DNA from: Burkholderiales bacterium RIFCSPLOWO2_02_FULL_57_36
GTDB taxonomy: Bacteria; Pseudomonadota; Gammaproteobacteria; Burkholderiales; Burkholderiaceae_D
Direction of reading: 5' to 3'
Assembly (NCBI GenBank): GCA_001770855.1
Contig: MESE01000069.1
Span: forward strand, 1-64,000
DNA: 64,000 nucleotides
Below are positions 1 through 64,000 of this stretch, piece by piece. The number at the start of each line of letters is the position of its first letter. The stretch's first letter is position 1. Under the pieces are notes generated by a model. It saw only the letters and a list, made by a program, of their open reading frames with translations. It was not told the DNA's origin and did not search any database. Both the position numbers and the translations under genes were made by a program.

Positions 1-32
1 GCATCAACAGGAACTGCAATTGAGACCGGGCT

Positions 33-111
33 AGCGGGCCTTCTATGAAGGTCCGCTCGTGTGCCCCCCTCTGGGGGGCGTAAGGCAAAACCACGTTCGT
101 AGAACGTGGTT
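33..111. other. three consecutive tight hairpins
   Basis: Three hairpins, each with a 3-nt loop, lie almost end to end. The first (33-57) has an 11-bp stem with one G-T pair and loop TAT. The second (63-79) has a 7-bp stem of GCCCCCC against its complement and loop TCT. The third (89-111) has a perfect 10-bp stem AACCACGTTC/GAACGTGGTT and loop GTA. None is followed by a convincing T-run, so a simple intrinsic terminator is not certain. The flanking gene to the left lies outside the window. Positions 112-200 hold one more weak 7-bp inverted repeat (about 164-190) but no gene. Confidence 0.6.
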
Positions 112-200
112 CATTTACGTTGATCGCGGCCGCAAGCCGGAGCGCACTCTGCAAGTGAATGGATGCGGCCCGTATCCAATCGTGCCGCATCAAAGTTTGA

Positions 201-389
201 TTAAAACAGATCGGCTTCTTCTGTCTTCAGTTCTTTTGCCTCTTCGATCATGCGGCGATCCTTGATGCGTTTGCGCGTGATCGCTGCATGCTGTTCGGCT
301 GTCATCGGTGGCGCTGTCATCAATTCCTTGAGTCGCGCCATGTTGGTGTAGTTGCTCTTGGTATGTGTATCCAAAATGCCTGTCTCCAT
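201..389 (-). CDS. small hypothetical protein, 62 aa
   Basis: A 62-residue polar, charged protein with a basic middle (TRKRIKDRR) and an acidic end (EEAKELKTEEADLF). No domain is recognised and there is no signal peptide or membrane segment. An internal methionine (MARLKELM, start 341) is an alternative start; neither start has a strong Shine-Dalgarno sequence. It is transcribed away from aapJ and is followed by a weak hairpin at about 164-190. Codon choice is compatible with a real gene, but existence is uncertain. Confidence 0.45.
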   Translation of the reverse strand: METGILDTHTKSNYTNMARLKELMTAPPMTAEQHAAITRKRIKDRRMIEEAKELKTEEADLF

Positions 390-943
390 ATAAAAATACC
401 CGTCAACATCCGCCGCTCGCCTAGCGGCCTGAAACGTTCGATTTTGCCTTTCGCAAATATTCTTCTAATGCAAAGGATAGTATGAAATGAGGAGATTTTA
501 GTATTCTTCGTGAAATTTTTTTATCGATCATGATTCGGCGCAAATGAATGCGATAAGATTTTCACATCATTTGAAGGAATCGTTGCCTGACGATGAGATG
601 AGTTTTTTCTTCTTGATGTAGTAAAGTTTCAAAATGTATAAACGCTGATTCAAATCCGCGGATGTTGTCTTTCCTACCTCTCTGCATCCCGATCGGATCA
701 GCCGGATTTGCATAGTTGCCGCCGCTCATGACGCCTATCAAGTTACGCACGTTTCTAAAACAACATAATTGGCGTACCATCCAACGGTGACTCGTAAAAA
801 CAAGAACAGTCACGGGAATATGTCGCGGCGATGATGGTTAGCGCCGTCGTCGCAAAAGATCCGCGCAGCGATTCCGTCGGTCGGCCGTATCGGAAACCGG
901 TGTTCGGGATTGAGGAAAACCCGTTTAACGAGGAGACACTTCG
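390..943. other. 554-bp intergenic region upstream of aapJ
   Basis: No convincing gene is seen. The only ORFs (a minus-strand one at 562-813 and two plus-strand ones at 831-1154 and 910-1179, which run into aapJ in other frames) have atypical composition. The left half (420-560) is AT-rich and could hold divergent promoters for the 62-aa ORF and the aap operon, but no promoter is clear enough to call. A GAGGAG Shine-Dalgarno element at about 929-935 serves aapJ. Confidence 0.5.
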
Positions 944-1975
944 ATGGAAATTATCAAAGTCAAATTTGCTGCAGCGGCCATGGCGGCATTGGGCATTTTA
1001 CTTATCGCCCCGGCGCACGCCGGCAAGACGCTCGACAGCATCAAAGCGCGCGGACAGGTGGTGTGCGGTGTCAACACGGGGCTGGCCGGCTTTTCCGCAG
1101 CCGATTCAAACGGAAAGTGGTCCGGCCTCGATGTGGATACGTGTCGCGCGATAGCCGCTGCGGTGTTGGGCGATGGTGAAAAGGTGAAATATGTGCCGTT
1201 GAATGCGCAACAGCGGTTAACTGCGCTGCAATCCGGCGAAATCGACATGCTGGCGCGCAATACGACATTCACTTTGACGCGCGATGCATCACTGGGTCTG
1301 CACGTGACCGCCGTCACTTATTATGACGGCCAGGGTTTCATGGTGCCCGCCAAGAGCAATCTCAAGAGTGCCAAGCAGCTCAAGGGACAAACGGTATGCG
1401 TGCAGTCCGGCACCACGACCGAGAAAAACCTGACTGATTTTTCCAAAGCCAACAAGCTCAATATCAAGCCCGTCGTATTTGAAAAACTTGAAGCCGCCAC
1501 CGGCGCATATTTTTCAGGACGTTGCATCGCCTACACGACGGATGCGTCCGGTCTTGCTTCGGTGCGCAACAAGGAAGCGAAGAATCCTGCCGAACACGTG
1601 ATCCTGTCCGACCTGATTTCCAAGGAGCCTTTGGGTCCCATGGTCCGCCGTGGCGACGATGAGTGGTTTGCGATCGTCAAATGGGTAATTTACGGTTTGC
1701 TTGAGGCGGAGGAATATGGCGTCACGCAAGCCAACGTGGAGCAGATGAGATCCAGCCCGGATCCGGTCGTGCAGCGCCTGCTGGGCGTCAGCGAGGATAC
1801 CGGCAAGCTCCTGGGCCTGGACAAGGACTGGATGGGTCGCGCAATCAAGACTTCCGGTAATTACGGTGAAATATTCGAACGAAACGTAGGACCGAAATCG
1901 GCGCTGGGTTTGCCGCGCGGCCTCAACAATCAATGGAACAAGGGCGGTTTGATGTACGCCTATCCGGTTCGCTGA
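944..1975 (+). CDS. aapJ: general L-amino-acid ABC importer, periplasmic binding protein
   Basis: Periplasmic binding protein that delivers L-amino acids to the AapQMP importer. The 343-aa length is usual for AapJ. Residues 1-26 form a Sec signal peptide with an alanine-rich core ending AHA-GK. The mature part has the family-3 solute-binding pattern: GQVVCGVNTGLAGFS, the GLDVDTCRAIAAA region and MLARNTTFTLTRD, all typical of AapJ. The ATG has a GAGGAG ribosome site about 8 nt upstream. It is first in an operon with both permeases and the ATPase, though a 131-bp gap separates it from aapQ, as often seen after an abundantly expressed binding protein. Confidence 0.95.
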   Translation: MEIIKVKFAAAAMAALGILLIAPAHAGKTLDSIKARGQVVCGVNTGLAGFSAADSNGKWSGLDVDTCRAIAAAVLGDGEKVKYVPLNAQQRLTALQSGEIDMLARNTTFTLTRDASLGLHVTAVTYYDGQGFMVPAKSNLKSAKQLKGQTVCVQSGTTTEKNLTDFSKANKLNIKPVVFEKLEAATGAYFSGRCIAYTTDASGLASVRNKEAKNPAEHVILSDLISKEPLGPMVRRGDDEWFAIVKWVIYGLLEAEEYGVTQANVEQMRSSPDPVVQRLLGVSEDTGKLLGLDKDWMGRAIKTSGNYGEIFERNVGPKSALGLPRGLNNQWNKGGLMYAYPVR

Positions 1976-2106
1976 GTTCTGGTCGAGAGCAGCGCAGTCC
2001 ATACAGTCGGAATGCACAAGATGGCGATGCCGAATCACCTCCGATGCCGTGCTGCCATGCGGGCAGCACAGCGTTCGGACGGTACATACGTTGAGCCTGC
2101 GGCCTC

Positions 2107-3282
2107 ATGACACAAGTCCGCCTGCGAAAAAAGAATAAATGGTCTTGGCGCAGCCGAAGTTTTCGCGGACTGATCTATCAGGCGCTCGCGCTCGGATTGA
2201 TCGGCCTGGTGATCTGGTTCCTGGTTTATAACACCATGGCCAACATGCGGGTACGCGGCATCCAGAGCGGTTTCGATTTCCTGCTTCAAACCGCGGGTTT
2301 CGACATCGGTGAAAGCTTGTTCCCGTTCGATTCGGCAGAGCCTTACTGGCGTGCGTTTCTGGTCGGTCTCGCCAACACGCTGCGCGTCGCCATCGCCGGA
2401 ATCGTTATCGCCACGATCATCGGCACGCTCGTCGGTTTGGGCCGTTTCTCGCGCAACGCTCTGGTGCGAGGCTTGTGCATTTCGTATGTGGAATCCTTCC
2501 GCAATATTCCGATTCTGTTGCAGCTGTTGATGTGGTACCTGATTCTTACCGAACTGCTGCCTGGCATCTCCGAAGCGTGGCAGGCGGGGCCTTTTTTTCT
2601 CAGCAAGGGTGGCGTGAATTTTCCGATCCCGATCTGGGCCGCAGGACATGCATGGACCGCCATCGGAGTTGCTGCCGGCGTCGCATTGGCCTGGCTATAT
2701 CGGCAATGGGCTATCAGAAAATTTGAAGAAACCGGCGTATCCGGAAGCCTGCTCTGGTTGCCGCTCGCGATTGTGCTGTTCATGGGATTGGCGGGCTGGC
2801 TGCTCGGCGGCGCGCCGACCCAAATGAATCGCCCTTTCCGAGGCGACTTCTCGATCGAGCAAGGAGGCGCGCTGACCCCGGAGTTTTTGGCGGTGCTGTT
2901 CGGGTTGAGCATTTACACCGCAGCCTTTGTGGCCGAAGTGGTGCGCGCAGGCATCCAGTCGGTGCCGCGCGGGCAGGGCGAGGCGGCATCCGCCCTGGGC
3001 TTGAGCCGGAAACTGGAAATGCGCCTGGTGATGTTGCCGCAGGCGCTGCGCGTGATCATTCCGCCGTTGACCAATCAATATCTGAACCTGACCAAGAATT
3101 CATCGCTTGCGGTGGCGATCGGCTATCCGGATGTCGTATCGATCGCCAATACGGCGATCAACCAGACCGGGCGCGCGGTGGAATGCATCTCCATCGTGAT
3201 GCTGGTGTACCTGACGCTCTCGCTCGCCACTTCGCTTTTGATGAACTGGTACAACGCACGTGCGGCGATCAAGGAACGTTGA
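2107..3282 (+). CDS. aapQ: general L-amino-acid ABC importer, permease AapQ
   Basis: Inner-membrane permease of the polar amino-acid uptake (HAAT) family, 391 aa, the expected length for AapQ. It begins with a short basic cytoplasmic segment, then a membrane helix near residues 25-45. The large insertion between the first helices is characteristic of AapQ/AapM-type permeases. The C-terminal half carries the EAA loop that contacts the ATPase, seen in GQGEAASALGLSRKLEMR, followed by the VMLPQALRVIIPPLTNQ signature. It ends 5 bp before aapM, so translation is probably coupled. Confidence 0.95.
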   Translation: MTQVRLRKKNKWSWRSRSFRGLIYQALALGLIGLVIWFLVYNTMANMRVRGIQSGFDFLLQTAGFDIGESLFPFDSAEPYWRAFLVGLANTLRVAIAGIVIATIIGTLVGLGRFSRNALVRGLCISYVESFRNIPILLQLLMWYLILTELLPGISEAWQAGPFFLSKGGVNFPIPIWAAGHAWTAIGVAAGVALAWLYRQWAIRKFEETGVSGSLLWLPLAIVLFMGLAGWLLGGAPTQMNRPFRGDFSIEQGGALTPEFLAVLFGLSIYTAAFVAEVVRAGIQSVPRGQGEAASALGLSRKLEMRLVMLPQALRVIIPPLTNQYLNLTKNSSLAVAIGYPDVVSIANTAINQTGRAVECISIVMLVYLTLSLATSLLMNWYNARAAIKER

Positions 3283-3287
3283 CCGAT

Positions 3288-4391
3288 ATGACTGCGCAAA
3301 CCTTTCAGCGGATTCCGCCTCGTCCGGCGCCGGTCAAGACCGGAGGCGCTATTGCGTGGATCCGGGCCAATTTGTTCGGCGGCAGGACGACGACGCTGTC
3401 AACGCTGGCGATCGGTGCAATTCTGCTGTGGTATCTGCCGCAGTTTTTCAATTGGGCAGTATTCGAAGCAGTGTGGCTGCCCGATGCCGATGCCTGCCAT
3501 GCGGCTGGCGTTGGCGCATGCTGGGGGGTGGTCGCTGAAAAATACCGCATCATTATTTTTGGCCGTTATCCGTTCGGCGAGCAATGGCGGCCATTGGTGG
3601 CAACCCTGCTGATGCTTGCGTTGTTAATCGCCAGTTGCACACGCATGTTCTGGCGTCCATCGCTGGCGGTGTTGTGGATCGCGGTGCTGTCGGTGTTCTT
3701 TTGGCTGATGTACGGCAATGCATTCGGATTGACCAAGGTGGAAACCGACCGCTGGGGCGGATTGCCGCTGACAATTTTGCTGTCTTCGTTGTCGATTGTG
3801 ATGGCCTTTCCGCTGGCGGTGCTGGTTGCGCTCGGACGCCGTTCCGAACTTCCTGCGATCCGCAGCTTTTGCACCATCTACGTGGAACTGATTCGCGGCG
3901 TTCCGCTGATCTCGGTATTGTTCATGGCATCGTTCATGTTCCCTCTGTTCATGCCGCCGGGGTTGAGCATTGATGTGTTGGTGCGCGTGCTGCTCGGGAT
4001 TACCCTGTTTGCCGCTGCTTATCTGGCTGAAGTGATACGCGGCGGTTTGCAGGCAATTCCCAAAAGCCAGGTCGAGGCTGCGGCGACGCTCGGCTTGTCT
4101 TATTGGCAAACCCAGCGCAAGATCGTGCTGCCGCAAGCGCTGGCGATCGTCGTGCCGGGCATCATCAACAGCTTTATTTCGACCTTCAAGGACACGTCGC
4201 TGGTGACGGTCGTCAGCCTGTACGAATTGACCGGCGCGTTGAGCCTGGCACTGAATTCCGATGCCGATTGGCGGCCGTACAAGATCGAGGGCTATCTATT
4301 CATCGCGCTCATTTATTTCGTCTTTTGTTTTTCGATGTCGCGCTATAGCCGGTGGATAGAAAAACAGGTCAACAAGGGAAATCAACGTTGA
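3288..4391 (+). CDS. aapM: general L-amino-acid ABC importer, permease AapM
   Basis: Second permease of the Aap system, 367 aa from the ATG at 3288. This start ([11 protein letters not shown]) lies just after the aapQ stop. An upstream in-frame ATG at 3183 would overlap aapQ by 100 bp and is rejected. There is a membrane helix near residue 40, a periplasmic loop with two cysteines, then about seven more helices. The EAA-type loop is [17 protein letters not shown], followed by [17 protein letters not shown]. It pairs with AapQ to form the heterodimeric channel, and its stop lies just before the aapP start. Confidence 0.94.
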
Positions 4392-4399
4392 GCGATTCC

Positions 4400-5143
4400 A
4401 TGTCCGAACCCATCATTACCTTCGATAAAGTCAACAAATGGTACGGGGATGATTTTCACGTGCTGCGCGATATCGACATGCAGGTCGCACCCGGGGAGCG
4501 GATCGTGATATGCGGGCCTTCAGGGTCCGGGAAGTCGACACTGATCCGATGCATCAACCGGCTCGAGGAGCATCAGCAAGGCCGTTTGATCGTGGATGGC
4601 ATTGAGCTTTCCGACGACGTCAAGGCGACCGATCAGGTACGCAAGAAGGTCGGTATGGTGTTTCAGCAATTCAATCTTTTTCCCCATCTGACCGTGCTGG
4701 AAAATTTGACACTGTCGCCGATGTGGGTAAGCAAGATGCCTAAAAAGGAAGCTGAAGAAAAAGCCATGCAACAGCTGGAACGGGTGCAGATTGCGGAACA
4801 GGCGCACAAATACCCTTTGCAGCTTTCCGGCGGCCAGCAACAGCGCGTGGCGATTGCCAGGGCATTGTGTCTTACGCCGAAAATCATGCTGTTCGATGAA
4901 CCCACATCGGCACTCGACCCGGAAATGATCAAGGAAGTGCTGGACGTGATTGTCGAACTGGCGGAGCAGGGGATTACCATGTTGTGCGTTACCCACGAGA
5001 TGGGTTTTGCCAAGGCAGTGGCCGATCGCGTGATCTTCATGGATCAAGGGCAGATTGTCGAACAGAATACGCCGCACGAGTTTTTCCAGCATCCGCAAAA
5101 TGAGCGCAGCCGCGATTTTTTATCCAAGATTTTGGGACATTGA
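4400..5143 (+). CDS. aapP: general L-amino-acid ABC importer, ATP-binding protein AapP
   Basis: ATPase that drives AapQM, 247 aa, close to GlnQ/AapP length. The motifs are intact: Walker A GPSGSGKS near residue 38, Q-loop in [13 protein letters not shown], signature LSGGQQQR, Walker [14 protein letters not shown] and the switch histidine in CVTHEMGF. The ATG at 4400 (MSEPIITF) fits the family N-terminus; the longer in-frame ORF from 4352 overlaps aapM and is less likely. It is the last gene of the operon. No clear terminator hairpin follows. Confidence 0.95.
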
Positions 5144-5307
5144 CGGTATATCGGATTCAATCAAAAATCATGCTGGGGTTCTAAATAATCAGGATGCGGG
5201 ATATCTTCGAACACAAGCCTGTCCAATCCTTACCAATCGCGAGCATGGATATACAGCAACGAATGCAGTAATTGGATCCGGTCAGTGTCAACCTTCAGGA
5301 GCGGTCT

Positions 5308-6021
5308 ATGGAAAGCAGTCAAAAAGCGCATTTCGAACTTGATGATCTCAATGAAAAATTGCGCAGGGAGTACATCAAAACCCTTGAACCCTACGGGTTG
5401 AAGTTATTCTCGGAGTTATCCGATATGTCCGAGGGTGAACGGGCCAAATGGCTGTTCTGGAACATGCATGAAAACCTTGATGAAATCCGAAAGCTGGAGC
5501 CCACGCTGACGGGACAGGTGATGAGCACGCAATTCACTGTCAGCGACGGTCATTCGATGTGGACCGACAAATGCGGACTCGAAAAACGGATCGAGCTTAA
5601 TTGCAAATGGAATCTGCTATTGACCTATTCCTTGCATCAAAATGAAAAAACTTATGAAATCGGGGAGGGGTGGGTCAATCTTTTTGTCGGCGACGCACCG
5701 CCGCCGCATCCGATGCTGCTCAATAGCCAGAAGGGCTATATGCATATGGATAGCTCGCTGTTTCCGAATCAGCTATTTCTTTACGGCTGGATCACCGAAG
5801 AGGTATGGCAGGAGATCAAGCCGCAGTTGTATAACGGCAATCCGACTTGCAGAAGCGATGTCTTGCTGATGGATAATTTTTTATTTCCGGTCAAGAACGG
5901 CTTTGATTTCGTGTGTGGTCCGACCGGATCGATCGGCATCATGAATCTGGAATTCCGGCTCTTTTCACATCCATCCGAACGCAGGATGACAAGACGCACC
6001 GAACCGCGTCAGCGTTCATGA
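5308..6021 (+). CDS. hypothetical protein, 237 aa, coupled to a DsbA-like gene
   Basis: A soluble 237-aa protein of unknown function. The start at 5308 (MESSQKAHF) has an AGGAGCGG ribosome site; an upstream in-frame ATG at 5272 lacks one. The N-terminus is helical and charged. The middle is rich in aromatic residues (SMWTDKCGLEKRIELNCKWNLLLTY), with four cysteines spread over the chain. There is no signal peptide or membrane segment. Its TGA overlaps the ATG of the next gene (ATGA), so it is probably co-translated with the DsbA-family protein. The C-terminal 15 residues are very basic and may be a tail shaped by that overlap. Confidence 0.75.
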   Translation: MESSQKAHFELDDLNEKLRREYIKTLEPYGLKLFSELSDMSEGERAKWLFWNMHENLDEIRKLEPTLTGQVMSTQFTVSDGHSMWTDKCGLEKRIELNCKWNLLLTYSLHQNEKTYEIGEGWVNLFVGDAPPPHPMLLNSQKGYMHMDSSLFPNQLFLYGWITEEVWQEIKPQLYNGNPTCRSDVLLMDNFLFPVKNGFDFVCGPTGSIGIMNLEFRLFSHPSERRMTRRTEPRQRS

Positions 6022-6671
6022 CCGCGAGGCTGATCTATGTCGCCGATCCGATGTGCTCATGGTGCTACGGATTCGGCCCGGAATTGTCAGGCTTGTTCGA
6101 CGCCATACCCGGCATGGACCTGGAAATTGTCGTCGGCGGATTGCGTGCCTATAACACCGAGGAGATGGATGGGCGACTGAAGGCGACCCTGGTGTCGCAT
6201 TGGCGCCATGTGGAAGGGGCAAGCGGCCTGCCTTTTTCCGATGCCGCGATAGCGCGCGCCGGCTTTGTCTACGATACGGAGCCGGCGTGCCGCGCGGTCG
6301 TCGTTGCACGGCTGCTTGCGCCGGATCTTGCACCGCATGCGCAGCTCGATATTTTTCATGCAATCCAGCGCGCGTTTTATGCGGAAGGAGTGGACATCAC
6401 GCAGGGCGAAGCGCTGGCGGATGTCGCATCGGCGGCCCTGACGAGACAAGGGTTTCAAGTCGATGCGGCGGCCTTTCATGGCAAATGGTCGGAAGAGGCC
6501 AGCATCGCCGCAACACGCAACGACTTCATTCGCACCCAGCGTTGGGGAATCTCCGGCTTTCCTACCGTGCTGATCGAATATCAAAAAGAACTGGCGCTGG
6601 TGATTTCCGGATATACCAAGGCCGAGACACTGCTGGAACGTGTTCAGGAACTGACAGCACAGAAGGCGTAG
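6018..6671 (+). CDS. DsbA-family (FrnE-like) thiol oxidoreductase
   Basis: Cytoplasmic thioredoxin-fold protein, 217 aa, with the redox motif in DPMCSWCYGFGPEL at residues 9-22. The CSWC dithiol and the following glycine/proline pattern are typical of the FrnE/YjbH branch of the DsbA family. No signal peptide is visible, so it probably acts in the cytosol. The cis-Pro loop is likely GISGFPTVLI near residue 180. The ATG overlaps the stop of the preceding gene. An upstream in-frame start at 5913 would lie wholly inside that gene and is rejected. Confidence 0.88.
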   Translation: MTARLIYVADPMCSWCYGFGPELSGLFDAIPGMDLEIVVGGLRAYNTEEMDGRLKATLVSHWRHVEGASGLPFSDAAIARAGFVYDTEPACRAVVVARLLAPDLAPHAQLDIFHAIQRAFYAEGVDITQGEALADVASAALTRQGFQVDAAAFHGKWSEEASIAATRNDFIRTQRWGISGFPTVLIEYQKELALVISGYTKAETLLERVQELTAQKA

Positions 6672-6696
6672 CATTAATACCGGAGTCCGGCAAAAA

Positions 6697-6742
6697 AATG
6701 GCGTTGACAACACCGCTTGTCCGCGGCCTTGTCAACGCCATT
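6697..6742 (-). terminator. intrinsic terminator of phaAB
   Basis: A perfect 14-bp inverted repeat (AATGGCGTTGACAA and its complement, loop about 18 nt) lies between the converging DsbA-like gene and phaB. Read on the minus strand the hairpin is followed by a run of seven T (complement of 6692-6698), so it is a strong intrinsic terminator for phaA-phaB. It may also act on the plus strand. Confidence 0.88.
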
Positions 6743-6761
6743 GCAGCGTATATACGAATGG

Positions 6762-7502
6762 TTAGTACATATGCTGGCCGCCGTTGATCGCGATATTCGC
6801 GCCGGTCAGGAATGCCGCCTCGTCCGATGCCAGATAGGCAACCAGTCCGGCCACTTCTTCGGGTTTACCCAAGCGTGACATTGGAATTTGTGGAATGATT
6901 TTGCTTTCGAGAACTTCCTGCGGAATTGCCATGACCATTTTGGTGCCGATGTAGCCCGGCGAGATCGTGTTCACCGTCACGCCCTTGCGCGCCACTTCCA
7001 GCGCCAGCGCCTTGGTAAAGCCGTGCATGCCGGCTTTGGCGGCGGAGTAGTTGGTCTGGCCGAAAGCGCCTTTCTGGCCGTTGACCGACGAAATATTGAT
7101 TACCCGTCCCCATCCGCGGTCGGTCATCCCGTCGCAGACCGGCTTGGTCATGTTGAACACCGAATCCAGATTGGTTTTCATCACGGCGTCCCAATCGGTC
7201 TTGCCCATTTTCTTGAACGTCATGTCGCGCGTAATGCCCGCATTGTTGACCAGCACATCGACCGGCCCGATTTCATTTACGATCTGCGCGACGCACTGCT
7301 GCGCCGAATCGTAATCCGCCACATCGCAAGGGAAGGCACGGAATTTAAACCCTTGCTGTTCCATCGTTGCGAGCCAATCCTTCGCCTTGGTATTGCCGGG
7401 CGAATAGGTGGTGACCACATGATATCCGAGCGCCGCCATCTTGATGCAGATCGCTTCGCCCAAACCGCCCATACCGCCTGTAACTAATGCAACTCGTGCC
7501 AT
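6762..7502 (-). CDS. phaB: acetoacetyl-CoA reductase (PHB synthesis)
   Basis: NADPH-dependent reductase converting acetoacetyl-CoA to (R)-3-hydroxybutyryl-CoA for PHB synthesis. It is a short-chain dehydrogenase with the nucleotide loop in [12 protein letters not shown] and the Ser-Tyr-Lys triad in ISSVNG and TNYSAAKAG. Two ATGs compete: AGGAG abuts the first (7508) but is 6 nt from the second (7502), so the second is preferred. It gives 246 aa, the usual PhaB length. It lies 53 bp downstream of phaA on the same strand, so the order is phaA-phaB. No phaC synthase is in the window. Confidence 0.95.
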
Positions 7503-7555
7503 TTCCATCTCCTAAAGGTTGGATCTCGTCGATCACAACAAACCGCGAATGATTT

Positions 7556-8731
7556 TTATCGTTCGACTGCCAGCGCAACGCCCATGCCGCCGCCGATGCA
7601 CAGGCTGGCGAGTCCGCGCTTAGCATCGCGTCTGACCATTTCGTGCAGCAGGGTGACCAGCACACGGCAACCGGATGCGCCGATCGGATGACCTAATGCA
7701 ATCGCACCGCCGTTGACGTTGATCTTGCTGGTATCCCAGCCCATTTCCTTGTTCACCGCAAGCGCCTGAGCGGCGAACGCTTCATTAATTTCCATCAGGT
7801 CGAGATCCTTGTGGGTCCAGCCCGCTTTTTTCAGGCATAACTGGGCTGCAGGCACCGGCCCCATTCCCATCACGCTTGGATCGAGGCCGGCCGAAGAATA
7901 TGCCTTGATCCGGGCCAGCGGAGTCAGCCCCAGATCCTTCGCCATTCTCGCGGACATCATCACGACCGCGGCGGCACCATCGTTGATACCCGATGCATTG
8001 CCGGCTGTGACCGAGCCGTCCTTGGCGAACGCCGGACGCAAAGCGGACAAGGATTCAAGCGTGGTGCCGTGTTTCGGATACTCGTCCGTATCGAAAGTGA
8101 TCGATCCTTTTTTCTGCGGGATTTCCAGCGCCAGGATTTCATCCTTGAACTTGCCGGCTTTCTGCGCGGCTTCCGCCTTGGATTGCGATGCGAGCGCAAA
8201 TTCGTCCTGCTGCTGACGCGAAATGTCGAATTTTTTCGCGACGTTCTCGGCAGTGACTCCCATGTGATATTGGTTATAGACGTCCCACAGGCCGTCTACA
8301 ATCATCGTATCGACAAGCTTGGCATCGCCCATCCGGAAACCGTCGCGCGAATTATTCAGTACGTGCGGCGAAGCGCTCATGTTCTCTTGCCCGCCGGCGA
8401 TGATGATATTGGCATCGCCGCATCTGATCGCCTGCGCTGCCAGATGGGTGGCTTTCAAACCGCTGCCGCAAACCTTGCCGACCGTAAATGCCGGGACCAT
8501 ATCCGGCAAGCCCGCTTTGATTAGCGCCTGACGCGCCGGATTCTGTCCGACGCCGGCGGTCAGTACCTGCCCCAGAATCACTTCATCGATCATTTCCGGC
8601 TTGATGCCGGTTTTTGCAAGAAGCCCCTTAATTACATGGGCACCGAGGTCGGCAGCAGGAATTTTTGCGAGCGCTCCGCCAAATTTACCGACTGCTGTTC
8701 TCATTGCCGCAACGATTACGACATCATCCAT
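7556..8731 (-). CDS. phaA: acetyl-CoA acetyltransferase (beta-ketothiolase)
   Basis: Thiolase condensing two acetyl-CoA to acetoacetyl-CoA, the first step of PHB synthesis. The 391-aa length is standard. The nucleophile is Cys88 in KVCGSGLKA. The second active-site pair is His348 in GHPIGASG and Cys378 in CIGGGMG, matching the canonical biosynthetic thiolase positions. A GGAG ribosome site lies just upstream of the ATG. It probably forms an operon with phaB. An intact catalytic set and normal length argue for a functional enzyme. Confidence 0.96.
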
Positions 8732-8756
8732 TTCAATTCTCCAATAACAATTGCGA

Positions 8757-8812
8757 AAAGCGGCGAACTGCCGCTTTACATATTTAATCAGCGTGATTGA
8801 TTCAGCGTGATT
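8757..8812 (-). promoter_or_regulatory. phaA leader: hairpin and direct repeat
   Basis: An 8-bp perfect hairpin (AAAGCGGC, loop 5 nt, 8757-8777) sits about 25 nt upstream of the phaA start, followed in minus-strand sense by a short T stretch. Further upstream a 10-bp direct repeat CAGCGTGATT occurs at 8789-8798 and 8803-8812, spaced 14 nt start to start, in AT-rich DNA. The repeat could be an operator and the hairpin an attenuator or stability element; both roles are inferred. Confidence 0.4.
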
Positions 8813-9217
8813 CCCAATACTAATTTAAATATTAATTAATATTGCCTTATTGCACTTATAAAGATCATACCGGGGCTCGGTGAAATTGATTTGATTTTCA
8901 TCAATGTTTTCATTATGGCAATTCGTGCGCCTTAAATCAACGAAAAACTCCTCGGATATTTGACTTTAACAAAGCGCACAAGCTTCGTTTTTAAAAACAT
9001 TGATTGTCTGGTTTGAATCAATTGTTGGTTAAACAGGCAAAGGTCAGATGCCGGCGCCAATTCTCAAATCAATTTCTTTGTGTTACCATTTTGGCAATAA
9101 AAATTCGTGGCGATTACTGCATAAGGGTAATCCCGCAAACGAATAACTGGCTTGATCGGCGGGACAAACCGAATGTTGCCGTATGCTCCGTTTTCTCATG
9201 CAAGGCAAGGGGATACC
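8813..9217. other. AT-rich intergenic region between phaA and a divergent small gene
   Basis: About 400 bp clearly richer in A+T than its surroundings, especially 8815-9000. It presumably holds the phaA promoter (minus) and the promoter of the 106-aa gene at 9218 (plus). No gene is supported; the ORF at 9004-9264 lacks coding character. Confidence 0.5.
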
Positions 9218-9538
9218 ATGCACGTCACTCGCGCTGTAAAAATCGAATCGCAGAATGGCTCTGAAAAATTACGAGCTCTGCTGGCGCATCACGGACAGCC
9301 TTTTCCACATCGGCTGGCAGCCGGCTTTCCGCATGTCGTGAAGAGGATTCTTTCGGTATGGCAAACGCCTGACAAGGCCAGAACCTATTTCAAGTTGTTG
9401 CTCACTAAAGAGCAGGACGGTTCTCAGGGTTTTCCATTCGATGTCTATCAAGAGATTTTTGTTCTCGGCGCCTTCTACGATAAGCAACATCCCGCATTGA
9501 GGGACAGAGGCGACATCTGGGCCGGTTTTTCCATTTGA
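9218..9538 (+). CDS. hypothetical protein, 106 aa
   Basis: A small soluble protein of unknown function. The ATG at 9218 (MHVTRAVKIESQNG) follows an AAGGGGA ribosome-site sequence; the longer ORF from 9152 has none. The middle segment RILSVWQTPDKARTYFKLLLTKEQDGSQGFPFDVYQEIFVL looks like a compact helical domain with a conserved-looking end, LRDRGDIWAGF. No signal peptide, membrane segment or metal motif is seen. A 7-bp GACCGGA hairpin at 9554-9572 follows the stop and could terminate it. Confidence 0.7.
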   Translation: MHVTRAVKIESQNGSEKLRALLAHHGQPFPHRLAAGFPHVVKRILSVWQTPDKARTYFKLLLTKEQDGSQGFPFDVYQEIFVLGAFYDKQHPALRDRGDIWAGFSI

Positions 9539-9553
9539 GCGGTGCGTCGGTGC

Positions 9554-9572
9554 GACCGGACACGATCCGGTC
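9554..9572 (+). terminator. possible weak terminator hairpin
   Basis: A perfect 7-bp stem GACCGGA/TCCGGTC with a 5-nt loop lies 15 nt after the stop of the 106-aa gene. There is no T-run, so rho-independent function is doubtful. Confidence 0.3.
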
Positions 9573-9725
9573 AACACCTCGCATGGGTTTCCGGATAAGT
9601 ATTTTTTACGGCACTTGACACCGACGGCGATGCAGGATTTGCGTATGCCTGTCGCATTCTCCGGGTCCGAACTTCGCTGCTAAAAATGTATCGAACCAAA
9701 GATACTTTCAACGGAGGAAGCCGCA

Positions 9726-10178
9726 ATGACGTCTCGATCAGTTCCCGAAGGATTTCATACCGTAACACCCTATCTCGTGGTGCAGGATACTTCCGCGTTG
9801 ATACATTTTCTGAAACAGGCGTTCGAAGCAAACGAAGTCCATCGCACAACCGATCAGGATGAAAGCATCACGCATGCGCAACTGCGGATCGGCGACTCCG
9901 TGGTGATGCTGAGCGATGCCCGAGGTGAATTCAAACCGATGCCGGGAATGCTGTATTTGTATGTCGACGACGTCGATGTTGTATATCAGCGTGCGATCCA
10001 GGCCGGCGCGACGTCATTGCGCGAGCCTGTCGATGAATCTTACGGCGATCGTGTCGCGGGAATCGAGGATATGTGCGGCAATCAATGGTGGATCGCCGTT
10101 CACAAGGAAGACATGCCGCCCGATGAAGTTATGCGGCGTCAGGGCGATTTGATGAGCCGCACGAGCGCGCAACCGTAG
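9726..10178 (+). CDS. VOC (glyoxalase/PhnB-like) protein
   Basis: A 150-aa protein of the vicinal-oxygen-chelate superfamily, PhnB/YdeA-like branch. The start has an excellent GGAGGAAG ribosome site. Two beta-alpha-beta-beta-beta units are visible: YLVVQDTSALIHFLKQAF for the first, and LYLYVDDVDVVYQRAIQAGA followed by DRVAGIEDMCGNQWWIAV for the second. The last strand pattern (D-x-x-GN-W) is typical of PhnB-like members, several of which have no known substrate. It is a single gene converging on the exonuclease/GIY-YIG gene. Confidence 0.88.
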   Translation: MTSRSVPEGFHTVTPYLVVQDTSALIHFLKQAFEANEVHRTTDQDESITHAQLRIGDSVVMLSDARGEFKPMPGMLYLYVDDVDVVYQRAIQAGATSLREPVDESYGDRVAGIEDMCGNQWWIAVHKEDMPPDEVMRRQGDLMSRTSAQP

Positions 10179-10191
10179 TTGTTCGCAGCAG

Positions 10192-10230
10192 GACGCAGCC
10201 TGAAGCGCCCGGTATGGGTCAGGCCGCGTC
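10192..10230. terminator. hairpin between convergent genes
   Basis: An inverted repeat GACGCAGCCTGA / TCAGGCCGCGTC (one mismatch, loop about 15 nt) spans the end of the minus-strand exonuclease gene and the gap to the VOC gene. Its position suggests a shared terminator, but no T-run is present. Confidence 0.35.
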
Positions 10231-11655
10231 GGCGGCCAACCGGCGTGATTCCGGCAGCACGCGCACCTGTAGCTGACGCCGCTCCAAGGCTCGCGACAGG
10301 ATCTTGTACGTATCCATGTCAAACGCGGGCCGTGCCGGTGTCTTGCTCAGCAAGTTCCAAAGGTCGTCTTCGGAGCGTGCGCTACCCAGGTAGCACCAGT
10401 TATGGATTACATGAACATCATGACGGCCATCGGCGCCGGATTCAATCAGGCCCACTGCTGCCTTGTACGGCCAGGTTTTTATTCTCAGGCTGTCGAGCGC
10501 CGTTTCCAGCCGTGCCTGATGCATGCCGATTTCTTCACCGCCTACGCATGCGCCATGGCAGCGTCGCAACTGGCGCCCAAAGCACGGTTTGTTTGCTTGC
10601 GTACGGTTTTCCAGTCCGAGGGTCACCAGACATAACTGATGACTCTCGGCCAACTCACGCAAGGTGGCTTCCGCGTTGCGCCGGGAACTGAACAAACCGT
10701 ACAAGCGATCCGCGCGGCCGAAGTCGAGTTCGTTTGCATACGCCAGTACCGGCTGCAGATGCCCGGCTGCCGTGGTACGCAACTGCCACGCGCACAGTTC
10801 ACGTTGGCGGCGCAGCACCCGGTTGTGAATCGGTTGCATATCCTTGACCAATTGCGCTTCGAGCAAAAGCGCGCCGATTTCACCAGCGGTTTCGCGCCAC
10901 TCCAATCGGTGTATCTGGCTCGACATGCGCATGTCTTTATACAGGCGGTGGTCGGCATTGAAATGCGACAGCACGCGCTGCCGCAAATGCACGCTTTTGC
11001 CGACATAAAGCGGCATGCCGTTTTCGCCGTAGAACAAATACACGCCGGGCGTATCCGGTATGTCGTCGAGCGACTCTGGCGCCAGATGCGTTGGCAGGCT
11101 TGGCCGCTGCAGCAAAAGTTTCACCGTCTGCTCGAAAATCTCCGGCGCGGTGCGGGCAATCAGCTTGGTCCACAATTGCCACAGCAGATCGGCATCGGCC
11201 AATGCACGATGGCGCCCATCCGGCACCAGCCCGTGTCGTTCAATCAGGATATCGAGATTGTGTTTCGGCTCTTCCGGAAAAAGCTTGCGCGATAGTTTGA
11301 CCGTGCACAGCACTTCGCAACGCAAACCGCCGCCCGCCGCCTTGAATGCATTACGCAAAAACCCATAATCGAACCGCGCATTGTGTGCAATGAAAAGACT
11401 GTCTTGCAGGCGTGCCGCCAGTGCTTCCGCAATCTCGGAAAAGACAGGCGCATTGCGCACCATTGCATCGTCGATGCCGGTCAATGTTTGAACGAAAGGC
11501 GGAATCGATATTTCCGGATTGACCAGTGTCGACCAGCGTGTAACCGCGCCCGTTGCACCAACTTCGACGATGCCTATTTCGGTAATGCGGTCCAATACAG
11601 GATTGGTGCCGGTCGTTTCCAGATCGATAAAAACCAGCTTTTCATAGTTTGTCAT
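10219..11655 (-). CDS. DnaQ-like 3'-5' exonuclease fused to GIY-YIG (Cho-like) nuclease
   Basis: A two-nuclease fusion of 478 aa. Residues about 5-165 are a DEDDh exonuclease: FIDLETTGTNP (Asp, Glu), HNARFDYGFL (Asp) and RHRALADAD (His, Asp). Residues about 195-275 are a UvrC/Cho-type GIY-YIG domain: PGVYLFYGENGMPLYVGKS. The rest matches the Cho C-terminal region with a CFGRQLRRCHGACVG cysteine cluster. The family makes an incision in DNA damage repair. The start at 11655 (MTNYEKLVF) fits the domain edge; an in-frame start at 11733 would add 26 unconserved residues. Neither start has a strong ribosome site. Confidence 0.9.
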   Translation of the reverse strand: MTNYEKLVFIDLETTGTNPVLDRITEIGIVEVGATGAVTRWSTLVNPEISIPPFVQTLTGIDDAMVRNAPVFSEIAEALAARLQDSLFIAHNARFDYGFLRNAFKAAGGGLRCEVLCTVKLSRKLFPEEPKHNLDILIERHGLVPDGRHRALADADLLWQLWTKLIARTAPEIFEQTVKLLLQRPSLPTHLAPESLDDIPDTPGVYLFYGENGMPLYVGKSVHLRQRVLSHFNADHRLYKDMRMSSQIHRLEWRETAGEIGALLLEAQLVKDMQPIHNRVLRRQRELCAWQLRTTAAGHLQPVLAYANELDFGRADRLYGLFSSRRNAEATLRELAESHQLCLVTLGLENRTQANKPCFGRQLRRCHGACVGGEEIGMHQARLETALDSLRIKTWPYKAAVGLIESGADGRHDVHVIHNWCYLGSARSEDDLWNLLSKTPARPAFDMDTYKILSRALERRQLQVRVLPESRRLAADAA

Positions 11656-11888
11656 GTCGTCAATAGGCCGAGCATTTTTTTCAGAGGCAGTGCGTTTTCC
11701 GGGCAACCGGCGATCGATGACCGCAACAATCACATCTCCATCGAAGTCGCATGCGCGTGTCGTATGGCAGCCGCGCGCAGAGCAAGTTCATGCTTTGCAA
11801 AAATATTTTGCGGCGTGCGCCGAATGCCGGTCAGTTCAACAAGCAGTCGAGAGGGGCAGGGGGGATCAGGGGAAAATAAAAAAGCAGC

Positions 11889-12173
11889 TCAAAAATCTTC
11901 GGGACGCAAAAAACATGCGCCGCCCCGATTTTTTTCAAGCTGCCTTGCAGCGACGGTTTCTATTCGATCGCGTGCCGCTTCAAATGCGGAAAGCATCGCC
12001 GCATCGTATTCCACCTTGGTGTAATCGGGAGGCGGGCGGCCTTTGAAATGCTGCTCCAGGGCTTCTTCGGATATTTCGCAACTGACGTTTTTGCCGTCCA
12101 CGATTGCGGGAAACACAACGGATTTATTCAGCGAGTAAATCCCTGGTTGATCATAAGGAAAGGAAATGTCCAT
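11889..12173 (-). CDS. DUF1488 family protein
   Basis: A 94-aa protein with the DUF1488 pattern: SFPYDQPGIYSLNKSVVFPAIVDGKNVSCEIS, then EALEQHF. The family is small, cytoplasmic and uncharacterised. The C-terminus has a helix (YDAAMLSAFEAARDRIETVAARQLEK). The start MDISFPY at 12173 matches the family; six more codons to 12191 are possible. No Shine-Dalgarno is evident at either. Confidence 0.8.
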   Translation of the reverse strand: MDISFPYDQPGIYSLNKSVVFPAIVDGKNVSCEISEEALEQHFKGRPPPDYTKVEYDAAMLSAFEAARDRIETVAARQLEKNRGGACFLRPEDF

Positions 12174-12290
12174 GCATCGATACAGTGGCAAGATTATGAT
12201 CGAAGGCGATTGGCAAGCAGCGCACCTCGTTTCGATTGCAGTACCTTCTTGTCGTTCATTGCCCGTAGCCGTTTTTGCGGCCGGTCAATT

Positions 12291-12476
12291 TCAATTTGCA
12301 TTCGGTTTAACAGTGGTGTCTTTCCGATTTTCATCCATAGCCGTCCGGTTTCCCATCGGCGTGGTTCGACGATCCGCCGTGTCGCGTGCCTGGAATCGGC
12401 GGTCCGCCATGCGGCGCTCTCTGAACTGGTTCAGATCGTAACTTGCTGCTTCATAGGGTGTTTCAGGGCGTGTCAT
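12291..12476 (-). CDS. small arginine-rich protein, 61 aa
   Basis: A 61-aa polar protein from the ATG at 12476, which has an AAGGA ribosome site 7 nt upstream; the longer form from 12497 does not. The notable feature is a series of arginine doublets next to acidic residues: FRERRMADRRFQARDTADRR. It has no membrane or secretion signal and is probably partly disordered. A second short ORF with the same ERR/DRR style lies at 49653-49820. Function is unknown; nucleic-acid or anionic-ligand binding is only a guess. Confidence 0.6.
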   Translation of the reverse strand: MTRPETPYEAASYDLNQFRERRMADRRFQARDTADRRTTPMGNRTAMDENRKDTTVKPNAN

Positions 12477-12730
12477 GATAATCATCCTTGTGTGCACATT
12501 ACTTCAATGGGAAGACTGATCAGTTTAGTTATGCATACACCTCAAGTCTTGACATCGAGCAAAAGCGCGTACATTTTGATGAAATAATCGGTTGACAAAA
12601 CGACGTTTTACTCAATTTTCGATGTAAATTTGGCAACTTCCATTTGTTTTTAATGTATTTTTTATATTGCAAGCAAGAGCCGCCATGCTTGACGCATTCC
12701 AGGTTCCGACGAATGTCTTTCAGACCGTGC

Positions 12731-13588
12731 TTAAAGCGCTTGCGCCTCGAAGGTATTGCAGGCGCTTACCTTGCCGCTTTCTATTCCCCGCTTGAACCAT
12801 CGCACGCGTTGCGCAGAGCTTCCGTGTGTAAACGAATCAGGCACAACCTGGCCTTGGGTTTGCCGTTGCAATGCATCGTCTCCGATCGCCGACGCGGCAT
12901 TCAGTGCCGTTTCAATGTCGCCCGTTTCGAGGATGCTTCGTGCGCGGTCGGCATGATTGGCCCATACACCTGCAAAACAGTCGGCTTGCAACTCCAGACG
13001 TACCGATAACGCATTTGCCTGGGCCTGCGATGTGCGCCGTCGCGCGCCGTCCACTTTTTCCATGACGCCCATCACATTCTGCACATGATGTCCCACCTCG
13101 TGCGCAATCACATAAGCCTGTGCGAATTCACCGGAAACCTTGAAACGCTGCTGCATCAATCGATAGAAACTCAAATCGATATAGATTTTTTGATCGCCGG
13201 GGCAATAAAACGGGCCGGCTGCGGATTGCCCGGTGCCGCAGGCAGTAGGCGTCTGGCCGGAAAACAGCACAAGTTTCGGTTTCGGATAGCTTGCGCCGCC
13301 GTCGCGGAAAATGGCGCTCCAGGTATCTTCGGTATCGGCCAGCACGGTCGCAACAAATCTGGCCATATCATCATCGGCCGGAGGTTGCCGCGCAGGCGCC
13401 TGCTGTACCGATGCCGGGCCGCCGCCCAGCATACTCAGCACGACGCCGGGATCGATGCCGAAAAAATAGGACGCCACCAGCGCGATGGCAATCGTGCCGA
13501 TCCCAATCGACCCGCCACCCAATCCGATGCCGCGGCTGCCGCGCCGATCTTCCACATTGTCGCTTTCGCGATTGCCTCGCCATTTCAT
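12731..13588 (-). CDS. ypfJ: YpfJ-family neutral zinc metallopeptidase
   Basis: Putative membrane-anchored zinc peptidase, 285 aa. The N-terminus MKWRGNRESDNVEDRRG is the family hallmark and fixes the start at 13588; an in-frame ATG at 13681 would add 31 residues. A glycine-rich membrane helix (GSIGIGTIAIALVASYFFG) covers residues 25-45, then a low-complexity linker. The zinc site is AHEVGHHVQNVMG (HExxH) with a downstream ELQADCFAGVWA that probably provides the third ligand. The final segment ALQRQTQGQVVPDSFTHGSS is strongly conserved in the family. Physiological substrate is unknown. Confidence 0.92.
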   Translation of the reverse strand: MKWRGNRESDNVEDRRGSRGIGLGGGSIGIGTIAIALVASYFFGIDPGVVLSMLGGGPASVQQAPARQPPADDDMARFVATVLADTEDTWSAIFRDGGASYPKPKLVLFSGQTPTACGTGQSAAGPFYCPGDQKIYIDLSFYRLMQQRFKVSGEFAQAYVIAHEVGHHVQNVMGVMEKVDGARRRTSQAQANALSVRLELQADCFAGVWANHADRARSILETGDIETALNAASAIGDDALQRQTQGQVVPDSFTHGSSAQRVRWFKRGIESGKVSACNTFEAQAL

Positions 13589-13913
13589 CGCCGTATCCTT
13601 TTTGGTTGCGTTGCCGCCCGGTTTGGCGGCAACGTACAAAAATACATATAAAAATAACCGGAAAACCGATTGGTTTTCCATGTTTGTAAATCCGGCGCAA
13701 TGCCGGTAAAACTCACATGGACGCCGCTGAATCGATATCCGTTAAAAGACAGGCCCTTGTTCGGAACTTTCTATCTGGCCGCGCGGTCTGGCGTTGTGCA
13801 ACTTCCTCACAAGAGAGCTTGTTGTGCAGCAATGCAATGCGGCATAAGCATTGGTTTCGGCGCGGCGATTGCTTTTTGCTTCTGCATCAAGTTCGGCGAC
13901 AGGCTGCAATTCC
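13589..13913. other. 325-bp gap between ypfJ and a small gene
   Basis: The ORFs here (13670-13942 and 13717-13959 on plus, 13742-13990 on minus) have no coding-like features. The region presumably includes the ypfJ promoter. No repeat or RNA is seen. Confidence 0.4.
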
Positions 13914-14129
13914 ATGGCAAAACATATTCCACAGCAAACTAAAGCAAGCCCCGCACTAGATGATTCCGGGCTGGATACGCTGATCGACAATCGAACTGTT
14001 GTGCATCGTCTTTTCAGGAAGTTCGATCAGATCGCAAACGATGCAGATCCATCGCGCAAAGCAGAGCTTGCCAAGGCGATTTTTCGCGAAATCGCGGTGA
14101 AAACCCGAAGCGACGGCGATGACCGCTAG
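13914..14129 (+). CDS. short hypothetical protein, 71 aa, possibly hemerythrin-related
   Basis: A 71-aa ORF from the ATG at 13914 (MAKHIPQQTKAS). The middle segment VVHRLFRKFDQIANDADPSRKAELAKAIFREIAVKT resembles the first two helices of a hemerythrin-HHE domain, which normally continues to an H-x-x-x-E iron-binding segment. Here the frame stops after RSDGDDR, so the third and fourth helices and most iron ligands are missing. It may be a remnant or a short independent protein. Evidence for the relationship is weak. Confidence 0.45.
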   Translation: MAKHIPQQTKASPALDDSGLDTLIDNRTVVHRLFRKFDQIANDADPSRKAELAKAIFREIAVKTRSDGDDR

Positions 14130-14156
14130 CCATGCGCGTCGGGACCGTCGTGCGGA

Positions 14157-14393
14157 CTATTCTTTGGATGCGGATGCGGGGCCAGTCACGCGGATACGGA
14201 CGTTATCCAGCGTCACTGTTTGACCTGCACGGATCTTGCAGGTCTTGCGCAGTTCGATCTTGCCGTCGACCGATACCGCACCGGACGCGACCAGCATTTT
14301 ACCTGCGCCGCCGCTATCGCATATGCCGACCAGCTTCAGCAATTGATTGAGTTCGACATATTCACCGGCAAGGGGAAATTCAAGTTGTTGCAT
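14157..14393 (-). CDS. S4-domain RNA-binding protein (YbcJ-like)
   Basis: A 78-aa single-domain S4 protein. The S4 pattern is clear: LNQLLKLVGICDSGGAGKMLVASGAVSVDGK followed by RKTCKIRAGQTV. Proteins of this size (YbcJ type) bind structured RNA, probably rRNA or tRNA, with unknown precise targets. It ends with a short variable tail. It stands alone, 28 bp from the converging 71-aa ORF. Confidence 0.88.
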   Translation of the reverse strand: MQQLEFPLAGEYVELNQLLKLVGICDSGGAGKMLVASGAVSVDGKIELRKTCKIRAGQTVTLDNVRIRVTGPASASKE

Positions 14394-14498
14394 ATGCGCC
14401 TGAAGTTAGGGAAGGGCTGTCGAAGTGCATCGTTATTAAATCGCCTGGCGCACAGCATACGTCTGTTGCGCCCTGTAAAAGACCGCCGGGTAAATTGC

Positions 14499-15659
14499 TT
14501 ACAATTTTCCTTTTTCCATCCAGCCCAGTACCGGCGCGTGCAGGCTTTGAATATAAAGCCGCTCCGGTGTTTCCGTTACGCCGGTGGTTTCCGGATATTT
14601 TCCGCTGGGGTCCTGCAGGTCGGCGACTATTTTTCCGTCTTCTTTAAATGCAATGACGTGACCATACGCAGGCGGTACCGGCCACATCGATTTTGGCAGG
14701 CGCATGGTCATCTTGCGCAGAAATGGTTTGTCCGCCATTTTATCGATGGCCGCGCCGCGGGGTTTGGTAAAACCGAGCCATATCCGGCCGTTCATTCCAC
14801 GCATCAGGTTATCCGGATAGCCGGGCAGGTTATCCAGCAAGACCCGCGCCTGCGGCAACTTGTTCGGGTCGTTCGCAGTGCTCAGTCCGCGTGCCCCGAT
14901 ATCGATTTTCCATACACGGTATTTGCCTGTCTCGACCACAAACAGCGAGAGTTCGTCGGCCGACAGCGCCAGCCCGTTCGCAAACGACAAGCCGCCGATC
15001 ACAAGCTGTGTCTGGCGCGTCGCCGGGTCATATACCAGCACGCGTCCGGTGGCTGAATGCTCTATGATATCCAGCACGCTGGCGTTGAATGTGCCGCCCC
15101 ATTTCTTCGGACCGAAGCGCCGCGACGCATCGGTGAAGTACATTTTGCCATCCTTGGTGATTGCCACCGCATCGGCGTAACGGATGGGGTCTTCCACGCC
15201 ATCGACCATCACCTTGTCCGTCAGCACTTCGATCTTTCTGTCGGCATCGGGCGAGTTATCCAGTCCGGCGCCTTCCTGCACTACCAACAGGCCGCGCATC
15301 GCATCAGCCGCTATCAACCGGCCGTTTGCATCGAAGTCGAAGCCCAGTACGCGCCCGCCGGTGTTGGCCCATACCTGCATCGCCGAGCCGTCGGGATTCA
15401 TGCGCAGTATCTTGCCGCCGTCCACGGCCGCATACAGCTTGCCATCCCTGCCGATTGCCACATGCTCCGGTCCGGTCTCGTTACCGATTGAAATAGGCGT
15501 CAGATTGACCAGAAGCTCGTTGGCTGCATGAGGCCCGACATAGCCTGCATCCTTGGGCGCCTGCCACGCCACCGGCTCAACAGGCACAGGCGCCAGCGTC
15601 AGATAGGCCACCGATACCAAGACCAGTACGAGCAATGCAATAATGATTTTACGCAACAT
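14499..15659 (-). CDS. SMP-30/strictosidine-synthase-like six-bladed propeller protein
   Basis: A 386-aa protein with an N-terminal membrane anchor or signal (MLRKIIIALLVLVLVSVAYL). It is followed by a calcium-dependent-phosphotriesterase fold of the SMP-30/gluconolactonase/strictosidine synthase type. Recurring blade signatures are GPEHVAIGRDGKLYAAVDGG, DAVAITKDGKMYFTDAS, FANGLALSADELSLFVVETG and GYPDNLMRGMNGRIWLGF. The start at 15659 has AAGGA 9 nt upstream; a start at 15695 is less likely. It probably hydrolyses a lactone or ester in the periplasm; substrate unknown. Confidence 0.87.
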   Translation of the reverse strand: MLRKIIIALLVLVLVSVAYLTLAPVPVEPVAWQAPKDAGYVGPHAANELLVNLTPISIGNETGPEHVAIGRDGKLYAAVDGGKILRMNPDGSAMQVWANTGGRVLGFDFDANGRLIAADAMRGLLVVQEGAGLDNSPDADRKIEVLTDKVMVDGVEDPIRYADAVAITKDGKMYFTDASRRFGPKKWGGTFNASVLDIIEHSATGRVLVYDPATRQTQLVIGGLSFANGLALSADELSLFVVETGKYRVWKIDIGARGLSTANDPNKLPQARVLLDNLPGYPDNLMRGMNGRIWLGFTKPRGAAIDKMADKPFLRKMTMRLPKSMWPVPPAYGHVIAFKEDGKIVADLQDPSGKYPETTGVTETPERLYIQSLHAPVLGWMEKGKL

Positions 15660-15760
15660 TTCAAGGTCCTTTCTTGTTGAAATTTTCGCTATCATGCTGT
15701 TGCCGGGCTAATCTTGCAAGCCGAACCCGGGCTCCGGCAGCCCTTATCAGAAGATTTGCG

Positions 15761-16087
15761 ATGCCGCGCCGTTATCATCATCACGTCTATGTGGTTGAAC
15801 TGTCGAAAGATGTGCTCTATGAAGCGCGCTTCAAAAAAGCCAATCCCGATTATGTCGCCGGCAAACCCTGCGTTTATGTCGGCATGACGGGATTGAATCC
15901 GGATGTGCGCTTCGACAAACACAAGGCGGGAATCCAGTCGAACCGGTTTGTGCTGGAGTACGGACTGCGTCTGCTGCCGCAACTCTATGCGATGTACAAC
16001 CCGATGCCATACGGCGGCGCGTGCGATATGGAAGTCGAATTGGCGATCGGTTTGAGAGACGCCGGATACGGAGTGTGGCAGGCTTGA
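15761..16087 (+). CDS. GIY-YIG-like small protein
   Basis: A 108-aa protein starting at 15761 (MPRRYHHHVYVVEL). VYVVELSKDV followed by PCVYVGMTGLNPDVRFDKHKAG has the strand-turn-strand layout of a GIY-YIG nuclease domain (VYV and YVG in place of GIY and YIG). A basic helix follows (RFDKHKAG) and a Glu lies near the C-terminus (MEVELAIGLR). It could be a small structure-selective nuclease; activity is not certain because the motif is divergent. Confidence 0.72.
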   Translation: MPRRYHHHVYVVELSKDVLYEARFKKANPDYVAGKPCVYVGMTGLNPDVRFDKHKAGIQSNRFVLEYGLRLLPQLYAMYNPMPYGGACDMEVELAIGLRDAGYGVWQA

Positions 16088-16180
16088 GCGCTATGCTCCT
16101 GCGTCGCTGACGACAAACCGGTCCGGTTGCCCAACTACCTGATCGGTAGTAGCATTCGAACTCACTTCCAGGGAGGCGCG

Positions 16181-16714
16181 ATGCGCAAAACAGCCGTTTC
16201 AATATTCATGTTCTCGATGTTGTGTTCGTCTGCCAGCGTATGGGCAGCCAGCCAGATCAAGCCGGGTTTGTGGGAAATGACCATCAAGTCCGATGCGATG
16301 AAAAACATACCGAAGATACCGCCGGAGCAGATGAAAAAAATGCGCGAGATGGGCATCAATATGCCGCAGATGCAGGATGGCGGAATGGTCACCCAAGTGT
16401 GCATGTCCAAGGAAATGGTGGAGCGCAACGATACGCCGCAAATGAATCAAAAGGAATCCGGTTGCGAGAGCAAGAATTTTCAGCGCAGCGGCAATGCCTA
16501 CTCCCTCGATATCGTGTGCGATGGACCCGACATGAAAGGTACCGGGAAGGTAAAAGGCGCTTATTCCGGTAGCGAGCGTTTCAATTCGACTTATGATTTC
16601 AAGGGTACGTCACGCGGTCAGCCGGTCAATCATCATCAGGAGTCGAGCGGCAAATGGCTGGCCGCTGACTGCGGTTCGGTGAAGCCGATGGATCAAACGG
16701 TAAAGAAAAAATAA
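16181..16714 (+). CDS. DUF3617 family exported protein
   Basis: A 177-aa exported protein. Residues 1-23 form a signal peptide (MRKTAVSIFMFSMLCSSASVWA). The mature part starts QIKPGLWEMTIKSD, the hallmark of DUF3617, with an internal PQMQDGG loop and two cysteine pairs (QVCMSKE, SGCESKNF, IVCDGPDM, AADCGS). The start at 16181 has a GGGAGG ribosome site. The family is common in betaproteobacteria and of unknown function. Confidence 0.88.
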   Translation: MRKTAVSIFMFSMLCSSASVWAASQIKPGLWEMTIKSDAMKNIPKIPPEQMKKMREMGINMPQMQDGGMVTQVCMSKEMVERNDTPQMNQKESGCESKNFQRSGNAYSLDIVCDGPDMKGTGKVKGAYSGSERFNSTYDFKGTSRGQPVNHHQESSGKWLAADCGSVKPMDQTVKKK

Positions 16715-16734
16715 TTCGGGGATCGAAATGGATG

Positions 16735-16779
16735 GGCCGGCATGCCGCGGGAAAACCCCGCGGCATGCCGGCCTTTTTT
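16735..16779 (+). terminator. strong intrinsic terminator
   Basis: A perfect 17-bp stem (16735-16751 and 16757-16773) with a 5-nt loop AAAAC is followed directly by six T (16774-16779). It terminates the DUF3617 gene and also faces the converging membrane-protein gene. Confidence 0.95.
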
Positions 16780-16804
16780 CGTGCTCAGGCAATGTCAATG
16801 CAGC

Positions 16805-17455
16805 TCATTCGGTTTGGCGCGGCTTGCTTGCCCAATGGCCAAGAATGGTCAGTGCCATATAGGCCGCCAGCAACTGCAGCACAACGGACGTGCCGGTCAA
16901 TGGCGGCGGCATGATCAAGGTCGATATCTGAACCGCGCTCATCACGATTGCCATCAGCACATAGCGCCAATGGTTTTCACCGGCAATTTTGCGGCAAGCG
17001 ATGATTGCCCCCCATACCAGAAGCAGTTCCAGCGCGAGTGCAATGTAACGGAAATTCCATAAACCCAATCCGACCTTGAAGCTGTCGTACCAGAGCGGCA
17101 GATCCGGCAGATGGACAATGAAGTCCAGTATCCAGTGGGAGCCGACGACCGCACCGATCAGGAGGGCATTGCGGACCCGATGCACAGGCGTTTTTGCAAA
17201 TAGATAGTACAGAACCGCTGCGCCGCCGGACCAGATGATGGCTGCCGGCAGGCTATGGGTATACGGCATGAAATACAAATCCAGAGGATTGGATGGATTG
17301 AAACCCGGGATGACATGAAGCTTTTCAATGCCGAACAAGACCAGGATGCCCCAGAAAAAATCGATCAATTGGGACGAGACGAAAAGTAATGGAAGGGAAA
17401 GAGAAGGAGCGATGCGTTTTGCAACAAGCGCGCTAGAGTAATGACCCATCAACAT
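16805..17455 (-). CDS. polytopic membrane protein, YdjM/DUF457-like
   Basis: A 216-aa inner-membrane protein with about six helices. It has features of the YdjM/DUF457 'membrane-bound metal-dependent hydrolase' family: MGHYSSALVAKRIAPSLSL at the start, DFFWGILVLFGIE, PYTHSLPAAIIWS and GSHWILDFIVHLPDLPL, giving His and Asp residues near the membrane. The ATG at 17455 has an AGGGAGG ribosome site. Hydrolase activity is inferred from the family name only. Confidence 0.75.
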   Translation of the reverse strand: MLMGHYSSALVAKRIAPSLSLPLLFVSSQLIDFFWGILVLFGIEKLHVIPGFNPSNPLDLYFMPYTHSLPAAIIWSGGAAVLYYLFAKTPVHRVRNALLIGAVVGSHWILDFIVHLPDLPLWYDSFKVGLGLWNFRYIALALELLLVWGAIIACRKIAGENHWRYVLMAIVMSAVQISTLIMPPPLTGTSVVLQLLAAYMALTILGHWASKPRQTE

Positions 17456-17722
17456 GGTATGCCTCCCTGTAATCGGCGATTTTCATTTTTCAAACTACCG
17501 CTAGCGTAGCAGGTTGTGGCGCTCATGGAATCTCGTCCCCGTCCATGTCGGAAGTCCGCAGCACGTCGGCCGCCGTGCAGGCGCGATATTGATGATCGAA
17601 TAAGGTCGAGTGCTTGATTCTGCCGGCGAACCGTTTATCTTTAAAAATCAGCTGTATATCCAAGGTGCCGGGACCATGAAGGTGAGATTGCGACACCATC
17701 CCTTCAGCAAACAGGGAGATGC

Positions 17723-18118
17723 TTATGGTCTTGCAAGCACAGTGATCGCGAGTGCAACGGTTTTTGTTGAGTCAACGGCGGATGTGGCGGTAAGTGTGAA
17801 TGAAGTATTGACCGGGCTGCTGACGACCGCGTCCCAGATCAGGGGTGTGACCAGTCTTATACTGCTTGTCGCGCTGCTCGATCCCGCGGAAAAAACGACC
17901 GGTGTGCTGGATCCGATTTCTAGTCGCTGCCCGGAATTAAGAACAATGCTCGCGCCGCTCGGACCAACCGTAGCGGCGAGGCCGGGCGCATCCGCACCGT
18001 CGATTCTGACGGTGAGCGTCAAGTCGGGCGCAATCGCAAAACTGCTGTCGCTGTCACCGCCGCCGCATGCCAGCAGTGCCATCGTCGTTAGTGCAATCAG
18101 TGCATGTCTGCGTATCAT
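17723..18118 (-). CDS. small lipoprotein
   Basis: A 131-aa protein with a lipoprotein signal peptide; the lipobox is LLAC at residues 15-18, followed by a GGGDSDSS linker. The mature part is Ser/Thr/Ala rich and predicted to be beta-sandwich-like (TLTVRIDGADAP, SFTLTATSAVDSTKTVALAITV). There is an AAGGAA ribosome site. It probably sits in the outer membrane or periplasm. No function recognised. Confidence 0.75.
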   Translation of the reverse strand: MIRRHALIALTTMALLACGGGDSDSSFAIAPDLTLTVRIDGADAPGLAATVGPSGASIVLNSGQRLEIGSSTPVVFSAGSSSATSSIRLVTPLIWDAVVSSPVNTSFTLTATSAVDSTKTVALAITVLARP

Positions 18119-18191
18119 TCGTGTTCCTTGAAACAGGTTGAAAAAAAGTGCGTAACAACCGGTAGTGTGCGCTATCCTGTCGCGGCAGGTT

Positions 18192-18839
18192 CTATGCGGT
18201 CGGATTGCGCTTCACGAAAAACAGCGTCGCACCGACCGCCATCAACACACCGCCGAAGAAGCGATTCTGTTTCTGCACCGCGCGCGCATCGCGAAAGAAT
18301 CGCTGCATCGACGATGCGGCAAACGCATAGCCGTGCATCACCGCCAGATCGACCGCACACATTGTCGCTGCCAGAATCAGTAGTTGCGGCAGCAGCGCGG
18401 CGTTGTGCGCAATGAATTGCGGCAGCACCGCGACCATGAAGATGATGCCTTTCGGATTGGTGGCATTGGTCAGGAAACCGAGCAGGAAACGTTTTCGGAA
18501 TCCGGGCGCCACGGCTTGGGTCGCAGCCTGCGCCGCTACATCCGGATGCAGCTCGATCTTGGCGCGCCATTGGCTTATTCCGAGATAAATCAGGTACAGT
18601 GCTCCGGCGATCTTGACGATGCTGAAAGCGACTTCCGATGCCAGCAGGATCGACCCGACGCCGGCGCCGGCAATGAACAGCACCAGCAGCAGACCGCCCT
18701 GCAGGCCTAGAATGGTGCCGGTGGTTTTTTTGACGCCGTAGGACAGACCGTGCGCCATCGACAGCACCGCGCCCGAGCCGGGCGAAACCGCAATGATGCA
18801 GGCGGCAAAAAAGAATGTGATCCAGGTTGTGAAGGTCAT
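18192..18839 (-). CDS. LysE/RhtB-family amino-acid exporter
   Basis: A 215-aa inner-membrane exporter of the LysE/RhtB superfamily. The N-terminal signature FAACIIAVSPGSGAVLSMAHGLSYG is typical. About five to six helices follow, with the internal conserved segment FLLGFLTNATNPKGIIFMVAVLPQFI. The substrate (an amino acid or homoserine-lactone-like compound) cannot be assigned. Confidence 0.9.
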   Translation of the reverse strand: MTFTTWITFFFAACIIAVSPGSGAVLSMAHGLSYGVKKTTGTILGLQGGLLLVLFIAGAGVGSILLASEVAFSIVKIAGALYLIYLGISQWRAKIELHPDVAAQAATQAVAPGFRKRFLLGFLTNATNPKGIIFMVAVLPQFIAHNAALLPQLLILAATMCAVDLAVMHGYAFAASSMQRFFRDARAVQKQNRFFGGVLMAVGATLFFVKRNPTA

Positions 18840-19034
18840 ATCGTCTCAAGAGGGTTCGGCAAGATCGTTTCCTGCTGTCATGCCGTATGGCTGGAGCGGG
18901 GCGAGCGCGGCTATATTATCTCCCGAGGATCGGAATCGTGTGGTGAGCGGTCTGAAGGGGCGCTTGATGCCGGATTCTTTCAAAGGTCTACGTATTTTTT
19001 CAGATGCTCCAAGTATCGGGAACGTACATCGGTA

Positions 19035-20987
19035 TTAATCCTCCTGAACCGGCTTGAAGCGGGATTCCAGTGTATTGTTGCGTGACGAGTCGGTGGACGG
19101 AACAGCCGCTTCGCGTACATACCGGTAAACCGTATTCCGGGCAATCGAAAGCTTTTCCGCAGTCACACTGATGTTGCCGCCGGTTTCGTGAAAGACGCGC
19201 AATACCGCTTCGGCATTTTTTTCGCGCAGGCTCGATGGCAGTGCGACGCGTGCCGCGCCGGCCTGTGCGGAAAGGACGTCCGCTACCTGCTGCGCATCGA
19301 TCGCGTCGTCCGGCGAAGCGAGCAGGGCGCGCGTCAATATCGTGCACAGTTCACGGAAATTTCCCGGCCAGTGGTAGGTCCGCAGCCTTGCGATAGCGTC
19401 GTCGGTGATGGTCGCATGTTCGTTGATACGTCGGAGCGCAAAGCGCGCCGCCGCAGTGAAATCGCTGCGCGCACGAAGCGGTGGCAAGGTCACCTGGACG
19501 ATATCGAGGCGATACAGCAAATCGGCGCGGAAACGCTTCGCAGCCACTTCCGCCCGCAGGTCGGCATTGGTGGCGGCCAGGACCAGCACGTCGATGCGGC
19601 GCGATGTACGGCCACCGACCGGCCGCACTCGCTGGTCGTCGAGAAAGCGCAGCAGTGCGGCCTGCAATTGCAACGGCAACTCGGCGATTTCGTCCAGCAG
19701 CAGGGTGCCGCCATCGGCACCGGCGATCAGGCCGGCGTTGCCGTTCTTGCGGGCGCCGGTGAATGCGCCAGCCTCATAGCCGAACAGCTCGGCCTCGAAC
19801 AATTCTTCCGGGATCGCAGCGCAGTTGATGGCGACAAATTCACCCCGGCGTCCGCTGACCGCATGGGCATGGCGCGCGAGCATCTCCTTGCCGCTGCCGG
19901 TTTCGCCATAGATCAGGATCGGCGCAGGCAGACGTGCGGCGGCGTCGACCTGCGCAAGGATCGCGTGCAGTTGCGGATCCTGGGCGACGAAATCCGCGTC
20001 GGCGGGCATGACGGTAGAACGCTTGTCCGATACCGGGACTGGCTGCGGCAGCGCGTGGCGCTGGCGCGATGATAGAAACGCGCTGTTGGGATTGGCCCAT
20101 GCGATGGCGTGGGAACTGCCCAGCGCATCGCGCAAAAACAAGCGGTCGTTCGCGCACAGGCGCGCCAGGAAGGCTTGATAGGGCTCGTTGAACACTTGCT
20201 CGAAATGGGTGCCCGGCGCCAGCTTCAAGCCGGCCAGCAGGATCGCCGCCCTGGTGTTGGCCGCGCGGATAGTGCCATGCTCGTCGATTGCAATCATGCC
20301 CGCCGAAATCGTGCCGAGGAATTCGGTACGGGGATGGATGCCGAGCACCACATGGGAGCGCATTTCGCGCACGAACAAGCCATTTTCGATATGGGTCGCG
20401 GCCATTTGCACCAGCGCCAGCGTATGCGACTGGCGTGATGCGCAATTGGAGGATGCATCCAGCAAGCCGACCATGCGTCCGCCGGCGTCGCGTACCGGCG
20501 CAGCCGCACAACTGATCGGCCGATAGCACGAAAAGAAATGCTCCGCGCCATGGATGATGACGGACTGCTGCATCGCTGCCGCGGTGCCGAGCGCATTGGT
20601 TCCGGCGACCGCTTCCGACCACATGCTGCCGCACATGATCTGGCGCCCGTTGCTGCTGGCGCCGAACGCCTGATCCGACAAGGTGTCGAGCACCACGCCG
20701 TCCGCATCGGCAAACGCAATCATGAATTCGGACCCGGCAATCTGGTGGTAAAGCATTTCCATTTCGGCGCGGGCCAATGGATAAACATGGCCGCTGCCTT
20801 CCTGCCGCCGCCGCAGCTCCGGTGCTTCCAGCACGCTTATTTCCGGAACCGACCTGGGATCGAGGCCGGCATCGAGGCAGCGCTGCCAGCTCGCCGATAT
20901 CTCGCGCGGCAAGAGGCTCTCGGCAACGACCGCCTTGCGTTCGAGCGCGAGACGCGCCCGCGATGTGCGCTCGGTTCTGCTTAGCAT
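19035..20987 (-). CDS. sigma-54-dependent activator, AcoR/GAF type
   Basis: A 650-aa bacterial enhancer-binding protein. Residues 1-320 hold a GAF-type sensor region, with ARLALERKAV at the start as in AcoR-like regulators. The AAA+ domain has Walker A GETGSGKE, the sigma-54-contacting loop GAFTGA, Walker B GGTLLLDEIAELP and the arginine-finger region. The C-terminus has a Fis-type helix-turn-helix (GGNISVTAEKLSIARNTVYRYV). It is divergent from the alcohol dehydrogenase/importer operon, whose promoter is of the sigma-54 type. It is therefore very probably the activator of that operon, responding to a small molecule through the GAF domain. Confidence 0.93.
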   Translation of the reverse strand: MLSRTERTSRARLALERKAVVAESLLPREISASWQRCLDAGLDPRSVPEISVLEAPELRRRQEGSGHVYPLARAEMEMLYHQIAGSEFMIAFADADGVVLDTLSDQAFGASSNGRQIMCGSMWSEAVAGTNALGTAAAMQQSVIIHGAEHFFSCYRPISCAAAPVRDAGGRMVGLLDASSNCASRQSHTLALVQMAATHIENGLFVREMRSHVVLGIHPRTEFLGTISAGMIAIDEHGTIRAANTRAAILLAGLKLAPGTHFEQVFNEPYQAFLARLCANDRLFLRDALGSSHAIAWANPNSAFLSSRQRHALPQPVPVSDKRSTVMPADADFVAQDPQLHAILAQVDAAARLPAPILIYGETGSGKEMLARHAHAVSGRRGEFVAINCAAIPEELFEAELFGYEAGAFTGARKNGNAGLIAGADGGTLLLDEIAELPLQLQAALLRFLDDQRVRPVGGRTSRRIDVLVLAATNADLRAEVAAKRFRADLLYRLDIVQVTLPPLRARSDFTAAARFALRRINEHATITDDAIARLRTYHWPGNFRELCTILTRALLASPDDAIDAQQVADVLSAQAGAARVALPSSLREKNAEAVLRVFHETGGNISVTAEKLSIARNTVYRYVREAAVPSTDSSRNNTLESRFKPVQED

Positions 20988-21075
20988 GCTTGTCTCCGTT
21001 TTTTTATGGACAGCGTGGCGATGCCTGCCCGTTCGTTGCTGTCGATGCTAACCGATCGCCCATGCCAAGTAAATA

Positions 21076-21110
21076 TTCAAAATTTGAACAGCAGGCCGCA
21101 TTTGAATTCA
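21076..21110. promoter_or_regulatory. palindromes, candidate activator-binding sites
   Basis: TTCAAAATTTGAA (21076-21088) is a perfect 6-bp-arm palindrome, and TGAATTCA (21103-21110) a shorter one. They lie about 80-110 bp upstream of the -24/-12 promoter, the usual distance for enhancer-binding proteins. Binding by the adjacent AcoR-like regulator is inferred. Confidence 0.45.
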
Positions 21111-21156
21111 TTTTCTGAACACGCGGCGCTACCGCGCATTAAAAAATAATCAACAA

Positions 21157-21169
21157 AATCAATCGCTTG
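21157..21169 (+). promoter_or_regulatory. IHF consensus site
   Basis: AATCAATCGCTTG matches the IHF consensus WATCAANNNNTTR at every defined position. It is centred about 49 bp upstream of the expected transcription start, between the palindromes and the -24/-12 promoter, the normal place for IHF-assisted looping. Confidence 0.6.
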
Positions 21170-21185
21170 TGCGCTGATTGCTGCA

Positions 21186-21201
21186 TGGCACGCTTCTTGG
21201 A
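21186..21201 (+). promoter_or_regulatory. sigma-54 (-24/-12) promoter
   Basis: TGGCACGCTTCTTGGA fits the sigma-54 consensus TGGCACG-N4-TTGCW, differing only by G for C in the -12 element. Expected transcription start is about 21212, 30 bp before the alcohol dehydrogenase start codon. The divergent gene encodes a GAFTGA-type activator, which supports the assignment. Confidence 0.82.
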
Positions 21202-21241
21202 TATAAGGCTGGCCCAATCACACCACAAAGGACCAGACACC

Positions 21242-22285
21242 ATGAAAGCAGCAGTTCTGCACGCCTACGATCCGACGTTGAGCGGCGACCAATTCGTCCG
21301 CTACCAGGACGTTGAAGATCCGCGCATCGAGCGCCCCAACGACATCATCGTGCGTATCGGCGGCGCCGGCGTGTGCCGTACCGACCTGCATATCGTCGAA
21401 GGGCAATGGAAAGAAAAATCCGATATCGCGCTGCCGTACATCATGGGCCACGAAAACGCCGGCTGGGTGGAGGAGGTCGGTTCCGGCGTCACCGCTTTCA
21501 AGCCGGGCGACACCGTGATCTGCCATCCGCTGGTCACCAGCGGACATTGCCTGGCCTGCCGCCGCGGCAACGACATGCATGCGGCGGAAAGCCGTTTCCC
21601 CGGCATCAACGCCGACGGCGGTTATGCCGAATACCTGCTCAGCAGCGAGCGCTCGCTGATCAAGCTGCCCAAGACCCTGAGCCCCAAGGATGTCGCGCCG
21701 TTTACCGATGCCGGGCTGACCGCCTACCGCGCCGCCAAGAAAGCATCGCGCCATCTGCTGCCGGGCCAGTTCGCAGTGATCATCGGTTCCGGCGGCCTGG
21801 GCCATATCGGCATCCAGGTGCTCAAGGCACTGTGCGCCGCGGAAATCATCGCGGTCGATCGTTCCGACATGGCGCTCAAGCTGGCGGAGGAATCGGGCGC
21901 GCACCATCTGGTCAAGGGCGGCGTCGATGAAGTCGAGCAAGTGCTGGCGCTGACCAACGGCCAGGGCGCTGAGGCGGTGATCGACTTCGTCGGTGAAGGC
22001 GATGCTGTCGCCAAGGGACTGGCGATGACGCGCAACGACGGCGCCTACTACATCGTCGGCTACGGCGGCAAAGTCGACATCCCCACCATCGACATGGTCA
22101 CATCCGAGAAAAGCATCATCGGCAACCTGGTCGGCACCTATTCCGAACTGGTGGAACTGATGGCGCTGGCAGACCGCGGCGTCGTCACCTTGGCCACGCG
22201 CGAATACCGGCTGTCCGAAGCCAATCTGGCCTTGCATGATCTGCATGCCGGAAAAATCAAGGGACGCGCCGTCCTGATTCCCTGA
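21242..22285 (+). CDS. zinc-type NAD(P)-dependent alcohol dehydrogenase
   Basis: A 347-aa medium-chain dehydrogenase. The catalytic zinc set is present: Cys in GVCRTDLH and the GHENAGWVEEVGSGV segment. The nucleotide loop is IGSGGLGHIGIQVLKAL, and Asp in IAVDRSDMAL suggests NAD preference. In the structural-zinc loop only two of the usual four cysteines remain (SGHCLACRRGNDMHAAE: Cys-x2-Cys kept, first and last replaced by Ser and Ala). The ATG at 21242 is 30 bp after the sigma-54 start site. It is first in an operon with a five-gene importer, so it probably oxidises the imported alcohol or polyol. Confidence 0.92.
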   Translation: MKAAVLHAYDPTLSGDQFVRYQDVEDPRIERPNDIIVRIGGAGVCRTDLHIVEGQWKEKSDIALPYIMGHENAGWVEEVGSGVTAFKPGDTVICHPLVTSGHCLACRRGNDMHAAESRFPGINADGGYAEYLLSSERSLIKLPKTLSPKDVAPFTDAGLTAYRAAKKASRHLLPGQFAVIIGSGGLGHIGIQVLKALCAAEIIAVDRSDMALKLAEESGAHHLVKGGVDEVEQVLALTNGQGAEAVIDFVGEGDAVAKGLAMTRNDGAYYIVGYGGKVDIPTIDMVTSEKSIIGNLVGTYSELVELMALADRGVVTLATREYRLSEANLALHDLHAGKIKGRAVLIP

Positions 22286-22345
22286 CCAGATACTTTTCAC
22301 CACGCGGCATTACTTCACTTGAATCAAAAACGGAGGAGACATCCC

Positions 22346-23875
22346 ATGAAGTTACTGAAATTTACAGCGTTCCACATCGCAGCCGCAGCGCTCGTCTGCA
22401 GCCAGTCCGCATCGGCGCAGGACTGGAAAAAATACGGCATCGACAAAGACATTCCGGGCGCCTGCTCGTACGAATCGATCTCGAAAAAAGACTACAAGGG
22501 CCGCACGCTGAACATCATCACCCACGCGGTACCGGTGATCGGCGAACCCACCGCGCTGCACGCCAAACAGTTCCAGGAGCTGACCGGCGCCAAGGTCAAT
22601 GTCGTGCATGTGCCGTTCGGCGATTTGTTCCAGCGCATCATGATCCCGTTCCAGACCGGACAGAACGCGTATGACGTGCTGTTCTACGGATCGCTCTGGA
22701 TCGGCGATCTGAATCCCTATCTGGAACCGGTGCCGAAAGCCTATCTGGACACGCCCGGCATGAAAGACCTCACCACCAACTATCGCGCGGTTGCCACTTG
22801 GGGCGACCAGATGCTCCAGTATCCGATCGATGGCGATCGCCATTACATGAAGTACCGCAAGGATGCGTTCGAGAACGCGGCGAACAGGAAGAAGTTCAAG
22901 GAAAAGACCGGGCGCGAACTGACAGTGCCGAAGACCTGGGAAGAATACGATCAGGTCGCCGCATTCTTCAACGGCTGGGATTGGGCCGGAGACGGGCAGG
23001 TGCATTACGGATCGGCTGAGATCACCAAGCGCGACGACCTGATGTTCTCGGCCTTTATCAGCCGTGCGGCTGCCTATGCGAAACACCCGGGGGTGAAGGG
23101 CGGTTTCTACTTCGACCTGCAGACGATGGAGCCGCTGATCAACTCGCCGGGCTTCGTCAAGGCGCTCGACATGTTCATTGCGGCGAAGAAGTCTTTTCCG
23201 CCGGGCGGCAACAGCTTCGGCCTGGGCGATGAAATCTTTTCCTTTGGCGGCGGCCAAGCGTTGCTGAGTTATTCGTGGGATGACGCGTTCATCCAGGCGC
23301 AGCAATCCGACAGCAAGATCCGCAACAAGGTGGCCGCCGCGCCGCTGCCGGGCAGCAATGAAGTCTGGAATCGCAAGACCGCGAAATGGGACAAGCTGGC
23401 CGCGCCGAACAGCGCGCCTTACGTAACATGGGGCTGGACCTCCGGCGTATCGAAAGCCTCGAAAAGCAAGGATGTGGCGTTCGACTATCTCTGCTTCTTC
23501 AGCAACGAGGCCAATGCGCAGCACGATCTGCAGATCGGCCGTTTCGGCGTGAATCCTTATCGCAGCACGCATTTCGAACCGGCGTTCTGGACTGAAAAAC
23601 TGGGTTGGGATAAGGCGGTCGCGACGTCCTATGTCAACACGCTGTCGGAAATGGATCGCAGCAAAAATCGTGTATTCGATTTGCGCGTGCCTGGTGTCAA
23701 CCAGTTCATGACCTCCCTCGCGGCCGGCGTGGCGGAAGCGATGGCGGGGCAGAAGCCGTCGCGGCAGGCGCTGGATGATGTGGCGAAGGAATGGAAGCGG
23801 ATTGTCGCGCGTGTGGGTAAAGAGAAGGTGCGCGATGCGTATGCCAGGGTGGTGGCGCTTGAGGACAATCAGTAA
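22346..23875 (+). CDS. CUT1-type ABC importer, substrate-binding protein (GlpV-like)
   Basis: Periplasmic binding protein, 509 aa, with a signal peptide ending SASAQDW near residue 25. It is a family-1 extracellular solute-binding protein of the large type used by glycerol/polyol importers: GRTLNIITHAVPVIGEPTALHAKQF, FQTGQNAYDVLFYGS and the long aromatic-rich middle. GGAGGA precedes the ATG at 22346; the ORF start at 22319 has no such site. Together with the next four genes it makes a complete importer. The overall plan matches the rhizobial glycerol system GlpV, but substrate is not proven. Confidence 0.88.
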   Translation: MKLLKFTAFHIAAAALVCSQSASAQDWKKYGIDKDIPGACSYESISKKDYKGRTLNIITHAVPVIGEPTALHAKQFQELTGAKVNVVHVPFGDLFQRIMIPFQTGQNAYDVLFYGSLWIGDLNPYLEPVPKAYLDTPGMKDLTTNYRAVATWGDQMLQYPIDGDRHYMKYRKDAFENAANRKKFKEKTGRELTVPKTWEEYDQVAAFFNGWDWAGDGQVHYGSAEITKRDDLMFSAFISRAAAYAKHPGVKGGFYFDLQTMEPLINSPGFVKALDMFIAAKKSFPPGGNSFGLGDEIFSFGGGQALLSYSWDDAFIQAQQSDSKIRNKVAAAPLPGSNEVWNRKTAKWDKLAAPNSAPYVTWGWTSGVSKASKSKDVAFDYLCFFSNEANAQHDLQIGRFGVNPYRSTHFEPAFWTEKLGWDKAVATSYVNTLSEMDRSKNRVFDLRVPGVNQFMTSLAAGVAEAMAGQKPSRQALDDVAKEWKRIVARVGKEKVRDAYARVVALEDNQ

Positions 23876-23988
23876 GCGGCGACGGTGCGCGGACAGCAGT
23901 CAGCGTAGCGTGTGCCGTGCGCACGGCCATATGTGATGTCACGCGCTCCGTCCACAACAATATCGAAGAATTATTTTGGAGATTCCCA

Positions 23989-24867
23989 TTGACTACCCAT
24001 CGAGCCAAATGGCTCTTTCTTTTACCGGGACTGACCGTGTTGGTGGCGATCATCCTGTTTCCCTTGCTGTTTACCATTCGCGTCAGTTTCTCAGGATGGG
24101 ATGTTTCCCAGCCCGGGCTGGACTGGATTGGCGGCGCCAACTACGCGCGCCTATGGGAAGACCTGCGCTTTTGGCAGGCAATGGCGCGCCTGGCGTTGCT
24201 GACGCTGGCCTCGGTCACGCTCGAATTTGTGCTCGGTCTGGCGCTGGCATTGCTGCTCTGGCGCGAGGTGCGCGCTCAACGCTTTTTCCGCGTGTTGTTC
24301 CTGGTGCCGATGATGACCACGCCGGTCATCATGTCGGTGATCTGGCGCACCTTTTTTCATGAATCGCTCGGACCGGCCAATGATCTGGCGCAGTTGCTCG
24401 GATTTGCGCCGCAAGCCTGGCTGACCAACGGCGCGACGGCGATCGTCAGTATCGTGATCGTCGAAGTCTGGCAATGGACTTCGTTCATGTTCCTGCTGCT
24501 GCTGGCCGGTTTGCTGTCCCTGCCGCGCGAACCTTTCCTGGCGGCTGCGATCGACGGCGCCGGACCGATCCGCACCTTCCTGCGAGTCACCTTCCCGATG
24601 CTGGCGCCGATCTCGATCGGCGCATTGATGATTCGTCTGATCGAAGCATCCAAGCTGATGGAGACCGTGTATGCAATGACCTCCGGCGGGCCGGGCACGG
24701 CCACCGAAACGCCCAGCTATTACATCTTCATCCGGGGCTTGCGCGAGTTCCAGATCGGTTACGCCGCTTCGCACTCGCTGGTCTATCTCATCATCATGAT
24801 TGTCGCGCTGACGCTGATCGCCAAATTCCTCGCGCGCGCCATGTTACCCAAGGATAAAACCGCATGA
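23989..24867 (+). CDS. CUT1-type ABC importer, permease 1 (GlpP-like)
   Basis: A 292-aa permease. The likely start is TTG at 23989 (TTHRAKWLFLLPGL) behind a TTGGAGA ribosome site; an ATG 24 codons upstream gives a long hydrophilic extension lacking a ribosome site. Six helices are evident, starting LFLLPGLTVLVAIILFPLL. The EAA loop EPFLAAAIDGAGPIRTFLR is followed by VTFPMLAPISI. It ends with ATGA overlap to the next permease. Confidence 0.88.
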   Translation: MTTHRAKWLFLLPGLTVLVAIILFPLLFTIRVSFSGWDVSQPGLDWIGGANYARLWEDLRFWQAMARLALLTLASVTLEFVLGLALALLLWREVRAQRFFRVLFLVPMMTTPVIMSVIWRTFFHESLGPANDLAQLLGFAPQAWLTNGATAIVSIVIVEVWQWTSFMFLLLLAGLLSLPREPFLAAAIDGAGPIRTFLRVTFPMLAPISIGALMIRLIEASKLMETVYAMTSGGPGTATETPSYYIFIRGLREFQIGYAASHSLVYLIIMIVALTLIAKFLARAMLPKDKTA

Positions 24868-25709
24868 TCATCCTGTACCGCACGCTGAAATACGCGGCCA
24901 TTCTGTTGTGGTCGGCCTTTGTTCTGGCGCCTTTCATGTGGGCGTTGACCACTTCGTTCAAGACGTCGAACGGCGTGACTTCGGGGCCGACCTATTTGCC
25001 ATGGCTGCAATACGAACCGTCGATCGAAGGCTGGCGCTCGCTGTTTCGCAGCGACGGCAGCGGCATCGATATCGTCGGACCATACGCCTCCAGCCTGGTG
25101 GTGACCTTGTGCTCCAGCGCGATCAGTCTCGTACTCGGTACGCTCGCGGCGTATGGACTGTCGCGCTTTACCTACCGGGCTGGGTTCATCCGCAATGCGG
25201 ACATCACCTTCTTCTTCATTTCGCAACGCATCATGCCGCCGGTGGTGCTGGCAATTCCGTTCTTCCTGATGCTGCAATTCTTCGGCCTGCTCGACAGCGA
25301 ACTCGGCCTGATCGTGGTGTACATCGCGCTGCTGATGCCGATCGCGGTATGGGTGATGGTGGATTTTTTCAACAATATCCCGCGCGAACTGGATGAGACG
25401 GCAATGCTCGACGGCTGCAGTCCACTGGAGACCTTCTGGCGCGTGATCCTGCCGAACTCCAAGCCTGGCCTGGTGGTTGCCGGCTTGTTCTGCATCATCT
25501 TCGGCTGGAGCGATTTTTTCTTCGCTTTCACGCTCACGTTTACCAATACCCAACTACTGCCGGTGGCTGTGGTGGCGCTGAATTCCTCGGTGACGCCGTG
25601 GTGGAGCCTGTCGGCGGCGGCACTGATATCGGTCGCGCCGCTGATCGTGGTGGCGTTCGTGCTGGAACGCTTTCTGTCACGCGGCAATCTCGCCGGCGCA
25701 ATCAAATAA
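24864..25709 (+). CDS. CUT1-type ABC importer, permease 2 (GlpQ-like)
   Basis: A 281-aa permease with six helices, starting with YAAILLWSAFVLAPFMWAL. The EAA loop is ELDETAMLDGCSPLETFWR, then VILPNSKPGLVVAGLF. Its ATG overlaps the TGA of the preceding gene by 4 bp, so the two subunits are translationally coupled. It heterodimerises with permease 1. Confidence 0.92.
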   Translation: MIILYRTLKYAAILLWSAFVLAPFMWALTTSFKTSNGVTSGPTYLPWLQYEPSIEGWRSLFRSDGSGIDIVGPYASSLVVTLCSSAISLVLGTLAAYGLSRFTYRAGFIRNADITFFFISQRIMPPVVLAIPFFLMLQFFGLLDSELGLIVVYIALLMPIAVWVMVDFFNNIPRELDETAMLDGCSPLETFWRVILPNSKPGLVVAGLFCIIFGWSDFFFAFTLTFTNTQLLPVAVVALNSSVTPWWSLSAAALISVAPLIVVAFVLERFLSRGNLAGAIK

Positions 25710-25716
25710 GGCAGCC

Positions 25717-26781
25717 ATGGCATTAACTACATCCAATCTCACACGGCACGTCGACGGCGTACCGCATCTGGACAATGTGTCCTGCACTTTGAAGCGGGGC
25801 GGTTTCCATGTGGTGGTCGGACAAACCTTGTCCGGCAAGACGTCCTTGCTGCGCGCACTGGCCGGCCTTGATGCCCCGGACGCCGGTAGCATCGCGCTGG
25901 ACGGCCGCGACCAGCACCGGGTACCGGTATGGAAACGCAACGTATCGATGGTTTATCAACAGTTCATCAATTATCCGCACCTTTCGGTATACGACAACAT
26001 TGCCTTTCCTTTGCGCCGTCGCGGCATGACGGCGGTCGAGGTAGACCGGAAGGTTCGGCAGGCGGCGCACATGGTGGCGTTGGCACCGCTGCTGGAGCGC
26101 ATGCCGACCGCGCTGTCGGGCGGCCAGCAGCAGCGGATGGCGTTGGCGCGGTCACTGGCCAAGGATGACGATTTGCTGCTGCTCGACGAGCCGCTGGTCA
26201 ACCTTGATTACAAGCTGCGCGAGCAATTGCGCGATGAGTTCCTCAATCTTTTCGCGCAGCGCGATCACGCGATCATGGTGTATGCCACCACCGAGCCGAA
26301 CGAAGCATTACTGTTCGATGCCAATGTGCTGGTCATGCACCAGGGCAGGCTGTTGCAATCCGGTCCGGCGCAACAGGTGTATGCCAATCCGGCCAACGTG
26401 GACGTTGCGCGGATTTTCAGCGATCCGCCGATGAACCTGATGAGCGGCACGCTGGACGCCGGCGAAATCCTGATCAACCACGCAGTACGGTTGCCGCGTC
26501 CGGGTCATTTCAATCGTCTGCAAAACGGCAACTACACCTTCGGCATCCATCCGTGCGATCTGTCGCTGACCTCGCGCGGCATCGGCATGCGGGTCGATCT
26601 GGCGGAGATCAATGGCTCCGAAACCTATTTGCACGTCAGCCGGGACAATGCCGACCTGGTGCTCCATTTGGCCGGCGTACACGGCTATAACCCTGGCGAC
26701 CATGTCGAAACGGCGATCAACGGTTCCAGGCTTTTCGCATTTGCAGCCGACGGCACGCTTGCTGCCGCGCCGGCTCCCTGA
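25717..26781 (+). CDS. CUT1-type ABC importer, ATPase 1 (GlpS-like)
   Basis: A 354-aa ATPase with the unusual Walker A GQTLSGKTS found in GlpS-type proteins, signature [13 protein letters not shown] and Walker B DLLLLDEPLVNLD. The usual switch histidine region (VTHD) reads YATTEPNEAL, so the H-loop histidine is missing. A C-terminal regulatory (TOBE-like) domain follows residue 235. It pairs with the next ATPase, which has a complementary defect. It starts 7 bp after permease 2. Confidence 0.9.
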   Translation: MALTTSNLTRHVDGVPHLDNVSCTLKRGGFHVVVGQTLSGKTSLLRALAGLDAPDAGSIALDGRDQHRVPVWKRNVSMVYQQFINYPHLSVYDNIAFPLRRRGMTAVEVDRKVRQAAHMVALAPLLERMPTALSGGQQQRMALARSLAKDDDLLLLDEPLVNLDYKLREQLRDEFLNLFAQRDHAIMVYATTEPNEALLFDANVLVMHQGRLLQSGPAQQVYANPANVDVARIFSDPPMNLMSGTLDAGEILINHAVRLPRPGHFNRLQNGNYTFGIHPCDLSLTSRGIGMRVDLAEINGSETYLHVSRDNADLVLHLAGVHGYNPGDHVETAINGSRLFAFAADGTLAAAPAP

Positions 26782-26795
26782 TCAAGGATAATTTC

Positions 26796-27881
26796 ATGGC
26801 CCGCATCGAACTCGACAATCTTGCGCACAGCTACCAGACCGGTGCTGCACAGCGCGAATATGCATTGCATCCTTTTTCGCACACATGGGAAGACGGCCAG
26901 ACCTATGCGTTGCTCGGCCCCTCCGGTTGCGGCAAGACCACGCTGCTCAACATCATGTCAGGCCTGGTGCGCCCCAGCGAAGGGACGGTCCGTTTCAACG
27001 GGCTTGACGTCACCGCGTTGCCGACGGCGCGGCGCAATATCGCGCAGGTATTTCAGTTTCCGGTTATTTATCGAACCATGACGGTATTCGAGAATCTGGC
27101 CTTCCCGCTGCGATGCCGTGGCCTTGCGGAGCAGGATATCCGCACGCGGGTCAACGAAGTGGCGGACCTGCTCAACCTCGGAAGCCAGTTGCATCGCTCC
27201 GCCTTGCACTTGACCGCGGACGCCAAGCAACTGATTTCACTCGGGCGAGGACTGGTGCGCAATGACGTGGCCGCGATCCTGTTCGATGAACCGCTGACCG
27301 TCATCGACCCGCAGCTCAAATTCGAGTTGCGGCGCAAGCTCAAGGAGGCGAACCAGCGTTACTGCCTGACGATGATTTACGTTACCCATGATCAGGCGGA
27401 AGCGATGACGCTGGCCAACAAGGTGATGGTGATGAATCATGGACGGGTGGTGCAGGTCGGCACGCCGCAAGAACTGTTCGAGCAGCCGCAAGACTCGTTC
27501 GTCGGCTACTTCATCGGATCACCGGCGATGAACATGCTGGAATGCCGCTTGTCCGAAGATGGCATCCGCATCGGCAATCAGCAACTGCGCTTTACCGGGC
27601 ATAAGCAGGTTGCGGCATCGGAAAAAACGCGTTTTGCATTCGGCGTGCGGCCGGAATATGTGACGCTATCTGCGTCCGCGAATGACGGCGGATTGCCGGT
27701 GCGCCTGATCGACGTAAAAAGCGTAGGCGCATTCCGGATTGTTGCGCTCGACCTGGACGGCCAACGGCTGCGCGCCAAGATCGCGGCCGATGTTCCGATC
27801 CCGAGCGGGGGCGTATTTGTACGCTTTGCGGAGGGGCGGCGCCTGCTGTATGCGGACGATCGGTTGGTGGGATGCGACTGA
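26796..27881 (+). CDS. CUT1-type ABC importer, ATPase 2 (GlpT-like)
   Basis: A 361-aa ATPase with a normal Walker A (GPSGCGKTT), Walker B (ILFDEPLTVIDP) and switch histidine (VTHDQAEAM). The signature motif is degenerate: HLTADAKQLISLGRG in place of LSGGQ, as in GlpT. A TOBE-type C-terminal domain is present. It is the last gene of the operon, 14 bp after ATPase 1. In a heterodimer with ATPase 1, the complete site would combine these Walker motifs with the partner's LSGGQ. Confidence 0.9.
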   Translation: MARIELDNLAHSYQTGAAQREYALHPFSHTWEDGQTYALLGPSGCGKTTLLNIMSGLVRPSEGTVRFNGLDVTALPTARRNIAQVFQFPVIYRTMTVFENLAFPLRCRGLAEQDIRTRVNEVADLLNLGSQLHRSALHLTADAKQLISLGRGLVRNDVAAILFDEPLTVIDPQLKFELRRKLKEANQRYCLTMIYVTHDQAEAMTLANKVMVMNHGRVVQVGTPQELFEQPQDSFVGYFIGSPAMNMLECRLSEDGIRIGNQQLRFTGHKQVAASEKTRFAFGVRPEYVTLSASANDGGLPVRLIDVKSVGAFRIVALDLDGQRLRAKIAADVPIPSGGVFVRFAEGRRLLYADDRLVGCD

Positions 27882-27907
27882 GAGCGTCCAACAAAATAAG
27901 CCAAGAC

Positions 27908-28097
27908 TGTCATTCCGAGCGTAGGTGTAGCAGGCGAAACCGTCAAGGCCAGCCACCACAAGGGTGGTCCAGAGACAAGCCTTGACGTGCGCGCAGCGGG
28001 AATCTCAACGGCCACACATGTGCAAGCGTTTGAGATTCCTCGTCGCTTTGCTCCTCGGAATGACAAGTCATTTTGTCAGCCGCGCCAGGTTTGTTCG
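27908..28097. repeat. palindromic interspersed repeat, copy 1
   Basis: A region bounded by perfect 12-bp inverted arms TGTCATTCCGAG (27908-27919) and CTCGGAATGACA (28054-28065). An inner 9-bp stem GAATCTCAA/TTGAGATTC lies within, then CGCGCCAGG at the end. A related but shorter copy lies at 63132-63191. It separates the importer operon from the converging ABC exporter genes and could act as a terminator. Dispersed elements of this kind (GATTCCTCG...GGAATGACA) are widespread in bacterial intergenic DNA. Confidence 0.6.
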
Positions 28098-28151
28098 CCG
28101 CATCCAGACTGACAGGTCCTTTTCAGGCGATTTTGACGGCATCGGACGCCA

Positions 28152-28909
28152 TCATGCCTTGAGCCGGTAACCGGTCTTGAAGATCCACCAGATCACCGCC
28201 AGGCACAGCAGCATGAATGCCAGCGTCATGCCGAGACTGATAGCCACACTGACATCGGCGACGCCATAGAAACTCCAGCGAAAGCCGCTGATCAGGTAGA
28301 CCACCGGATTGAACAGCGCGATGGTCTGCCAGACCGGCGGCAACATGTTGATCGAATAAAAACTGCCGCCGAGGAAGGCCAGCGGCATTACGATCATCGA
28401 CGGCACGACCTGCAGCTTCTCGAACCCGTCGGCCCAGACGCCGATGATGAAACCGAACAGGCTGAACGTCACCGACGTCAGCACCAGGAAGGCGATCATC
28501 CACAATGGATGCGCAATCGAAAAATCCACGAACAGGCGGGCGGTAGCCAGAATGATCATGCCGAGGATGATCGACTTGGTCGCCGCCGCACCGACAAAGC
28601 CGATCACGATTTCAAGCGCCGAAATCGGCGCAGACAACACTTCATAAATCGTGCCGGTGAACTTTGGCAGGTAAATGCCGAAAGACGCATTGGAAATGCT
28701 CTCCGTCAGGATTGCCAGCATGATCAGCCCCGGCACGATGAATGCGCCGTAACTCACGCCGTCGATTTGCGCCATGCGCGATCCGATGGCCGAGCCGAAT
28801 ACGATGAAATACAGTGAAGTCGAGATCACCGGCGACGCGATGCTTTGCAACAGCGTGCGCCAGGTGCGCGCCAGCTCGAATAGATAAATTGCCTTGATTG
28901 GGTGCAGAT

Positions 28910-28913
<4 letters not shown>
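28152..28913 (-). CDS. ABC-2-type exporter permease
   Basis: A 253-aa ABC-2 (NodJ/DrrB-like) permease with six helices: [33 protein letters not shown] at the start, then [18 protein letters not shown] and the conserved [13 protein letters not shown] just before the last two helices. It overlaps the ATPase gene by 4 bp, so the pair is one transporter. Substrate unknown; homologues export polysaccharides, lipids or drugs. Confidence 0.92.
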
Positions 28914-29836
<923 letters not shown>

Positions 29837-30209
29837 ATAAGCCCCTCGATGAAAAGATCAGAGGTACGTAAGATAGCATTGTTGACCTGATGCCGTTTGA
29901 CGCCGATATGACCGTAGCGGTAACCGGGCGCTTGAGAAAGCGTTTGATGCAGCCCATGGATCCGCTGCGACGGTCCTGGAATGGGTTGGAAATACAGCGT
30001 TTGTGAGTCATGTCGGCTCTGGAACGCGCTGAGAGAGCAAGCGACTTCGAGCATGAAAAATTTGACAAAGCGCGCTGCTTCATCAAAACCACCTGATCGG
30101 TAAACTGGTGTACGGGCAGTTGATACGCAAAAATTGCGTGCGATACCATGTGCCCGGTCACGGTCGGATAGTCGCCATGACGGTGCAAGGCCCGCCACTG
30201 GAAGCGAAG
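29837..30209. other. 373-bp gap upstream of the ABC exporter
   Basis: No gene is supported. A minus-strand ORF at 29742-30188 overlaps the exporter ATPase in another frame and has poor composition. Presumably it contains the promoter of the exporter pair; nothing distinctive is visible. Confidence 0.4.
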
Positions 30210-30491
30210 TCAGTTGGACAAACGCCCTTGGCCAAGCACCCGCATCAACGCGTCCTTGCCGTGTGCAAGCAATTGCCTTTCCAGCTGTTCCCGCGCCATA
30301 TGCTCGGTTCCCTCGGGTCCGCTGGTAATTCGTTTTCCTGAAGAACGTTCCGTGACTGCCCAGCCTCCGCGAGTGTCATACAGCCAGCTGTGCAGAATAA
30401 ACTGGAGTTCTTCGAAGCCGGCAATCACGATTTCTTCTCCCAGCAACTCCTGGCTTTGGCCGAACTCATTTTGGATCAGGAATTTTTCCAT
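30210..30491 (-). CDS. hypothetical protein, 93 aa
   Basis: A soluble 93-aa protein with a GGAAAG ribosome site. Its sequence is compact, with LQFILHSWLYDTRGGWAVTE in the middle and a helix-rich C-terminus (EHMAREQLERQLLAHGKDALMRVL). No motif, signal peptide or membrane helix is recognised. Codon usage resembles that of the neighbouring genes, so it is probably real; function unknown. Confidence 0.65.
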   Translation of the reverse strand: MEKFLIQNEFGQSQELLGEEIVIAGFEELQFILHSWLYDTRGGWAVTERSSGKRITSGPEGTEHMAREQLERQLLAHGKDALMRVLGQGRLSN

Positions 30492-30920
30492 GGATGAACT
30501 TTCCGGTTCCGGTTACAGCTGAAGAGTTCAAATGACCGGGCAAGGTTCCCGCTTCGGCTTGCTCAATGCCGCGGTAGTGCGCGGATCGAAATTTCTGTTT
30601 TTGGCACATGTGATGCAGCGGTGATCGATCGGTTGATGCGTTCATGTCGACGGTGAAGTGGACCGCCTTAGACTGTTGTAAATCTTCCGTTACCACGCAA
30701 TATGCGCCGCATATTCTTGCCGGAACAACTGCATCGCGGCTTACAATCCCCATAACCACGGTTAGTGATGGCGGTGCGGTCCAACAGTGTTTATCCGCCG
30801 CGGTTGGGCCAGCGTGCTTGGACGTCCTTCGCAACGCGGCGGATAAACACTATTCTGGAGTTTTATTGAAATATTCGACACAGGGACACAAGTGCGCCGG
30901 TTCATGCGGTGTTAACATTT
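30492..30920. other. 429-bp gap with a long inverted repeat
   Basis: Apart from the inverted repeat at 30786-30851 no feature is clear. The ORFs at 30466-30834 (minus) and 30644-30928 (plus) overlap each other and have no coding signature. Confidence 0.5.
30786..30851. repeat. 17-bp perfect inverted repeat
   Basis: AGTGTTTATCCGCCGCG (30786-30802) and its exact complement (30835-30851) are separated by 32 nt. Stem length is unusual for a terminator and there is no T-run. It is about 70 bp upstream of a DUF1294 gene; it could be a small mobile-element remnant, an operator or an RNA stem-loop. Confidence 0.65.
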
Positions 30921-31298
30921 ATGAATAGCACCGTAATGATATTTTCTGCTCTGTTTCTCATTTTCCTGGCAACGGCAACCTTGGTTGGCAAATTACCGGC
31001 ATCAATTCTTGGCCTCTATCTGACTGCCAGCGCGGCGACATTCATTGTTTATGCGACCGACAAATCAGCCGCCAAAAACGATCAATGGAGAACTCGGGAA
31101 AGCACGTTGCATTTTCTAGGTTTGATCGGCGGCTGGCCAGGGGCCGCGGCCGCGCAATCAATGCTTCGCCATAAATCGAGAAAACAACCGTTTCGAGCTG
31201 TTTTCTGGTTCACTGTCGTTCTGAATTGTAGCGGCCTCGCCTGGATGTTTACGTCCGCCGGTTCGGCTGCGATTCAGTCCGTTCTCGGTGCGGCGTGA
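30921..31298 (+). CDS. DUF1294 membrane protein
   Basis: A 125-aa membrane protein of the DUF1294 family. Hallmarks are FIVYATDKSAAKNDQWRTRE, HFLGLIGGWPGAAAAQ and RHKSRKQPFRAVFWFTVVLN. It has about four helices. In other bacteria this domain is often fused to a cold-shock domain; here it stands alone. ATG at 30921 is preferred over an in-frame GTG at 30909; neither has a strong ribosome site. Confidence 0.87.
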   Translation: MNSTVMIFSALFLIFLATATLVGKLPASILGLYLTASAATFIVYATDKSAAKNDQWRTRESTLHFLGLIGGWPGAAAAQSMLRHKSRKQPFRAVFWFTVVLNCSGLAWMFTSAGSAAIQSVLGAA

Positions 31299-31339
31299 GA
31301 GCGAATGCATTGTTCGAGATGACAATTTGTCACAGCTGC

Positions 31340-31375
31340 GACGCCGTCATGCGAGGCGGCCCCCGCCTCCGCGTC
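31340..31375 (+). terminator. GC-rich hairpin after the DUF1294 gene
   Basis: GAGGCGG/CCGCCTC (31353-31359 with 31363-31369, CCC loop) is extended by GACGC/GCGTC outside. It could terminate the DUF1294 transcript; no T-run follows directly. Confidence 0.45.
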
Positions 31376-31519
31376 GAAGCCATGGGCACAGCCCACAAGC
31401 GCCATTCTTAAAAATTTTCGTTCCAATAAAATCAATGCCTTACAATGCAAAAAAGATGACGCTTCTTTTTTCTACAGCGTTGCACAGTGCTGATCCAAAC
31501 ACTTCTGCCGGAACCGTAT

Positions 31520-31900
31520 ATGCCCACATCTGAAACACTTGAAAGATTCATCGCGCGAGTCGAACAAAATGCGCATGTGGAAGCCGTCGAGGAATTTTAT
31601 GCTTTGAATTCGTCGATGCAGGAAAACCAGTCTGCCCCGCGTATCGGACGCGACGCGCACGTTGCGAGCGAGCGCAAGGTTATGGGAAGAGCAAGGTCGG
31701 TGTTGTCGCAATGTGTTCGCCCGGTATTCGTAAATGGCGACAAGGTCGTGATTCGTTGGATATTCCGCTTCGAGTGGCTTGATGGAAGCGTCACGCAAAT
31801 GGAGGAGCTTGCGTACCAGCGTTGGGAGGACGAGCGTATTGTGGAAGAAACGTTCTTTTATGACCCGGCGCAAAGCGTGCCAAGGCAGGGGGGACGATGA
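31520..31900 (+). CDS. SnoaL/NTF2-like protein
   Basis: A 126-aa protein with the NTF2/SnoaL fold: an N-terminal helix (LERFIARVEQNAHVEAVEEFYAL), then a strand-rich core ending ELAYQRWEDERIVEETFFYDP, the usual closing pattern. The start at 31520 (MPTSETLERF) fits the family; a start at 31487 is possible. Catalytic residues are not conserved enough to assign a substrate. The stop overlaps the start of the next gene. Confidence 0.8.
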   Translation: MPTSETLERFIARVEQNAHVEAVEEFYALNSSMQENQSAPRIGRDAHVASERKVMGRARSVLSQCVRPVFVNGDKVVIRWIFRFEWLDGSVTQMEELAYQRWEDERIVEETFFYDPAQSVPRQGGR

Positions 31901-32505
31901 AAAAAAGAATGCGTATGTGGTGGGCGATCGCATCCACGATCTGGGTGCTTATCATGCTGAACATGTCGTTCCACGACTTGAAGTACGGTGTCGAATACCA
32001 TTTGTTCGGCGACCGTGTTAAAGCAGCCCATCAGGCAAAGCTTGCAGCGCACGAACAGGACAAGCGGAAAGGCGAGGAGGGCAACCGCATGCTGCTGCAA
32101 GCGGCGAAGCAATACGAAGAACTGCAGTTCCGGTCGCTGACGGCGAAACGGACTGGTCGGGCCGTTGCCATTCCGGCTGGAGCGACGCAATCTGAATATG
32201 AGCGCCTTCTTGACGAGATATCAGCGCTCGAAAGCACTTACGGCAAGGTCTCGCTCAGGAAGTATCGCGAGCAGGACAGCCAGACGGAGCAGAATCTGAA
32301 TGATGAAATGCGCGCACGCCTGACTGTGCCGCATATGAGAGAACCTCGCCTTGCAGCGGTCCTGTTTCACATGATCGCGTCGCCGCTCGCATTGCTGCTT
32401 GCACTTTGGATCTATGAGAAAGGCTATCGGCGGTTGCCCTGGCTTGATCGGTACTTTGGCAACGGTCGACGTCGAGTCCGCACGGTCGACACTGAAGCCG
32501 AGTAA
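31897..32505 (+). CDS. hypothetical membrane protein with coiled-coil middle
   Basis: A 202-aa protein. A membrane helix at residues 6-24 (WWAIASTIWVLIMLNMSFHD) is followed by a charged helical middle (residues 40-140) with many Lys, Glu and Gln, probably coiled coil. A second helix lies near residues 153-172 (LAAVLFHMIASPLALLLALW) and a basic tail ends the protein. The middle is presumably periplasmic or cytoplasmic depending on topology. It overlaps the SnoaL gene by 4 bp (ATGA). Function unknown. Confidence 0.7.
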   Translation: MKKRMRMWWAIASTIWVLIMLNMSFHDLKYGVEYHLFGDRVKAAHQAKLAAHEQDKRKGEEGNRMLLQAAKQYEELQFRSLTAKRTGRAVAIPAGATQSEYERLLDEISALESTYGKVSLRKYREQDSQTEQNLNDEMRARLTVPHMREPRLAAVLFHMIASPLALLLALWIYEKGYRRLPWLDRYFGNGRRRVRTVDTEAE

Positions 32506-32602
32506 AGAGCACGCACCGCTGAGCACTTCACACGGACTCATCGGCAGGTAGTCCGGCGGATTCGAATGCAGCGATGCGCACGGTACAGGAAAAGTGCCAG
32601 TC

Positions 32603-32989
32603 CTAATGCGGTTTTACAGACCGTCGTTCCGGTCCTTCATAAAAGTTCGATGATGGATCGAGCTCCAGCTTGTCGACAATATCAGTCCAGGTCCTGCGCA
32701 TGCCCAGTACTTCCTGAGGCGGCAGCTCAAAGTTAAGCCAGCCGAATCCGCCGTGGCGAATAGACAGTAGCGCGGCTTTCGTCATATTGTCGGTCCGGAT
32801 GAAATACTGCGGATTGAATATTACGGTTTCAACCGCCGGCGGTTTCTCCGGCACTTTTTCCGCCATCTGGGCGCGAATCCGCGCCAGGCGCGCGATCTGT
32901 TCATCCAGCTCTTGAGCGGTAAAGGATAGCGATTCATTCCCTATCGACAGACCGACTGTGCCGTCTTCATTCAACTTTGGTTTAAGCAT
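32603..32989 (-). CDS. hypothetical protein, 128 aa
   Basis: A 128-aa soluble protein from the ATG at 32989 (MLKPKLNEDGTVGLSIG). The longer form from 33058 adds 23 residues. It has a helix SFTAQELDEQIARLARIRAQMAEKVPEKPP, then VETVIFNPQYFIRTD and a C-terminal LSIRHGGFGWLNFELPPQEV. The ordered pattern and codon use support a real gene. No known domain recognised. Confidence 0.7.
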   Translation of the reverse strand: MLKPKLNEDGTVGLSIGNESLSFTAQELDEQIARLARIRAQMAEKVPEKPPAVETVIFNPQYFIRTDNMTKAALLSIRHGGFGWLNFELPPQEVLGMRRTWTDIVDKLELDPSSNFYEGPERRSVKPH

Positions 32990-33377
32990 GATTGGTAAGC
33001 CTTCTTTGTTGGTGCATTGTGTATTCCGGAATTCACTCATAAATATACGCGTGAACATAATTCTGGCGGCGCTACCTCTCGCAACGATCCTTTCCTGACG
33101 GCAGTATCCGGTTCAATCCATGCGGGCGACGCGTTGGTGCAATGCTAGCAAAGAGAATCTATTTTTGTGTTGCGCATTTTTGGTGAATGCCGGCATCATC
33201 GTGCGGGAATTGCCGACGGACAAACTAGAGAACCGTCGCGGGCAAGCACCGAGTGAACCTTCACAGGAAGACAAACGTCTCATTGAGGTTGATTATGCGG
33301 TGCGGATGCCCTCGTCGCGCACGCGCTGTCACGGAAATGCCAGAAATTTTTCCGACGTCAATTCAAGGAGAACAAAA

Positions 33378-33941
33378 ATGCCTATCAAGCTCGCAATCAT
33401 CATTGGAAGCACGCGGCCCGGACGCAAGGCCGAGGCTGTGGCGCGCTGGGTCCATGAAATCGCCAGGCAACGCAACGATGTCGATGTAGAACTTGTGGAT
33501 ATTCAAGACTTCAACCTGCCGCTGCTCGATGAGCCGATTCCGCCCTCGATGGGCCAATACAGCAAGCCGCATACCAAGACGTGGGCGGCAAAAATAGATG
33601 CTTTCGATGCGTATGTCTTCGTCACGCCAGAGTATAACCACGGCATCTCCGGCGCACTCAAGAACGCAATCGACTATTTGTATCGTGAATGGAACAACAA
33701 GGCTGCGGGGTTTGTCGGATACGGCAGCGCCGGCGGCACGCGTGCGGTCGAACAGCTGAGGCTGGTAATGGGCGAACTGCAAGTAGCCGACGTGCGCGCC
33801 CAGGTCATGCTGTCGCTGTTCACCGATTTTGAAAATTTCAGCACCTTTAAACCGGTGCAGCGCCACGAGGCCTCGGTCAACAGCATGATCGACCAGGTGA
33901 TCGCGTGGGGCGGTGCGTTAAGGACGCTGCGCAACATATAA
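33378..33941 (+). CDS. NAD(P)H-dependent FMN reductase
   Basis: A 187-aa flavodoxin-like protein of the NADPH-dependent FMN reductase (SsuE/chromate-reductase) family. The phosphate-binding loop is IIGSTRPGRKAEAVARW near the N-terminus. The flavin-contacting TPEYNHGISGALKNAIDYL motif lies near residue 80. AAGGAG precedes the ATG at 33378; the upstream ORF from 33120 is not coding in character. It may reduce quinones, azo dyes or FMN. Confidence 0.92.
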   Translation: MPIKLAIIIGSTRPGRKAEAVARWVHEIARQRNDVDVELVDIQDFNLPLLDEPIPPSMGQYSKPHTKTWAAKIDAFDAYVFVTPEYNHGISGALKNAIDYLYREWNNKAAGFVGYGSAGGTRAVEQLRLVMGELQVADVRAQVMLSLFTDFENFSTFKPVQRHEASVNSMIDQVIAWGGALRTLRNI

Positions 33942-34221
33942 GAAAAGTGCCTGAAGTTTGCGTGGCGAGCTGGCGCCAACGTCGTCAGGTAGCGTCTGAT
34001 ATATGATTTTTCGCAGATGCCCGCATCTGCTCACCCGCGGTGGGCAGCCGTCGCCCTGCGGGCCTTGTGCCCACGGACGCGCCGGTGACGCAGGGTCAAT
34101 CTCACGTTCCGCACCGATCCGGCATGAATGCTGTGCCTATGCACTGCATTGGCCTTGATTCCGGCAACGTAAAACGGCAATAATGATCCCGGCGACAATA
34201 ATTTGAACCCAAAAACATTCC

Positions 34222-35712
34222 ATGCCACCACGCTCACTCAACATGTCGACTTCCTTGAATACACTTGCACCATCCCTTCCACTGGACATGATCATCTTCG
34301 GCGGCGCGGGCGACTTGTCGATCCGCAAGCTGTTGCCGGCCCTGTATATGGCTCACCTGCACGGAAACCTGCCGCCGTCGACGCGCATCATTGCCGTGGG
34401 ACGCCATGCCTATGAAGGCGCCGGATATATCGATTTTGTCCAGCAGCAGTCGCAACCCTTCATTGATGCCAAGAATTTCGAATCGAAAGCATGGCAGGAA
34501 TTCCTGCAAATGCTGGATTACGTCTGTCTGGACGCCACCGATCCCGATGGATACGCGGCATTGGCCCGCGTCTCGCGTCAGGGTGTGGAGCGCGCCTTCT
34601 ATCTCGCGACCGCCCCGAGCCTGTTTACCAGCATTTGCGACAACTTGGCATCGTGCGGTCTGATCGACAGCGCCAGCCGCGTGGTGTTGGAGAAGCCGCT
34701 GGGCCACGACTTGGCTTCCGCACAGGAAATCAATATCGCCGTGGGCAGGCATTTCAGCGAATCGCAAATTTACCGGATCGATCATTATCTCGGCAAAGAG
34801 ACGGTCCAGAATCTCATGGTGTTGCGTTTCGGGAATGGAATTCTCGAGCCGCTGTGGCGCGCACCCAATATCGTGAGCGTCCAGATCACCGTGGCCGAAA
34901 GCGTTGGGGTCGGCAGCCGGGCCGGTTTTTATAACGAAACCGGCGCGATGCGCGACATGGTGCAAAATCATATCCTGCAATTACTGTGCATTATCGCAAT
35001 GGAGCCGCCGGTGTCGCTGGACCCGGATGCGGTACGCGATGAGAAGCTGAAGGTGCTGCGCTCGCTGCGCCGCATGACCCTGGGCGACATCGCACGCGAC
35101 ACGGTGCGCGGCCAGTATGTCGGCGGCGCGGTCAACGGCGAGTCGGCCAAAGGCTATCTCAATGAGCTCGACGTGCCGGCCGGCAGCAGCACCGAAACCT
35201 TCGTTGCGCTGCGTACGTATGTCGATGCATGGCGCTGGGCCAACGTGCCATTCTTTATCCGTACCGGGAAGCGTATGCAGAAGCGCCTGTCGCAGATTGT
35301 CATTGAGTTCGCCAATCCGCCGTTCTCGATTTTTCCGGATGCGCCGCGCACCCGTGCGAATCGCCTGGTGATTCAATTACAACCAGAGGAATCGATCCAG
35401 CTGCAATTGATGGCAAAGCAGCCGGGCAGCGGCATGCACATGCTGCCGGTGAACCTGAACCTCGATCTGGAGTCGGCTTTTTCGCAGCGGCGAGCCGAAG
35501 CGTATGAGCGGCTGTTGATCGACGTGGTGCGCGGGCGGCTGACGCACTTCATGCGGCGCGACGAATTGGAGGCTGCCTGGTCATGGGTCGATCCGATACT
35601 GGAAGGCTGGCAAGAACTCGGCGAACGCCCCCACAACTATGCGGCGGGCAGCTGGGGACCGGACGCATCCGCGGCGTTGCTGGCACGCCAAGGCTTTGAA
35701 TGGATCGAATAG
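34222..35712 (+). CDS. zwf: glucose-6-phosphate 1-dehydrogenase
   Basis: First enzyme of the oxidative pentose-phosphate and Entner-Doudoroff pathways, 496 aa (489 if the second ATG at 34243 is used; neither has a clear ribosome site). The NADP loop is IFGGAGDLSIRKLLPAL. The active site RIDHYLGKETVQNL, with the His and Lys of the family, is intact, as is EKPLGHDL. No 6-phosphogluconolactonase or edd/eda genes are adjacent; downstream genes concern membrane lipids. Confidence 0.96.
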   Translation: MPPRSLNMSTSLNTLAPSLPLDMIIFGGAGDLSIRKLLPALYMAHLHGNLPPSTRIIAVGRHAYEGAGYIDFVQQQSQPFIDAKNFESKAWQEFLQMLDYVCLDATDPDGYAALARVSRQGVERAFYLATAPSLFTSICDNLASCGLIDSASRVVLEKPLGHDLASAQEINIAVGRHFSESQIYRIDHYLGKETVQNLMVLRFGNGILEPLWRAPNIVSVQITVAESVGVGSRAGFYNETGAMRDMVQNHILQLLCIIAMEPPVSLDPDAVRDEKLKVLRSLRRMTLGDIARDTVRGQYVGGAVNGESAKGYLNELDVPAGSSTETFVALRTYVDAWRWANVPFFIRTGKRMQKRLSQIVIEFANPPFSIFPDAPRTRANRLVIQLQPEESIQLQLMAKQPGSGMHMLPVNLNLDLESAFSQRRAEAYERLLIDVVRGRLTHFMRRDELEAAWSWVDPILEGWQELGERPHNYAAGSWGPDASAALLARQGFEWIE

Positions 35713-35996
35713 GCGAGCGCGATACTACATCGGGTGTGGAGTGAAATTCCGCTTCAAATAATCCTTTCATTGATCAACTGCAACGCGCATCGGAATTTTC
35801 CCAAGATACTGAAGCGTAAGCAAGCGGCGTCAATATCAGCGGAACGAATTTCTGGCCGCCGCTCGCGGCAATGTTCCGGTTCATTCCGGAACCGTCCCGC
35901 ATCTCCATTCTTGCGAATCGTTTTATTCGTGCCGCCAAGGAACGAGTTGACACTTTGCGCATCGGATTCGGCACAATTGAAAAGGAAAAAAGAGTA

Positions 35997-37229
35997 GTGA
36001 GCCAACGATGGATTGGTGGAAACAAATTTTCGCTTCTTGAAAATGGAGAGGCGTTCTTCCCGCGCGTGTTCGATACAATCGCCGCAGCGCAGCGCGAAGT
36101 GCTGCTCGAAACCTTCATCCTGTTCGAAGACGAAGTCGGCAAGCAACTGCATGCGGTGTTGCTGGCGGCGGCGCGACGCGGTGTGCGGATCGACATGACG
36201 ATTGACGGCTGGGGATCGCCTGATCTTTCCGAAGAGTTTGTTTCCGCGCTTGTGGACGCAGGCGTGCGGGTGCATGTATTCGACCCGGCACCGGCGCCGT
36301 TTCGACGTCTCAACTATTTTCGCCGCATGCACCGCAAGCTGGTCGTGGTGGATGGCAAGCGCGCCTTTGTCGGCGGCATCAACTATTCGGCCGACCATCT
36401 GGCGGATTTCGGGCCGGCGGCCAAGCAGGACTATTCGGTCGAGATTGACGGTCCGATAGCGGCATACATTGAAGACTTCATGCGCGCGGCCATCAAGCAA
36501 GAAAAGCCGGAACGGCACTGGTTTCGCCGGCGTAATGGCGTGCACGCCGCCAAATCGCGCCCCGCGGCAACCAACGGCGAAGCCATGTTCGTCTGGCGCG
36601 ACAATTGCGCAAACAGGACTGACATCGAACGCAACTACCGCGTGGCAATCCGTCTGGCGCGTCGGCGAATAATAATCGCCAATGCCTATTTCTTTCCCGG
36701 CTATTCTTTCCTGAGAGACTTGCGCAGGGCGGCCCGCCGGGGCGTCGAAGTGTCGCTGATTTTGCAAGGCAACCCGGACATGCCGATCGTCCAGTTGGCC
36801 GCCTCCATGCTTTACCAGCATCTGTTGCTGGACGGTGTGCGGATCTATGAATACCGCGACCGACCGCTGCATGGCAAGGTGGCGCTAGTCGACGAGGAAT
36901 GGGCAACGGTCGGCTCCAGCAACCTCGATCCGCTCAGCCTCGCGCTCAATCTCGAAGCCAATGTCATGATCCTCGATCGCGAATTCAACCGGCAATTGAG
37001 CGAAAGCCTGCAGACGTTGATCGCACGCAGTTGCAAGAAAATTGAAGCGGGCGATCTGAATGAATCCAAGACGTGGCAGCAAGTGCGCGGCTTCTTCCTG
37101 TTTCACATCTTGCGCCGCTTCCCGGCATGGGCCGGCTGGTTGCCGGCCCATGCCCCCAAGCTGGCATCCTTGCGGCCCTCCGCAATTCCGGACGGCGCCG
37201 ACCGGCTGAACGAGACGGCGGCTTCATGA
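35997..37229 (+). CDS. clsB: cardiolipin synthase ClsB
   Basis: A phospholipase-D-superfamily transferase making cardiolipin, 410 aa from GTG at 35997, which follows an AAAGGAAAAAAGAG ribosome site. The ATG at 35871 would add 42 residues that are not family-like. Two HKD motifs are intact: HRKLVVVDGKRAFVGG and HGKVALVDEEWATVGS. The C-terminal helix is short. The stop overlaps the ATG of ybhN, as in the ybhO-ybhN arrangement of E. coli. Confidence 0.92.
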   Translation: MSQRWIGGNKFSLLENGEAFFPRVFDTIAAAQREVLLETFILFEDEVGKQLHAVLLAAARRGVRIDMTIDGWGSPDLSEEFVSALVDAGVRVHVFDPAPAPFRRLNYFRRMHRKLVVVDGKRAFVGGINYSADHLADFGPAAKQDYSVEIDGPIAAYIEDFMRAAIKQEKPERHWFRRRNGVHAAKSRPAATNGEAMFVWRDNCANRTDIERNYRVAIRLARRRIIIANAYFFPGYSFLRDLRRAARRGVEVSLILQGNPDMPIVQLAASMLYQHLLLDGVRIYEYRDRPLHGKVALVDEEWATVGSSNLDPLSLALNLEANVMILDREFNRQLSESLQTLIARSCKKIEAGDLNESKTWQQVRGFFLFHILRRFPAWAGWLPAHAPKLASLRPSAIPDGADRLNETAAS

Positions 37230-38200
37230 GTACAGCGTCGCGCGCATCACCAAAGCGCGGTATCACATCAAAGCGCTGGTGGCCGTGGGCGAAACGTCTG
37301 TTCACCTGGGCGTTCTTCGCCGCGGTCGCCTACCTGTTGGTGACCCAGGCGCTGTCGATCGAATGGGGAAAAGTGATTGAGACGATGCGCCGGCGCCCGC
37401 TGGAGGGATTGCTGATTGCGGCAGTGCTGGCCGCCGGCAGTTTTACGCTGTATAGCTGCTTCGACCTGCTGGGCCGCCACATCACCGGCCATCGCATGAG
37501 CACGCGCAAGGTAATGACGGTTACCTTCATCAGTTACGTATTCAATCTTAACTTCGGCGCGCTGGTGGGCGGCTTCGCCTTCCGCTACCGGCTTTATTCG
37601 CGGCACGGCCTCGACGCTGAAGTCATTACGCGTGTGCTCGCCATGAGCATGCTGACCAACTGGCTGGGCTATATTTTTCTTGCCGGACTTGCGTTCTGGT
37701 GGGCGCCGATTTCACCGCCGCCCAGCTGGAAGATCGATGCCTTTGGCCTGGACATATTCGGCATGGTGTTGTTTGCCGCCGCCATCGCCTATCTGTTGAT
37801 GTGTGCATTGTCGCGCCGTCGCACCTGGACTGTCAGAGGCCATGAACTGAGCTTGCCGTCGCTGCGGCTCGCACTTTTGCAGTTGTCGATGTCGTCGGCC
37901 AACTGGCTGCTGATTGCGGGAGTCATGTATACGCTGTTGGAGCAAAAGATCGCTTTCCCAACTGTGCTCGGGGTGCTGCTCGTGGCTGCGATCGCGGGCG
38001 TTATCACGCATGTTCCGGCAGGTTTGGGTGTGCTCGAAGCCGTGTTCGTCGCATTGCTGTCGCATCAGGTTCCCGTGAATGAACTACTGGCCGGGATGCT
38101 TACCTACCGCGCTATTTACTATCTCGCGCCGCTTGTGCTGGCGACGCTGGTCTATCTGCTGGTTGAAGCGCGTACAAAAAAAGTAGAGCCTTCGGGTTGA
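37226..38200 (+). CDS. ybhN: YbhN-family membrane protein (LPG synthase TM domain)
   Basis: A 324-aa inner-membrane protein of the lysylphosphatidylglycerol-synthase transmembrane (UPF0104/YbhN) family, with about eight helices. A characteristic segment is NFGALVGGFAFRYRLYSRHGL; the conserved HVPAGLGVLEAVFVALLS follows. No aminoacyl-transferase domain is attached. The ATG overlaps clsB (ATGA), so the products are made together and may both act on anionic phospholipids. Confidence 0.9.
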   Translation: MSTASRASPKRGITSKRWWPWAKRLFTWAFFAAVAYLLVTQALSIEWGKVIETMRRRPLEGLLIAAVLAAGSFTLYSCFDLLGRHITGHRMSTRKVMTVTFISYVFNLNFGALVGGFAFRYRLYSRHGLDAEVITRVLAMSMLTNWLGYIFLAGLAFWWAPISPPPSWKIDAFGLDIFGMVLFAAAIAYLLMCALSRRRTWTVRGHELSLPSLRLALLQLSMSSANWLLIAGVMYTLLEQKIAFPTVLGVLLVAAIAGVITHVPAGLGVLEAVFVALLSHQVPVNELLAGMLTYRAIYYLAPLVLATLVYLLVEARTKKVEPSG

Positions 38201-38393
38201 CCAGTTGACCTGTTGGCATGCGTTGTGCAAACAGGTGCAGGTGTAGGGCAATGGAAGGTACCTCTCTCCATACGACATCGGATACGCCAGGCAGAGATGT
38301 CGGCATGCGCGCCGATTCACAGAGGAGAATTTCATTCCATTGTCCTGCTGCCCTATAATTCGATTGGTCTGGTACGAAGCTGGAGGGGGCCGA

Positions 38394-39515
38394 TTGAAGA
38401 CAGTGATTCTTGGAGGATATGGTAATTTCGGAGCGCGGATCTGCCGCGCGCTAAACAATGATCCGGAAATCGAAATCGTAGTCGCCGGCAGGGATGCCGA
38501 TCGTGCCGCTAATTTTTGCGCAGAATTGGGCAGTGGAGCAAGCTACTTGCGCATCGATGCCGCTCAAGGCGATTTGGCGCTTAGCTTACGTAATATCGGT
38601 GCAGAGTTGGTGATCCATGCCGCCGGGCCTTTTCAGCAGCAGGGATACCAGGTGCCGCTGGCTGTTGCATCTGCCGGTGCCCATTACATCGACCTTGCAG
38701 ATGGCCGGCGTTTTGTCTGTGACTTTCCACACGCATTGAACGATGCTTTCCGCAGTAGCGGGCGAATTGCCATATCGGGAGCCAGCACCGTACCTGCGCT
38801 TTCATCTGCAGTCATTGAGCATCTGGCTGAAGGGTGGAAGCAAATTCATGAGATCGATTATTGCATTGCACCGGCACAGACCGCGCCGCGCGGCGTCGCA
38901 ACCTTTGCCGGAGTACTTAACTATTGCGGCGCTCCGATACGAGTGTGGCAGGACGGGGAATGGGTGACGCGTTACGGCTGGGCGAATCCGCAGCGCGTCG
39001 AGTTTGCGCGGCTTGGTCCGCGCATCGGGGCACTGTGCGATATCCCCGATCTGGAACTTTTTCCAAAGCGGTATCGCGATGTACGGTCGGTCATGTTTCG
39101 CGCAGCGCTCGAAATTGGGTTAACCCAAAGGACCATGTCGGTGCTGTCGACATTTCGCCGCGCCGGCCTGATAAAACGACCGGAACGGCTTGCCGGGTTT
39201 TTGAATGCGACAGCAAAAATTTTTGATTGTTTCGGTTCAGCGTTGGGAGGCATGGTTGTCCGCGTCACTGGGATCAACGCCTCGGACATGCCGGTTCAAC
39301 ATGCATGGCATATCGCTGCCGATCATGATCACGGCCCGGAAATTCCTTGTATGGCTGCGATTCTCCTGGCACGGCGTCTGGCAAGGAAGGAAATCAGCGA
39401 AGTTGGTGCACAGGCATGCATGGGCTGGCTGACCTTGTCGGACTTTGAGCCGGAATTTTCCCGCTGGAATATGATCACGGACGTCATTGATGAGAGCGGT
39501 CATCATGGTTCATGA
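38394..39515 (+). CDS. saccharopine-dehydrogenase-like oxidoreductase
   Basis: A 373-aa Rossmann-fold protein. TTG at 38394 is the likely start, 5 nt after GGAGGGGG; its product starts LKTVILGGYGNFGARICRAL, exactly at the nucleotide-binding loop. The ATG at 38340 adds 18 residues. Later motifs are ELVIHAAGPFQQQGYQVPLA and GAHYIDLADG, typical of the saccharopine dehydrogenase NADP-binding family. The C-terminal half is variable. Substrate unknown. Confidence 0.88.
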   Translation: MKTVILGGYGNFGARICRALNNDPEIEIVVAGRDADRAANFCAELGSGASYLRIDAAQGDLALSLRNIGAELVIHAAGPFQQQGYQVPLAVASAGAHYIDLADGRRFVCDFPHALNDAFRSSGRIAISGASTVPALSSAVIEHLAEGWKQIHEIDYCIAPAQTAPRGVATFAGVLNYCGAPIRVWQDGEWVTRYGWANPQRVEFARLGPRIGALCDIPDLELFPKRYRDVRSVMFRAALEIGLTQRTMSVLSTFRRAGLIKRPERLAGFLNATAKIFDCFGSALGGMVVRVTGINASDMPVQHAWHIAADHDHGPEIPCMAAILLARRLARKEISEVGAQACMGWLTLSDFEPEFSRWNMITDVIDESGHHGS

Positions 39516-39605
39516 ACGGTTCGAGTTCGACATGCCAGCCTTCGCCATGAGCGCCTTGTACATTCTCAACGCATCTTCTATGCCCCCGTAGAAATACTGT
39601 ATGCC

Positions 39606-39633
39606 TTGACTTGGCTGTGATTCGGTTTATCTT
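39606..39633 (+). promoter_or_regulatory. probable sigma-70 promoter of the first depolymerase
   Basis: TTGACT (39606-39611) and TATCTT (39628-39633) with 16-bp spacing lie 50 bp before the depolymerase start codon. Match is 5/6 and 4/6. Confidence 0.5.
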
Positions 39634-39682
39634 CAGAAGACATGGCTATGTGCCATGCAATAAAACCGATACTGGAGACAAC

Positions 39683-40900
39683 ATGGTCATACTCAAGGGC
39701 GCAGCCGTTCGTGCTGCGTTGGTCGCTTGCGGCCTTATCCTGTCCACTGCCGCATCCGCGGTGGTGGTTACCCTTCCAAAATACAACGTCAGTTTCGATA
39801 ATGTGTCGGTATCCGGCATCTCGTCGGGTGGATACATGGCGGCGCAGATGCATTTCGCGTACTCGAAGACGGTCAAGAAAGGCGCCGGCATCATCGCGGG
39901 CGGTCCGGTCTACTGCTCCCAAGGAAACGTCAGCATCGCGACCGGTCCATGCATGGCCGATACCGGATCGCGCAACTTGCCTTACCTTCTCTCGACGATA
40001 AACACCTGGTCGGGCAACGGCTACATCGACCCGACTTCGAACCTGGCCGCTTCCAAGGTATACCTGTTCTCGGGCACCATCGACTCCACAGTCAAACAGC
40101 CGGTCATGAACGATCTGCGTTCGATGTACACCAACTACATCAACAGCGCCAACGTCAGCTACAAGAACAATCTCGCCGCCGAGCATGCCGTCGCCACTGA
40201 CTTCTACGGCAATGCCTGCAGCTACAAGGGCAGCCCGTTCATCAACAACTGCAACTTCGACACCGCCGGTGAAATCCTGAAATGGATCTACGGCCCGCTC
40301 AACCAGAAGAACGCCGGTACGCTCAACGGAACTTTCGTCAATTACAACCAGAAGTCGTTTTGGGGCAATGCCGATCCAACCAGCCACGGCATGGCCAATG
40401 ATGGCTGGGCCTATGTGCCCGCCAACTGCGCGGCCAACCAGTCCTGCAAACTGCATGTGGTTTTCCACGGTTGCAAGCAGAATGTTGCAACCGTCGGCAC
40501 GCAGTTTTATCAGAACACCGGCTACAACCGCTGGGCCGATACCAACAACATCGTGGTGCTGTATCCACAGGCAAATACCACCTTTGCCAATCCGAACGGC
40601 TGTTGGGATTGGTGGGGTTACGACGATGTGAACTTCCCGGCCAAGAGCGGTGGCCAGATGGTCGCGATCAAGACCATGATCGATCGCATCGTCAGCGGCA
40701 ACGCTGCCGCGCCGCATACCTGCGCAAACTGGTACAGCAGCAATTATGCGCATGTGTACTACGGACGGGCGTATGCATCCGGAGGCAGTGCGTATGCGGT
40801 GAATTCGAATCAATATCTCGGGTATTACTCGACGGGCGCCTATACAAGCGTGCGGCGGACCTCGGCCGGATATTACGCCTATGGAAGCTGTCCGGCATGA
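39683..40900 (+). CDS. phaZ: secreted short-chain PHA (PHB) depolymerase, catalytic type 2
   Basis: A 405-aa extracellular PHB depolymerase. Signal peptide at residues 1-25 (VALVACGL... ending ASAVVV). Lipase box GISSG in SVSGISSGGYMAAQMHF places the nucleophile near the N-terminus, as in type-2 domains. The C-terminal part (YAHVYYGRAYASGGSAYAV, then TSAGYYAYGSCPA) is a about 55-residue module with two cysteines, shared with the second depolymerase at 50706. The start at 39683 follows GGAGAC; the ORF start at 39611 is upstream noncoding. It has no fibronectin domain. Confidence 0.93.
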   Translation: MVILKGAAVRAALVACGLILSTAASAVVVTLPKYNVSFDNVSVSGISSGGYMAAQMHFAYSKTVKKGAGIIAGGPVYCSQGNVSIATGPCMADTGSRNLPYLLSTINTWSGNGYIDPTSNLAASKVYLFSGTIDSTVKQPVMNDLRSMYTNYINSANVSYKNNLAAEHAVATDFYGNACSYKGSPFINNCNFDTAGEILKWIYGPLNQKNAGTLNGTFVNYNQKSFWGNADPTSHGMANDGWAYVPANCAANQSCKLHVVFHGCKQNVATVGTQFYQNTGYNRWADTNNIVVLYPQANTTFANPNGCWDWWGYDDVNFPAKSGGQMVAIKTMIDRIVSGNAAAPHTCANWYSSNYAHVYYGRAYASGGSAYAVNSNQYLGYYSTGAYTSVRRTSAGYYAYGSCPA

Positions 40901-41486
40901 CGTGAGTACATCCTGAGTTGATACCGGAAGCGGGCGCGCTTGTACTCGTGGTGTCGTCAAAGAAAATTGACGGAACTCAATGTCGGGCGCGTACCCTTGC
41001 AGTTTCGCGATCCGCGCGATCGCACCGGCGATGACTCACTTCGCGTTGATCGATGCCGTGGAGCCGGACACGGCAAGCTTCGCCATCACGCAAGGCCAAC
41101 AGTGGCTTTAAACTACACGCAATATCTTGAGGGCGGTAACAATCAAGCTCCCCGGGCAATCGGCAGCAAACAGTAAAGGCGCAGCCGGGATTGGATCTCG
41201 GCGTTCGATGAAGGCCGGGACGCGTACAACGTAGCCGGAGCATCGGTAAAATCGATCCGCCTCACCGCCTTTTTCCAGTTATAATTTTTGTCGATTTGTC
41301 TTCGCAAGAATTAGGTTTCGCAATTGCAACTGGATCCTGGCGCGTGGTTCCTTCCGCATCGCCAACCTGGTCAGGCCGTGCCAAGTTATCAGGGACGTCA
41401 ATATTTCCTCAGGAAAATTTCTTCGGCAGACACATCGATTAGCCATTTCCAGGCTAGACCTTTTCCATAAACCATGCACAATAGCT
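40901..41486. other. 586-bp gap before the KaiC-like gene
   Basis: No firm gene. A 43-codon ORF at 40980-41111 (MSGAYPCSFAIRAIAP...) has GC-rich third positions and a GGA-like site, so a tiny gene or remnant is possible. The minus-strand ORF 40977-41243 overlaps it. The right part (41280-41480) is AT-richer and probably contains the kaiC promoter. Confidence 0.4.
40980..41111 (+). CDS. possible 43-aa ORF or gene remnant
   Basis: Short ORF with third-position GC content like real genes here. The predicted product reads FAIRAIAPAMTHFALIDAVEPDTASF and ends ITQGQQWL. It is not recognised as a family and could be a fragment of a decayed gene. A weak GGAA site precedes the ATG. Confidence 0.25.
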   Translation: MSGAYPCSFAIRAIAPAMTHFALIDAVEPDTASFAITQGQQWL

Positions 41487-43013
41487 ATGGCCATGAACAA
41501 TGATATTCGTTCGGATAACGCCGTATTCCAATCTTCCCGCGCCTGCACCGGCGTCCCCGGACTGGATGATATTTTATGCGGAGGCCTGACACAGAATCGC
41601 GTCTATCTTGTCGAGGGATCTCCCGGCGCCGGCAAAACCACCTTGGCTCTCCAATTCCTGATGGAAGGCATTCGGCATGGTGAAAAAGCGCTTTATATCA
41701 CCTTGTCGGAGACGGTCGACGAACTCAAGGAAATTGCCGGTAGCCACGGCTGGTCGATCGATGGACTTTCGCTGTTTGAACTCGTCAACGACGCCGGCCT
41801 CGATTCGGACTCCGAACAGTCGATCCTTCATCCTTCCGAGATAGAACTTGGCGAGACCACCAAAAGCGTGATGCGCGAAGTCGATCGACTGGCGCCGTCC
41901 CGGGTTGTATTCGACAGCCTGTCCGAGATGCGTCTGCTGGCCCAGAATCCGTTGCGGTATCGGCGTCAGATTCTGGCGATAAAGAATTATTTCTCGACAA
42001 GGAAATGCACTGTGATCCTTCTCGACGATAAGACGTCCGAGACGGGAGACCAGCAATTGCACAGTATTGCGCACGGCGTGATCACGCTTGAACAGCTTGC
42101 CCAGGAATTCGGCAAGGAACGCCGCCGTTTGAATATCGTCAAAATGCGCGGAATCAAGTTCCGAGGCGGTTATCACGATTTCATTCTCGATACAGGCGGG
42201 ATCAGGGTGTTTCCGCGTCTTATCGCGGCTGAGCATGGCCGCCAGTTTTCATCGGCTGTCTGCTCCACCGGTTCCACGGGCCTGGATCAGTTGATGGGAG
42301 GCGGTTTGGTGCCCGGCACCAGTACCTTGGTTGTCGGGCCATCGGGTATCGGCAAGACCACGTTGTCGATCCGCTGCGCATTGAGCGCGCTCGAAAGGGG
42401 TGAGCAGGCCGCATTCTATCTGTTCGACGAGGGCCTGAATACGCTGTTCGCCCGCAGCGCGGCACTTGGTATGGATGTGCATCCCTTTATCCTTAGTGGG
42501 CAACTGAAAATTCACCATATCGATCCGGCGGAACTTGCTCCGGGCGAATTTGCGCAGATGCTGCGCGATGCGGTTGAACTTACGGGCGTGACATTTGTGG
42601 CCATCGACAGCTTGAATGCCTATCTTCAGGCGATGCCGGGCGAAAAATTTCTAACGCTGCAAATGCATGAATTGCTGTCTTACCTGAACCAGCAAGGCGT
42701 CACGACGGTCCTGGTGCTTGGACAGCACGGTCTGATCGGTGAAGTGCGAAGCGATGTCGACTTGAGCTATCTCAGCGATGCGACGGTATTGCTGCGCTTC
42801 TTCGAAGCGAAAGGCCGGTTGCGCCGGGCCGTCACGGTGATCAAAAGCCGCACCAACGCTCATGCGCAATCGATCCATGAGCTGCGCCTGGGCAAGGACG
42901 GCGTCGAAATCGGTGAAGCACTGGAAGGATTCGAAGGCGTCCTCACGGGCTTGCCGACTTATCGCGGCGCTACGCCGATGTTGAGCACTCAAGGCGAAAC
43001 GAATGTACCTTGA
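41487..43013 (+). CDS. KaiC-like double-domain RecA/RadA ATPase
   Basis: A 508-aa protein with two tandem KaiC-type RecA domains. Domain 1 (residues 14-245) has Walker A EGSPGAGKTTLALQF and VFDSLSEM as Walker B. Domain 2 (residues 258-490) has GPSGIGKTTLSIRC and FVAIDSLNAY. In domain 1 the catalytic glutamate region reads YITLSETVDEL, with a single Glu in place of the usual Glu-Glu pair; domain 2 has LFDEGLNT. No kaiA or kaiB gene is nearby. Its stop overlaps the next gene by 11 bp, so it is probably coupled to the hybrid kinase. Confidence 0.9.
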   Translation: MAMNNDIRSDNAVFQSSRACTGVPGLDDILCGGLTQNRVYLVEGSPGAGKTTLALQFLMEGIRHGEKALYITLSETVDELKEIAGSHGWSIDGLSLFELVNDAGLDSDSEQSILHPSEIELGETTKSVMREVDRLAPSRVVFDSLSEMRLLAQNPLRYRRQILAIKNYFSTRKCTVILLDDKTSETGDQQLHSIAHGVITLEQLAQEFGKERRRLNIVKMRGIKFRGGYHDFILDTGGIRVFPRLIAAEHGRQFSSAVCSTGSTGLDQLMGGGLVPGTSTLVVGPSGIGKTTLSIRCALSALERGEQAAFYLFDEGLNTLFARSAALGMDVHPFILSGQLKIHHIDPAELAPGEFAQMLRDAVELTGVTFVAIDSLNAYLQAMPGEKFLTLQMHELLSYLNQQGVTTVLVLGQHGLIGEVRSDVDLSYLSDATVLLRFFEAKGRLRRAVTVIKSRTNAHAQSIHELRLGKDGVEIGEALEGFEGVLTGLPTYRGATPMLSTQGETNVP

Positions 43014-45078
43014 ACACGCCGACGAAGAGCGCATCCTCGTACTTGCGCCGCGGGGCAGGGATGCGCAGGTAATCGAGCAAGTGCTGGGGCGCGACGGCGT
43101 GCATTGCACGATATGCGTCGATTATCCGGCCATGCTGCAAGAAATCAATGTGCCGGCCGGCGCCGCTTTGATTGCAGAAGAAGCGTTGCATGGCGCAGAT
43201 ATGGCGCCGCTGGCCGATTGGCTGTCGCGGCAGGCGTCGTGGTCCGATTTTCCTTTCGTGGTTCTGGTGTCGCAACGCGCCGCGCAGGCCGGTACCGCGG
43301 CGCGCTCCGTACTCAAAAGCCTGGGCAATGTGGTTTTGCTGGAACGCCCGGTCAACGCGGAGACGCTTCGCAGCGCAGTTGCATCGGCATTGCGCGCACG
43401 CAGGCGGCAGTATCAGGCGCGCAGCGACTTGCAGAAACGCATCGGTTCCGAAGAACGTTTGTACATTGCGCTGCAAGCCGGACGTCTGGGTACTTGGGAA
43501 CTGATCCTTGCGAACCGCGCGTTCTATGCCTCCAGAACATGTAAAGAGAACTTCGGGCGCGAGGAAAATTCGGGATTCGACTATGCCGATCTGGTTGCCG
43601 CAATTCATCCGCAAGACCGCGAGCGGCAATTGCGCGCGGTCCGGAATGCAGTCGATACGCTTTCCGATTTCAATGTCGAGTACAGAATTTTCTGGCCGGA
43701 CGGCAGCCTGCATTGGATGCATGTGCAAGGCAAGGTGAGTTGCGATGCCCACGGTCAGGCAACGAAACTGGTGGGCGTCTCCCAGGATGTCACTGAAAGG
43801 CGTGAATCGGAATGGCGATTGCGCGAAAGCCAGGAAGCGCTGTTGCATCTGAATGCGACGCTTGAGAGCCGCATAGAAGAGCGCACCGCCGAACTTGCGC
43901 AAGCCAATGACCGATTGATGCGCGAAATGACCGAGCGCGAGCGCGCCCAGATGGCCCTGGTGCAAACCCAGAAAATGGAAGCGCTCGGACATCTGACCAG
44001 CGGTATCTCGCATGATTTCAACAATCTGCTCAGTGTCATACAAGGCAACGCCGAACTGGTGCATCTAGTCTCGACCGACGAACGCCTGCAGCAGATGGCA
44101 ACCACCATCCGCAAGGCAGCGGAGCAAGGCGCCAAGCTGACCGGCCAATTGCTGGCATTTTCGCGGGGACAACGGCTTGACCTGAAAGCCATTGATCTGA
44201 ATATGGCCCTGGAAGGCGTGAAGGATTTATTGGCTGCATCGCTTGGCTCCGGCATCCGCATCCAGTTCGAACTGGAACCCGGCATTCCACACGTGAAAGC
44301 GGATTTGAATCAAATTGAACTTGCGGTACTGAATCTGGCGATCAACGCAAAGGACGCGATGCGCGATGGCGGCACGGTCATCATACGTACGTCGGTACAT
44401 CCCGCGCCGGCCGATCTGGCTTCCGGGCGCGACTATGCCGTCATTTCATTGATCGATACCGGTGAAGGAATCAATCCGGAAATCATTGCCAAGGTATTCG
44501 ATCCATTTTTTACGACCAAGCCGCTTGGCAAGGGTACCGGGCTGGGGTTGAGCCAGGTATATGGGATCGCACAGCAATCGGGCGGCACCGTGAAGATAAA
44601 GAGCGAGGTCGGCGTCGGCACCACGGTTGAGATATGGCTGCCATTTGCAGAGTGCGGTGAAGCCGCAGGATCGCCTCCGCGAGGCGACATCGGCGTCGGA
44701 TCGGAAAGCAAGCGTGCGCGCATCCTGGTGGTTGAGGATGATCCGCAGGTTCGGCAATTCATTGTCGAATGCCTGGAAATTCTCGGCTATCAAGTGGTGC
44801 AGGCCGATCACGCGCAAGCGGGTCTGGACAAACTTGAGTCGGCGCGCCCGGATTTATTGATTACCGACTTTCTGATGCCCGGCATGACCGGTGCGGAATT
44901 GATCGGGCAGGCGCGCAAGAAGATCCCTGGGCTGCCCGCGATCATTGCGACCGGCTATGCCGATATGCGTGCCATCGACGAAGTCATCGATACAGATATG
45001 ATTTTGCGCAAGCCGTTTCAACTGAACGATCTGGCTTACAAGGTGCAGCACGCGTTGACCGCGGAAATTCCGACTTGA
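43003..45078 (+). CDS. hybrid histidine kinase with degenerate N-terminal receiver
   Basis: A 691-aa cytoplasmic hybrid kinase with no membrane helix. Order: receiver-like domain (residues 8-130) whose phospho-Asp position reads ALIAEEAL and whose Lys is replaced in LLERPV; PAS/PAC (about 145-275); coiled coil; HisKA with ISHDFNNLL (His near 333); HATPase with NAKDAM, DTGEGI and GTGLGLS; and C-terminal receiver with ITDFLMPGMTG (Asp and Lys kept). The start overlaps the KaiC-like gene by 11 bp. It very likely signals with that ATPase; the final acceptor protein is not in the window. Confidence 0.93.
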   Translation: MYLEHADEERILVLAPRGRDAQVIEQVLGRDGVHCTICVDYPAMLQEINVPAGAALIAEEALHGADMAPLADWLSRQASWSDFPFVVLVSQRAAQAGTAARSVLKSLGNVVLLERPVNAETLRSAVASALRARRRQYQARSDLQKRIGSEERLYIALQAGRLGTWELILANRAFYASRTCKENFGREENSGFDYADLVAAIHPQDRERQLRAVRNAVDTLSDFNVEYRIFWPDGSLHWMHVQGKVSCDAHGQATKLVGVSQDVTERRESEWRLRESQEALLHLNATLESRIEERTAELAQANDRLMREMTERERAQMALVQTQKMEALGHLTSGISHDFNNLLSVIQGNAELVHLVSTDERLQQMATTIRKAAEQGAKLTGQLLAFSRGQRLDLKAIDLNMALEGVKDLLAASLGSGIRIQFELEPGIPHVKADLNQIELAVLNLAINAKDAMRDGGTVIIRTSVHPAPADLASGRDYAVISLIDTGEGINPEIIAKVFDPFFTTKPLGKGTGLGLSQVYGIAQQSGGTVKIKSEVGVGTTVEIWLPFAECGEAAGSPPRGDIGVGSESKRARILVVEDDPQVRQFIVECLEILGYQVVQADHAQAGLDKLESARPDLLITDFLMPGMTGAELIGQARKKIPGLPAIIATGYADMRAIDEVIDTDMILRKPFQLNDLAYKVQHALTAEIPT

Positions 45079-45242
45079 TCTGATTACAAGGTTCCGCCAT
45101 TTCATGAGCCGTAAGAAATAGTGAAACAGGTAAATTTGAGTACGATCAAAAAACCGGCGCGCAGTCATGGGGGCGAGCGCAACCATCCATAAAAATATGG
45201 CTTCATAATGGATTTTGCCAATGCAGAATTCAGTGGGGGTTT

Positions 45243-46388
45243 ATGGAGTCGGGAAACATCGCCATTTCGCTGCATTCCAACTCGGTTCCTCATTTTGTGA
45301 ATGGAGCGATGGATCAGCTCTATCAGCACATGCACTCGTCCCTTGCGTATCACGGCATATACGGCCATATCACGCAAGACACGAGTACTTATGTTGCACG
45401 AAAGAATGGAGAGATCGTCGCGGTGATTTTATTTTGCATCGAGAATGGAAAGCTGCGCGTGCTCAACGAACAGTTGCGGCTCGAGGCGGACGAAATCCAG
45501 CGGTTTTCCGACTACATTTTTAACACCTGTCAATCCGTTCACGTTGTTACCTTTCCGGTAATAGAAAATACAATTAGCAGGTTATCGTTTCCGTATCAGC
45601 AATCCCTTTGCACGCAAGACATCGTACTGACGATGCCGGAATCGGTTGAAGCGTACTTGCACAGCCTCGGAAAATCGACGCGCAACTACGTCAAGCGGTA
45701 TCAAAACAAGCTCAAGCGCGACTTTCCATCGATGACCTGCAAAACTTATGGCAACCACGATGCGAGTGAGCAGCATATCCGCGACATCTGTGCCCTGAAC
45801 CGGGCGAGGATGGCAAACAGGTGCACATCCTCCTACATCGATGACGCCGAAACGGAAAGGCTCATCAAGCTGGTCAGGATATGCGGCCTTGTGACTGTGA
45901 TCACAATCAACGGCAGCGTATGCGCGGGAACCATCAATTACCGCTTCGGCGAGAATTATTTCCTGAAGGTGATTGCGCACGACCCCGCGTATGACGAATA
46001 TGGCCTCGGCACGCTGTGCTGCTACCTCACCATTTGCGAATGCATCGCACGCAAGGGCAAGGAGTACCACTTCCTTTGGGGCAGGTATGAGTACAAGTTC
46101 CGGCTTCTCGGAATACAGCGCGATCTCAGTCATCTGGCGATCTACCGGTCGCGTCTCCATATGTTTCTCAACGGCCGCGACGCTTTGAAACTTGCTTACA
46201 ACGGGCGCATGTACGGCGCGAGAGACTGGATGGAACTCAAAATGAGAAGGATGGACAATTCCACCGTTTCTGGAAAACTGGCATTTCATTTCCTGAATAA
46301 TCTGAAAAAAATGAAACGCACCGTAGCCAGATGGCGTGCGCGCAGGCACGCCTCCGTAGTGGAACCGGCGTCGCTTCAGAAAGAGTAG
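45243..46388 (+). CDS. GNAT/BioF2-like acyltransferase, paralogue 1
   Basis: A 381-aa protein whose second half resembles the GNAT/BioF2-type acyltransferase fold (CelD/BcsL-like). Key segments are NYVKRYQNKLKRDFPSMTCKTYGNHDASEQHIRDI and the acyl-CoA-binding-like region GTINYRFGENYFLKVIAHDPAYDEYGLGTLCCYLTI. Its N-terminal half is less conserved. It is about 55 bp upstream of a paralogue sharing the same motifs. The 165 bp before it are free of genes. No signal peptide. Confidence 0.78.
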   Translation: MESGNIAISLHSNSVPHFVNGAMDQLYQHMHSSLAYHGIYGHITQDTSTYVARKNGEIVAVILFCIENGKLRVLNEQLRLEADEIQRFSDYIFNTCQSVHVVTFPVIENTISRLSFPYQQSLCTQDIVLTMPESVEAYLHSLGKSTRNYVKRYQNKLKRDFPSMTCKTYGNHDASEQHIRDICALNRARMANRCTSSYIDDAETERLIKLVRICGLVTVITINGSVCAGTINYRFGENYFLKVIAHDPAYDEYGLGTLCCYLTICECIARKGKEYHFLWGRYEYKFRLLGIQRDLSHLAIYRSRLHMFLNGRDALKLAYNGRMYGARDWMELKMRRMDNSTVSGKLAFHFLNNLKKMKRTVARWRARRHASVVEPASLQKE

Positions 46389-46443
46389 AAGTTCAATCAG
46401 CTCGCAGGCACGTTGCCGACTTCAACGAGGGCACAGTAAGCAT

Positions 46444-47598
46444 ATGGAGACGCGGATTCAGTCAACGAACGTGCCGGAATTCATTCAACTGAATGAAAAT
46501 CCCGCTTACCCGGACGAGGTGCGGATTTCTCATTACGACAATGAGGTGCCTGCATTTGCCGGACCGGAAATCGACCGTCTGTACGGACACCTGTATTGTT
46601 CACCCTCCTATTTTGTAGTTGCGAACGAGCTTGCCGGCGCCAGCACGTATGTCGCCCGGAAGGGCGACGACCCGGTTGCGATGCTGTTGTACAAACGGTC
46701 GGAAAATGAAGTGACGGTCATCAGCGATTACGTGAAGATTGATGAACAGGAAATCCGCCGGTTTGCGGACTGGGTCTTCAACAGCTTCAAGCCGGTCAAG
46801 GTCGTCTCCTTCAGGAAACTGCAGGCAGCGATTCATGACCTCGCCTATCCATGGCATGCCGTAACCTGCACCGAAGACATGGTCGTTACCTTGCCGCCGA
46901 CGGTGAAGGAATACGAGACGGCTGTCGGAAAAAACATGCGCAGGAACATCAAGCGCTACACGAATGCGCTGGTGAAGGACTTCCCCTCGTACCGCTATCG
47001 GCTTTACCTGGAGGCTGAAGTCAGTGAGCAGCATATCCGCGACATCATTGCCTTGAGCTGCACGCGAATGAAGAGCAAGAACATCGTGCCGCGTTTCAAT
47101 GAAGAAGAAACGCAATGGATCGTCGATTTTGCGAAAAAATGCGGGATCGTGGGCGTTGCCACAGTCGATGGCCGTGTCTGTGCCGGCGCGATCGGATTCC
47201 GCATGGGAGAAAACTGTTTCATGCACGTGATCGCGCATGACGTCAAATTCAACGATTACAGTCTCGGCATTCTCTGCTACTACCATACGATTTGCGAGAG
47301 CATTGCACGAGGTGCCAAGAATTTCCATCTGCTGCAGGGCAGATACGGATACAAATATCGTCTGCTTGCGCAAAGGCAGGACTTGATCCATCTCGACATT
47401 TATCGCAGCCGTTGGCATGCCCTTGCGCATGCGCGAAGAATTTTCGGAATGGAAGTCAGAGGCCGCATCCGTCTGATGAAGCAATGGCTGCTGCATGACG
47501 TCGAACGCGCGGAAGGCAGGGCGTACCGGCTTCTGGGCAAAGCGGTAAACAGCTTGCGAAGCATGAAGCGGTCGAGCCAGTCTTCCGCAATCGAATAA
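46444..47598 (+). CDS. GNAT/BioF2-like acyltransferase, paralogue 2
   Basis: A 384-aa paralogue of the preceding gene. Matching motifs are RNIKRYTNALVKDFPSYRYRL, EQHIRDIIALSCTRM, and GAIGFRMGENCFMHVIAHDVKFNDYSLGILCYYHTI. The two genes arose by tandem duplication and have clearly diverged, suggesting two related but separate acceptors. The acceptor (for example a polysaccharide or a lipid) cannot be named. A weak GC-rich hairpin is possible after the stop. Confidence 0.78.
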   Translation: METRIQSTNVPEFIQLNENPAYPDEVRISHYDNEVPAFAGPEIDRLYGHLYCSPSYFVVANELAGASTYVARKGDDPVAMLLYKRSENEVTVISDYVKIDEQEIRRFADWVFNSFKPVKVVSFRKLQAAIHDLAYPWHAVTCTEDMVVTLPPTVKEYETAVGKNMRRNIKRYTNALVKDFPSYRYRLYLEAEVSEQHIRDIIALSCTRMKSKNIVPRFNEEETQWIVDFAKKCGIVGVATVDGRVCAGAIGFRMGENCFMHVIAHDVKFNDYSLGILCYYHTICESIARGAKNFHLLQGRYGYKYRLLAQRQDLIHLDIYRSRWHALAHARRIFGMEVRGRIRLMKQWLLHDVERAEGRAYRLLGKAVNSLRSMKRSSQSSAIE

Positions 47599-47710
47599 CG
47601 CTGAATCCGGTTCGGGCCGGCATGACGCGTCCGCGGCCCGCTACGACAACAGGGAATGAGGCCGATACTCCGCCACGGAAATTGATCTTCGGGACAAAGA
47701 CGCCAAGCCT

Positions 47711-47989
47711 ATGGATATTTTGATGCAGGCAACTCTGGCGCTACTGCTACTGGCAGCCGCCGCTTACGCACAAAAACAAATTCCGGTATTCACCAAAGGC
47801 CGCACCAATATAAGGATTGCGCGCGCGATTCTTATATTGGTCGGCATCGCATTCGGACTGACGGCCGCCGCCTATGTCCGCAGCGATCTGCCGAAATTGC
47901 TGGCCTTTGCCATTGGATTCGGCATCGTGCATGTTCCGGCTGCGATCGTGTTGTTTATCAAGGGCAAGCGTGGCGAAGGAAAATCTTGA
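47711..47989 (+). CDS. small membrane protein, 92 aa
   Basis: A 92-aa protein with three hydrophobic segments: ATLALLLLAAAAYA, ARAILILVGIAFGLTAAAYV and LLAFAIGFGIVHVPAAIVLFI, separated by basic loops. It is probably an inner-membrane protein of unknown role. The codon pattern matches nearby genes. No close family recognised. Confidence 0.7.
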   Translation: MDILMQATLALLLLAAAAYAQKQIPVFTKGRTNIRIARAILILVGIAFGLTAAAYVRSDLPKLLAFAIGFGIVHVPAAIVLFIKGKRGEGKS

Positions 47990-48032
47990 CGGACTGATTG
48001 CCGAGTCATGCGGAAAGCCAGTGTGGCTCCGT

Positions 48033-48227
48033 TCAATGGAGAGACCGATTTGTCTGTTTGTGCATCAAAGTGGGCTGGTATGCATTGGCGTGGCGCATTT
48101 TATAGAGATCGCGCACCGTGAAAGTGCAGGCATAGACGTTAACGGATCCGCATGCATCGTCTACCCGGTAGCCGAGCTTTTCCAGTCGTTCGTTCCGATC
48201 CTGATTGTTTACACATCGGCGACGCAT
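48033..48227 (-). CDS. possible small hypothetical protein, 64 aa
   Basis: A 64-aa ORF (MRRRCVNNQDRNERLEKLGYRVDDACGSVNVYACTFTVRDLY...). The amino-acid pattern is reasonably natural, with LEKLGYRVDD and VYACTFTVRDLY segments, but there is no strong ribosome site and no recognised domain. It would be transcribed after the long palindrome at 48326-48501. Uncertain. Confidence 0.3.
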   Translation of the reverse strand: MRRRCVNNQDRNERLEKLGYRVDDACGSVNVYACTFTVRDLYKMRHANAYQPTLMHKQTNRSLH

Positions 48228-48325
48228 TCAAGATATCTCGAAAAATCGCAACTTGTGACGCAACTTGCGCTCTGAATGATAACGACAATTAATTCTGTGC
48301 AGCGCCGCTGGAATGGCACTGCACA

Positions 48326-48501
48326 CTAGTAGTCCGTCGCACTCCAATTTACGGGTTCTGCCACATTGCTCGAAGGCGATTGCGGCGTTGCCGATGCGCG
48401 ACAGGGGAACGCCCTGTCTGTGCTCGCCGCCTTGCACTCACCCTCGATCAACGCGGCAGACCGCTTCGCTACCCGCAAATCGAAGCGTGACGAACTACTA
48501 G
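48326..48501. repeat. 176-bp long imperfect palindrome
   Basis: Outer arms 48326-48356 and 48471-48501 are complementary over 31 bp with six mismatches, all transitions. Pairing continues inwards (TCTGCC region against the GGCAGA region, one 10-nt bulge) to an apex hairpin GACAGGG/CCCTGTC (48400-48418). The whole segment folds into one hairpin. Most arm mismatches become G-U pairs in a minus-strand RNA. It lies 36 bp before the SRPBCC start codon, in its probable leader. No gene is supported inside. Confidence 0.75.
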
Positions 48502-48536
48502 CCGATAAAGACCGGCACGAGACAAGGAGATCCACC

Positions 48537-49496
48537 ATGGCAACGATTCAGCAATCCATCGAAATCAAAGTTCCGGTACAGACGGCGTACAACCAGCTCA
48601 CCCAGTTCGAAGATTATCCTCGTTTCATGGAAAACGTTGAAGCCGTGCAACAGATCGACGATACGCATCTGCACTGGACAACCGTCATGTCGAACCACTC
48701 CGTCGAATGGGATGCGGAAATTACCGAACAGGAACCGGATCGCTGCATCGCGTGGCATAACATCAGCGATCCAGCCAGCGCAGGCAAGGTAGAAGTGCAG
48801 TCCGCGGGCTCGAACGCGTCGCGCGTCATCTTCACGCTGCAGGCAGCGGGTTCGCCGGCCGGCAATAACGAGCAGGAAATGGCGCAGCGGCTCAAGCAGG
48901 ACCTGGCGCGCCTGAAAGATTTTATCGAGGCACGCAGATCGGCAACCGGTGCTTGGCGCGGCGAAGTGCATGACGCGCAAGTGACCATGCGCGACCGCGA
49001 TGCAAAAAGACAAGAGCAAGAGAATGGCGGCAATGCGCCGGCTGCCGCATCGGGATATGCAGCAGGCTCCGAAGGCTGGTCCGGCGATGAAGATCCGGCG
49101 GCGCCGGTCGTATCGTCATCCCGGATGACGGCGGAGCAGCGCGATGATTTCGCAGAATCGGTATCGCGTCGGCCGGCGCCATCGCCCTCCGATGCAGGAG
49201 AAGGCAATCCGCAGATAAACGCATCGACGCAGTCCGATTATTCATTGTCCAGGCCGTCGGATGACGGCAGTGCCGACGACGGACGGTTTTCCATCGCGGA
49301 AGAGGTGAGTTTTGATCAGCAATCCGATGCGGCGCGAAACATAGGACATATGCCGCAGGACACGAGTGCCGATCACCATGGCGGAACCTCTGCTCCCGAT
49401 GCGATGAGAAAAACGCTGCAGCAGGACGAGCAAGACGCGAAAGACAATGCAAAGTTGAAGCCATCGATAGACCGCGCGGTACCACCATCGGAATAA
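48537..49496 (+). CDS. SRPBCC (Coq10/START-like) protein with disordered tail
   Basis: A 319-aa protein. Residues 5-145 form a SRPBCC/polyketide-cyclase domain: IEIKVPVQTAYNQLTQFEDYPRFMENVEAVQQID with HNISDPASAGKVEVQS later. This fold binds small hydrophobic ligands. Residues 150-319 are low-complexity, rich in Asp, Ser, Ala, Gln and Pro, probably disordered. The start at 48537 has an AAGGAG ribosome site; the longer frame from 48366 lies in the palindrome. Family members with this tail occur in betaproteobacteria; function unknown. Confidence 0.85.
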   Translation: MATIQQSIEIKVPVQTAYNQLTQFEDYPRFMENVEAVQQIDDTHLHWTTVMSNHSVEWDAEITEQEPDRCIAWHNISDPASAGKVEVQSAGSNASRVIFTLQAAGSPAGNNEQEMAQRLKQDLARLKDFIEARRSATGAWRGEVHDAQVTMRDRDAKRQEQENGGNAPAAASGYAAGSEGWSGDEDPAAPVVSSSRMTAEQRDDFAESVSRRPAPSPSDAGEGNPQINASTQSDYSLSRPSDDGSADDGRFSIAEEVSFDQQSDAARNIGHMPQDTSADHHGGTSAPDAMRKTLQQDEQDAKDNAKLKPSIDRAVPPSE

Positions 49497-49652
49497 GCGA
49501 ACGAGTCTCCGGATTGATGCCGATTTTCACGCTTCTCACCTGCATCCCGGGGCGCTTCCTGCCGGGGCAGGGCGCGACTGTTTCCCGGATCTATACAAAT
49601 AATCGATCCGGTCCATTCCTGGTATTTCAAGACCTCAATTCAAACAAACGCA

Positions 49653-49820
49653 ATGGATGAATCCAAACAAGGCAAGGAAAATGCGAGGAAGTACATGGAG
49701 CGTCGACAGACTGAACGGCGTCAGAACTCCCGCTCGCCGCTACACGATCCACAACAGATCCGGCACGAAATCGGATGGGATCTGATGGAGCGGCGGCGGC
49801 AGGACCGCCGTACCAAATGA
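49653..49820 (+). CDS. small arginine-rich protein, 55 aa
   Basis: A 55-residue ORF (MDESKQGKENARKYMERRQTERRQ... ending WDLMERRRQDRRTK). The doubled ERR/DRR motifs resemble those of the 61-aa protein at 12291-12476. It is highly polar and positively charged near both ends. No good ribosome site stands out. A genuine small protein is plausible because two such ORFs with the same motif style occur in one window. Confidence 0.5.
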   Translation: MDESKQGKENARKYMERRQTERRQNSRSPLHDPQQIRHEIGWDLMERRRQDRRTK

Positions 49821-49870
49821 AGGTAGGTAACACAATGGATAAACGATAGTCTTGCAAGACACGCGGTCGG

Positions 49871-50230
49871 TTACGGCGTACCAATCTCATTTCGCTTTTT
49901 CCTGGTTAGCGAAGAAAAAGCCTTTTGATACGACCACGTGATCAGCTCGATAAAATACTCATCGGGCATGCGTTCGATCTTCACCACCGTCACCCAATGG
50001 AATCGTCCCATGTACCTGGCCGGCTTGATGCCGGGCGTGTCGGTCAATTCAAGGAATCGATCGGGCGCCACTCGAATGCTGAATCGCCATTTTTCCGGAT
50101 CGCTGGTCTTGAAGTACGCGAACGATTTTCCGCCAACCGAATACACGAGCACGTTGCTCGGTTCGCCATGAAGTGTCGCAACAGCTCCCGGCAGGGTAGA
50201 GCAAAGTTTTTTTAATGTTTGAAGATTCAT
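49871..50230 (-). CDS. MmcQ/YjbR-family protein
   Basis: A 119-aa protein with the CyaY-like fold of the MmcQ/YjbR family: LCSTLPGAVATLHGEPSNVLVYSVGGKSFAYFKTSDPEKWRFSIRVAPDRFLELTDTPGIKPARYMGRFHWVTVV, nearly the whole family pattern. These proteins are called DNA-binding on the basis of structure only. The start at 50230 (MNLQTLKKL) fits; 24 upstream in-frame codons to 50302 overlap a palindrome and are less likely. Confidence 0.9.
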   Translation of the reverse strand: MNLQTLKKLCSTLPGAVATLHGEPSNVLVYSVGGKSFAYFKTSDPEKWRFSIRVAPDRFLELTDTPGIKPARYMGRFHWVTVVKIERMPDEYFIELITWSYQKAFSSLTRKKRNEIGTP

Positions 50231-50286
50231 GATTGCGGTCCAGGCCGGGCTTTGGTTTGTTGCGGCGATGCGGGGCGCTTGTACGC

Positions 50287-50479
50287 AATCCGCACGGATC
50301 ATTTTTCGCGCTCATGTCGCCGGGTCACGGCATTATGGCAAAAAATCCCGGCGTCTTGCCAGCCCTTTCATTTCCGGTTTTGAATGCGCCGCTTTCCTGC
50401 GCAAGGATGGTCGGTGCGGCGGTCTCGTCGAAGAGACCGGGCACCGCAACATGCGCGCGAAAAATGATCTGTGCGGATT
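50287..50479. repeat. 193-bp element with 31-bp inverted ends
   Basis: Arms 50287-50317 and 50449-50479 are complementary over 31 bp with only two mismatches. Weaker pairing extends inwards for about 20 bp, and a small GGTCTC/GAGACC stem lies inside. It sits between the YjbR-like gene and the second depolymerase. Size and end structure resemble a MITE or a large regulatory hairpin. ORFs on both strands here encode near-identical peptides (IIFRAHVA) because of the symmetry, so they are spurious. Confidence 0.7.
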
Positions 50480-50571
50480 CCCTGATATGGATCGTTGTTT
50501 CATCCGATCGGCCCAACCAAATCTATGGCGCTACGCATGAGATCACCGATACGGTAGAAATACCAGTTTCA

Positions 50572-50599
50572 TTGACATGCTGCATTTTGGCTCTAATAT
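50572..50599 (+). promoter_or_regulatory. sigma-70 promoter of the second depolymerase
   Basis: TTGACA (50572-50577) matches the -35 consensus exactly; TAATAT (50594-50599) is the -10, spaced 16 bp. The start codon is 107 bp downstream. Confidence 0.65.
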
Positions 50600-50705
50600 C
50601 CAATGACCTTTCGGCCTTGATCAATTCGCTATTTGGGTTTGTCTTGTTCGTAGGATTGCGCGGCAATGACTGTGCAAAAACCAAAATAGCCAGGAGACAA
50701 GAACG

Positions 50706-52457
50706 ATGAACATCATCTCGCTTCGCCGCGGGCAAAGCCGCGCTGTACGTGCCGTCTTTGCAATCGCTTTATTGTATGGCGGTATGCATGCGCAAGCCGC
50801 AATCACCTTGCCCGCTTATAACGTCGACGTCGATCAAACATCGATATCCGGTCTCTCGTCCGGCGGTTTCATGGCAGCTCAACTGCATGTCGCGTTTTCA
50901 TCGACATTCAAGGCCGGTGCGGGCATCGTCGCCGGCGGACCGTATTACTGCGCGCAGGGCAGCGTCTCGACCGCGACAGGACCTTGCATGGCTGCCAGCA
51001 GTTACAGCAAGCCGGCCACATCGACACTGATTTCGACCACTAATTCCTGGGCGAACCAGGGTTTGATCGACCCGGTCAGCAATCTCACGAATTCGAAGGT
51101 TTATCTATACTCCGGCACGATCGACAGCACGGTGAAGCAACTGGTCATGAACGAGGCGAACACCTACTACCGGAACTTCGTCAACAGCGCCAACGTTTTT
51201 TACAAAAACAATCTCGCGTCGGAACATGCAATGGTGACCGATTATTTCGGTAGCGCATGCAGTGTGAAAGCCAGCCCCTATATCAATAATTGCAGTTTCG
51301 ACCTGGCAGGGGAAATGCTGAAGTGGATCTACGGACCGCTGAACCCCAAAAACACGGGCACGCTAAGCGGTTCGTTCGTCGAGTTCAATCAATCTGATTT
51401 TATCGCCAGCCCGACCACGCATGGAATGGCAAATACCGGTTGGCTCTACGTACCCGCAAGTTGCGGCAGCAACCAGACCTGCAAACTGCATGTGGCGCTG
51501 CACGGATGCCAGCAGGACCCAACCAAGGTCCAGGACAAGTTCTATAAAAATACCGGTTACAACAAATGGGCCGATAGCAACAACATCGTCGTGATGTATC
51601 CGCAAACCGCGCCAAGCAGTTCGGGCAATCCGAACGGCTGTTGGGATTGGTGGGGCTACGACGATCCGAATTATGCAAAGAAGAGCGGACGTCAGATGGC
51701 CGCGATCAAAGGCATGGTCACCAAGGTCGCCAGCGGCTTCAATCCGTTGCCTGCACCTGCCGGCTTGTCGGTCACGGGCGTGACCGACACTACCATTTCG
51801 CTGGCATGGAATAGCGTATCCGGTGCTGCGGGATATAACGTCTACCGCATGGGAACCAAGGTCAACAGTAGCGTGATCGCCGGCACCACGTTTACCGATG
51901 CCGGCCTGTTGTCCGGCACCAGCTACAGCTATACCGTAAAGGCGGCCAGTTCCAGCGGCGCCACCGGCGCCGCGTCGGCTTCGGTCATTGCCAGCACCAC
52001 CGGGAATCCGCCGCCATTGGCAACGCCGGCCAACCTTTCGGTAAGCGGCACCACCGGCAGCTCCGTATCGCTTACTTGGAGCGCGTCCAGCGGTGCGGCC
52101 GGGTACAACGTCTATCGCAACGGCACGAAAGTCACGGCAAGCCCGGTTGCGGCAACCAGCTATACGGACAGCGGTCTGGCAGCCAGCACCACATACAGTT
52201 ATGCCGTGTCGTCATATAGTTCCGGCCGTGAAAGCGCATTGTCGAGCAGCGTGAATGCAACCACAACATCGGGATTCATCTGCACCAAGACGACCAGCAG
52301 CAACTACGCGCACGTGACGGCAGGGCGTGCGTACAACAGCGGCGGTTATGCGCTGGCAAAAGGGTCCAATCAAAACATGGGATTGAATAACGTGTTCTAT
52401 ACCACCGCCCTGGCGCAAACATCAGCCGGCTATTATGTGATCGGCAATTGCCCGTAA
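50706..52457 (+). CDS. secreted PHA depolymerase with two fibronectin-III domains
   Basis: A 583-aa extracellular PHB depolymerase, paralogue of the one at 39683. Signal peptide at residues 1-28 (ends HAQAAI). Lipase box GLSSG in SISGLSSGGFMAAQLHV. After the catalytic part (to about 345) come two fibronectin-III repeats (APAGLSVTGVTDTTISLAWNS..., and ATPANLSVSGTTGSSVSLTWSAS...), then the C-terminal module SNYAHVTAGRAYNSGGYAL ... TSAGYYVIGNCP. Ribosome site AGGAGACAAGAACG precedes the ATG. Fibronectin-III domains often space the catalytic and polymer-binding domains. Confidence 0.93.
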   Translation: MNIISLRRGQSRAVRAVFAIALLYGGMHAQAAITLPAYNVDVDQTSISGLSSGGFMAAQLHVAFSSTFKAGAGIVAGGPYYCAQGSVSTATGPCMAASSYSKPATSTLISTTNSWANQGLIDPVSNLTNSKVYLYSGTIDSTVKQLVMNEANTYYRNFVNSANVFYKNNLASEHAMVTDYFGSACSVKASPYINNCSFDLAGEMLKWIYGPLNPKNTGTLSGSFVEFNQSDFIASPTTHGMANTGWLYVPASCGSNQTCKLHVALHGCQQDPTKVQDKFYKNTGYNKWADSNNIVVMYPQTAPSSSGNPNGCWDWWGYDDPNYAKKSGRQMAAIKGMVTKVASGFNPLPAPAGLSVTGVTDTTISLAWNSVSGAAGYNVYRMGTKVNSSVIAGTTFTDAGLLSGTSYSYTVKAASSSGATGAASASVIASTTGNPPPLATPANLSVSGTTGSSVSLTWSASSGAAGYNVYRNGTKVTASPVAATSYTDSGLAASTTYSYAVSSYSSGRESALSSSVNATTTSGFICTKTTSSNYAHVTAGRAYNSGGYALAKGSNQNMGLNNVFYTTALAQTSAGYYVIGNCP

Positions 52458-52472
52458 CGGGGCACATAGCTC

Positions 52473-52505
52473 CTCGCGCCCGCACAATGCACTGCCGGGC
52501 GCGAG
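52473..52505 (+). terminator. probable terminator of the second depolymerase
   Basis: A perfect 10-bp stem CTCGCGCCCG/CGGGCGCGAG with a 13-nt loop lies 16 nt after the stop codon; the T-run that follows is weak (AGCGATTTCTG). Confidence 0.6.
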
Positions 52506-52614
52506 AGCGATTTCTGTTCAAGAATGACGAACAAGGTGGCGGTATTGTCCCGCGCTGGTATTTCCACCGATTTGTGGCGCAAACAGCGGGTTCTTCAAAC
52601 GGGTAAAAGGGCAG

Positions 52615-53418
52615 TCAGGCGATCGCGCGGTAGTAGTATTGAAAAAGCAAAAACATGAAAATTCCGAGCCCGCTGATCAAGCCGGTCCAGGAACATAATT
52701 TCAGAATATCGACAGACTGATTCTTCGGCTCGTCCCCACTCAACTCATCAAGATAATCATGTGATCTCATTCGTGAAGCGGAATGGATCGATACTTTTCG
52801 TATTGCCGGGTGCGCGGCGGCGACGCGAACCACGGCGGCAGGTGCCTGAATTCCCGAAGGCGGATTATTTTCTCGCAATGGCAAAACAGCTTGCGCAGCC
52901 TTTATCAAATCCGGATTGAGTTGAAGATCCGATGCAGGGAGTGATTTGCCGTCCGATGTATCGGAAGAGAGCGGTGGCGCAGCGATAAACGTCACAGGCG
53001 CCGGAAGCGGCTGGGTTTTTACGGCAGGTTCAATTGCCGGCGATGGAAGTACATGCCCCATTTCCGCTATCAGATCCATACCGAAGTGATCTTCCGGATC
53101 AACTGAAATAATGGTAACCGGATCAAGCGTATCCTGTTGCAAAAAATGATCCACTACCGCTGAATCCAGCGTCTCCGGTTGCTGCGCTTCATCCGGAAGC
53201 AATACCTCGAATATCAAATCCTTTGCCAGCAAGGTATTCAGCGCACGAACAAAACGCTCCATCGACAACGCCCAGACTTTGTCGCGCAACGCAGCATAAG
53301 GCGTTACACCGTCTACCACGATGAGTATCAATCGTTCGCTCTGGGTTAGCCTGACCGATTTGGTTTTTATTGTCTCCAGGCCAAGGCTTGTTCTTTGCAG
53401 TATGGCGGTAGCGTTCAT
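52615..53418 (-). CDS. hypothetical membrane protein with winged-helix-like N-terminus
   Basis: A 267-aa protein. Residues 20-75 (SERLILIVVDGVTPYAALRDKVWALSMERFVRALNTLLAKDLI) have the helix pattern of a winged-helix domain seen at the ends of some signalling proteins. The middle 85-210 is low-complexity, Pro/Ala/Glu rich. One helix near the C-terminus (WTGLISGLGIFMFLLFQYYY) anchors the protein with the tail outside or inside unclear. No catalytic motif. Function unknown. Confidence 0.7.
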   Translation of the reverse strand: MNATAILQRTSLGLETIKTKSVRLTQSERLILIVVDGVTPYAALRDKVWALSMERFVRALNTLLAKDLIFEVLLPDEAQQPETLDSAVVDHFLQQDTLDPVTIISVDPEDHFGMDLIAEMGHVLPSPAIEPAVKTQPLPAPVTFIAAPPLSSDTSDGKSLPASDLQLNPDLIKAAQAVLPLRENNPPSGIQAPAAVVRVAAAHPAIRKVSIHSASRMRSHDYLDELSGDEPKNQSVDILKLCSWTGLISGLGIFMFLLFQYYYRAIA

Positions 53419-53602
53419 AAACTATCCTACAGGCTGAATTTCGCCTTTGGCGGTATTGGTAGAGATATCAAATCGCATCCGTGACATGAACGGTTTTGAC
53501 GTCAATTTTATGAAACCGGAAATGGCATTGTAGGTGAAATTATTGCTGTATGGAAATAATTATTAAATATTAGGGACAGCGCCTCCATACCTTTTACCTG
53601 GG

Positions 53603-55303
53603 TCAGTGGGCTGTTCTATTTCCATCCAGCAGCCATGCGGTCATGCGGTCCGCGGTTAATGACCTCGATATGTGAAATCCCTGTAAGCTTGTGCAGTTAC
53701 TCTCTTTAAGAAAAGCCGCCTGTTCATCCGTTTCCACACCTTCGGCGATGACCTCCAATCCCAGCGCCTGTGAAAGATCGATAACGGCTCTGATCACTGC
53801 GCGGCCTTGCGCGTTTTGCGGAATGTCGATCAAGAAGCTCTTGTCCAGCTTGACTGCGGTGACCGGCAAATTCCGCAGGTAGCTAAGCGCGGAATAGCCT
53901 GTACCAAAGTCATCCAGGGCAATACCGATGCCTCTCGCCCGAAGTGCATTCAAGATCGGTAGTCCGTATTTTTCAATCTCCAGCGCCTGCCGCTCCGTAA
54001 GCTCGATTTCAAGATCGCTATGCTGCAACGCCATTTCGAAAACAAGCGCGTCGATGTAGTCGGGCGTTTCACGGTCGGTCAGGTCTTGTGAGCATAAATT
54101 GACGCACAGCTTTATATCCGACAAGCCGCTTTCTTTCCATTTACGCAGTTGTATAAATGCTTCACGCAATACCCAATAACTGAGATCTTTCATCAAGCCG
54201 GCATCAAGCGCGAGATCGACGATGTCTTCAATCATATACCCGGAAAAGGCCGGGCTGGAGCAGCGCAAGAGTGCTTCTACGCCGACAGTTCGCCCGGTCT
54301 TGAGGGAAATTTTTGGTTGGTACTCCACCCAGAAATCCCGTTTTTCAATTGCATGCCGCAAGTCGGCAAGTTCAATGGTTTTTTTATGCGCTGCGGAGTC
54401 CAGCGCCTCCGTGAAATAATGATATTTTCCTTTACCTTCTTCCTTGGCCCTGTAGAGCGCGAGATCGGCTTTCTTCAACAGGTCGTCAAGGTCGCCTGCA
54501 TCGTGCGGGCAGACTGCTATCCCGATACTGCCGCTGATCTGGACGGCATGCCCGCTGATGTCAAATGGGCGCGATAGCGCCTTGAGTATCTTGTTCGCCA
54601 GATCGGCGCCTGCCTGCATCGAAGGCATGTTCGGCTGAAGCACTACAAATTCATCGCCGCCCAGCCGGGCAATGAAGTCGCTATACCGAAGCACCTCGCG
54701 CATTCTTTGCGCCGCCTGCTGCAGGAGCAGGTCGCCCGCATGGTGGCCGAGACCGTCGTTCACCTGTTTGAAATGATCGAGATCGATCAGTTGCAAGGCC
54801 ATTCGCTGAGCGCTTCGCGAGGCCATTGCAATCAGCTCGGCGGCATGCACTTCAAATGAATAGCGATTAGCCAATCCGGTCAGCCTGTCGTTATTGGCTG
54901 CTCGGTATATTTCTGCTTCGGTAATCTTCCGATCGGTGATATCCCGCAGTATCTTCAAGTAGCCGGTCTGTTGTCCCGCCGCATCGCGAATCATCGTCAA
55001 AACGCCATCGGCCCAGAATCGCGAACCATCCTTGCGCATATGCCAACGGTAATCTTCGGCGCGGCCCTTGGTTCGCGCGATATTCATTTCCTGCTGCAGT
55101 TCATTGCGCGCGCGATCTTCCGGCGTAAACATGATCGCGGTGCTTCGGCCAATCATTTCCTTGCTGGAAAATCCCATGATCCGTTCCGCACCGACGTTCC
55201 AGCTAGTGATCTTGCCGTCGAGGTTGAACGTGAAAATCCCATAGTCATAGGTGCTGTTATAGATTTCCTTCAGCAGGGAAGAAGAATCGATGAAGTTGTC
55301 CAT
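53603..55303 (-). CDS. PAS-GGDEF-EAL cyclic-di-GMP protein
   Basis: A 566-aa protein: one PAS/PAC (residues 12-130), GGDEF (about 140-295) with RLGGDEFVVLQP, and EAL (about 315-555). The EAL residues look complete: GVEALLRCSS, CVNLCSQD, IELTERQAL, DDFGTGYSAL, VKLDKSF and IAEGVET. Both the cyclase and the phosphodiesterase sites appear active on sequence. There is no membrane segment, so the PAS senses a cytoplasmic signal. It stands alone on the minus strand. Confidence 0.94.
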   Translation of the reverse strand: MDNFIDSSSLLKEIYNSTYDYGIFTFNLDGKITSWNVGAERIMGFSSKEMIGRSTAIMFTPEDRARNELQQEMNIARTKGRAEDYRWHMRKDGSRFWADGVLTMIRDAAGQQTGYLKILRDITDRKITEAEIYRAANNDRLTGLANRYSFEVHAAELIAMASRSAQRMALQLIDLDHFKQVNDGLGHHAGDLLLQQAAQRMREVLRYSDFIARLGGDEFVVLQPNMPSMQAGADLANKILKALSRPFDISGHAVQISGSIGIAVCPHDAGDLDDLLKKADLALYRAKEEGKGKYHYFTEALDSAAHKKTIELADLRHAIEKRDFWVEYQPKISLKTGRTVGVEALLRCSSPAFSGYMIEDIVDLALDAGLMKDLSYWVLREAFIQLRKWKESGLSDIKLCVNLCSQDLTDRETPDYIDALVFEMALQHSDLEIELTERQALEIEKYGLPILNALRARGIGIALDDFGTGYSALSYLRNLPVTAVKLDKSFLIDIPQNAQGRAVIRAVIDLSQALGLEVIAEGVETDEQAAFLKESNCTSLQGFHISRSLTADRMTAWLLDGNRTAH

Positions 55304-55435
55304 GAGGAATTTCCGTTTTTAATTCGCTTGAATCAAAAAGCATTGCGGGCCTGGCATGTCGATCGGCACATATAATCTCAATCGAATCCGCTTTCGGAGC
55401 GCTGCGGATTTCTCGTTTCGCGCGCAATGACTGCG

Positions 55436-56947
55436 TCACTCCGACGTGCCGAGCGAAGGAGCCCCCGCACGCCGCGTTTTTTCCGCCGCAATCAGAGCCG
55501 CCATGTCAGGATCGTCGCCGCCGGTCATTTCGGGCGTTTCGCCCTGCTTGTCCGGCTCCTCCAGAGAGGCACCGGCATCCAGCAATCGTCGCGCGACATC
55601 GGCATGGCCATACCCGGTGGCAAAGTGCAGCGGAGTCCAGTCATCATGGTCTTTTTGATGGACATCCGCACCGGCCTCCAGCAGCAGGCCGGTGATTTCG
55701 ACATGTCCTTCACTCGCCGCAAAGTGCAGAGGGGTGCAGCCTTCATCGCCTTTTGCATCGACGGCCGAACCGGCAGCCAGCAGCAGCCTGACTGTTTCCG
55801 TGCCGCCATCGAACGCAGCCAAATGCAGCGCCGTCATGCCGTCGCCCTCTTTTTCGGCGACGTCGGCGCCGGCTTCAAGCAGCATGCCGACGATGTCCGG
55901 ATGACCGGCATCGGCCGCCAGGTGCAAGGCTGTGCAACCGCTGCCTTCCTTGTCGTGCACGTTGCTGCCCGAATCCAGCAAAAGCCGCATCATTTCCGCA
56001 TTGCCGTTGCCTGCAGCCAGATGCAATGCGGTCCAGCCGTCCAACCCCTTAGGCTGCACGCGTGCGCCCGCATTCATCAGCAGTCTTGCGATGTCCGTGC
56101 GTCCATTGCCCGCCGCAAAGTGAAGTGCCGTCCATCCGCTGCCGTCTTGATCATTGGCGTTGCTGCCCGCCGCCAGCAGCAGCCTGACGATGTCGGCATG
56201 TCCGGCGTTGGCGGCCAGATGCAATGCGGTCATTCCATCGCTTTCCAAAGCATCCACGCTTGCGCCGGCATCCAGGAGCAACTTGACCACATCGGTATTG
56301 CCATAGTTTGCCGCCCAGTGCAGGGCCGTATAGCCGAGCTGGTCTTGCACGTGCACATCGCTGCCCGTGTTGAGCAACAATTCGACCACATGCGCATGCC
56401 CGTTTCCCGCAGCCAACAGCAACGGCGTCATGCCGTACACATCTTCTTCGTCGATATCGCTTCGGGCTTCCTGCAGAATCCGGACGGTTTCCGGATGTCC
56501 GCTGATGGCGGCGACATGCAGTGCGGTCATGCCATCGCTTTCCTTTTCCCGCACGGTGCTGCCCGAGCGCAGCAGCAGCCTCACAGTGTCGGCATGGCCG
56601 TTATTTGCCGCATACAGCAGTGCAGTGCCGCCGTTTTCGTCGTGGTCATACACGCTTGCACCGGCGGCCAGCAGCACGCTGACAATATCGATGTTGCCGA
56701 TATTAGCGGCAATCATCAGGGGCGTACTGCCGTCCGCCGCCTTTTCATTGGGATGGGCGCCCGACTGCAGCAGCAGGGTGACGATCTCGGCATGGCCGCA
56801 ACCTGCGGCTAAATGCAGCGGCGTCCAGCCGTTCTCATCTTTTGTGCTTATATCGGCGCCTTGCGCCAAATAGTTACGTGCCGTGTCGGCGTCACATTGG
56901 GTAACCGCGTCTATCAATCGGTTGTTCAAGTCATTCGAATCATCCAT
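55436..56947 (-). CDS. ankyrin-repeat protein with 13 repeats
   Basis: A 503-aa protein built from about 13 complete 33-residue ankyrin repeats with an N-terminal cap repeat and a short C-terminal cap. The repeat consensus is DGxTALHLAAxxGHxDIVRLLLxAGA. The start at 56947 (MDDSNDLNN) has AAGGAAA upstream; an ORF start at 57106 adds 53 unlike residues. No signal peptide or membrane helix, so the protein is probably cytoplasmic and binds proteins. The long run of near-identical repeats could make it variable by recombination. Confidence 0.92.
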   Translation of the reverse strand: MDDSNDLNNRLIDAVTQCDADTARNYLAQGADISTKDENGWTPLHLAAGCGHAEIVTLLLQSGAHPNEKAADGSTPLMIAANIGNIDIVSVLLAAGASVYDHDENGGTALLYAANNGHADTVRLLLRSGSTVREKESDGMTALHVAAISGHPETVRILQEARSDIDEEDVYGMTPLLLAAGNGHAHVVELLLNTGSDVHVQDQLGYTALHWAANYGNTDVVKLLLDAGASVDALESDGMTALHLAANAGHADIVRLLLAAGSNANDQDGSGWTALHFAAGNGRTDIARLLMNAGARVQPKGLDGWTALHLAAGNGNAEMMRLLLDSGSNVHDKEGSGCTALHLAADAGHPDIVGMLLEAGADVAEKEGDGMTALHLAAFDGGTETVRLLLAAGSAVDAKGDEGCTPLHFAASEGHVEITGLLLEAGADVHQKDHDDWTPLHFATGYGHADVARRLLDAGASLEEPDKQGETPEMTGGDDPDMAALIAAEKTRRAGAPSLGTSE

Positions 56948-57228
56948 GCTCGTTTCCTTGCTCAAGATCATTGCTGCAACGTGCATGGCAAACCGCCTTG
57001 CCGTGGCCTCCGATATAACAGTAGACGCCGCCGGCAAGGAAAGTTCAACGCTTGGATGCATGACCCGGATGGCATGCTTTAAGGAATGCCTTGCTTCTCG
57101 CGGCAACGGAGGGTAGTGCCGGAAATGATGAGCCGGCTTCGCCGGAGCTCATGAATACAAAGCTCGACAAGCGATTATTCGTATTTTCTGCGGCTGAAAA
57201 AAGTCATGAGTTTATCGAGCTCCGCGCA

Positions 57229-57849
57229 TTAGTGTATTTCCTGACGGAGTGCATCATCGATGGTCAAGTGGCCGGGCTGATTCCGCACCAGATCAAGCCA
57301 CGAGCGTATGGCGGGATACGGTGTGAGATCGAAGCCGCCTTCATGGGCAACGTGCGTGTATGCATAGAGGCCGATATCGGCGATCGTGTAGCGCTCGGCC
57401 ACAAAGAAAGAGCGGTCCGCCAAGTGTTGCTCCATCACGCGCAATGCAGCATGACCGGGAGCCACTTTCTCTTGCAGTATTCCCTCACGGTTGCATGGGC
57501 GGCCGAGGAACCGGATGATATAACGCGATACGGCGATATATGGTTCGTGACTGTACTGCTCGAAAAAAAGCCACTGCAGTACTTGAGCGCGCTCGAATTT
57601 TTCCGCAGGCAGGAACGAGGAATCTTCGGCCAGGTAGTGAAGTATCGCGTTCGACTCGGGGAGGTACCGGCCCGGCGCAATCTCCAGCAGCGGAATCTTG
57701 CCGTTGGCATTCTTGGCGAGAAACTCCGGCGAACGGGTCTCCCTCTCAAGTGCGCTGATCTGGACCCACTCGTGAGGAAATCCGAGTTGCGCCAGCAACA
57801 GCTTGACCTTGTAGCAGTTGCCGGACGTGAGGTCGCCGTAGATTTTCAA
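57229..57849 (-). CDS. glutathione S-transferase
   Basis: A 206-aa GST. The N-terminal thioredoxin-like part has MKIYGDLTSGNCYKVKLLLAQL, with Ser/Cys near the usual catalytic position, and the glutathione-binding NGKIPLLEIAPGRYLPESNAILHYLA. The helical C-terminus holds RYTIADIGLYAYTHVAHEGGFDL. Substrate cannot be named. Confidence 0.92.
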   Translation of the reverse strand: MKIYGDLTSGNCYKVKLLLAQLGFPHEWVQISALERETRSPEFLAKNANGKIPLLEIAPGRYLPESNAILHYLAEDSSFLPAEKFERAQVLQWLFFEQYSHEPYIAVSRYIIRFLGRPCNREGILQEKVAPGHAALRVMEQHLADRSFFVAERYTIADIGLYAYTHVAHEGGFDLTPYPAIRSWLDLVRNQPGHLTIDDALRQEIH

Positions 57850-57910
57850 GCGCCTGTCCTTTCATTGACGAGGCGACAGATCAACATTGTGTATGGGTGC
57901 GATGGAGGCG

Positions 57911-58378
57911 TCAGTTGTGATTGAATTTCACCGCCTCGGTCGAGCCGCCTTTCTGCCGAACCACCACCGTGCCTGCGATCTTGTCGTGCCAGCCTTGCTT
58001 GCGCCGGTCGAACGCGATCCAGATAATTCCGAGAAAAAGAGGGATCATCGAAACGTAATATCCAAGGTACCTTATGACCAGCTGTGTAGTCGTGGGATTG
58101 CCCCCGGTTTTCGCATCGACGATGCGGGTAGAGACGGCCATCTTTCCCGGCGTGGCTTGTTTGACTGCCCAAAACACCAGCACGACTATTGCGGGAGCGA
58201 TCCAGGAGAGAAGGAAGTCGGCCGGGCCCTGGACAAATTTCGTGCTTTCCCAGTAGGTCCAGCCGTATATCACGGTGAGCAGCGGAAAGAGTATGACGAT
58301 CAGCAGCACGGAATCTATCAGCGCTGCCCAGGTTCGTACCCAGAAGCCGGCGTACTCAAGATGATCGGGATTTTCCAT
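57911..58378 (-). CDS. RDD-family membrane protein
   Basis: A 155-aa RDD protein with three or four helices. The characteristic start AGFWVRTWAALIDSVLLIVILFPLLT has the Arg and Asp of the family in the first helix, and PGKMAVSTRIVDAKTG follows. Role in transport or stress is inferred for the family only. It lies 61 bp downstream of a GST gene on the complementary order; not clearly an operon. Confidence 0.88.
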   Translation of the reverse strand: MENPDHLEYAGFWVRTWAALIDSVLLIVILFPLLTVIYGWTYWESTKFVQGPADFLLSWIAPAIVVLVFWAVKQATPGKMAVSTRIVDAKTGGNPTTTQLVIRYLGYYVSMIPLFLGIIWIAFDRRKQGWHDKIAGTVVVRQKGGSTEAVKFNHN

Positions 58379-58457
58379 GGCACATACTCCTGTGGTTGTT
58401 ATTGGGTGACTTAATTTGTGTCTGGCAATTACGAGCGCGGCTGCGGGTCCGGTTTAA

Positions 58458-58814
58458 TCAAGACCTGTCGTCAAGCTTGGCAGGCGGTGCTGATGCGTCT
58501 CCATTCTTCGAGCGCATGTCGGAAGACGAGCGTGCTTTCTCCTTCAATTCCGCCAGCTCCAGTTTCAGTTGCCTGGGTAAAAAGAACATGAATACCAGCT
58601 CCGGACAAATCAGGATAGCAAATCCTTTCGCGCCCGGGTTTCGCTTGGCGAACATAAACAACGCGAGCCGGGCGAACAGATAGGAGAAAACGATACCGAA
58701 GAATACAAAAATGGATATCCAAACTCCAAGCTTATATGTCAATGCGGCCAATGGAATTGCCATCACCACAAGCCCAATGACTGTATCGCGAATATTGTGA
58801 CGCCGGATGCTCAT
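58458..58814 (-). CDS. small membrane protein, 118 aa
   Basis: A 118-aa protein with about three hydrophobic segments: IGLVVMAIPLAALTYKLGV, WISIFVFFGIVFSYLFARLALFMF and FAILICPELVFMFFLP, then a charged tail (ELAELKEKARSSSDMRSK). The start is 12 bp downstream of the HExxH protein gene, so the two are probably one operon. No family recognised. Confidence 0.72.
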   Translation of the reverse strand: MSIRRHNIRDTVIGLVVMAIPLAALTYKLGVWISIFVFFGIVFSYLFARLALFMFAKRNPGAKGFAILICPELVFMFFLPRQLKLELAELKEKARSSSDMRSKNGDASAPPAKLDDRS

Positions 58815-58826
58815 GTCGTTTAACTT

Positions 58827-59930
58827 TCAGTGCCGATGCATGGCGTCTGGCCAAGTTGCGCCGGCGCACCGGATCGGCGATCTTGCCGATGCGGAATCGA
58901 TATTTTCCATCGGCCGTACGGGCGGCTCCCACCCAGAGGAGTTCGGTTTTTCCAGCAGCGATGAAACGATATCACCAAGACTGATTCCCAAATATTCTAC
59001 GGCAGCAGCGGCACCGGCATCATGCCAATCGGCGGCCAATACAAAATTTTTAAACTGGCTCCAGTCTTTCGCGACTTGTTCAACAATGATGCGCGCAAGA
59101 TCATAGGAAAGTAAATTGCCGTCGTCAGTGCGCGCAAATGAATCTCCCGACCAGAACTCCCTGATTTCACTTTCGCCCCAGAACGCCAGGTGCTTCACCC
59201 GCATCTGCTGCGGCGTATAGATGCAGCCAGGTTTTCCGGTAAGGCGTTGTTCGGTATTGACGGCCAGTCCCTCATTCAACCATAAAGGCAGAGGTAGATG
59301 CGAAAGACAAGCATGGGTCATCTCATGAACTATCACCGGCTCAACCGACCGAAGATCAGCCTGCACCGTGACAAAATGGCCGCATCCCGCATCAATGAAC
59401 ATGCCGCCGCTGAATGCAAACTCACCGGCATCGGGATAGTAATGCGACACGTAGTCGTAATATCGCTCATCATCTTCAAAAACAATCAGAAGATCAAGGC
59501 CCCGCGGCGCGACTTCGGCCACGCCTTCCAATACAGTCGTAATACGCCTCAAAGTCCGGTTCATATATTCGAGCGTGGCAACGGCCACATTCTTATCCAG
59601 CGGCGATAGCAAGGCTGCAGTCCCGGATTGCATCAACTGATACTTCGCTCCCAATGCAGCGCGGAAATGCAGCAGCCACGCCTGCTCTGCGGCAGTCCAT
59701 GCCTGCGCCTGCAATTCTTCGGATGCAATGGCATCGACCCATGATTGAACGGGAACCCAATCCATGACCGGCAGACCATGATGTGAAGTCAGGTGGTTTG
59801 CAATCGGAAAGGGGTTGTGCCCATCGACAGAAATTTCTTTTGGAGGCACTTGGTCAAGCAGAATGAATGCCGAGGCATCGGATGGCTTTTGCGAGGTAAC
59901 CCCAAACAAGGAACGCAATTTTTTCAGCAT
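58827..59930 (-). CDS. HExxH gluzincin-like protein, 367 aa
   Basis: A 367-aa protein with the metal motif VIVHEMTHACLSHLPLPLWLNEGLA, that is HEMTH then, 14 residues on, NEGLA with the Glu that completes a gluzincin site. The pattern recalls DUF1570 and related peptidases. No signal peptide is evident; residues 1-60 are a polar leader. Peptidase activity is inferred from the motif. It is upstream of the small membrane protein in the same operon. Confidence 0.78.
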   Translation of the reverse strand: MLKKLRSLFGVTSQKPSDASAFILLDQVPPKEISVDGHNPFPIANHLTSHHGLPVMDWVPVQSWVDAIASEELQAQAWTAAEQAWLLHFRAALGAKYQLMQSGTAALLSPLDKNVAVATLEYMNRTLRRITTVLEGVAEVAPRGLDLLIVFEDDERYYDYVSHYYPDAGEFAFSGGMFIDAGCGHFVTVQADLRSVEPVIVHEMTHACLSHLPLPLWLNEGLAVNTEQRLTGKPGCIYTPQQMRVKHLAFWGESEIREFWSGDSFARTDDGNLLSYDLARIIVEQVAKDWSQFKNFVLAADWHDAGAAAAVEYLGISLGDIVSSLLEKPNSSGWEPPVRPMENIDSASARSPIRCAGATWPDAMHRH

Positions 59931-59989
59931 GATTGAAGTTGTCGGTTCTGGGTTAACGTTCGCCGTTGGCGCTGCGGTTCAATTGCAAT

Positions 59990-60319
59990 TTAGGTCGGTC
60001 TCAAAAAGCGCCCGGCTTTCGCTTCTAAAAGTTTTATAAGCTCTGGCTGCATATAGGCATATTCGTCCGGAATATCGAGGCAGATTACCCTTTTCCCATT
60101 CAGATGGCGCTTGAACTTGCCGGACAGCTTGCTTCTGTGCGCTTTTTCCATCACAAAGATAATGTTCGCCCATTCAATCTGTTCCGCCGACAGCGGAACG
60201 GTCGCGTCCGCGCCTAACCCGGCAGAATCCGTTTCAACGCCTGGCCAGCTTGAAAAGACCTGCTCCGCGGTCGGACTTCTTAGCCGGTTCTGGCTACAAA
60301 GAAAAAGTGCGCGTTTCAT
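59990..60319 (-). CDS. low-molecular-weight phosphotyrosine-phosphatase-like protein
   Basis: A 109-aa protein, shorter than the usual 150 aa. It starts ALFLCSQNRLRSPTAEQVF, a C-x5-R loop like that of LMW-PTP (catalytic Cys and Arg kept), and has IFVMEKAHRSKL and LDIPDEYAYM. The second Asp region is altered. It is probably a phosphatase-like or regulatory protein. The small size and incomplete second motif fit a known short branch of the family. Confidence 0.78.
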   Translation of the reverse strand: MKRALFLCSQNRLRSPTAEQVFSSWPGVETDSAGLGADATVPLSAEQIEWANIIFVMEKAHRSKLSGKFKRHLNGKRVICLDIPDEYAYMQPELIKLLEAKAGRFLRPT

Positions 60320-60502
60320 GGAAGCCTGATGTTTTCTCGATTAATGAAAAGGACGCTGCGTCAATGAAACAGTGCCATTGAATAGATGCCGTAAGATACG
60401 CAATCGATCAGATATACACGCTGCTTCAGTCCGTCGGTTTTGATGTCCATGCTTTAGATTTTTCTTGATTTCCATCTTCCAGGTCCTATTCCAGGCAAGA
60501 GG

Positions 60503-61537
60503 CTACGCACTGTTTTGAAGTGTGTCGGGTATAGCCGCCGGGCTGACGGCGGCATCCGGAACGGGATTGTCGGCATTGTCGATCACAGTTGAAATCGAGG
60601 GCGAGCCTGTCGGCGTCAATGCTTGCATAATCGCCGGTTGGCCTTGGGCGGCGGGACTTGTATCAAAGTTCTCTAATCCGGCGTCCGGAAGCGCGGCAAG
60701 TCTTGAAGCCGGCGGTGCCCATTTGGTCAACGGTTTTGCTTCGAATGCATCGACCAGCTTTGCCAGTTCATATCCGCTCGTGTTTTCGACGCGGCGGCGA
60801 GCCTGCCGGAAGCTTTCGCGTTGCATCAAAATATAACGCTCCATGGTCAGGCCGCTGCTGAGATCCTTCCCGGTGCGCTGACGCAATACGCCAAGCAGTT
60901 GTTCATGTTTTCCCAGTAACGCCAAAAGCCCCATGTCCGGGTAGCATGCAACGACATCGTTATCGCCCCGGATAAGGTAGTTCGCAGCCATTGCGGTATG
61001 GTCGGTGGTGGTCACGCGAATATTACCGCCGACCACGGAGGCTATCGAAAAATGTACGCCATTCAGGTTGGAGCTCGTTCCGGGAACTGAAGGTGCCGGC
61101 ACTCCGATGTACTGCACTTCTACGAGCGTCGATGCCGAGGCATCGATAAAGCAGGCCACCACACCGGAAAAATGTTTCGGTGGCGGGTAGGGAGTGTATT
61201 CCCCCAGTTTTGAAAAACCGCGCGTCTCAAGCTGAATCGCATAATCGTCAATCGTTCCCCAGCCTGGCGTGTCGTTTCCTGCGTATGCTTCGCGCGCAAG
61301 CGGCACGTAGCTGAATGAATGCGAAATCGATTTCAGGATGCCGGTTTTGATTTTGGCCGTGGTTTGCCATCCGCTGAACAGGCCTATTCCAAGTGCCGGC
61401 ACAATCAGCCATCCCAGATTGGCGCCTTTAAAAGCAACGGCATCCGAAAACAGCGCAAGGGCGATGCTGAGCACGAAACAGATAGTCATGTTGACAACGG
61501 CATTGCGAATGACCATTTTGCGCAGGTTTAACGCCAT
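60503..61537 (-). CDS. hypothetical membrane protein, 344 aa
   Basis: A 344-aa protein. Two helices near the N-terminus (MTICFVLSIALALFSDAV, LGWLIVPALGIGLFSGW) are followed by a large soluble domain (residues 65-270) and a Pro/Ala-rich tail. The soluble part includes GTIDDYAIQLETRGFSKLGEYTPYPPPKHFSGVVACFIDAS and GGNIRVTTTDHTAMAANYLI. No catalytic motif recognised. The topology suggests a cytoplasmic domain. Confidence 0.75.
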   Translation of the reverse strand: MALNLRKMVIRNAVVNMTICFVLSIALALFSDAVAFKGANLGWLIVPALGIGLFSGWQTTAKIKTGILKSISHSFSYVPLAREAYAGNDTPGWGTIDDYAIQLETRGFSKLGEYTPYPPPKHFSGVVACFIDASASTLVEVQYIGVPAPSVPGTSSNLNGVHFSIASVVGGNIRVTTTDHTAMAANYLIRGDNDVVACYPDMGLLALLGKHEQLLGVLRQRTGKDLSSGLTMERYILMQRESFRQARRRVENTSGYELAKLVDAFEAKPLTKWAPPASRLAALPDAGLENFDTSPAAQGQPAIMQALTPTGSPSISTVIDNADNPVPDAAVSPAAIPDTLQNSA

Positions 61538-62104
61538 GTGATTCCCTCCTTCGATTTGCGGTTTGATGAGAATTCACCGCACGTTATTGTTTTAAGGACT
61601 GCAATGTAAGAATGTCTGAGCAAATTGACGGACGCCTTCGGCATCTTCACGTTAATCCGATTCATACACCACGTCCCTGTCCATGAATGGCAGCATGTAA
61701 TAAACATGGATTGCCATATAAGCGTTGAACCCGGGTACTTCTCATCGCGGGCAATGAGTTGCGTGAAATGCCATGCCCGATTAAAGAAAGCGACATTGAT
61801 ATGTTTTGTATTCTTTCCCCTCTTACTTGATCAGGCAGCGGTTTTGCCAGATCGATGCTGGTCTGTTCGTTAAAAATTCCCGCACTGCTCCAACCGGAAC
61901 TTATCATCAGGAAAGATTTTGGACATCCCATATTCGAGGGAGAAGGGTGCGGCTGATTCGAATTCAGCAATAAAACGACAATTGAAAGCTTGGCCTATTT
62001 CTGCTGTGAAGAAGCAATCGCCTCTTCACGGCAGGCAAGTCTATAATCAGCAAGTCGTTCAGCTAATAGACGGTTTTCAATTTTTTTAAAATGGAGCAAA
62101 TATC
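61538..62104. other. 567-bp gap between membrane protein and Lys-rich ORF
   Basis: No firm gene. ORFs at 61625-61873 (plus) and 61662-61970 (minus) overlap antiparallel and look noncoding. A TATAAT sequence at 62042-62047 lies 58 bp before the Lys-rich ORF and may be its -10, but there is no good -35. Confidence 0.4.
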
Positions 62105-62215
62105 ATGAGCAAGAGCCAGGACGCCAAGAAGACGACCAAGAAGGAGCCCGCCAAGACTCCAAAGGAAAAAAAGGATGCCAAGAAAGTCAAAAAAGAAGCA
62201 ATGAAGCGCCAGTGA
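62105..62215 (+). CDS. small lysine-rich protein, 36 aa
   Basis: A 36-aa protein, too short for usual gene prediction: it starts MSKSQDAKKTTKKEP and ends EAMKRQ. It is about 40 percent Lys, with GGAG 8 nt before the ATG. Very basic, disordered; histone-like or nucleic-acid-binding behaviour is inferred. The clean ribosome site and third-base pattern make it likely real. Confidence 0.65.
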   Translation: MSKSQDAKKTTKKEPAKTPKEKKDAKKVKKEAMKRQ

Positions 62216-62274
62216 TCAGGGCCGCCGGGGGCGGCGCCGCTCTTTCATGAGTAGCGCGCCGCCCCTGTCGCCGG

Positions 62275-62520
62275 TCACTTTTTGGGTTTGCCAGGCCGCT
62301 TGGGCGGTGTATGCACGCGTGACTTGTTTTTCTGTTCGAAGATAGTCTTCGCGTCTTCCCTGGCGCGTTCCAGCGTACACATCGCCGGATCGTCATCATG
62401 CAAGGTAAAGAAATCCGCGGCTTGCGCGCGCATTACGTGCTTGATCGCATCTTCGTCGCTCATGTCGTACAGCTCGGTCAAGAGCGTCGTCACTTCATCC
62501 AGGTATTCTTCGTAGGTCAT
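62275..62520 (-). CDS. hypothetical protein, 81 aa
   Basis: An 81-aa acidic-then-basic protein: EEYLDEVTTLLTELYDMSDEDAIKHVMRAQAADFFTLHDDDPAMCTL, with a helical, acidic start and a basic tail (NKSRVHTPPKRPGKPKK). No family recognised. It converges with the Lys-rich gene. Confidence 0.75.
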   Translation of the reverse strand: MTYEEYLDEVTTLLTELYDMSDEDAIKHVMRAQAADFFTLHDDDPAMCTLERAREDAKTIFEQKNKSRVHTPPKRPGKPKK

Positions 62521-62641
62521 TGGCAGGGTGGGTGCGGTACGCGCACCGCTTCGCAGAGGATGGTTGGTGCAGTATATCGGGGTTCGGGCCGGGAACGATA
62601 CGGGAAGCCGCCCTCCGGCCGCAGCCGGCGACGGATGTCAA

Positions 62642-63007
62642 CTAGCTGGCCGTCGAATCAATGTCTTTCAGGGATTCACTTCCCCGCTGGCTGATGTCAA
62701 ACCCCGGCGACGATGCTCGGGGCGTGATGTGTCCTTTCTTGAGCAGGAACGTGGCGACATCAGCATCCAATGCCGCAAGCCCATCGTTCGCAACGGCACG
62801 CAGCCCGTCGATACAACGTCTGACGAACAATGTCTGCTGACCTTTGTCGGTGAGTGCCAGATGACCGTCTTTCCCGTGCGTAACGTATTTAAGGCCGGTC
62901 AGGGTCTTGGCGTTTCGTGCCACGCATGCGCTCACGCGCTCATTCTTTTTTGACTGGCTGATTTGCGCAAGCGCGTCCAATTGGTCTTTGGTCAAACTGT
63001 CTTCCAC
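62642..63007 (-). CDS. hypothetical protein, 121 aa
   Basis: A 121-aa protein with a helix-rich N-terminus (TKDQLDALAQISQSKKNERVSACVARNAKTL), then YVTHGKDGHLALTDKGQQTLFVRRCIDGLRAV. LALTDKG is similar to winged-helix wings. The last 25 residues (ASSPGFDISQRGSESLKDIDSTAS) are polar and disordered. Function unknown; a small DNA-binding protein is only possible. Confidence 0.65.
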   Translation of the reverse strand: MEDSLTKDQLDALAQISQSKKNERVSACVARNAKTLTGLKYVTHGKDGHLALTDKGQQTLFVRRCIDGLRAVANDGLAALDADVATFLLKKGHITPRASSPGFDISQRGSESLKDIDSTAS

Positions 63008-63131
63008 TGCGTTTTCCTCTCCAGGAGATTGTGATTCCGACTTGCTGCCGATGATACGCTCATGCCAAGACTGATCTTCTGATTATTTTCCCGGGCTTTA
63101 TTCCACGAGTCCGCACTTGGTCGTCCGGACG

Positions 63132-63191
63132 CAGGTGCAGCGGGATTGATATTCCTCGTTGCTCTGCTCCCGAAATGACACCGTGCCTGGT
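63132..63191. repeat. interspersed repeat, copy 2
   Basis: GGTGCAGCGGGATTGATATTCCTCGTTGCTCTGCTCCCGAAATGACA and the following CGTGCCTGG resemble, base for base in many places, the end of the repeat at 27993-28097. The internal hairpin part is missing. It lies in the gap between two small genes. Confidence 0.5.
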
Positions 63192-63193
63192 TT

Positions 63194-64000
63194 TTATGCT
63201 TGCGTATCCGTGACGATGTTTTCGTCCAGTGCCATCCGCGCCATTTTCATTATTCCTTCAAATGATCTGGCGGCGGCAATGAACAGGTTGTTATGGCAGA
63301 AAACCGCGTCCGGTACGCCGGTGACTGCGGCAAGCTCGTTATCACGCAAGCCAGCCCACGCTTCAGGCAAATCCTTGCGGGCCTCGAAGGTATCGGTTGT
63401 TGCCGGGACGGTGCGGATCATGTAACGCTGTTCGTCACTGTGATAGCTGATCACGAACAGCACTTTCGGCATCTCGTTGCGTACTATCGATGCCCAGGGG
63501 AGGGCGCCGTTCTTCAGGAACAAAAGGCTTCCATCTTCCAGCCGCTCCGATTGACGCACCTGTTCGACGGCACGCATGCTTCCCACCCGATACTTGACGG
63601 CATTGGCCACGATATCCGTAATGAATTCCATCGCACGGCGAAACTGTTGCAGCCGCAATGCGTCGGCAGCCGCGGCATCGCCTGCTTCCTGTTCATCGAT
63701 CCAGGTTGGATTGAAGCCGGAAATCACCGCCGACAAGCCATAGCCTCCGGGAGCATTTCTGGCGGCACCGGTATCCGACATGTCCAGATATTGCACCAGG
63801 TCGCCGTCGATGGCGCTGGCGATCTGCTGCGCCTGTTCGGCGGAAATCTGGTATCCGGCGTGGCTCTCCGCGATTTTTGCGACACAGCGCGCGCCATGTT
63901 CCTTCCATACCAGGCCGGCGCTGGCATAGATGACGCCCGATTGCCGGGCGCCTTCGAACCCTTTTTGATGATGGTCGAAGCGCCCCGTTTGCGGATCCCA
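63194..64000 (-). CDS. MYG1-family hydrolase, C-terminal part (runs off window)
   Basis: The reading frame is open from the stop at 63194 to the window edge at 64000, so the N-terminus is missing. It encodes at least 268 residues. FDHHQKGFEGARQSGVIYASAGLVWKEHG near the edge is the MYG1/UPF0160 signature with the DHH-like metal motif; SAIDGDLVQYLDMSDTG, NPTWIDEQ, PWASIVRN and ARSFEGIMKMARMALDE follow. The short ORF starting at 63796 (GTG) is only part of this gene. MYG1 proteins are predicted metal-dependent nucleases or phosphoesterases; the human homologue is mitochondrial/nuclear. Confidence 0.9.
   Translation of the reverse strand, partial: WDPQTGRFDHHQKGFEGARQSGVIYASAGLVWKEHGARCVAKIAESHAGYQISAEQAQQIASAIDGDLVQYLDMSDTGAARNAPGGYGLSAVISGFNPTWIDEQEAGDAAAADALRLQQFRRAMEFITDIVANAVKYRVGSMRAVEQVRQSERLEDGSLLFLKNGALPWASIVRNEMPKVLFVISYHSDEQRYMIRTVPATTDTFEARKDLPEAWAGLRDNELAAVTGVPDAVFCHNNLFIAAARSFEGIMKMARMALDENIVTDTQA

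Follow-up and report, generated by a model that had tools for sequence, protein, structure and literature searches.

The window, by which we mean the whole stretch of 64,000 nucleotides analysed, contains a long palindrome at 48326-48501, placed in the leader of a SRPBCC gene. As had been proposed, the open reading frame of this gene (48537-49496) matches PF03364, and it begins 35 nt past the element. The features of the locus are as follows.

48326-48501: the whole feature, a 170-bp MITE at 48329-48498 (GTAG...CTAC) with TA on both sides inside CTAG, delimited from own-genome copies and their flanks.
48327-48328: left TA, a presumed target-site duplication, from TA-flanked own-genome copies.
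48329-48356, plus strand: left terminal inverted repeat, resembling the end of an IS630-family IS of relatives (CTAGTAGKCCGTCACWCTTCAATTTTCGG), from the ends at loci L097 and L098.
48367-48450, minus strand: core module, a conserved folded hairpin, from the match to covariance model R2 and from covariation.
48400-48418, minus strand: apical 7-bp stem and 5-nt loop, of variable sequence and paired in other copies.
48461-48470, minus strand: one-sided 10-nt bulge at the boundary of outer and inner stem, from the fold and alignment A1.
48471-48498, minus strand: right terminal inverted repeat, with six transitions relative to the left arm, five of them giving minus-strand G-U.
48499-48500: right TA, a presumed target-site duplication, from TA-flanked own-genome copies.
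48537-49496, plus strand: SRPBCC (Polyketide_cyc) gene downstream of the insertion, PF03364, E 9e-13.

The coordinates of the palindrome and its folding on itself were confirmed. Between the outer 31-bp arms (48326-48356 and 48471-48501) there are exactly six mismatches, at 48334, 48339, 48341, 48344, 48346 and 48351, each of them a transition, and the apex is the perfect 7-bp hairpin that the original prediction described, closed by a 5-nt loop at 48400-48418. When the region 48306-48521 was folded as minus-strand RNA, a free energy of -117.8 kcal/mol (z -8.0) was obtained, against -91.1 kcal/mol (z -5.0) for the plus-strand RNA, and none of 200 shuffles folded as well for either strand. It had also been claimed that most mismatches, outer and inner, become G-U pairs on the minus strand. 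The claim holds for the outer arms, where five of the six transitions do so (48339 is the sole one giving G-U on the plus strand). In a strand-neutral alignment of the arms of the 170-bp element, 10 minus-strand wobbles were counted versus 5 plus-strand ones, and within the outermost 50 nt the split is 9 to 1; thus, the outer part is strongly biased and the inner part is not. No promoter- or terminator-like sites were found in 47990-48640, and an origin from a tRNA was rejected, the window having no tRNA gene. Elsewhere in the window, the adjacent genes at 45243-46388 and 46444-47598 both match the GNAT family Acetyltransf_6, and a second long inverted repeat lies at 50287-50479, with 34-nt arms that are 91% complementary and 125 nt between them; R2 gave no match there, so this repeat is different from the core element.

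Its near-identical copies, its IS630-type ends and the flanking TA identify the palindrome as a MITE of IS630 type that has inserted into the SRPBCC leader. The own genome (5.4 Mb in 151 contigs) holds five copies, that of the window included, which are 98-99% identical across 176 bp, besides diverged copies and longer ones with an insert near the middle; three pairs of loci (L007/L011, L008/L012 and L009/L010) are window-type elements of 246-320 bp whose middle is interrupted by extra sequence. Copies 81-86% identical were found in three other genera. The original prediction had offered a decaying MITE as one possibility: the MITE stands, and decay does not, since the own-genome copies are near-identical. 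The boundaries of the copies are fixed at the same bases, GTAG...CTAC. TA lies on both sides of all eight window-type copies tabulated in the own genome and in 12 of the 22 tabulated rows overall, the others having TG, CA, AA or something else on a side, and the duplication itself is presumed.

The element is too short to encode a transposase. Ends akin to its own were found in relatives, at L097 and in a 1.2-kb IS of G054 (L098), which carries HTH_32 and DDE_3 in two overlapping minus-strand frames and is therefore an IS630-family element. A 94-nt related IS end (CTAGTAGTCCGACACGG...) occurs at four contig ends of the own genome (L041, L043, L045 and L078, on C6, C44, C53 and C135); the interior of this IS was not found in the own assembly, and the 94 nt were traced to a deletion derivative in a relative. 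The sole DDE_3 gene found in the own assembly, a 377-aa IS630-family ORF on contig C82 (L077) adjoined by a further inverted repeat, was considered as a mobiliser and rejected because its ends differ (CTAGTGTTCTATCTCAG). Plasmids gave no match to the window element by blastn and no relative in a search with a 29-residue peptide.

At the insertion site, eight SRPBCC homologues in relatives show no obvious copy of the element in the 110 nt upstream. The homologue in G080 has the same flank, and its span from flank to ribosome-binding site is 185 nt shorter (the element measures 176), with a stretch between that is not alignable base by base. Upstream of the homologue in G023, locus L288 has 13 nt identical to the MITE end (GTTCGTCACGCTT), which by eye lie within apparent coding sequence and probably match by chance. 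For plasmids, the Cupriavidus plasmid pMTS2 has an element between two genes where Burkholderia multivorans has none, the junction not being alignable, and a second presence/absence query returned no informative case. The core strand of the window element is antisense to its plus-strand neighbours. Over 56 of 64 loci, the orientation of the core relative to the neighbouring ORFs shows no bias (++ 19, -- 13, convergent 14, divergent 10), and this makes it unlikely that the core serves host genes as a fixed regulator. A function in the life of the element, such as tolerance, protection or mobility, fits better.

The inner part of the palindrome, about 84 nt on the minus strand, belongs to a structured module that we call the core. 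Two covariance models were used for searching: R1, built from 11 window-type copies (alignment A1), and R2, built from 65 diverse cores (alignment A2) and giving rough E-values after a short calibration. For A2, 86 sequences were thinned to 67 by similarity, and then L181 and L187 were left out owing to a shared insert. R2 scores the window core (48367-48450) with 71.7 bits and an E-value of 1.8e-17, the window copy (L001) being among its 65 training sequences. A covariation analysis of homologous loci, which the original prediction had proposed, shows core stems that covary strongly and internal-loop bases that are invariant. In A2 the core consists of three helices separated by conserved, asymmetric internal loops (5' CAAGGCG..., 3' ...GCAACGC). 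Paired cells amount to 87.2%, versus 59.8% in shuffled and 34.8-44.9% in slid alignments, and cells with two-sided change number 467 versus 174.5 in shuffles; counted as pairs, two-sided change was seen in 21, not above the shuffles (20.0; 129/500). Columns A20, G21, A64, C65 and G69 are invariant, and C18, G22, C23, G24, C25, C30, G34, G61, C62 and A63 are conserved at 90% or more, all of them in or beside the internal loops. A third alignment, A3, fitted to the R2 model and formed by 48 matches from 36 loci outside the order, is 91.8% paired (55.8% shuffled), with 404 two-sided changes (113 shuffled). The 10-nt bulge is missing from two of the 11 copies of A1. In the cores of G215 (L258 and L273) the apical part is about 20 nt longer and the loop motifs are kept.

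The core is widespread. Among 148 genomes from the family and order, 43 have a match to R1, and the loci inspected share the inner part and differ in their outer arms, which resemble the ends of other transposons; inspection by eye of R1 and R2 matches covered the fetched loci. R2, with at most about 11 places per genome scored, matches 103 of 398 Pseudomonadota genomes at E <= 0.001, that is, about a quarter of the sample: 19 in the order (own genome included) and 84 outside it, made up of 27 from the rest of the class and 57 from the rest of the phylum. When 16 genomes known beforehand to be positive were scored more fully, every one of them matched, at 3 to 71 places each; the own genome has 22 places, and a genome of family f54, which is probably Pseudomonadaceae, has 71. 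Plasmids carry the core too, in Cupriavidus, Comamonas, Variovorax, Azotobacter, Pseudomonas and Pseudoalteromonas, in Halomonas by blastn only, and in Photobacterium and Vibrio as partial blastn matches. As a check that uses no structure model, the element L130 of a relative was compared by blastn with plasmids; nine of the 11 records aligned only within query positions 48-112, which is the core; the other two align elsewhere and look like chance.

The elements around the core end in different ways. The search covered 19 end types. Inverted pairs of 17 of them, spaced 60-420 bp, are present in loci with a core, and the core was recognised between the two ends by sequence similarity in 16 types and by R2 in the seventeenth (L241). 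In the own genome the core is found with three or more end types. The end types form roughly two groups: one begins with GT..., is IS630-like and has been seen with TA; the other is GRGYCTGTT-like, with TTA or TAA flanks in a few, and may be IS5-like. Since the end types fall into two broad groups, the 17 are not all independent. Two elements of one genome (L181 and L187 in G027) have different ends and the same short insert at the same position of the core, which suggests that cores have been exchanged between elements by recombination.

Besides its conserved fold, the core marks a preferred strand of the elements that carry it. For a test of the arms, 101 loci were tried; five scored too low (L118, L120, L090, L153 and L154), six duplicates were removed (L155, L175, L195, L200, L202 and L216) to leave 90 elements, and four of these with a short arm were removed to leave 86. 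Once a loop was put in place of the core, folding of the arms favoured the core strand in 82 of the 86 elements and in 13 of 14 arm clusters, one of which is a group of 39 elements lumped by single linkage. The core alone shows no strand preference (40/86). Of the whole 90 elements, 85 are more stable on the core strand, which over the full set carries 663 G-U versus 530 A-C, flank noise included. Since R1 derives from a single strand, it might preferentially detect elements that wobble on that strand; this is answered in part by copies found with R2, a model that leaves the outer arms outside: 43 loci were examined, and the 26 with alignable outer arms, not all independent, favour the core strand by 19 versus 6, with one tie. 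Counted as events, wobbles favour the core strand significantly in A1 (26 vs 7, with the structure taken from the window copy) and in A3 (14 vs 4, fitted to the model). By cells, A2 holds 113 G-U and 49 A-C. The original prediction had opposed to a selected hairpin the existence of related copies with random mismatches. Such copies exist, and their mismatches are not strand-random, the excess being modest in some counts, such as that of events over the 24 core pairs of A2 (13 vs 9, p 0.52, not significant).

In many elements a CCCGAAGGG-like linker connects two hairpins. Among 29 such loci chosen by eye, 16 of them from one genome (G112), the second hairpin is more core-like in the inverted sense in 27, clearly in G112 and weakly elsewhere. 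It folds better on the strand of its own inverted core in 26 of the 29, that is, in 16 of 16 in G112 and in 10 of 13 in five other genomes.

A strand preference that recurs in elements with different arms supports selection on the folded single strand. Thus, single-strand folding is probably under selection, and in this respect the hairpin proposed for the minus strand stands, with RNA as a candidate for the molecule concerned. We think that RNA is likelier than single-stranded DNA, even if some of the strand counts are weak. On balance, we favour the view that the window feature is a non-autonomous IS630-type MITE with a separate hairpin module inside it, selected on the core strand and most likely as RNA. 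The MITE would be moved in trans by an IS630-family transposase recognising its ends, as the similarity of the ends and the copies suggest. Its interior is a separate hairpin module, whose stems change freely yet stay paired, and throughout Pseudomonadota this module recurs, single or in head-to-head pairs, within MITE-like elements whose ends are different. Selection would act on the folded single strand, with the strand set by the orientation of the core. Any RNA transcribed through the element in the sense of the core would adopt the fold, and its invariant loops may be bound or cut by an RNA-binding protein or RNase that is conserved among many hosts; this would make insertions tolerable or protect the element.

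The molecule under selection could instead be single-stranded DNA, the hairpin being extruded during replication or transposition and read by a nuclease, a HUH enzyme or a transposition or replication protein, as in REP/RAYT systems. G-T mismatches are also well tolerated in single-stranded DNA, which counts for this reading, as does the absence of a gene-orientation bias. The head-to-head pairs put one core on each strand, as in REPINs, and three of the 17 end types start with GTAG or GTGG, like the feet of REPs. Nevertheless, the differing end types suggest that the hairpin is not read by any single transposase, and two of the three Y1 loci of the own genome (L076 and L074) gave no core when searched with R2. 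An autonomous element was looked for between convergent cores in G492, and the one pair examined turned out to be two solo elements around ordinary-looking ORFs. We regard this explanation as unlikely.

Very unlikely, in our opinion, is a plain MITE with no strand selection, in which the wobbles arise from strand-biased deamination (for instance, of a non-template strand) changing C to T on the core strand. Such changes are indeed the largest class of events in A1 (15), A2 (8) and A3 (11), but A>G also exceeds T>C on the core strand in A1 (11 vs 3) and A3 (3 vs 1), being equal in A2 (5 vs 5). Moreover, two-sided changes are numerous and the preferred strand differs between the two hairpins of one element. 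As for a functionless, decaying IS630 MITE whose core similarity reflects shared ancestry of MITEs with fast-evolving ends, the rough division of the ends into GT... and GRGYCTGTT-like, some perhaps related by descent, speaks for it, but the near-identical recent copies, the invariant loop bases and the stems that turn over yet stay paired make it hardly tenable.

If the favoured reading of the window element is extended to the phylum, the core would be a strand-specific folded cassette shuffled among MITEs of different transposon families, giving all of them some shared property through an RNA or single-stranded DNA hairpin that binds a host protein. We put this forward tentatively, as a proposal a little short of an even chance. 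If true, a single folded hairpin would have moved across Pseudomonadota from one kind of vehicle to another, and selection for a structured, non-coding module within MITEs of differing ends would be unusual. The invariant internal loops predict a conserved partner. In addition, the R2 covariance model can be used to annotate intergenic sequence in many genomes.

Comparison with known systems gave no name for the core module. In the window and in 30 other loci (18 + 12), no family of Rfam release 15 reached its gathering cut-off, and no description of the core was recognised among the matches listed in the open-licence literature, in whose main text sequence strings were sought. QMITE2, R200, CIR, NEMIS and ERIC were compared with it by their published descriptions.

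RUP of Streptococcus pneumoniae is an IS630-derived MITE, short and TA-ended, with ends matching an IS630-family transposon (PMC2229807, in excerpt). The window MITE is likewise short and TA-flanked with IS630-type ends, but RUP is said in that excerpt to show no other signature of structure or function, whereas the window MITE has a structured core that elements with other types of end also carry. NEMIS/Correia and ERIC are likewise palindromic MITEs with TA at their ends, and their hairpins, as RNA, affect mRNA (PMC2229807); no such core is described for them in the excerpted text, and they were compared with the window MITE by description only.

REP and REPIN resemble the present elements in their inverted hairpin pairs, and a GTAG or GTGG start is shared by the window ends and by two of the remaining 16 end types. 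The other 14 begin differently, so the GTAG foot fails as a general feature of the core; furthermore, the ends and TA flanks found here resemble those of a DDE transposon.

The CIR of Caulobacter, of about 110 bp, has two hairpin arms and a linker, with GANTC at a loop (PMC2229807, in excerpt), which by description is like our two-hairpin elements. In Pseudomonas fluorescens, R200 and R178 are intergenic repeats of 320 and 101 bp (PMC2718517, in excerpt); this host group also has copies found with R2. QMITE2/CbsR16 of Coxiella burnetii is a palindromic MITE with relatives in other Proteobacteria, a conserved stem and a variable tip (PMC5896051, in excerpt); by this description it might prove a member. 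We think that QMITE2, R200 and CIR are plausible relatives by description, and one of the three could be an already named member.
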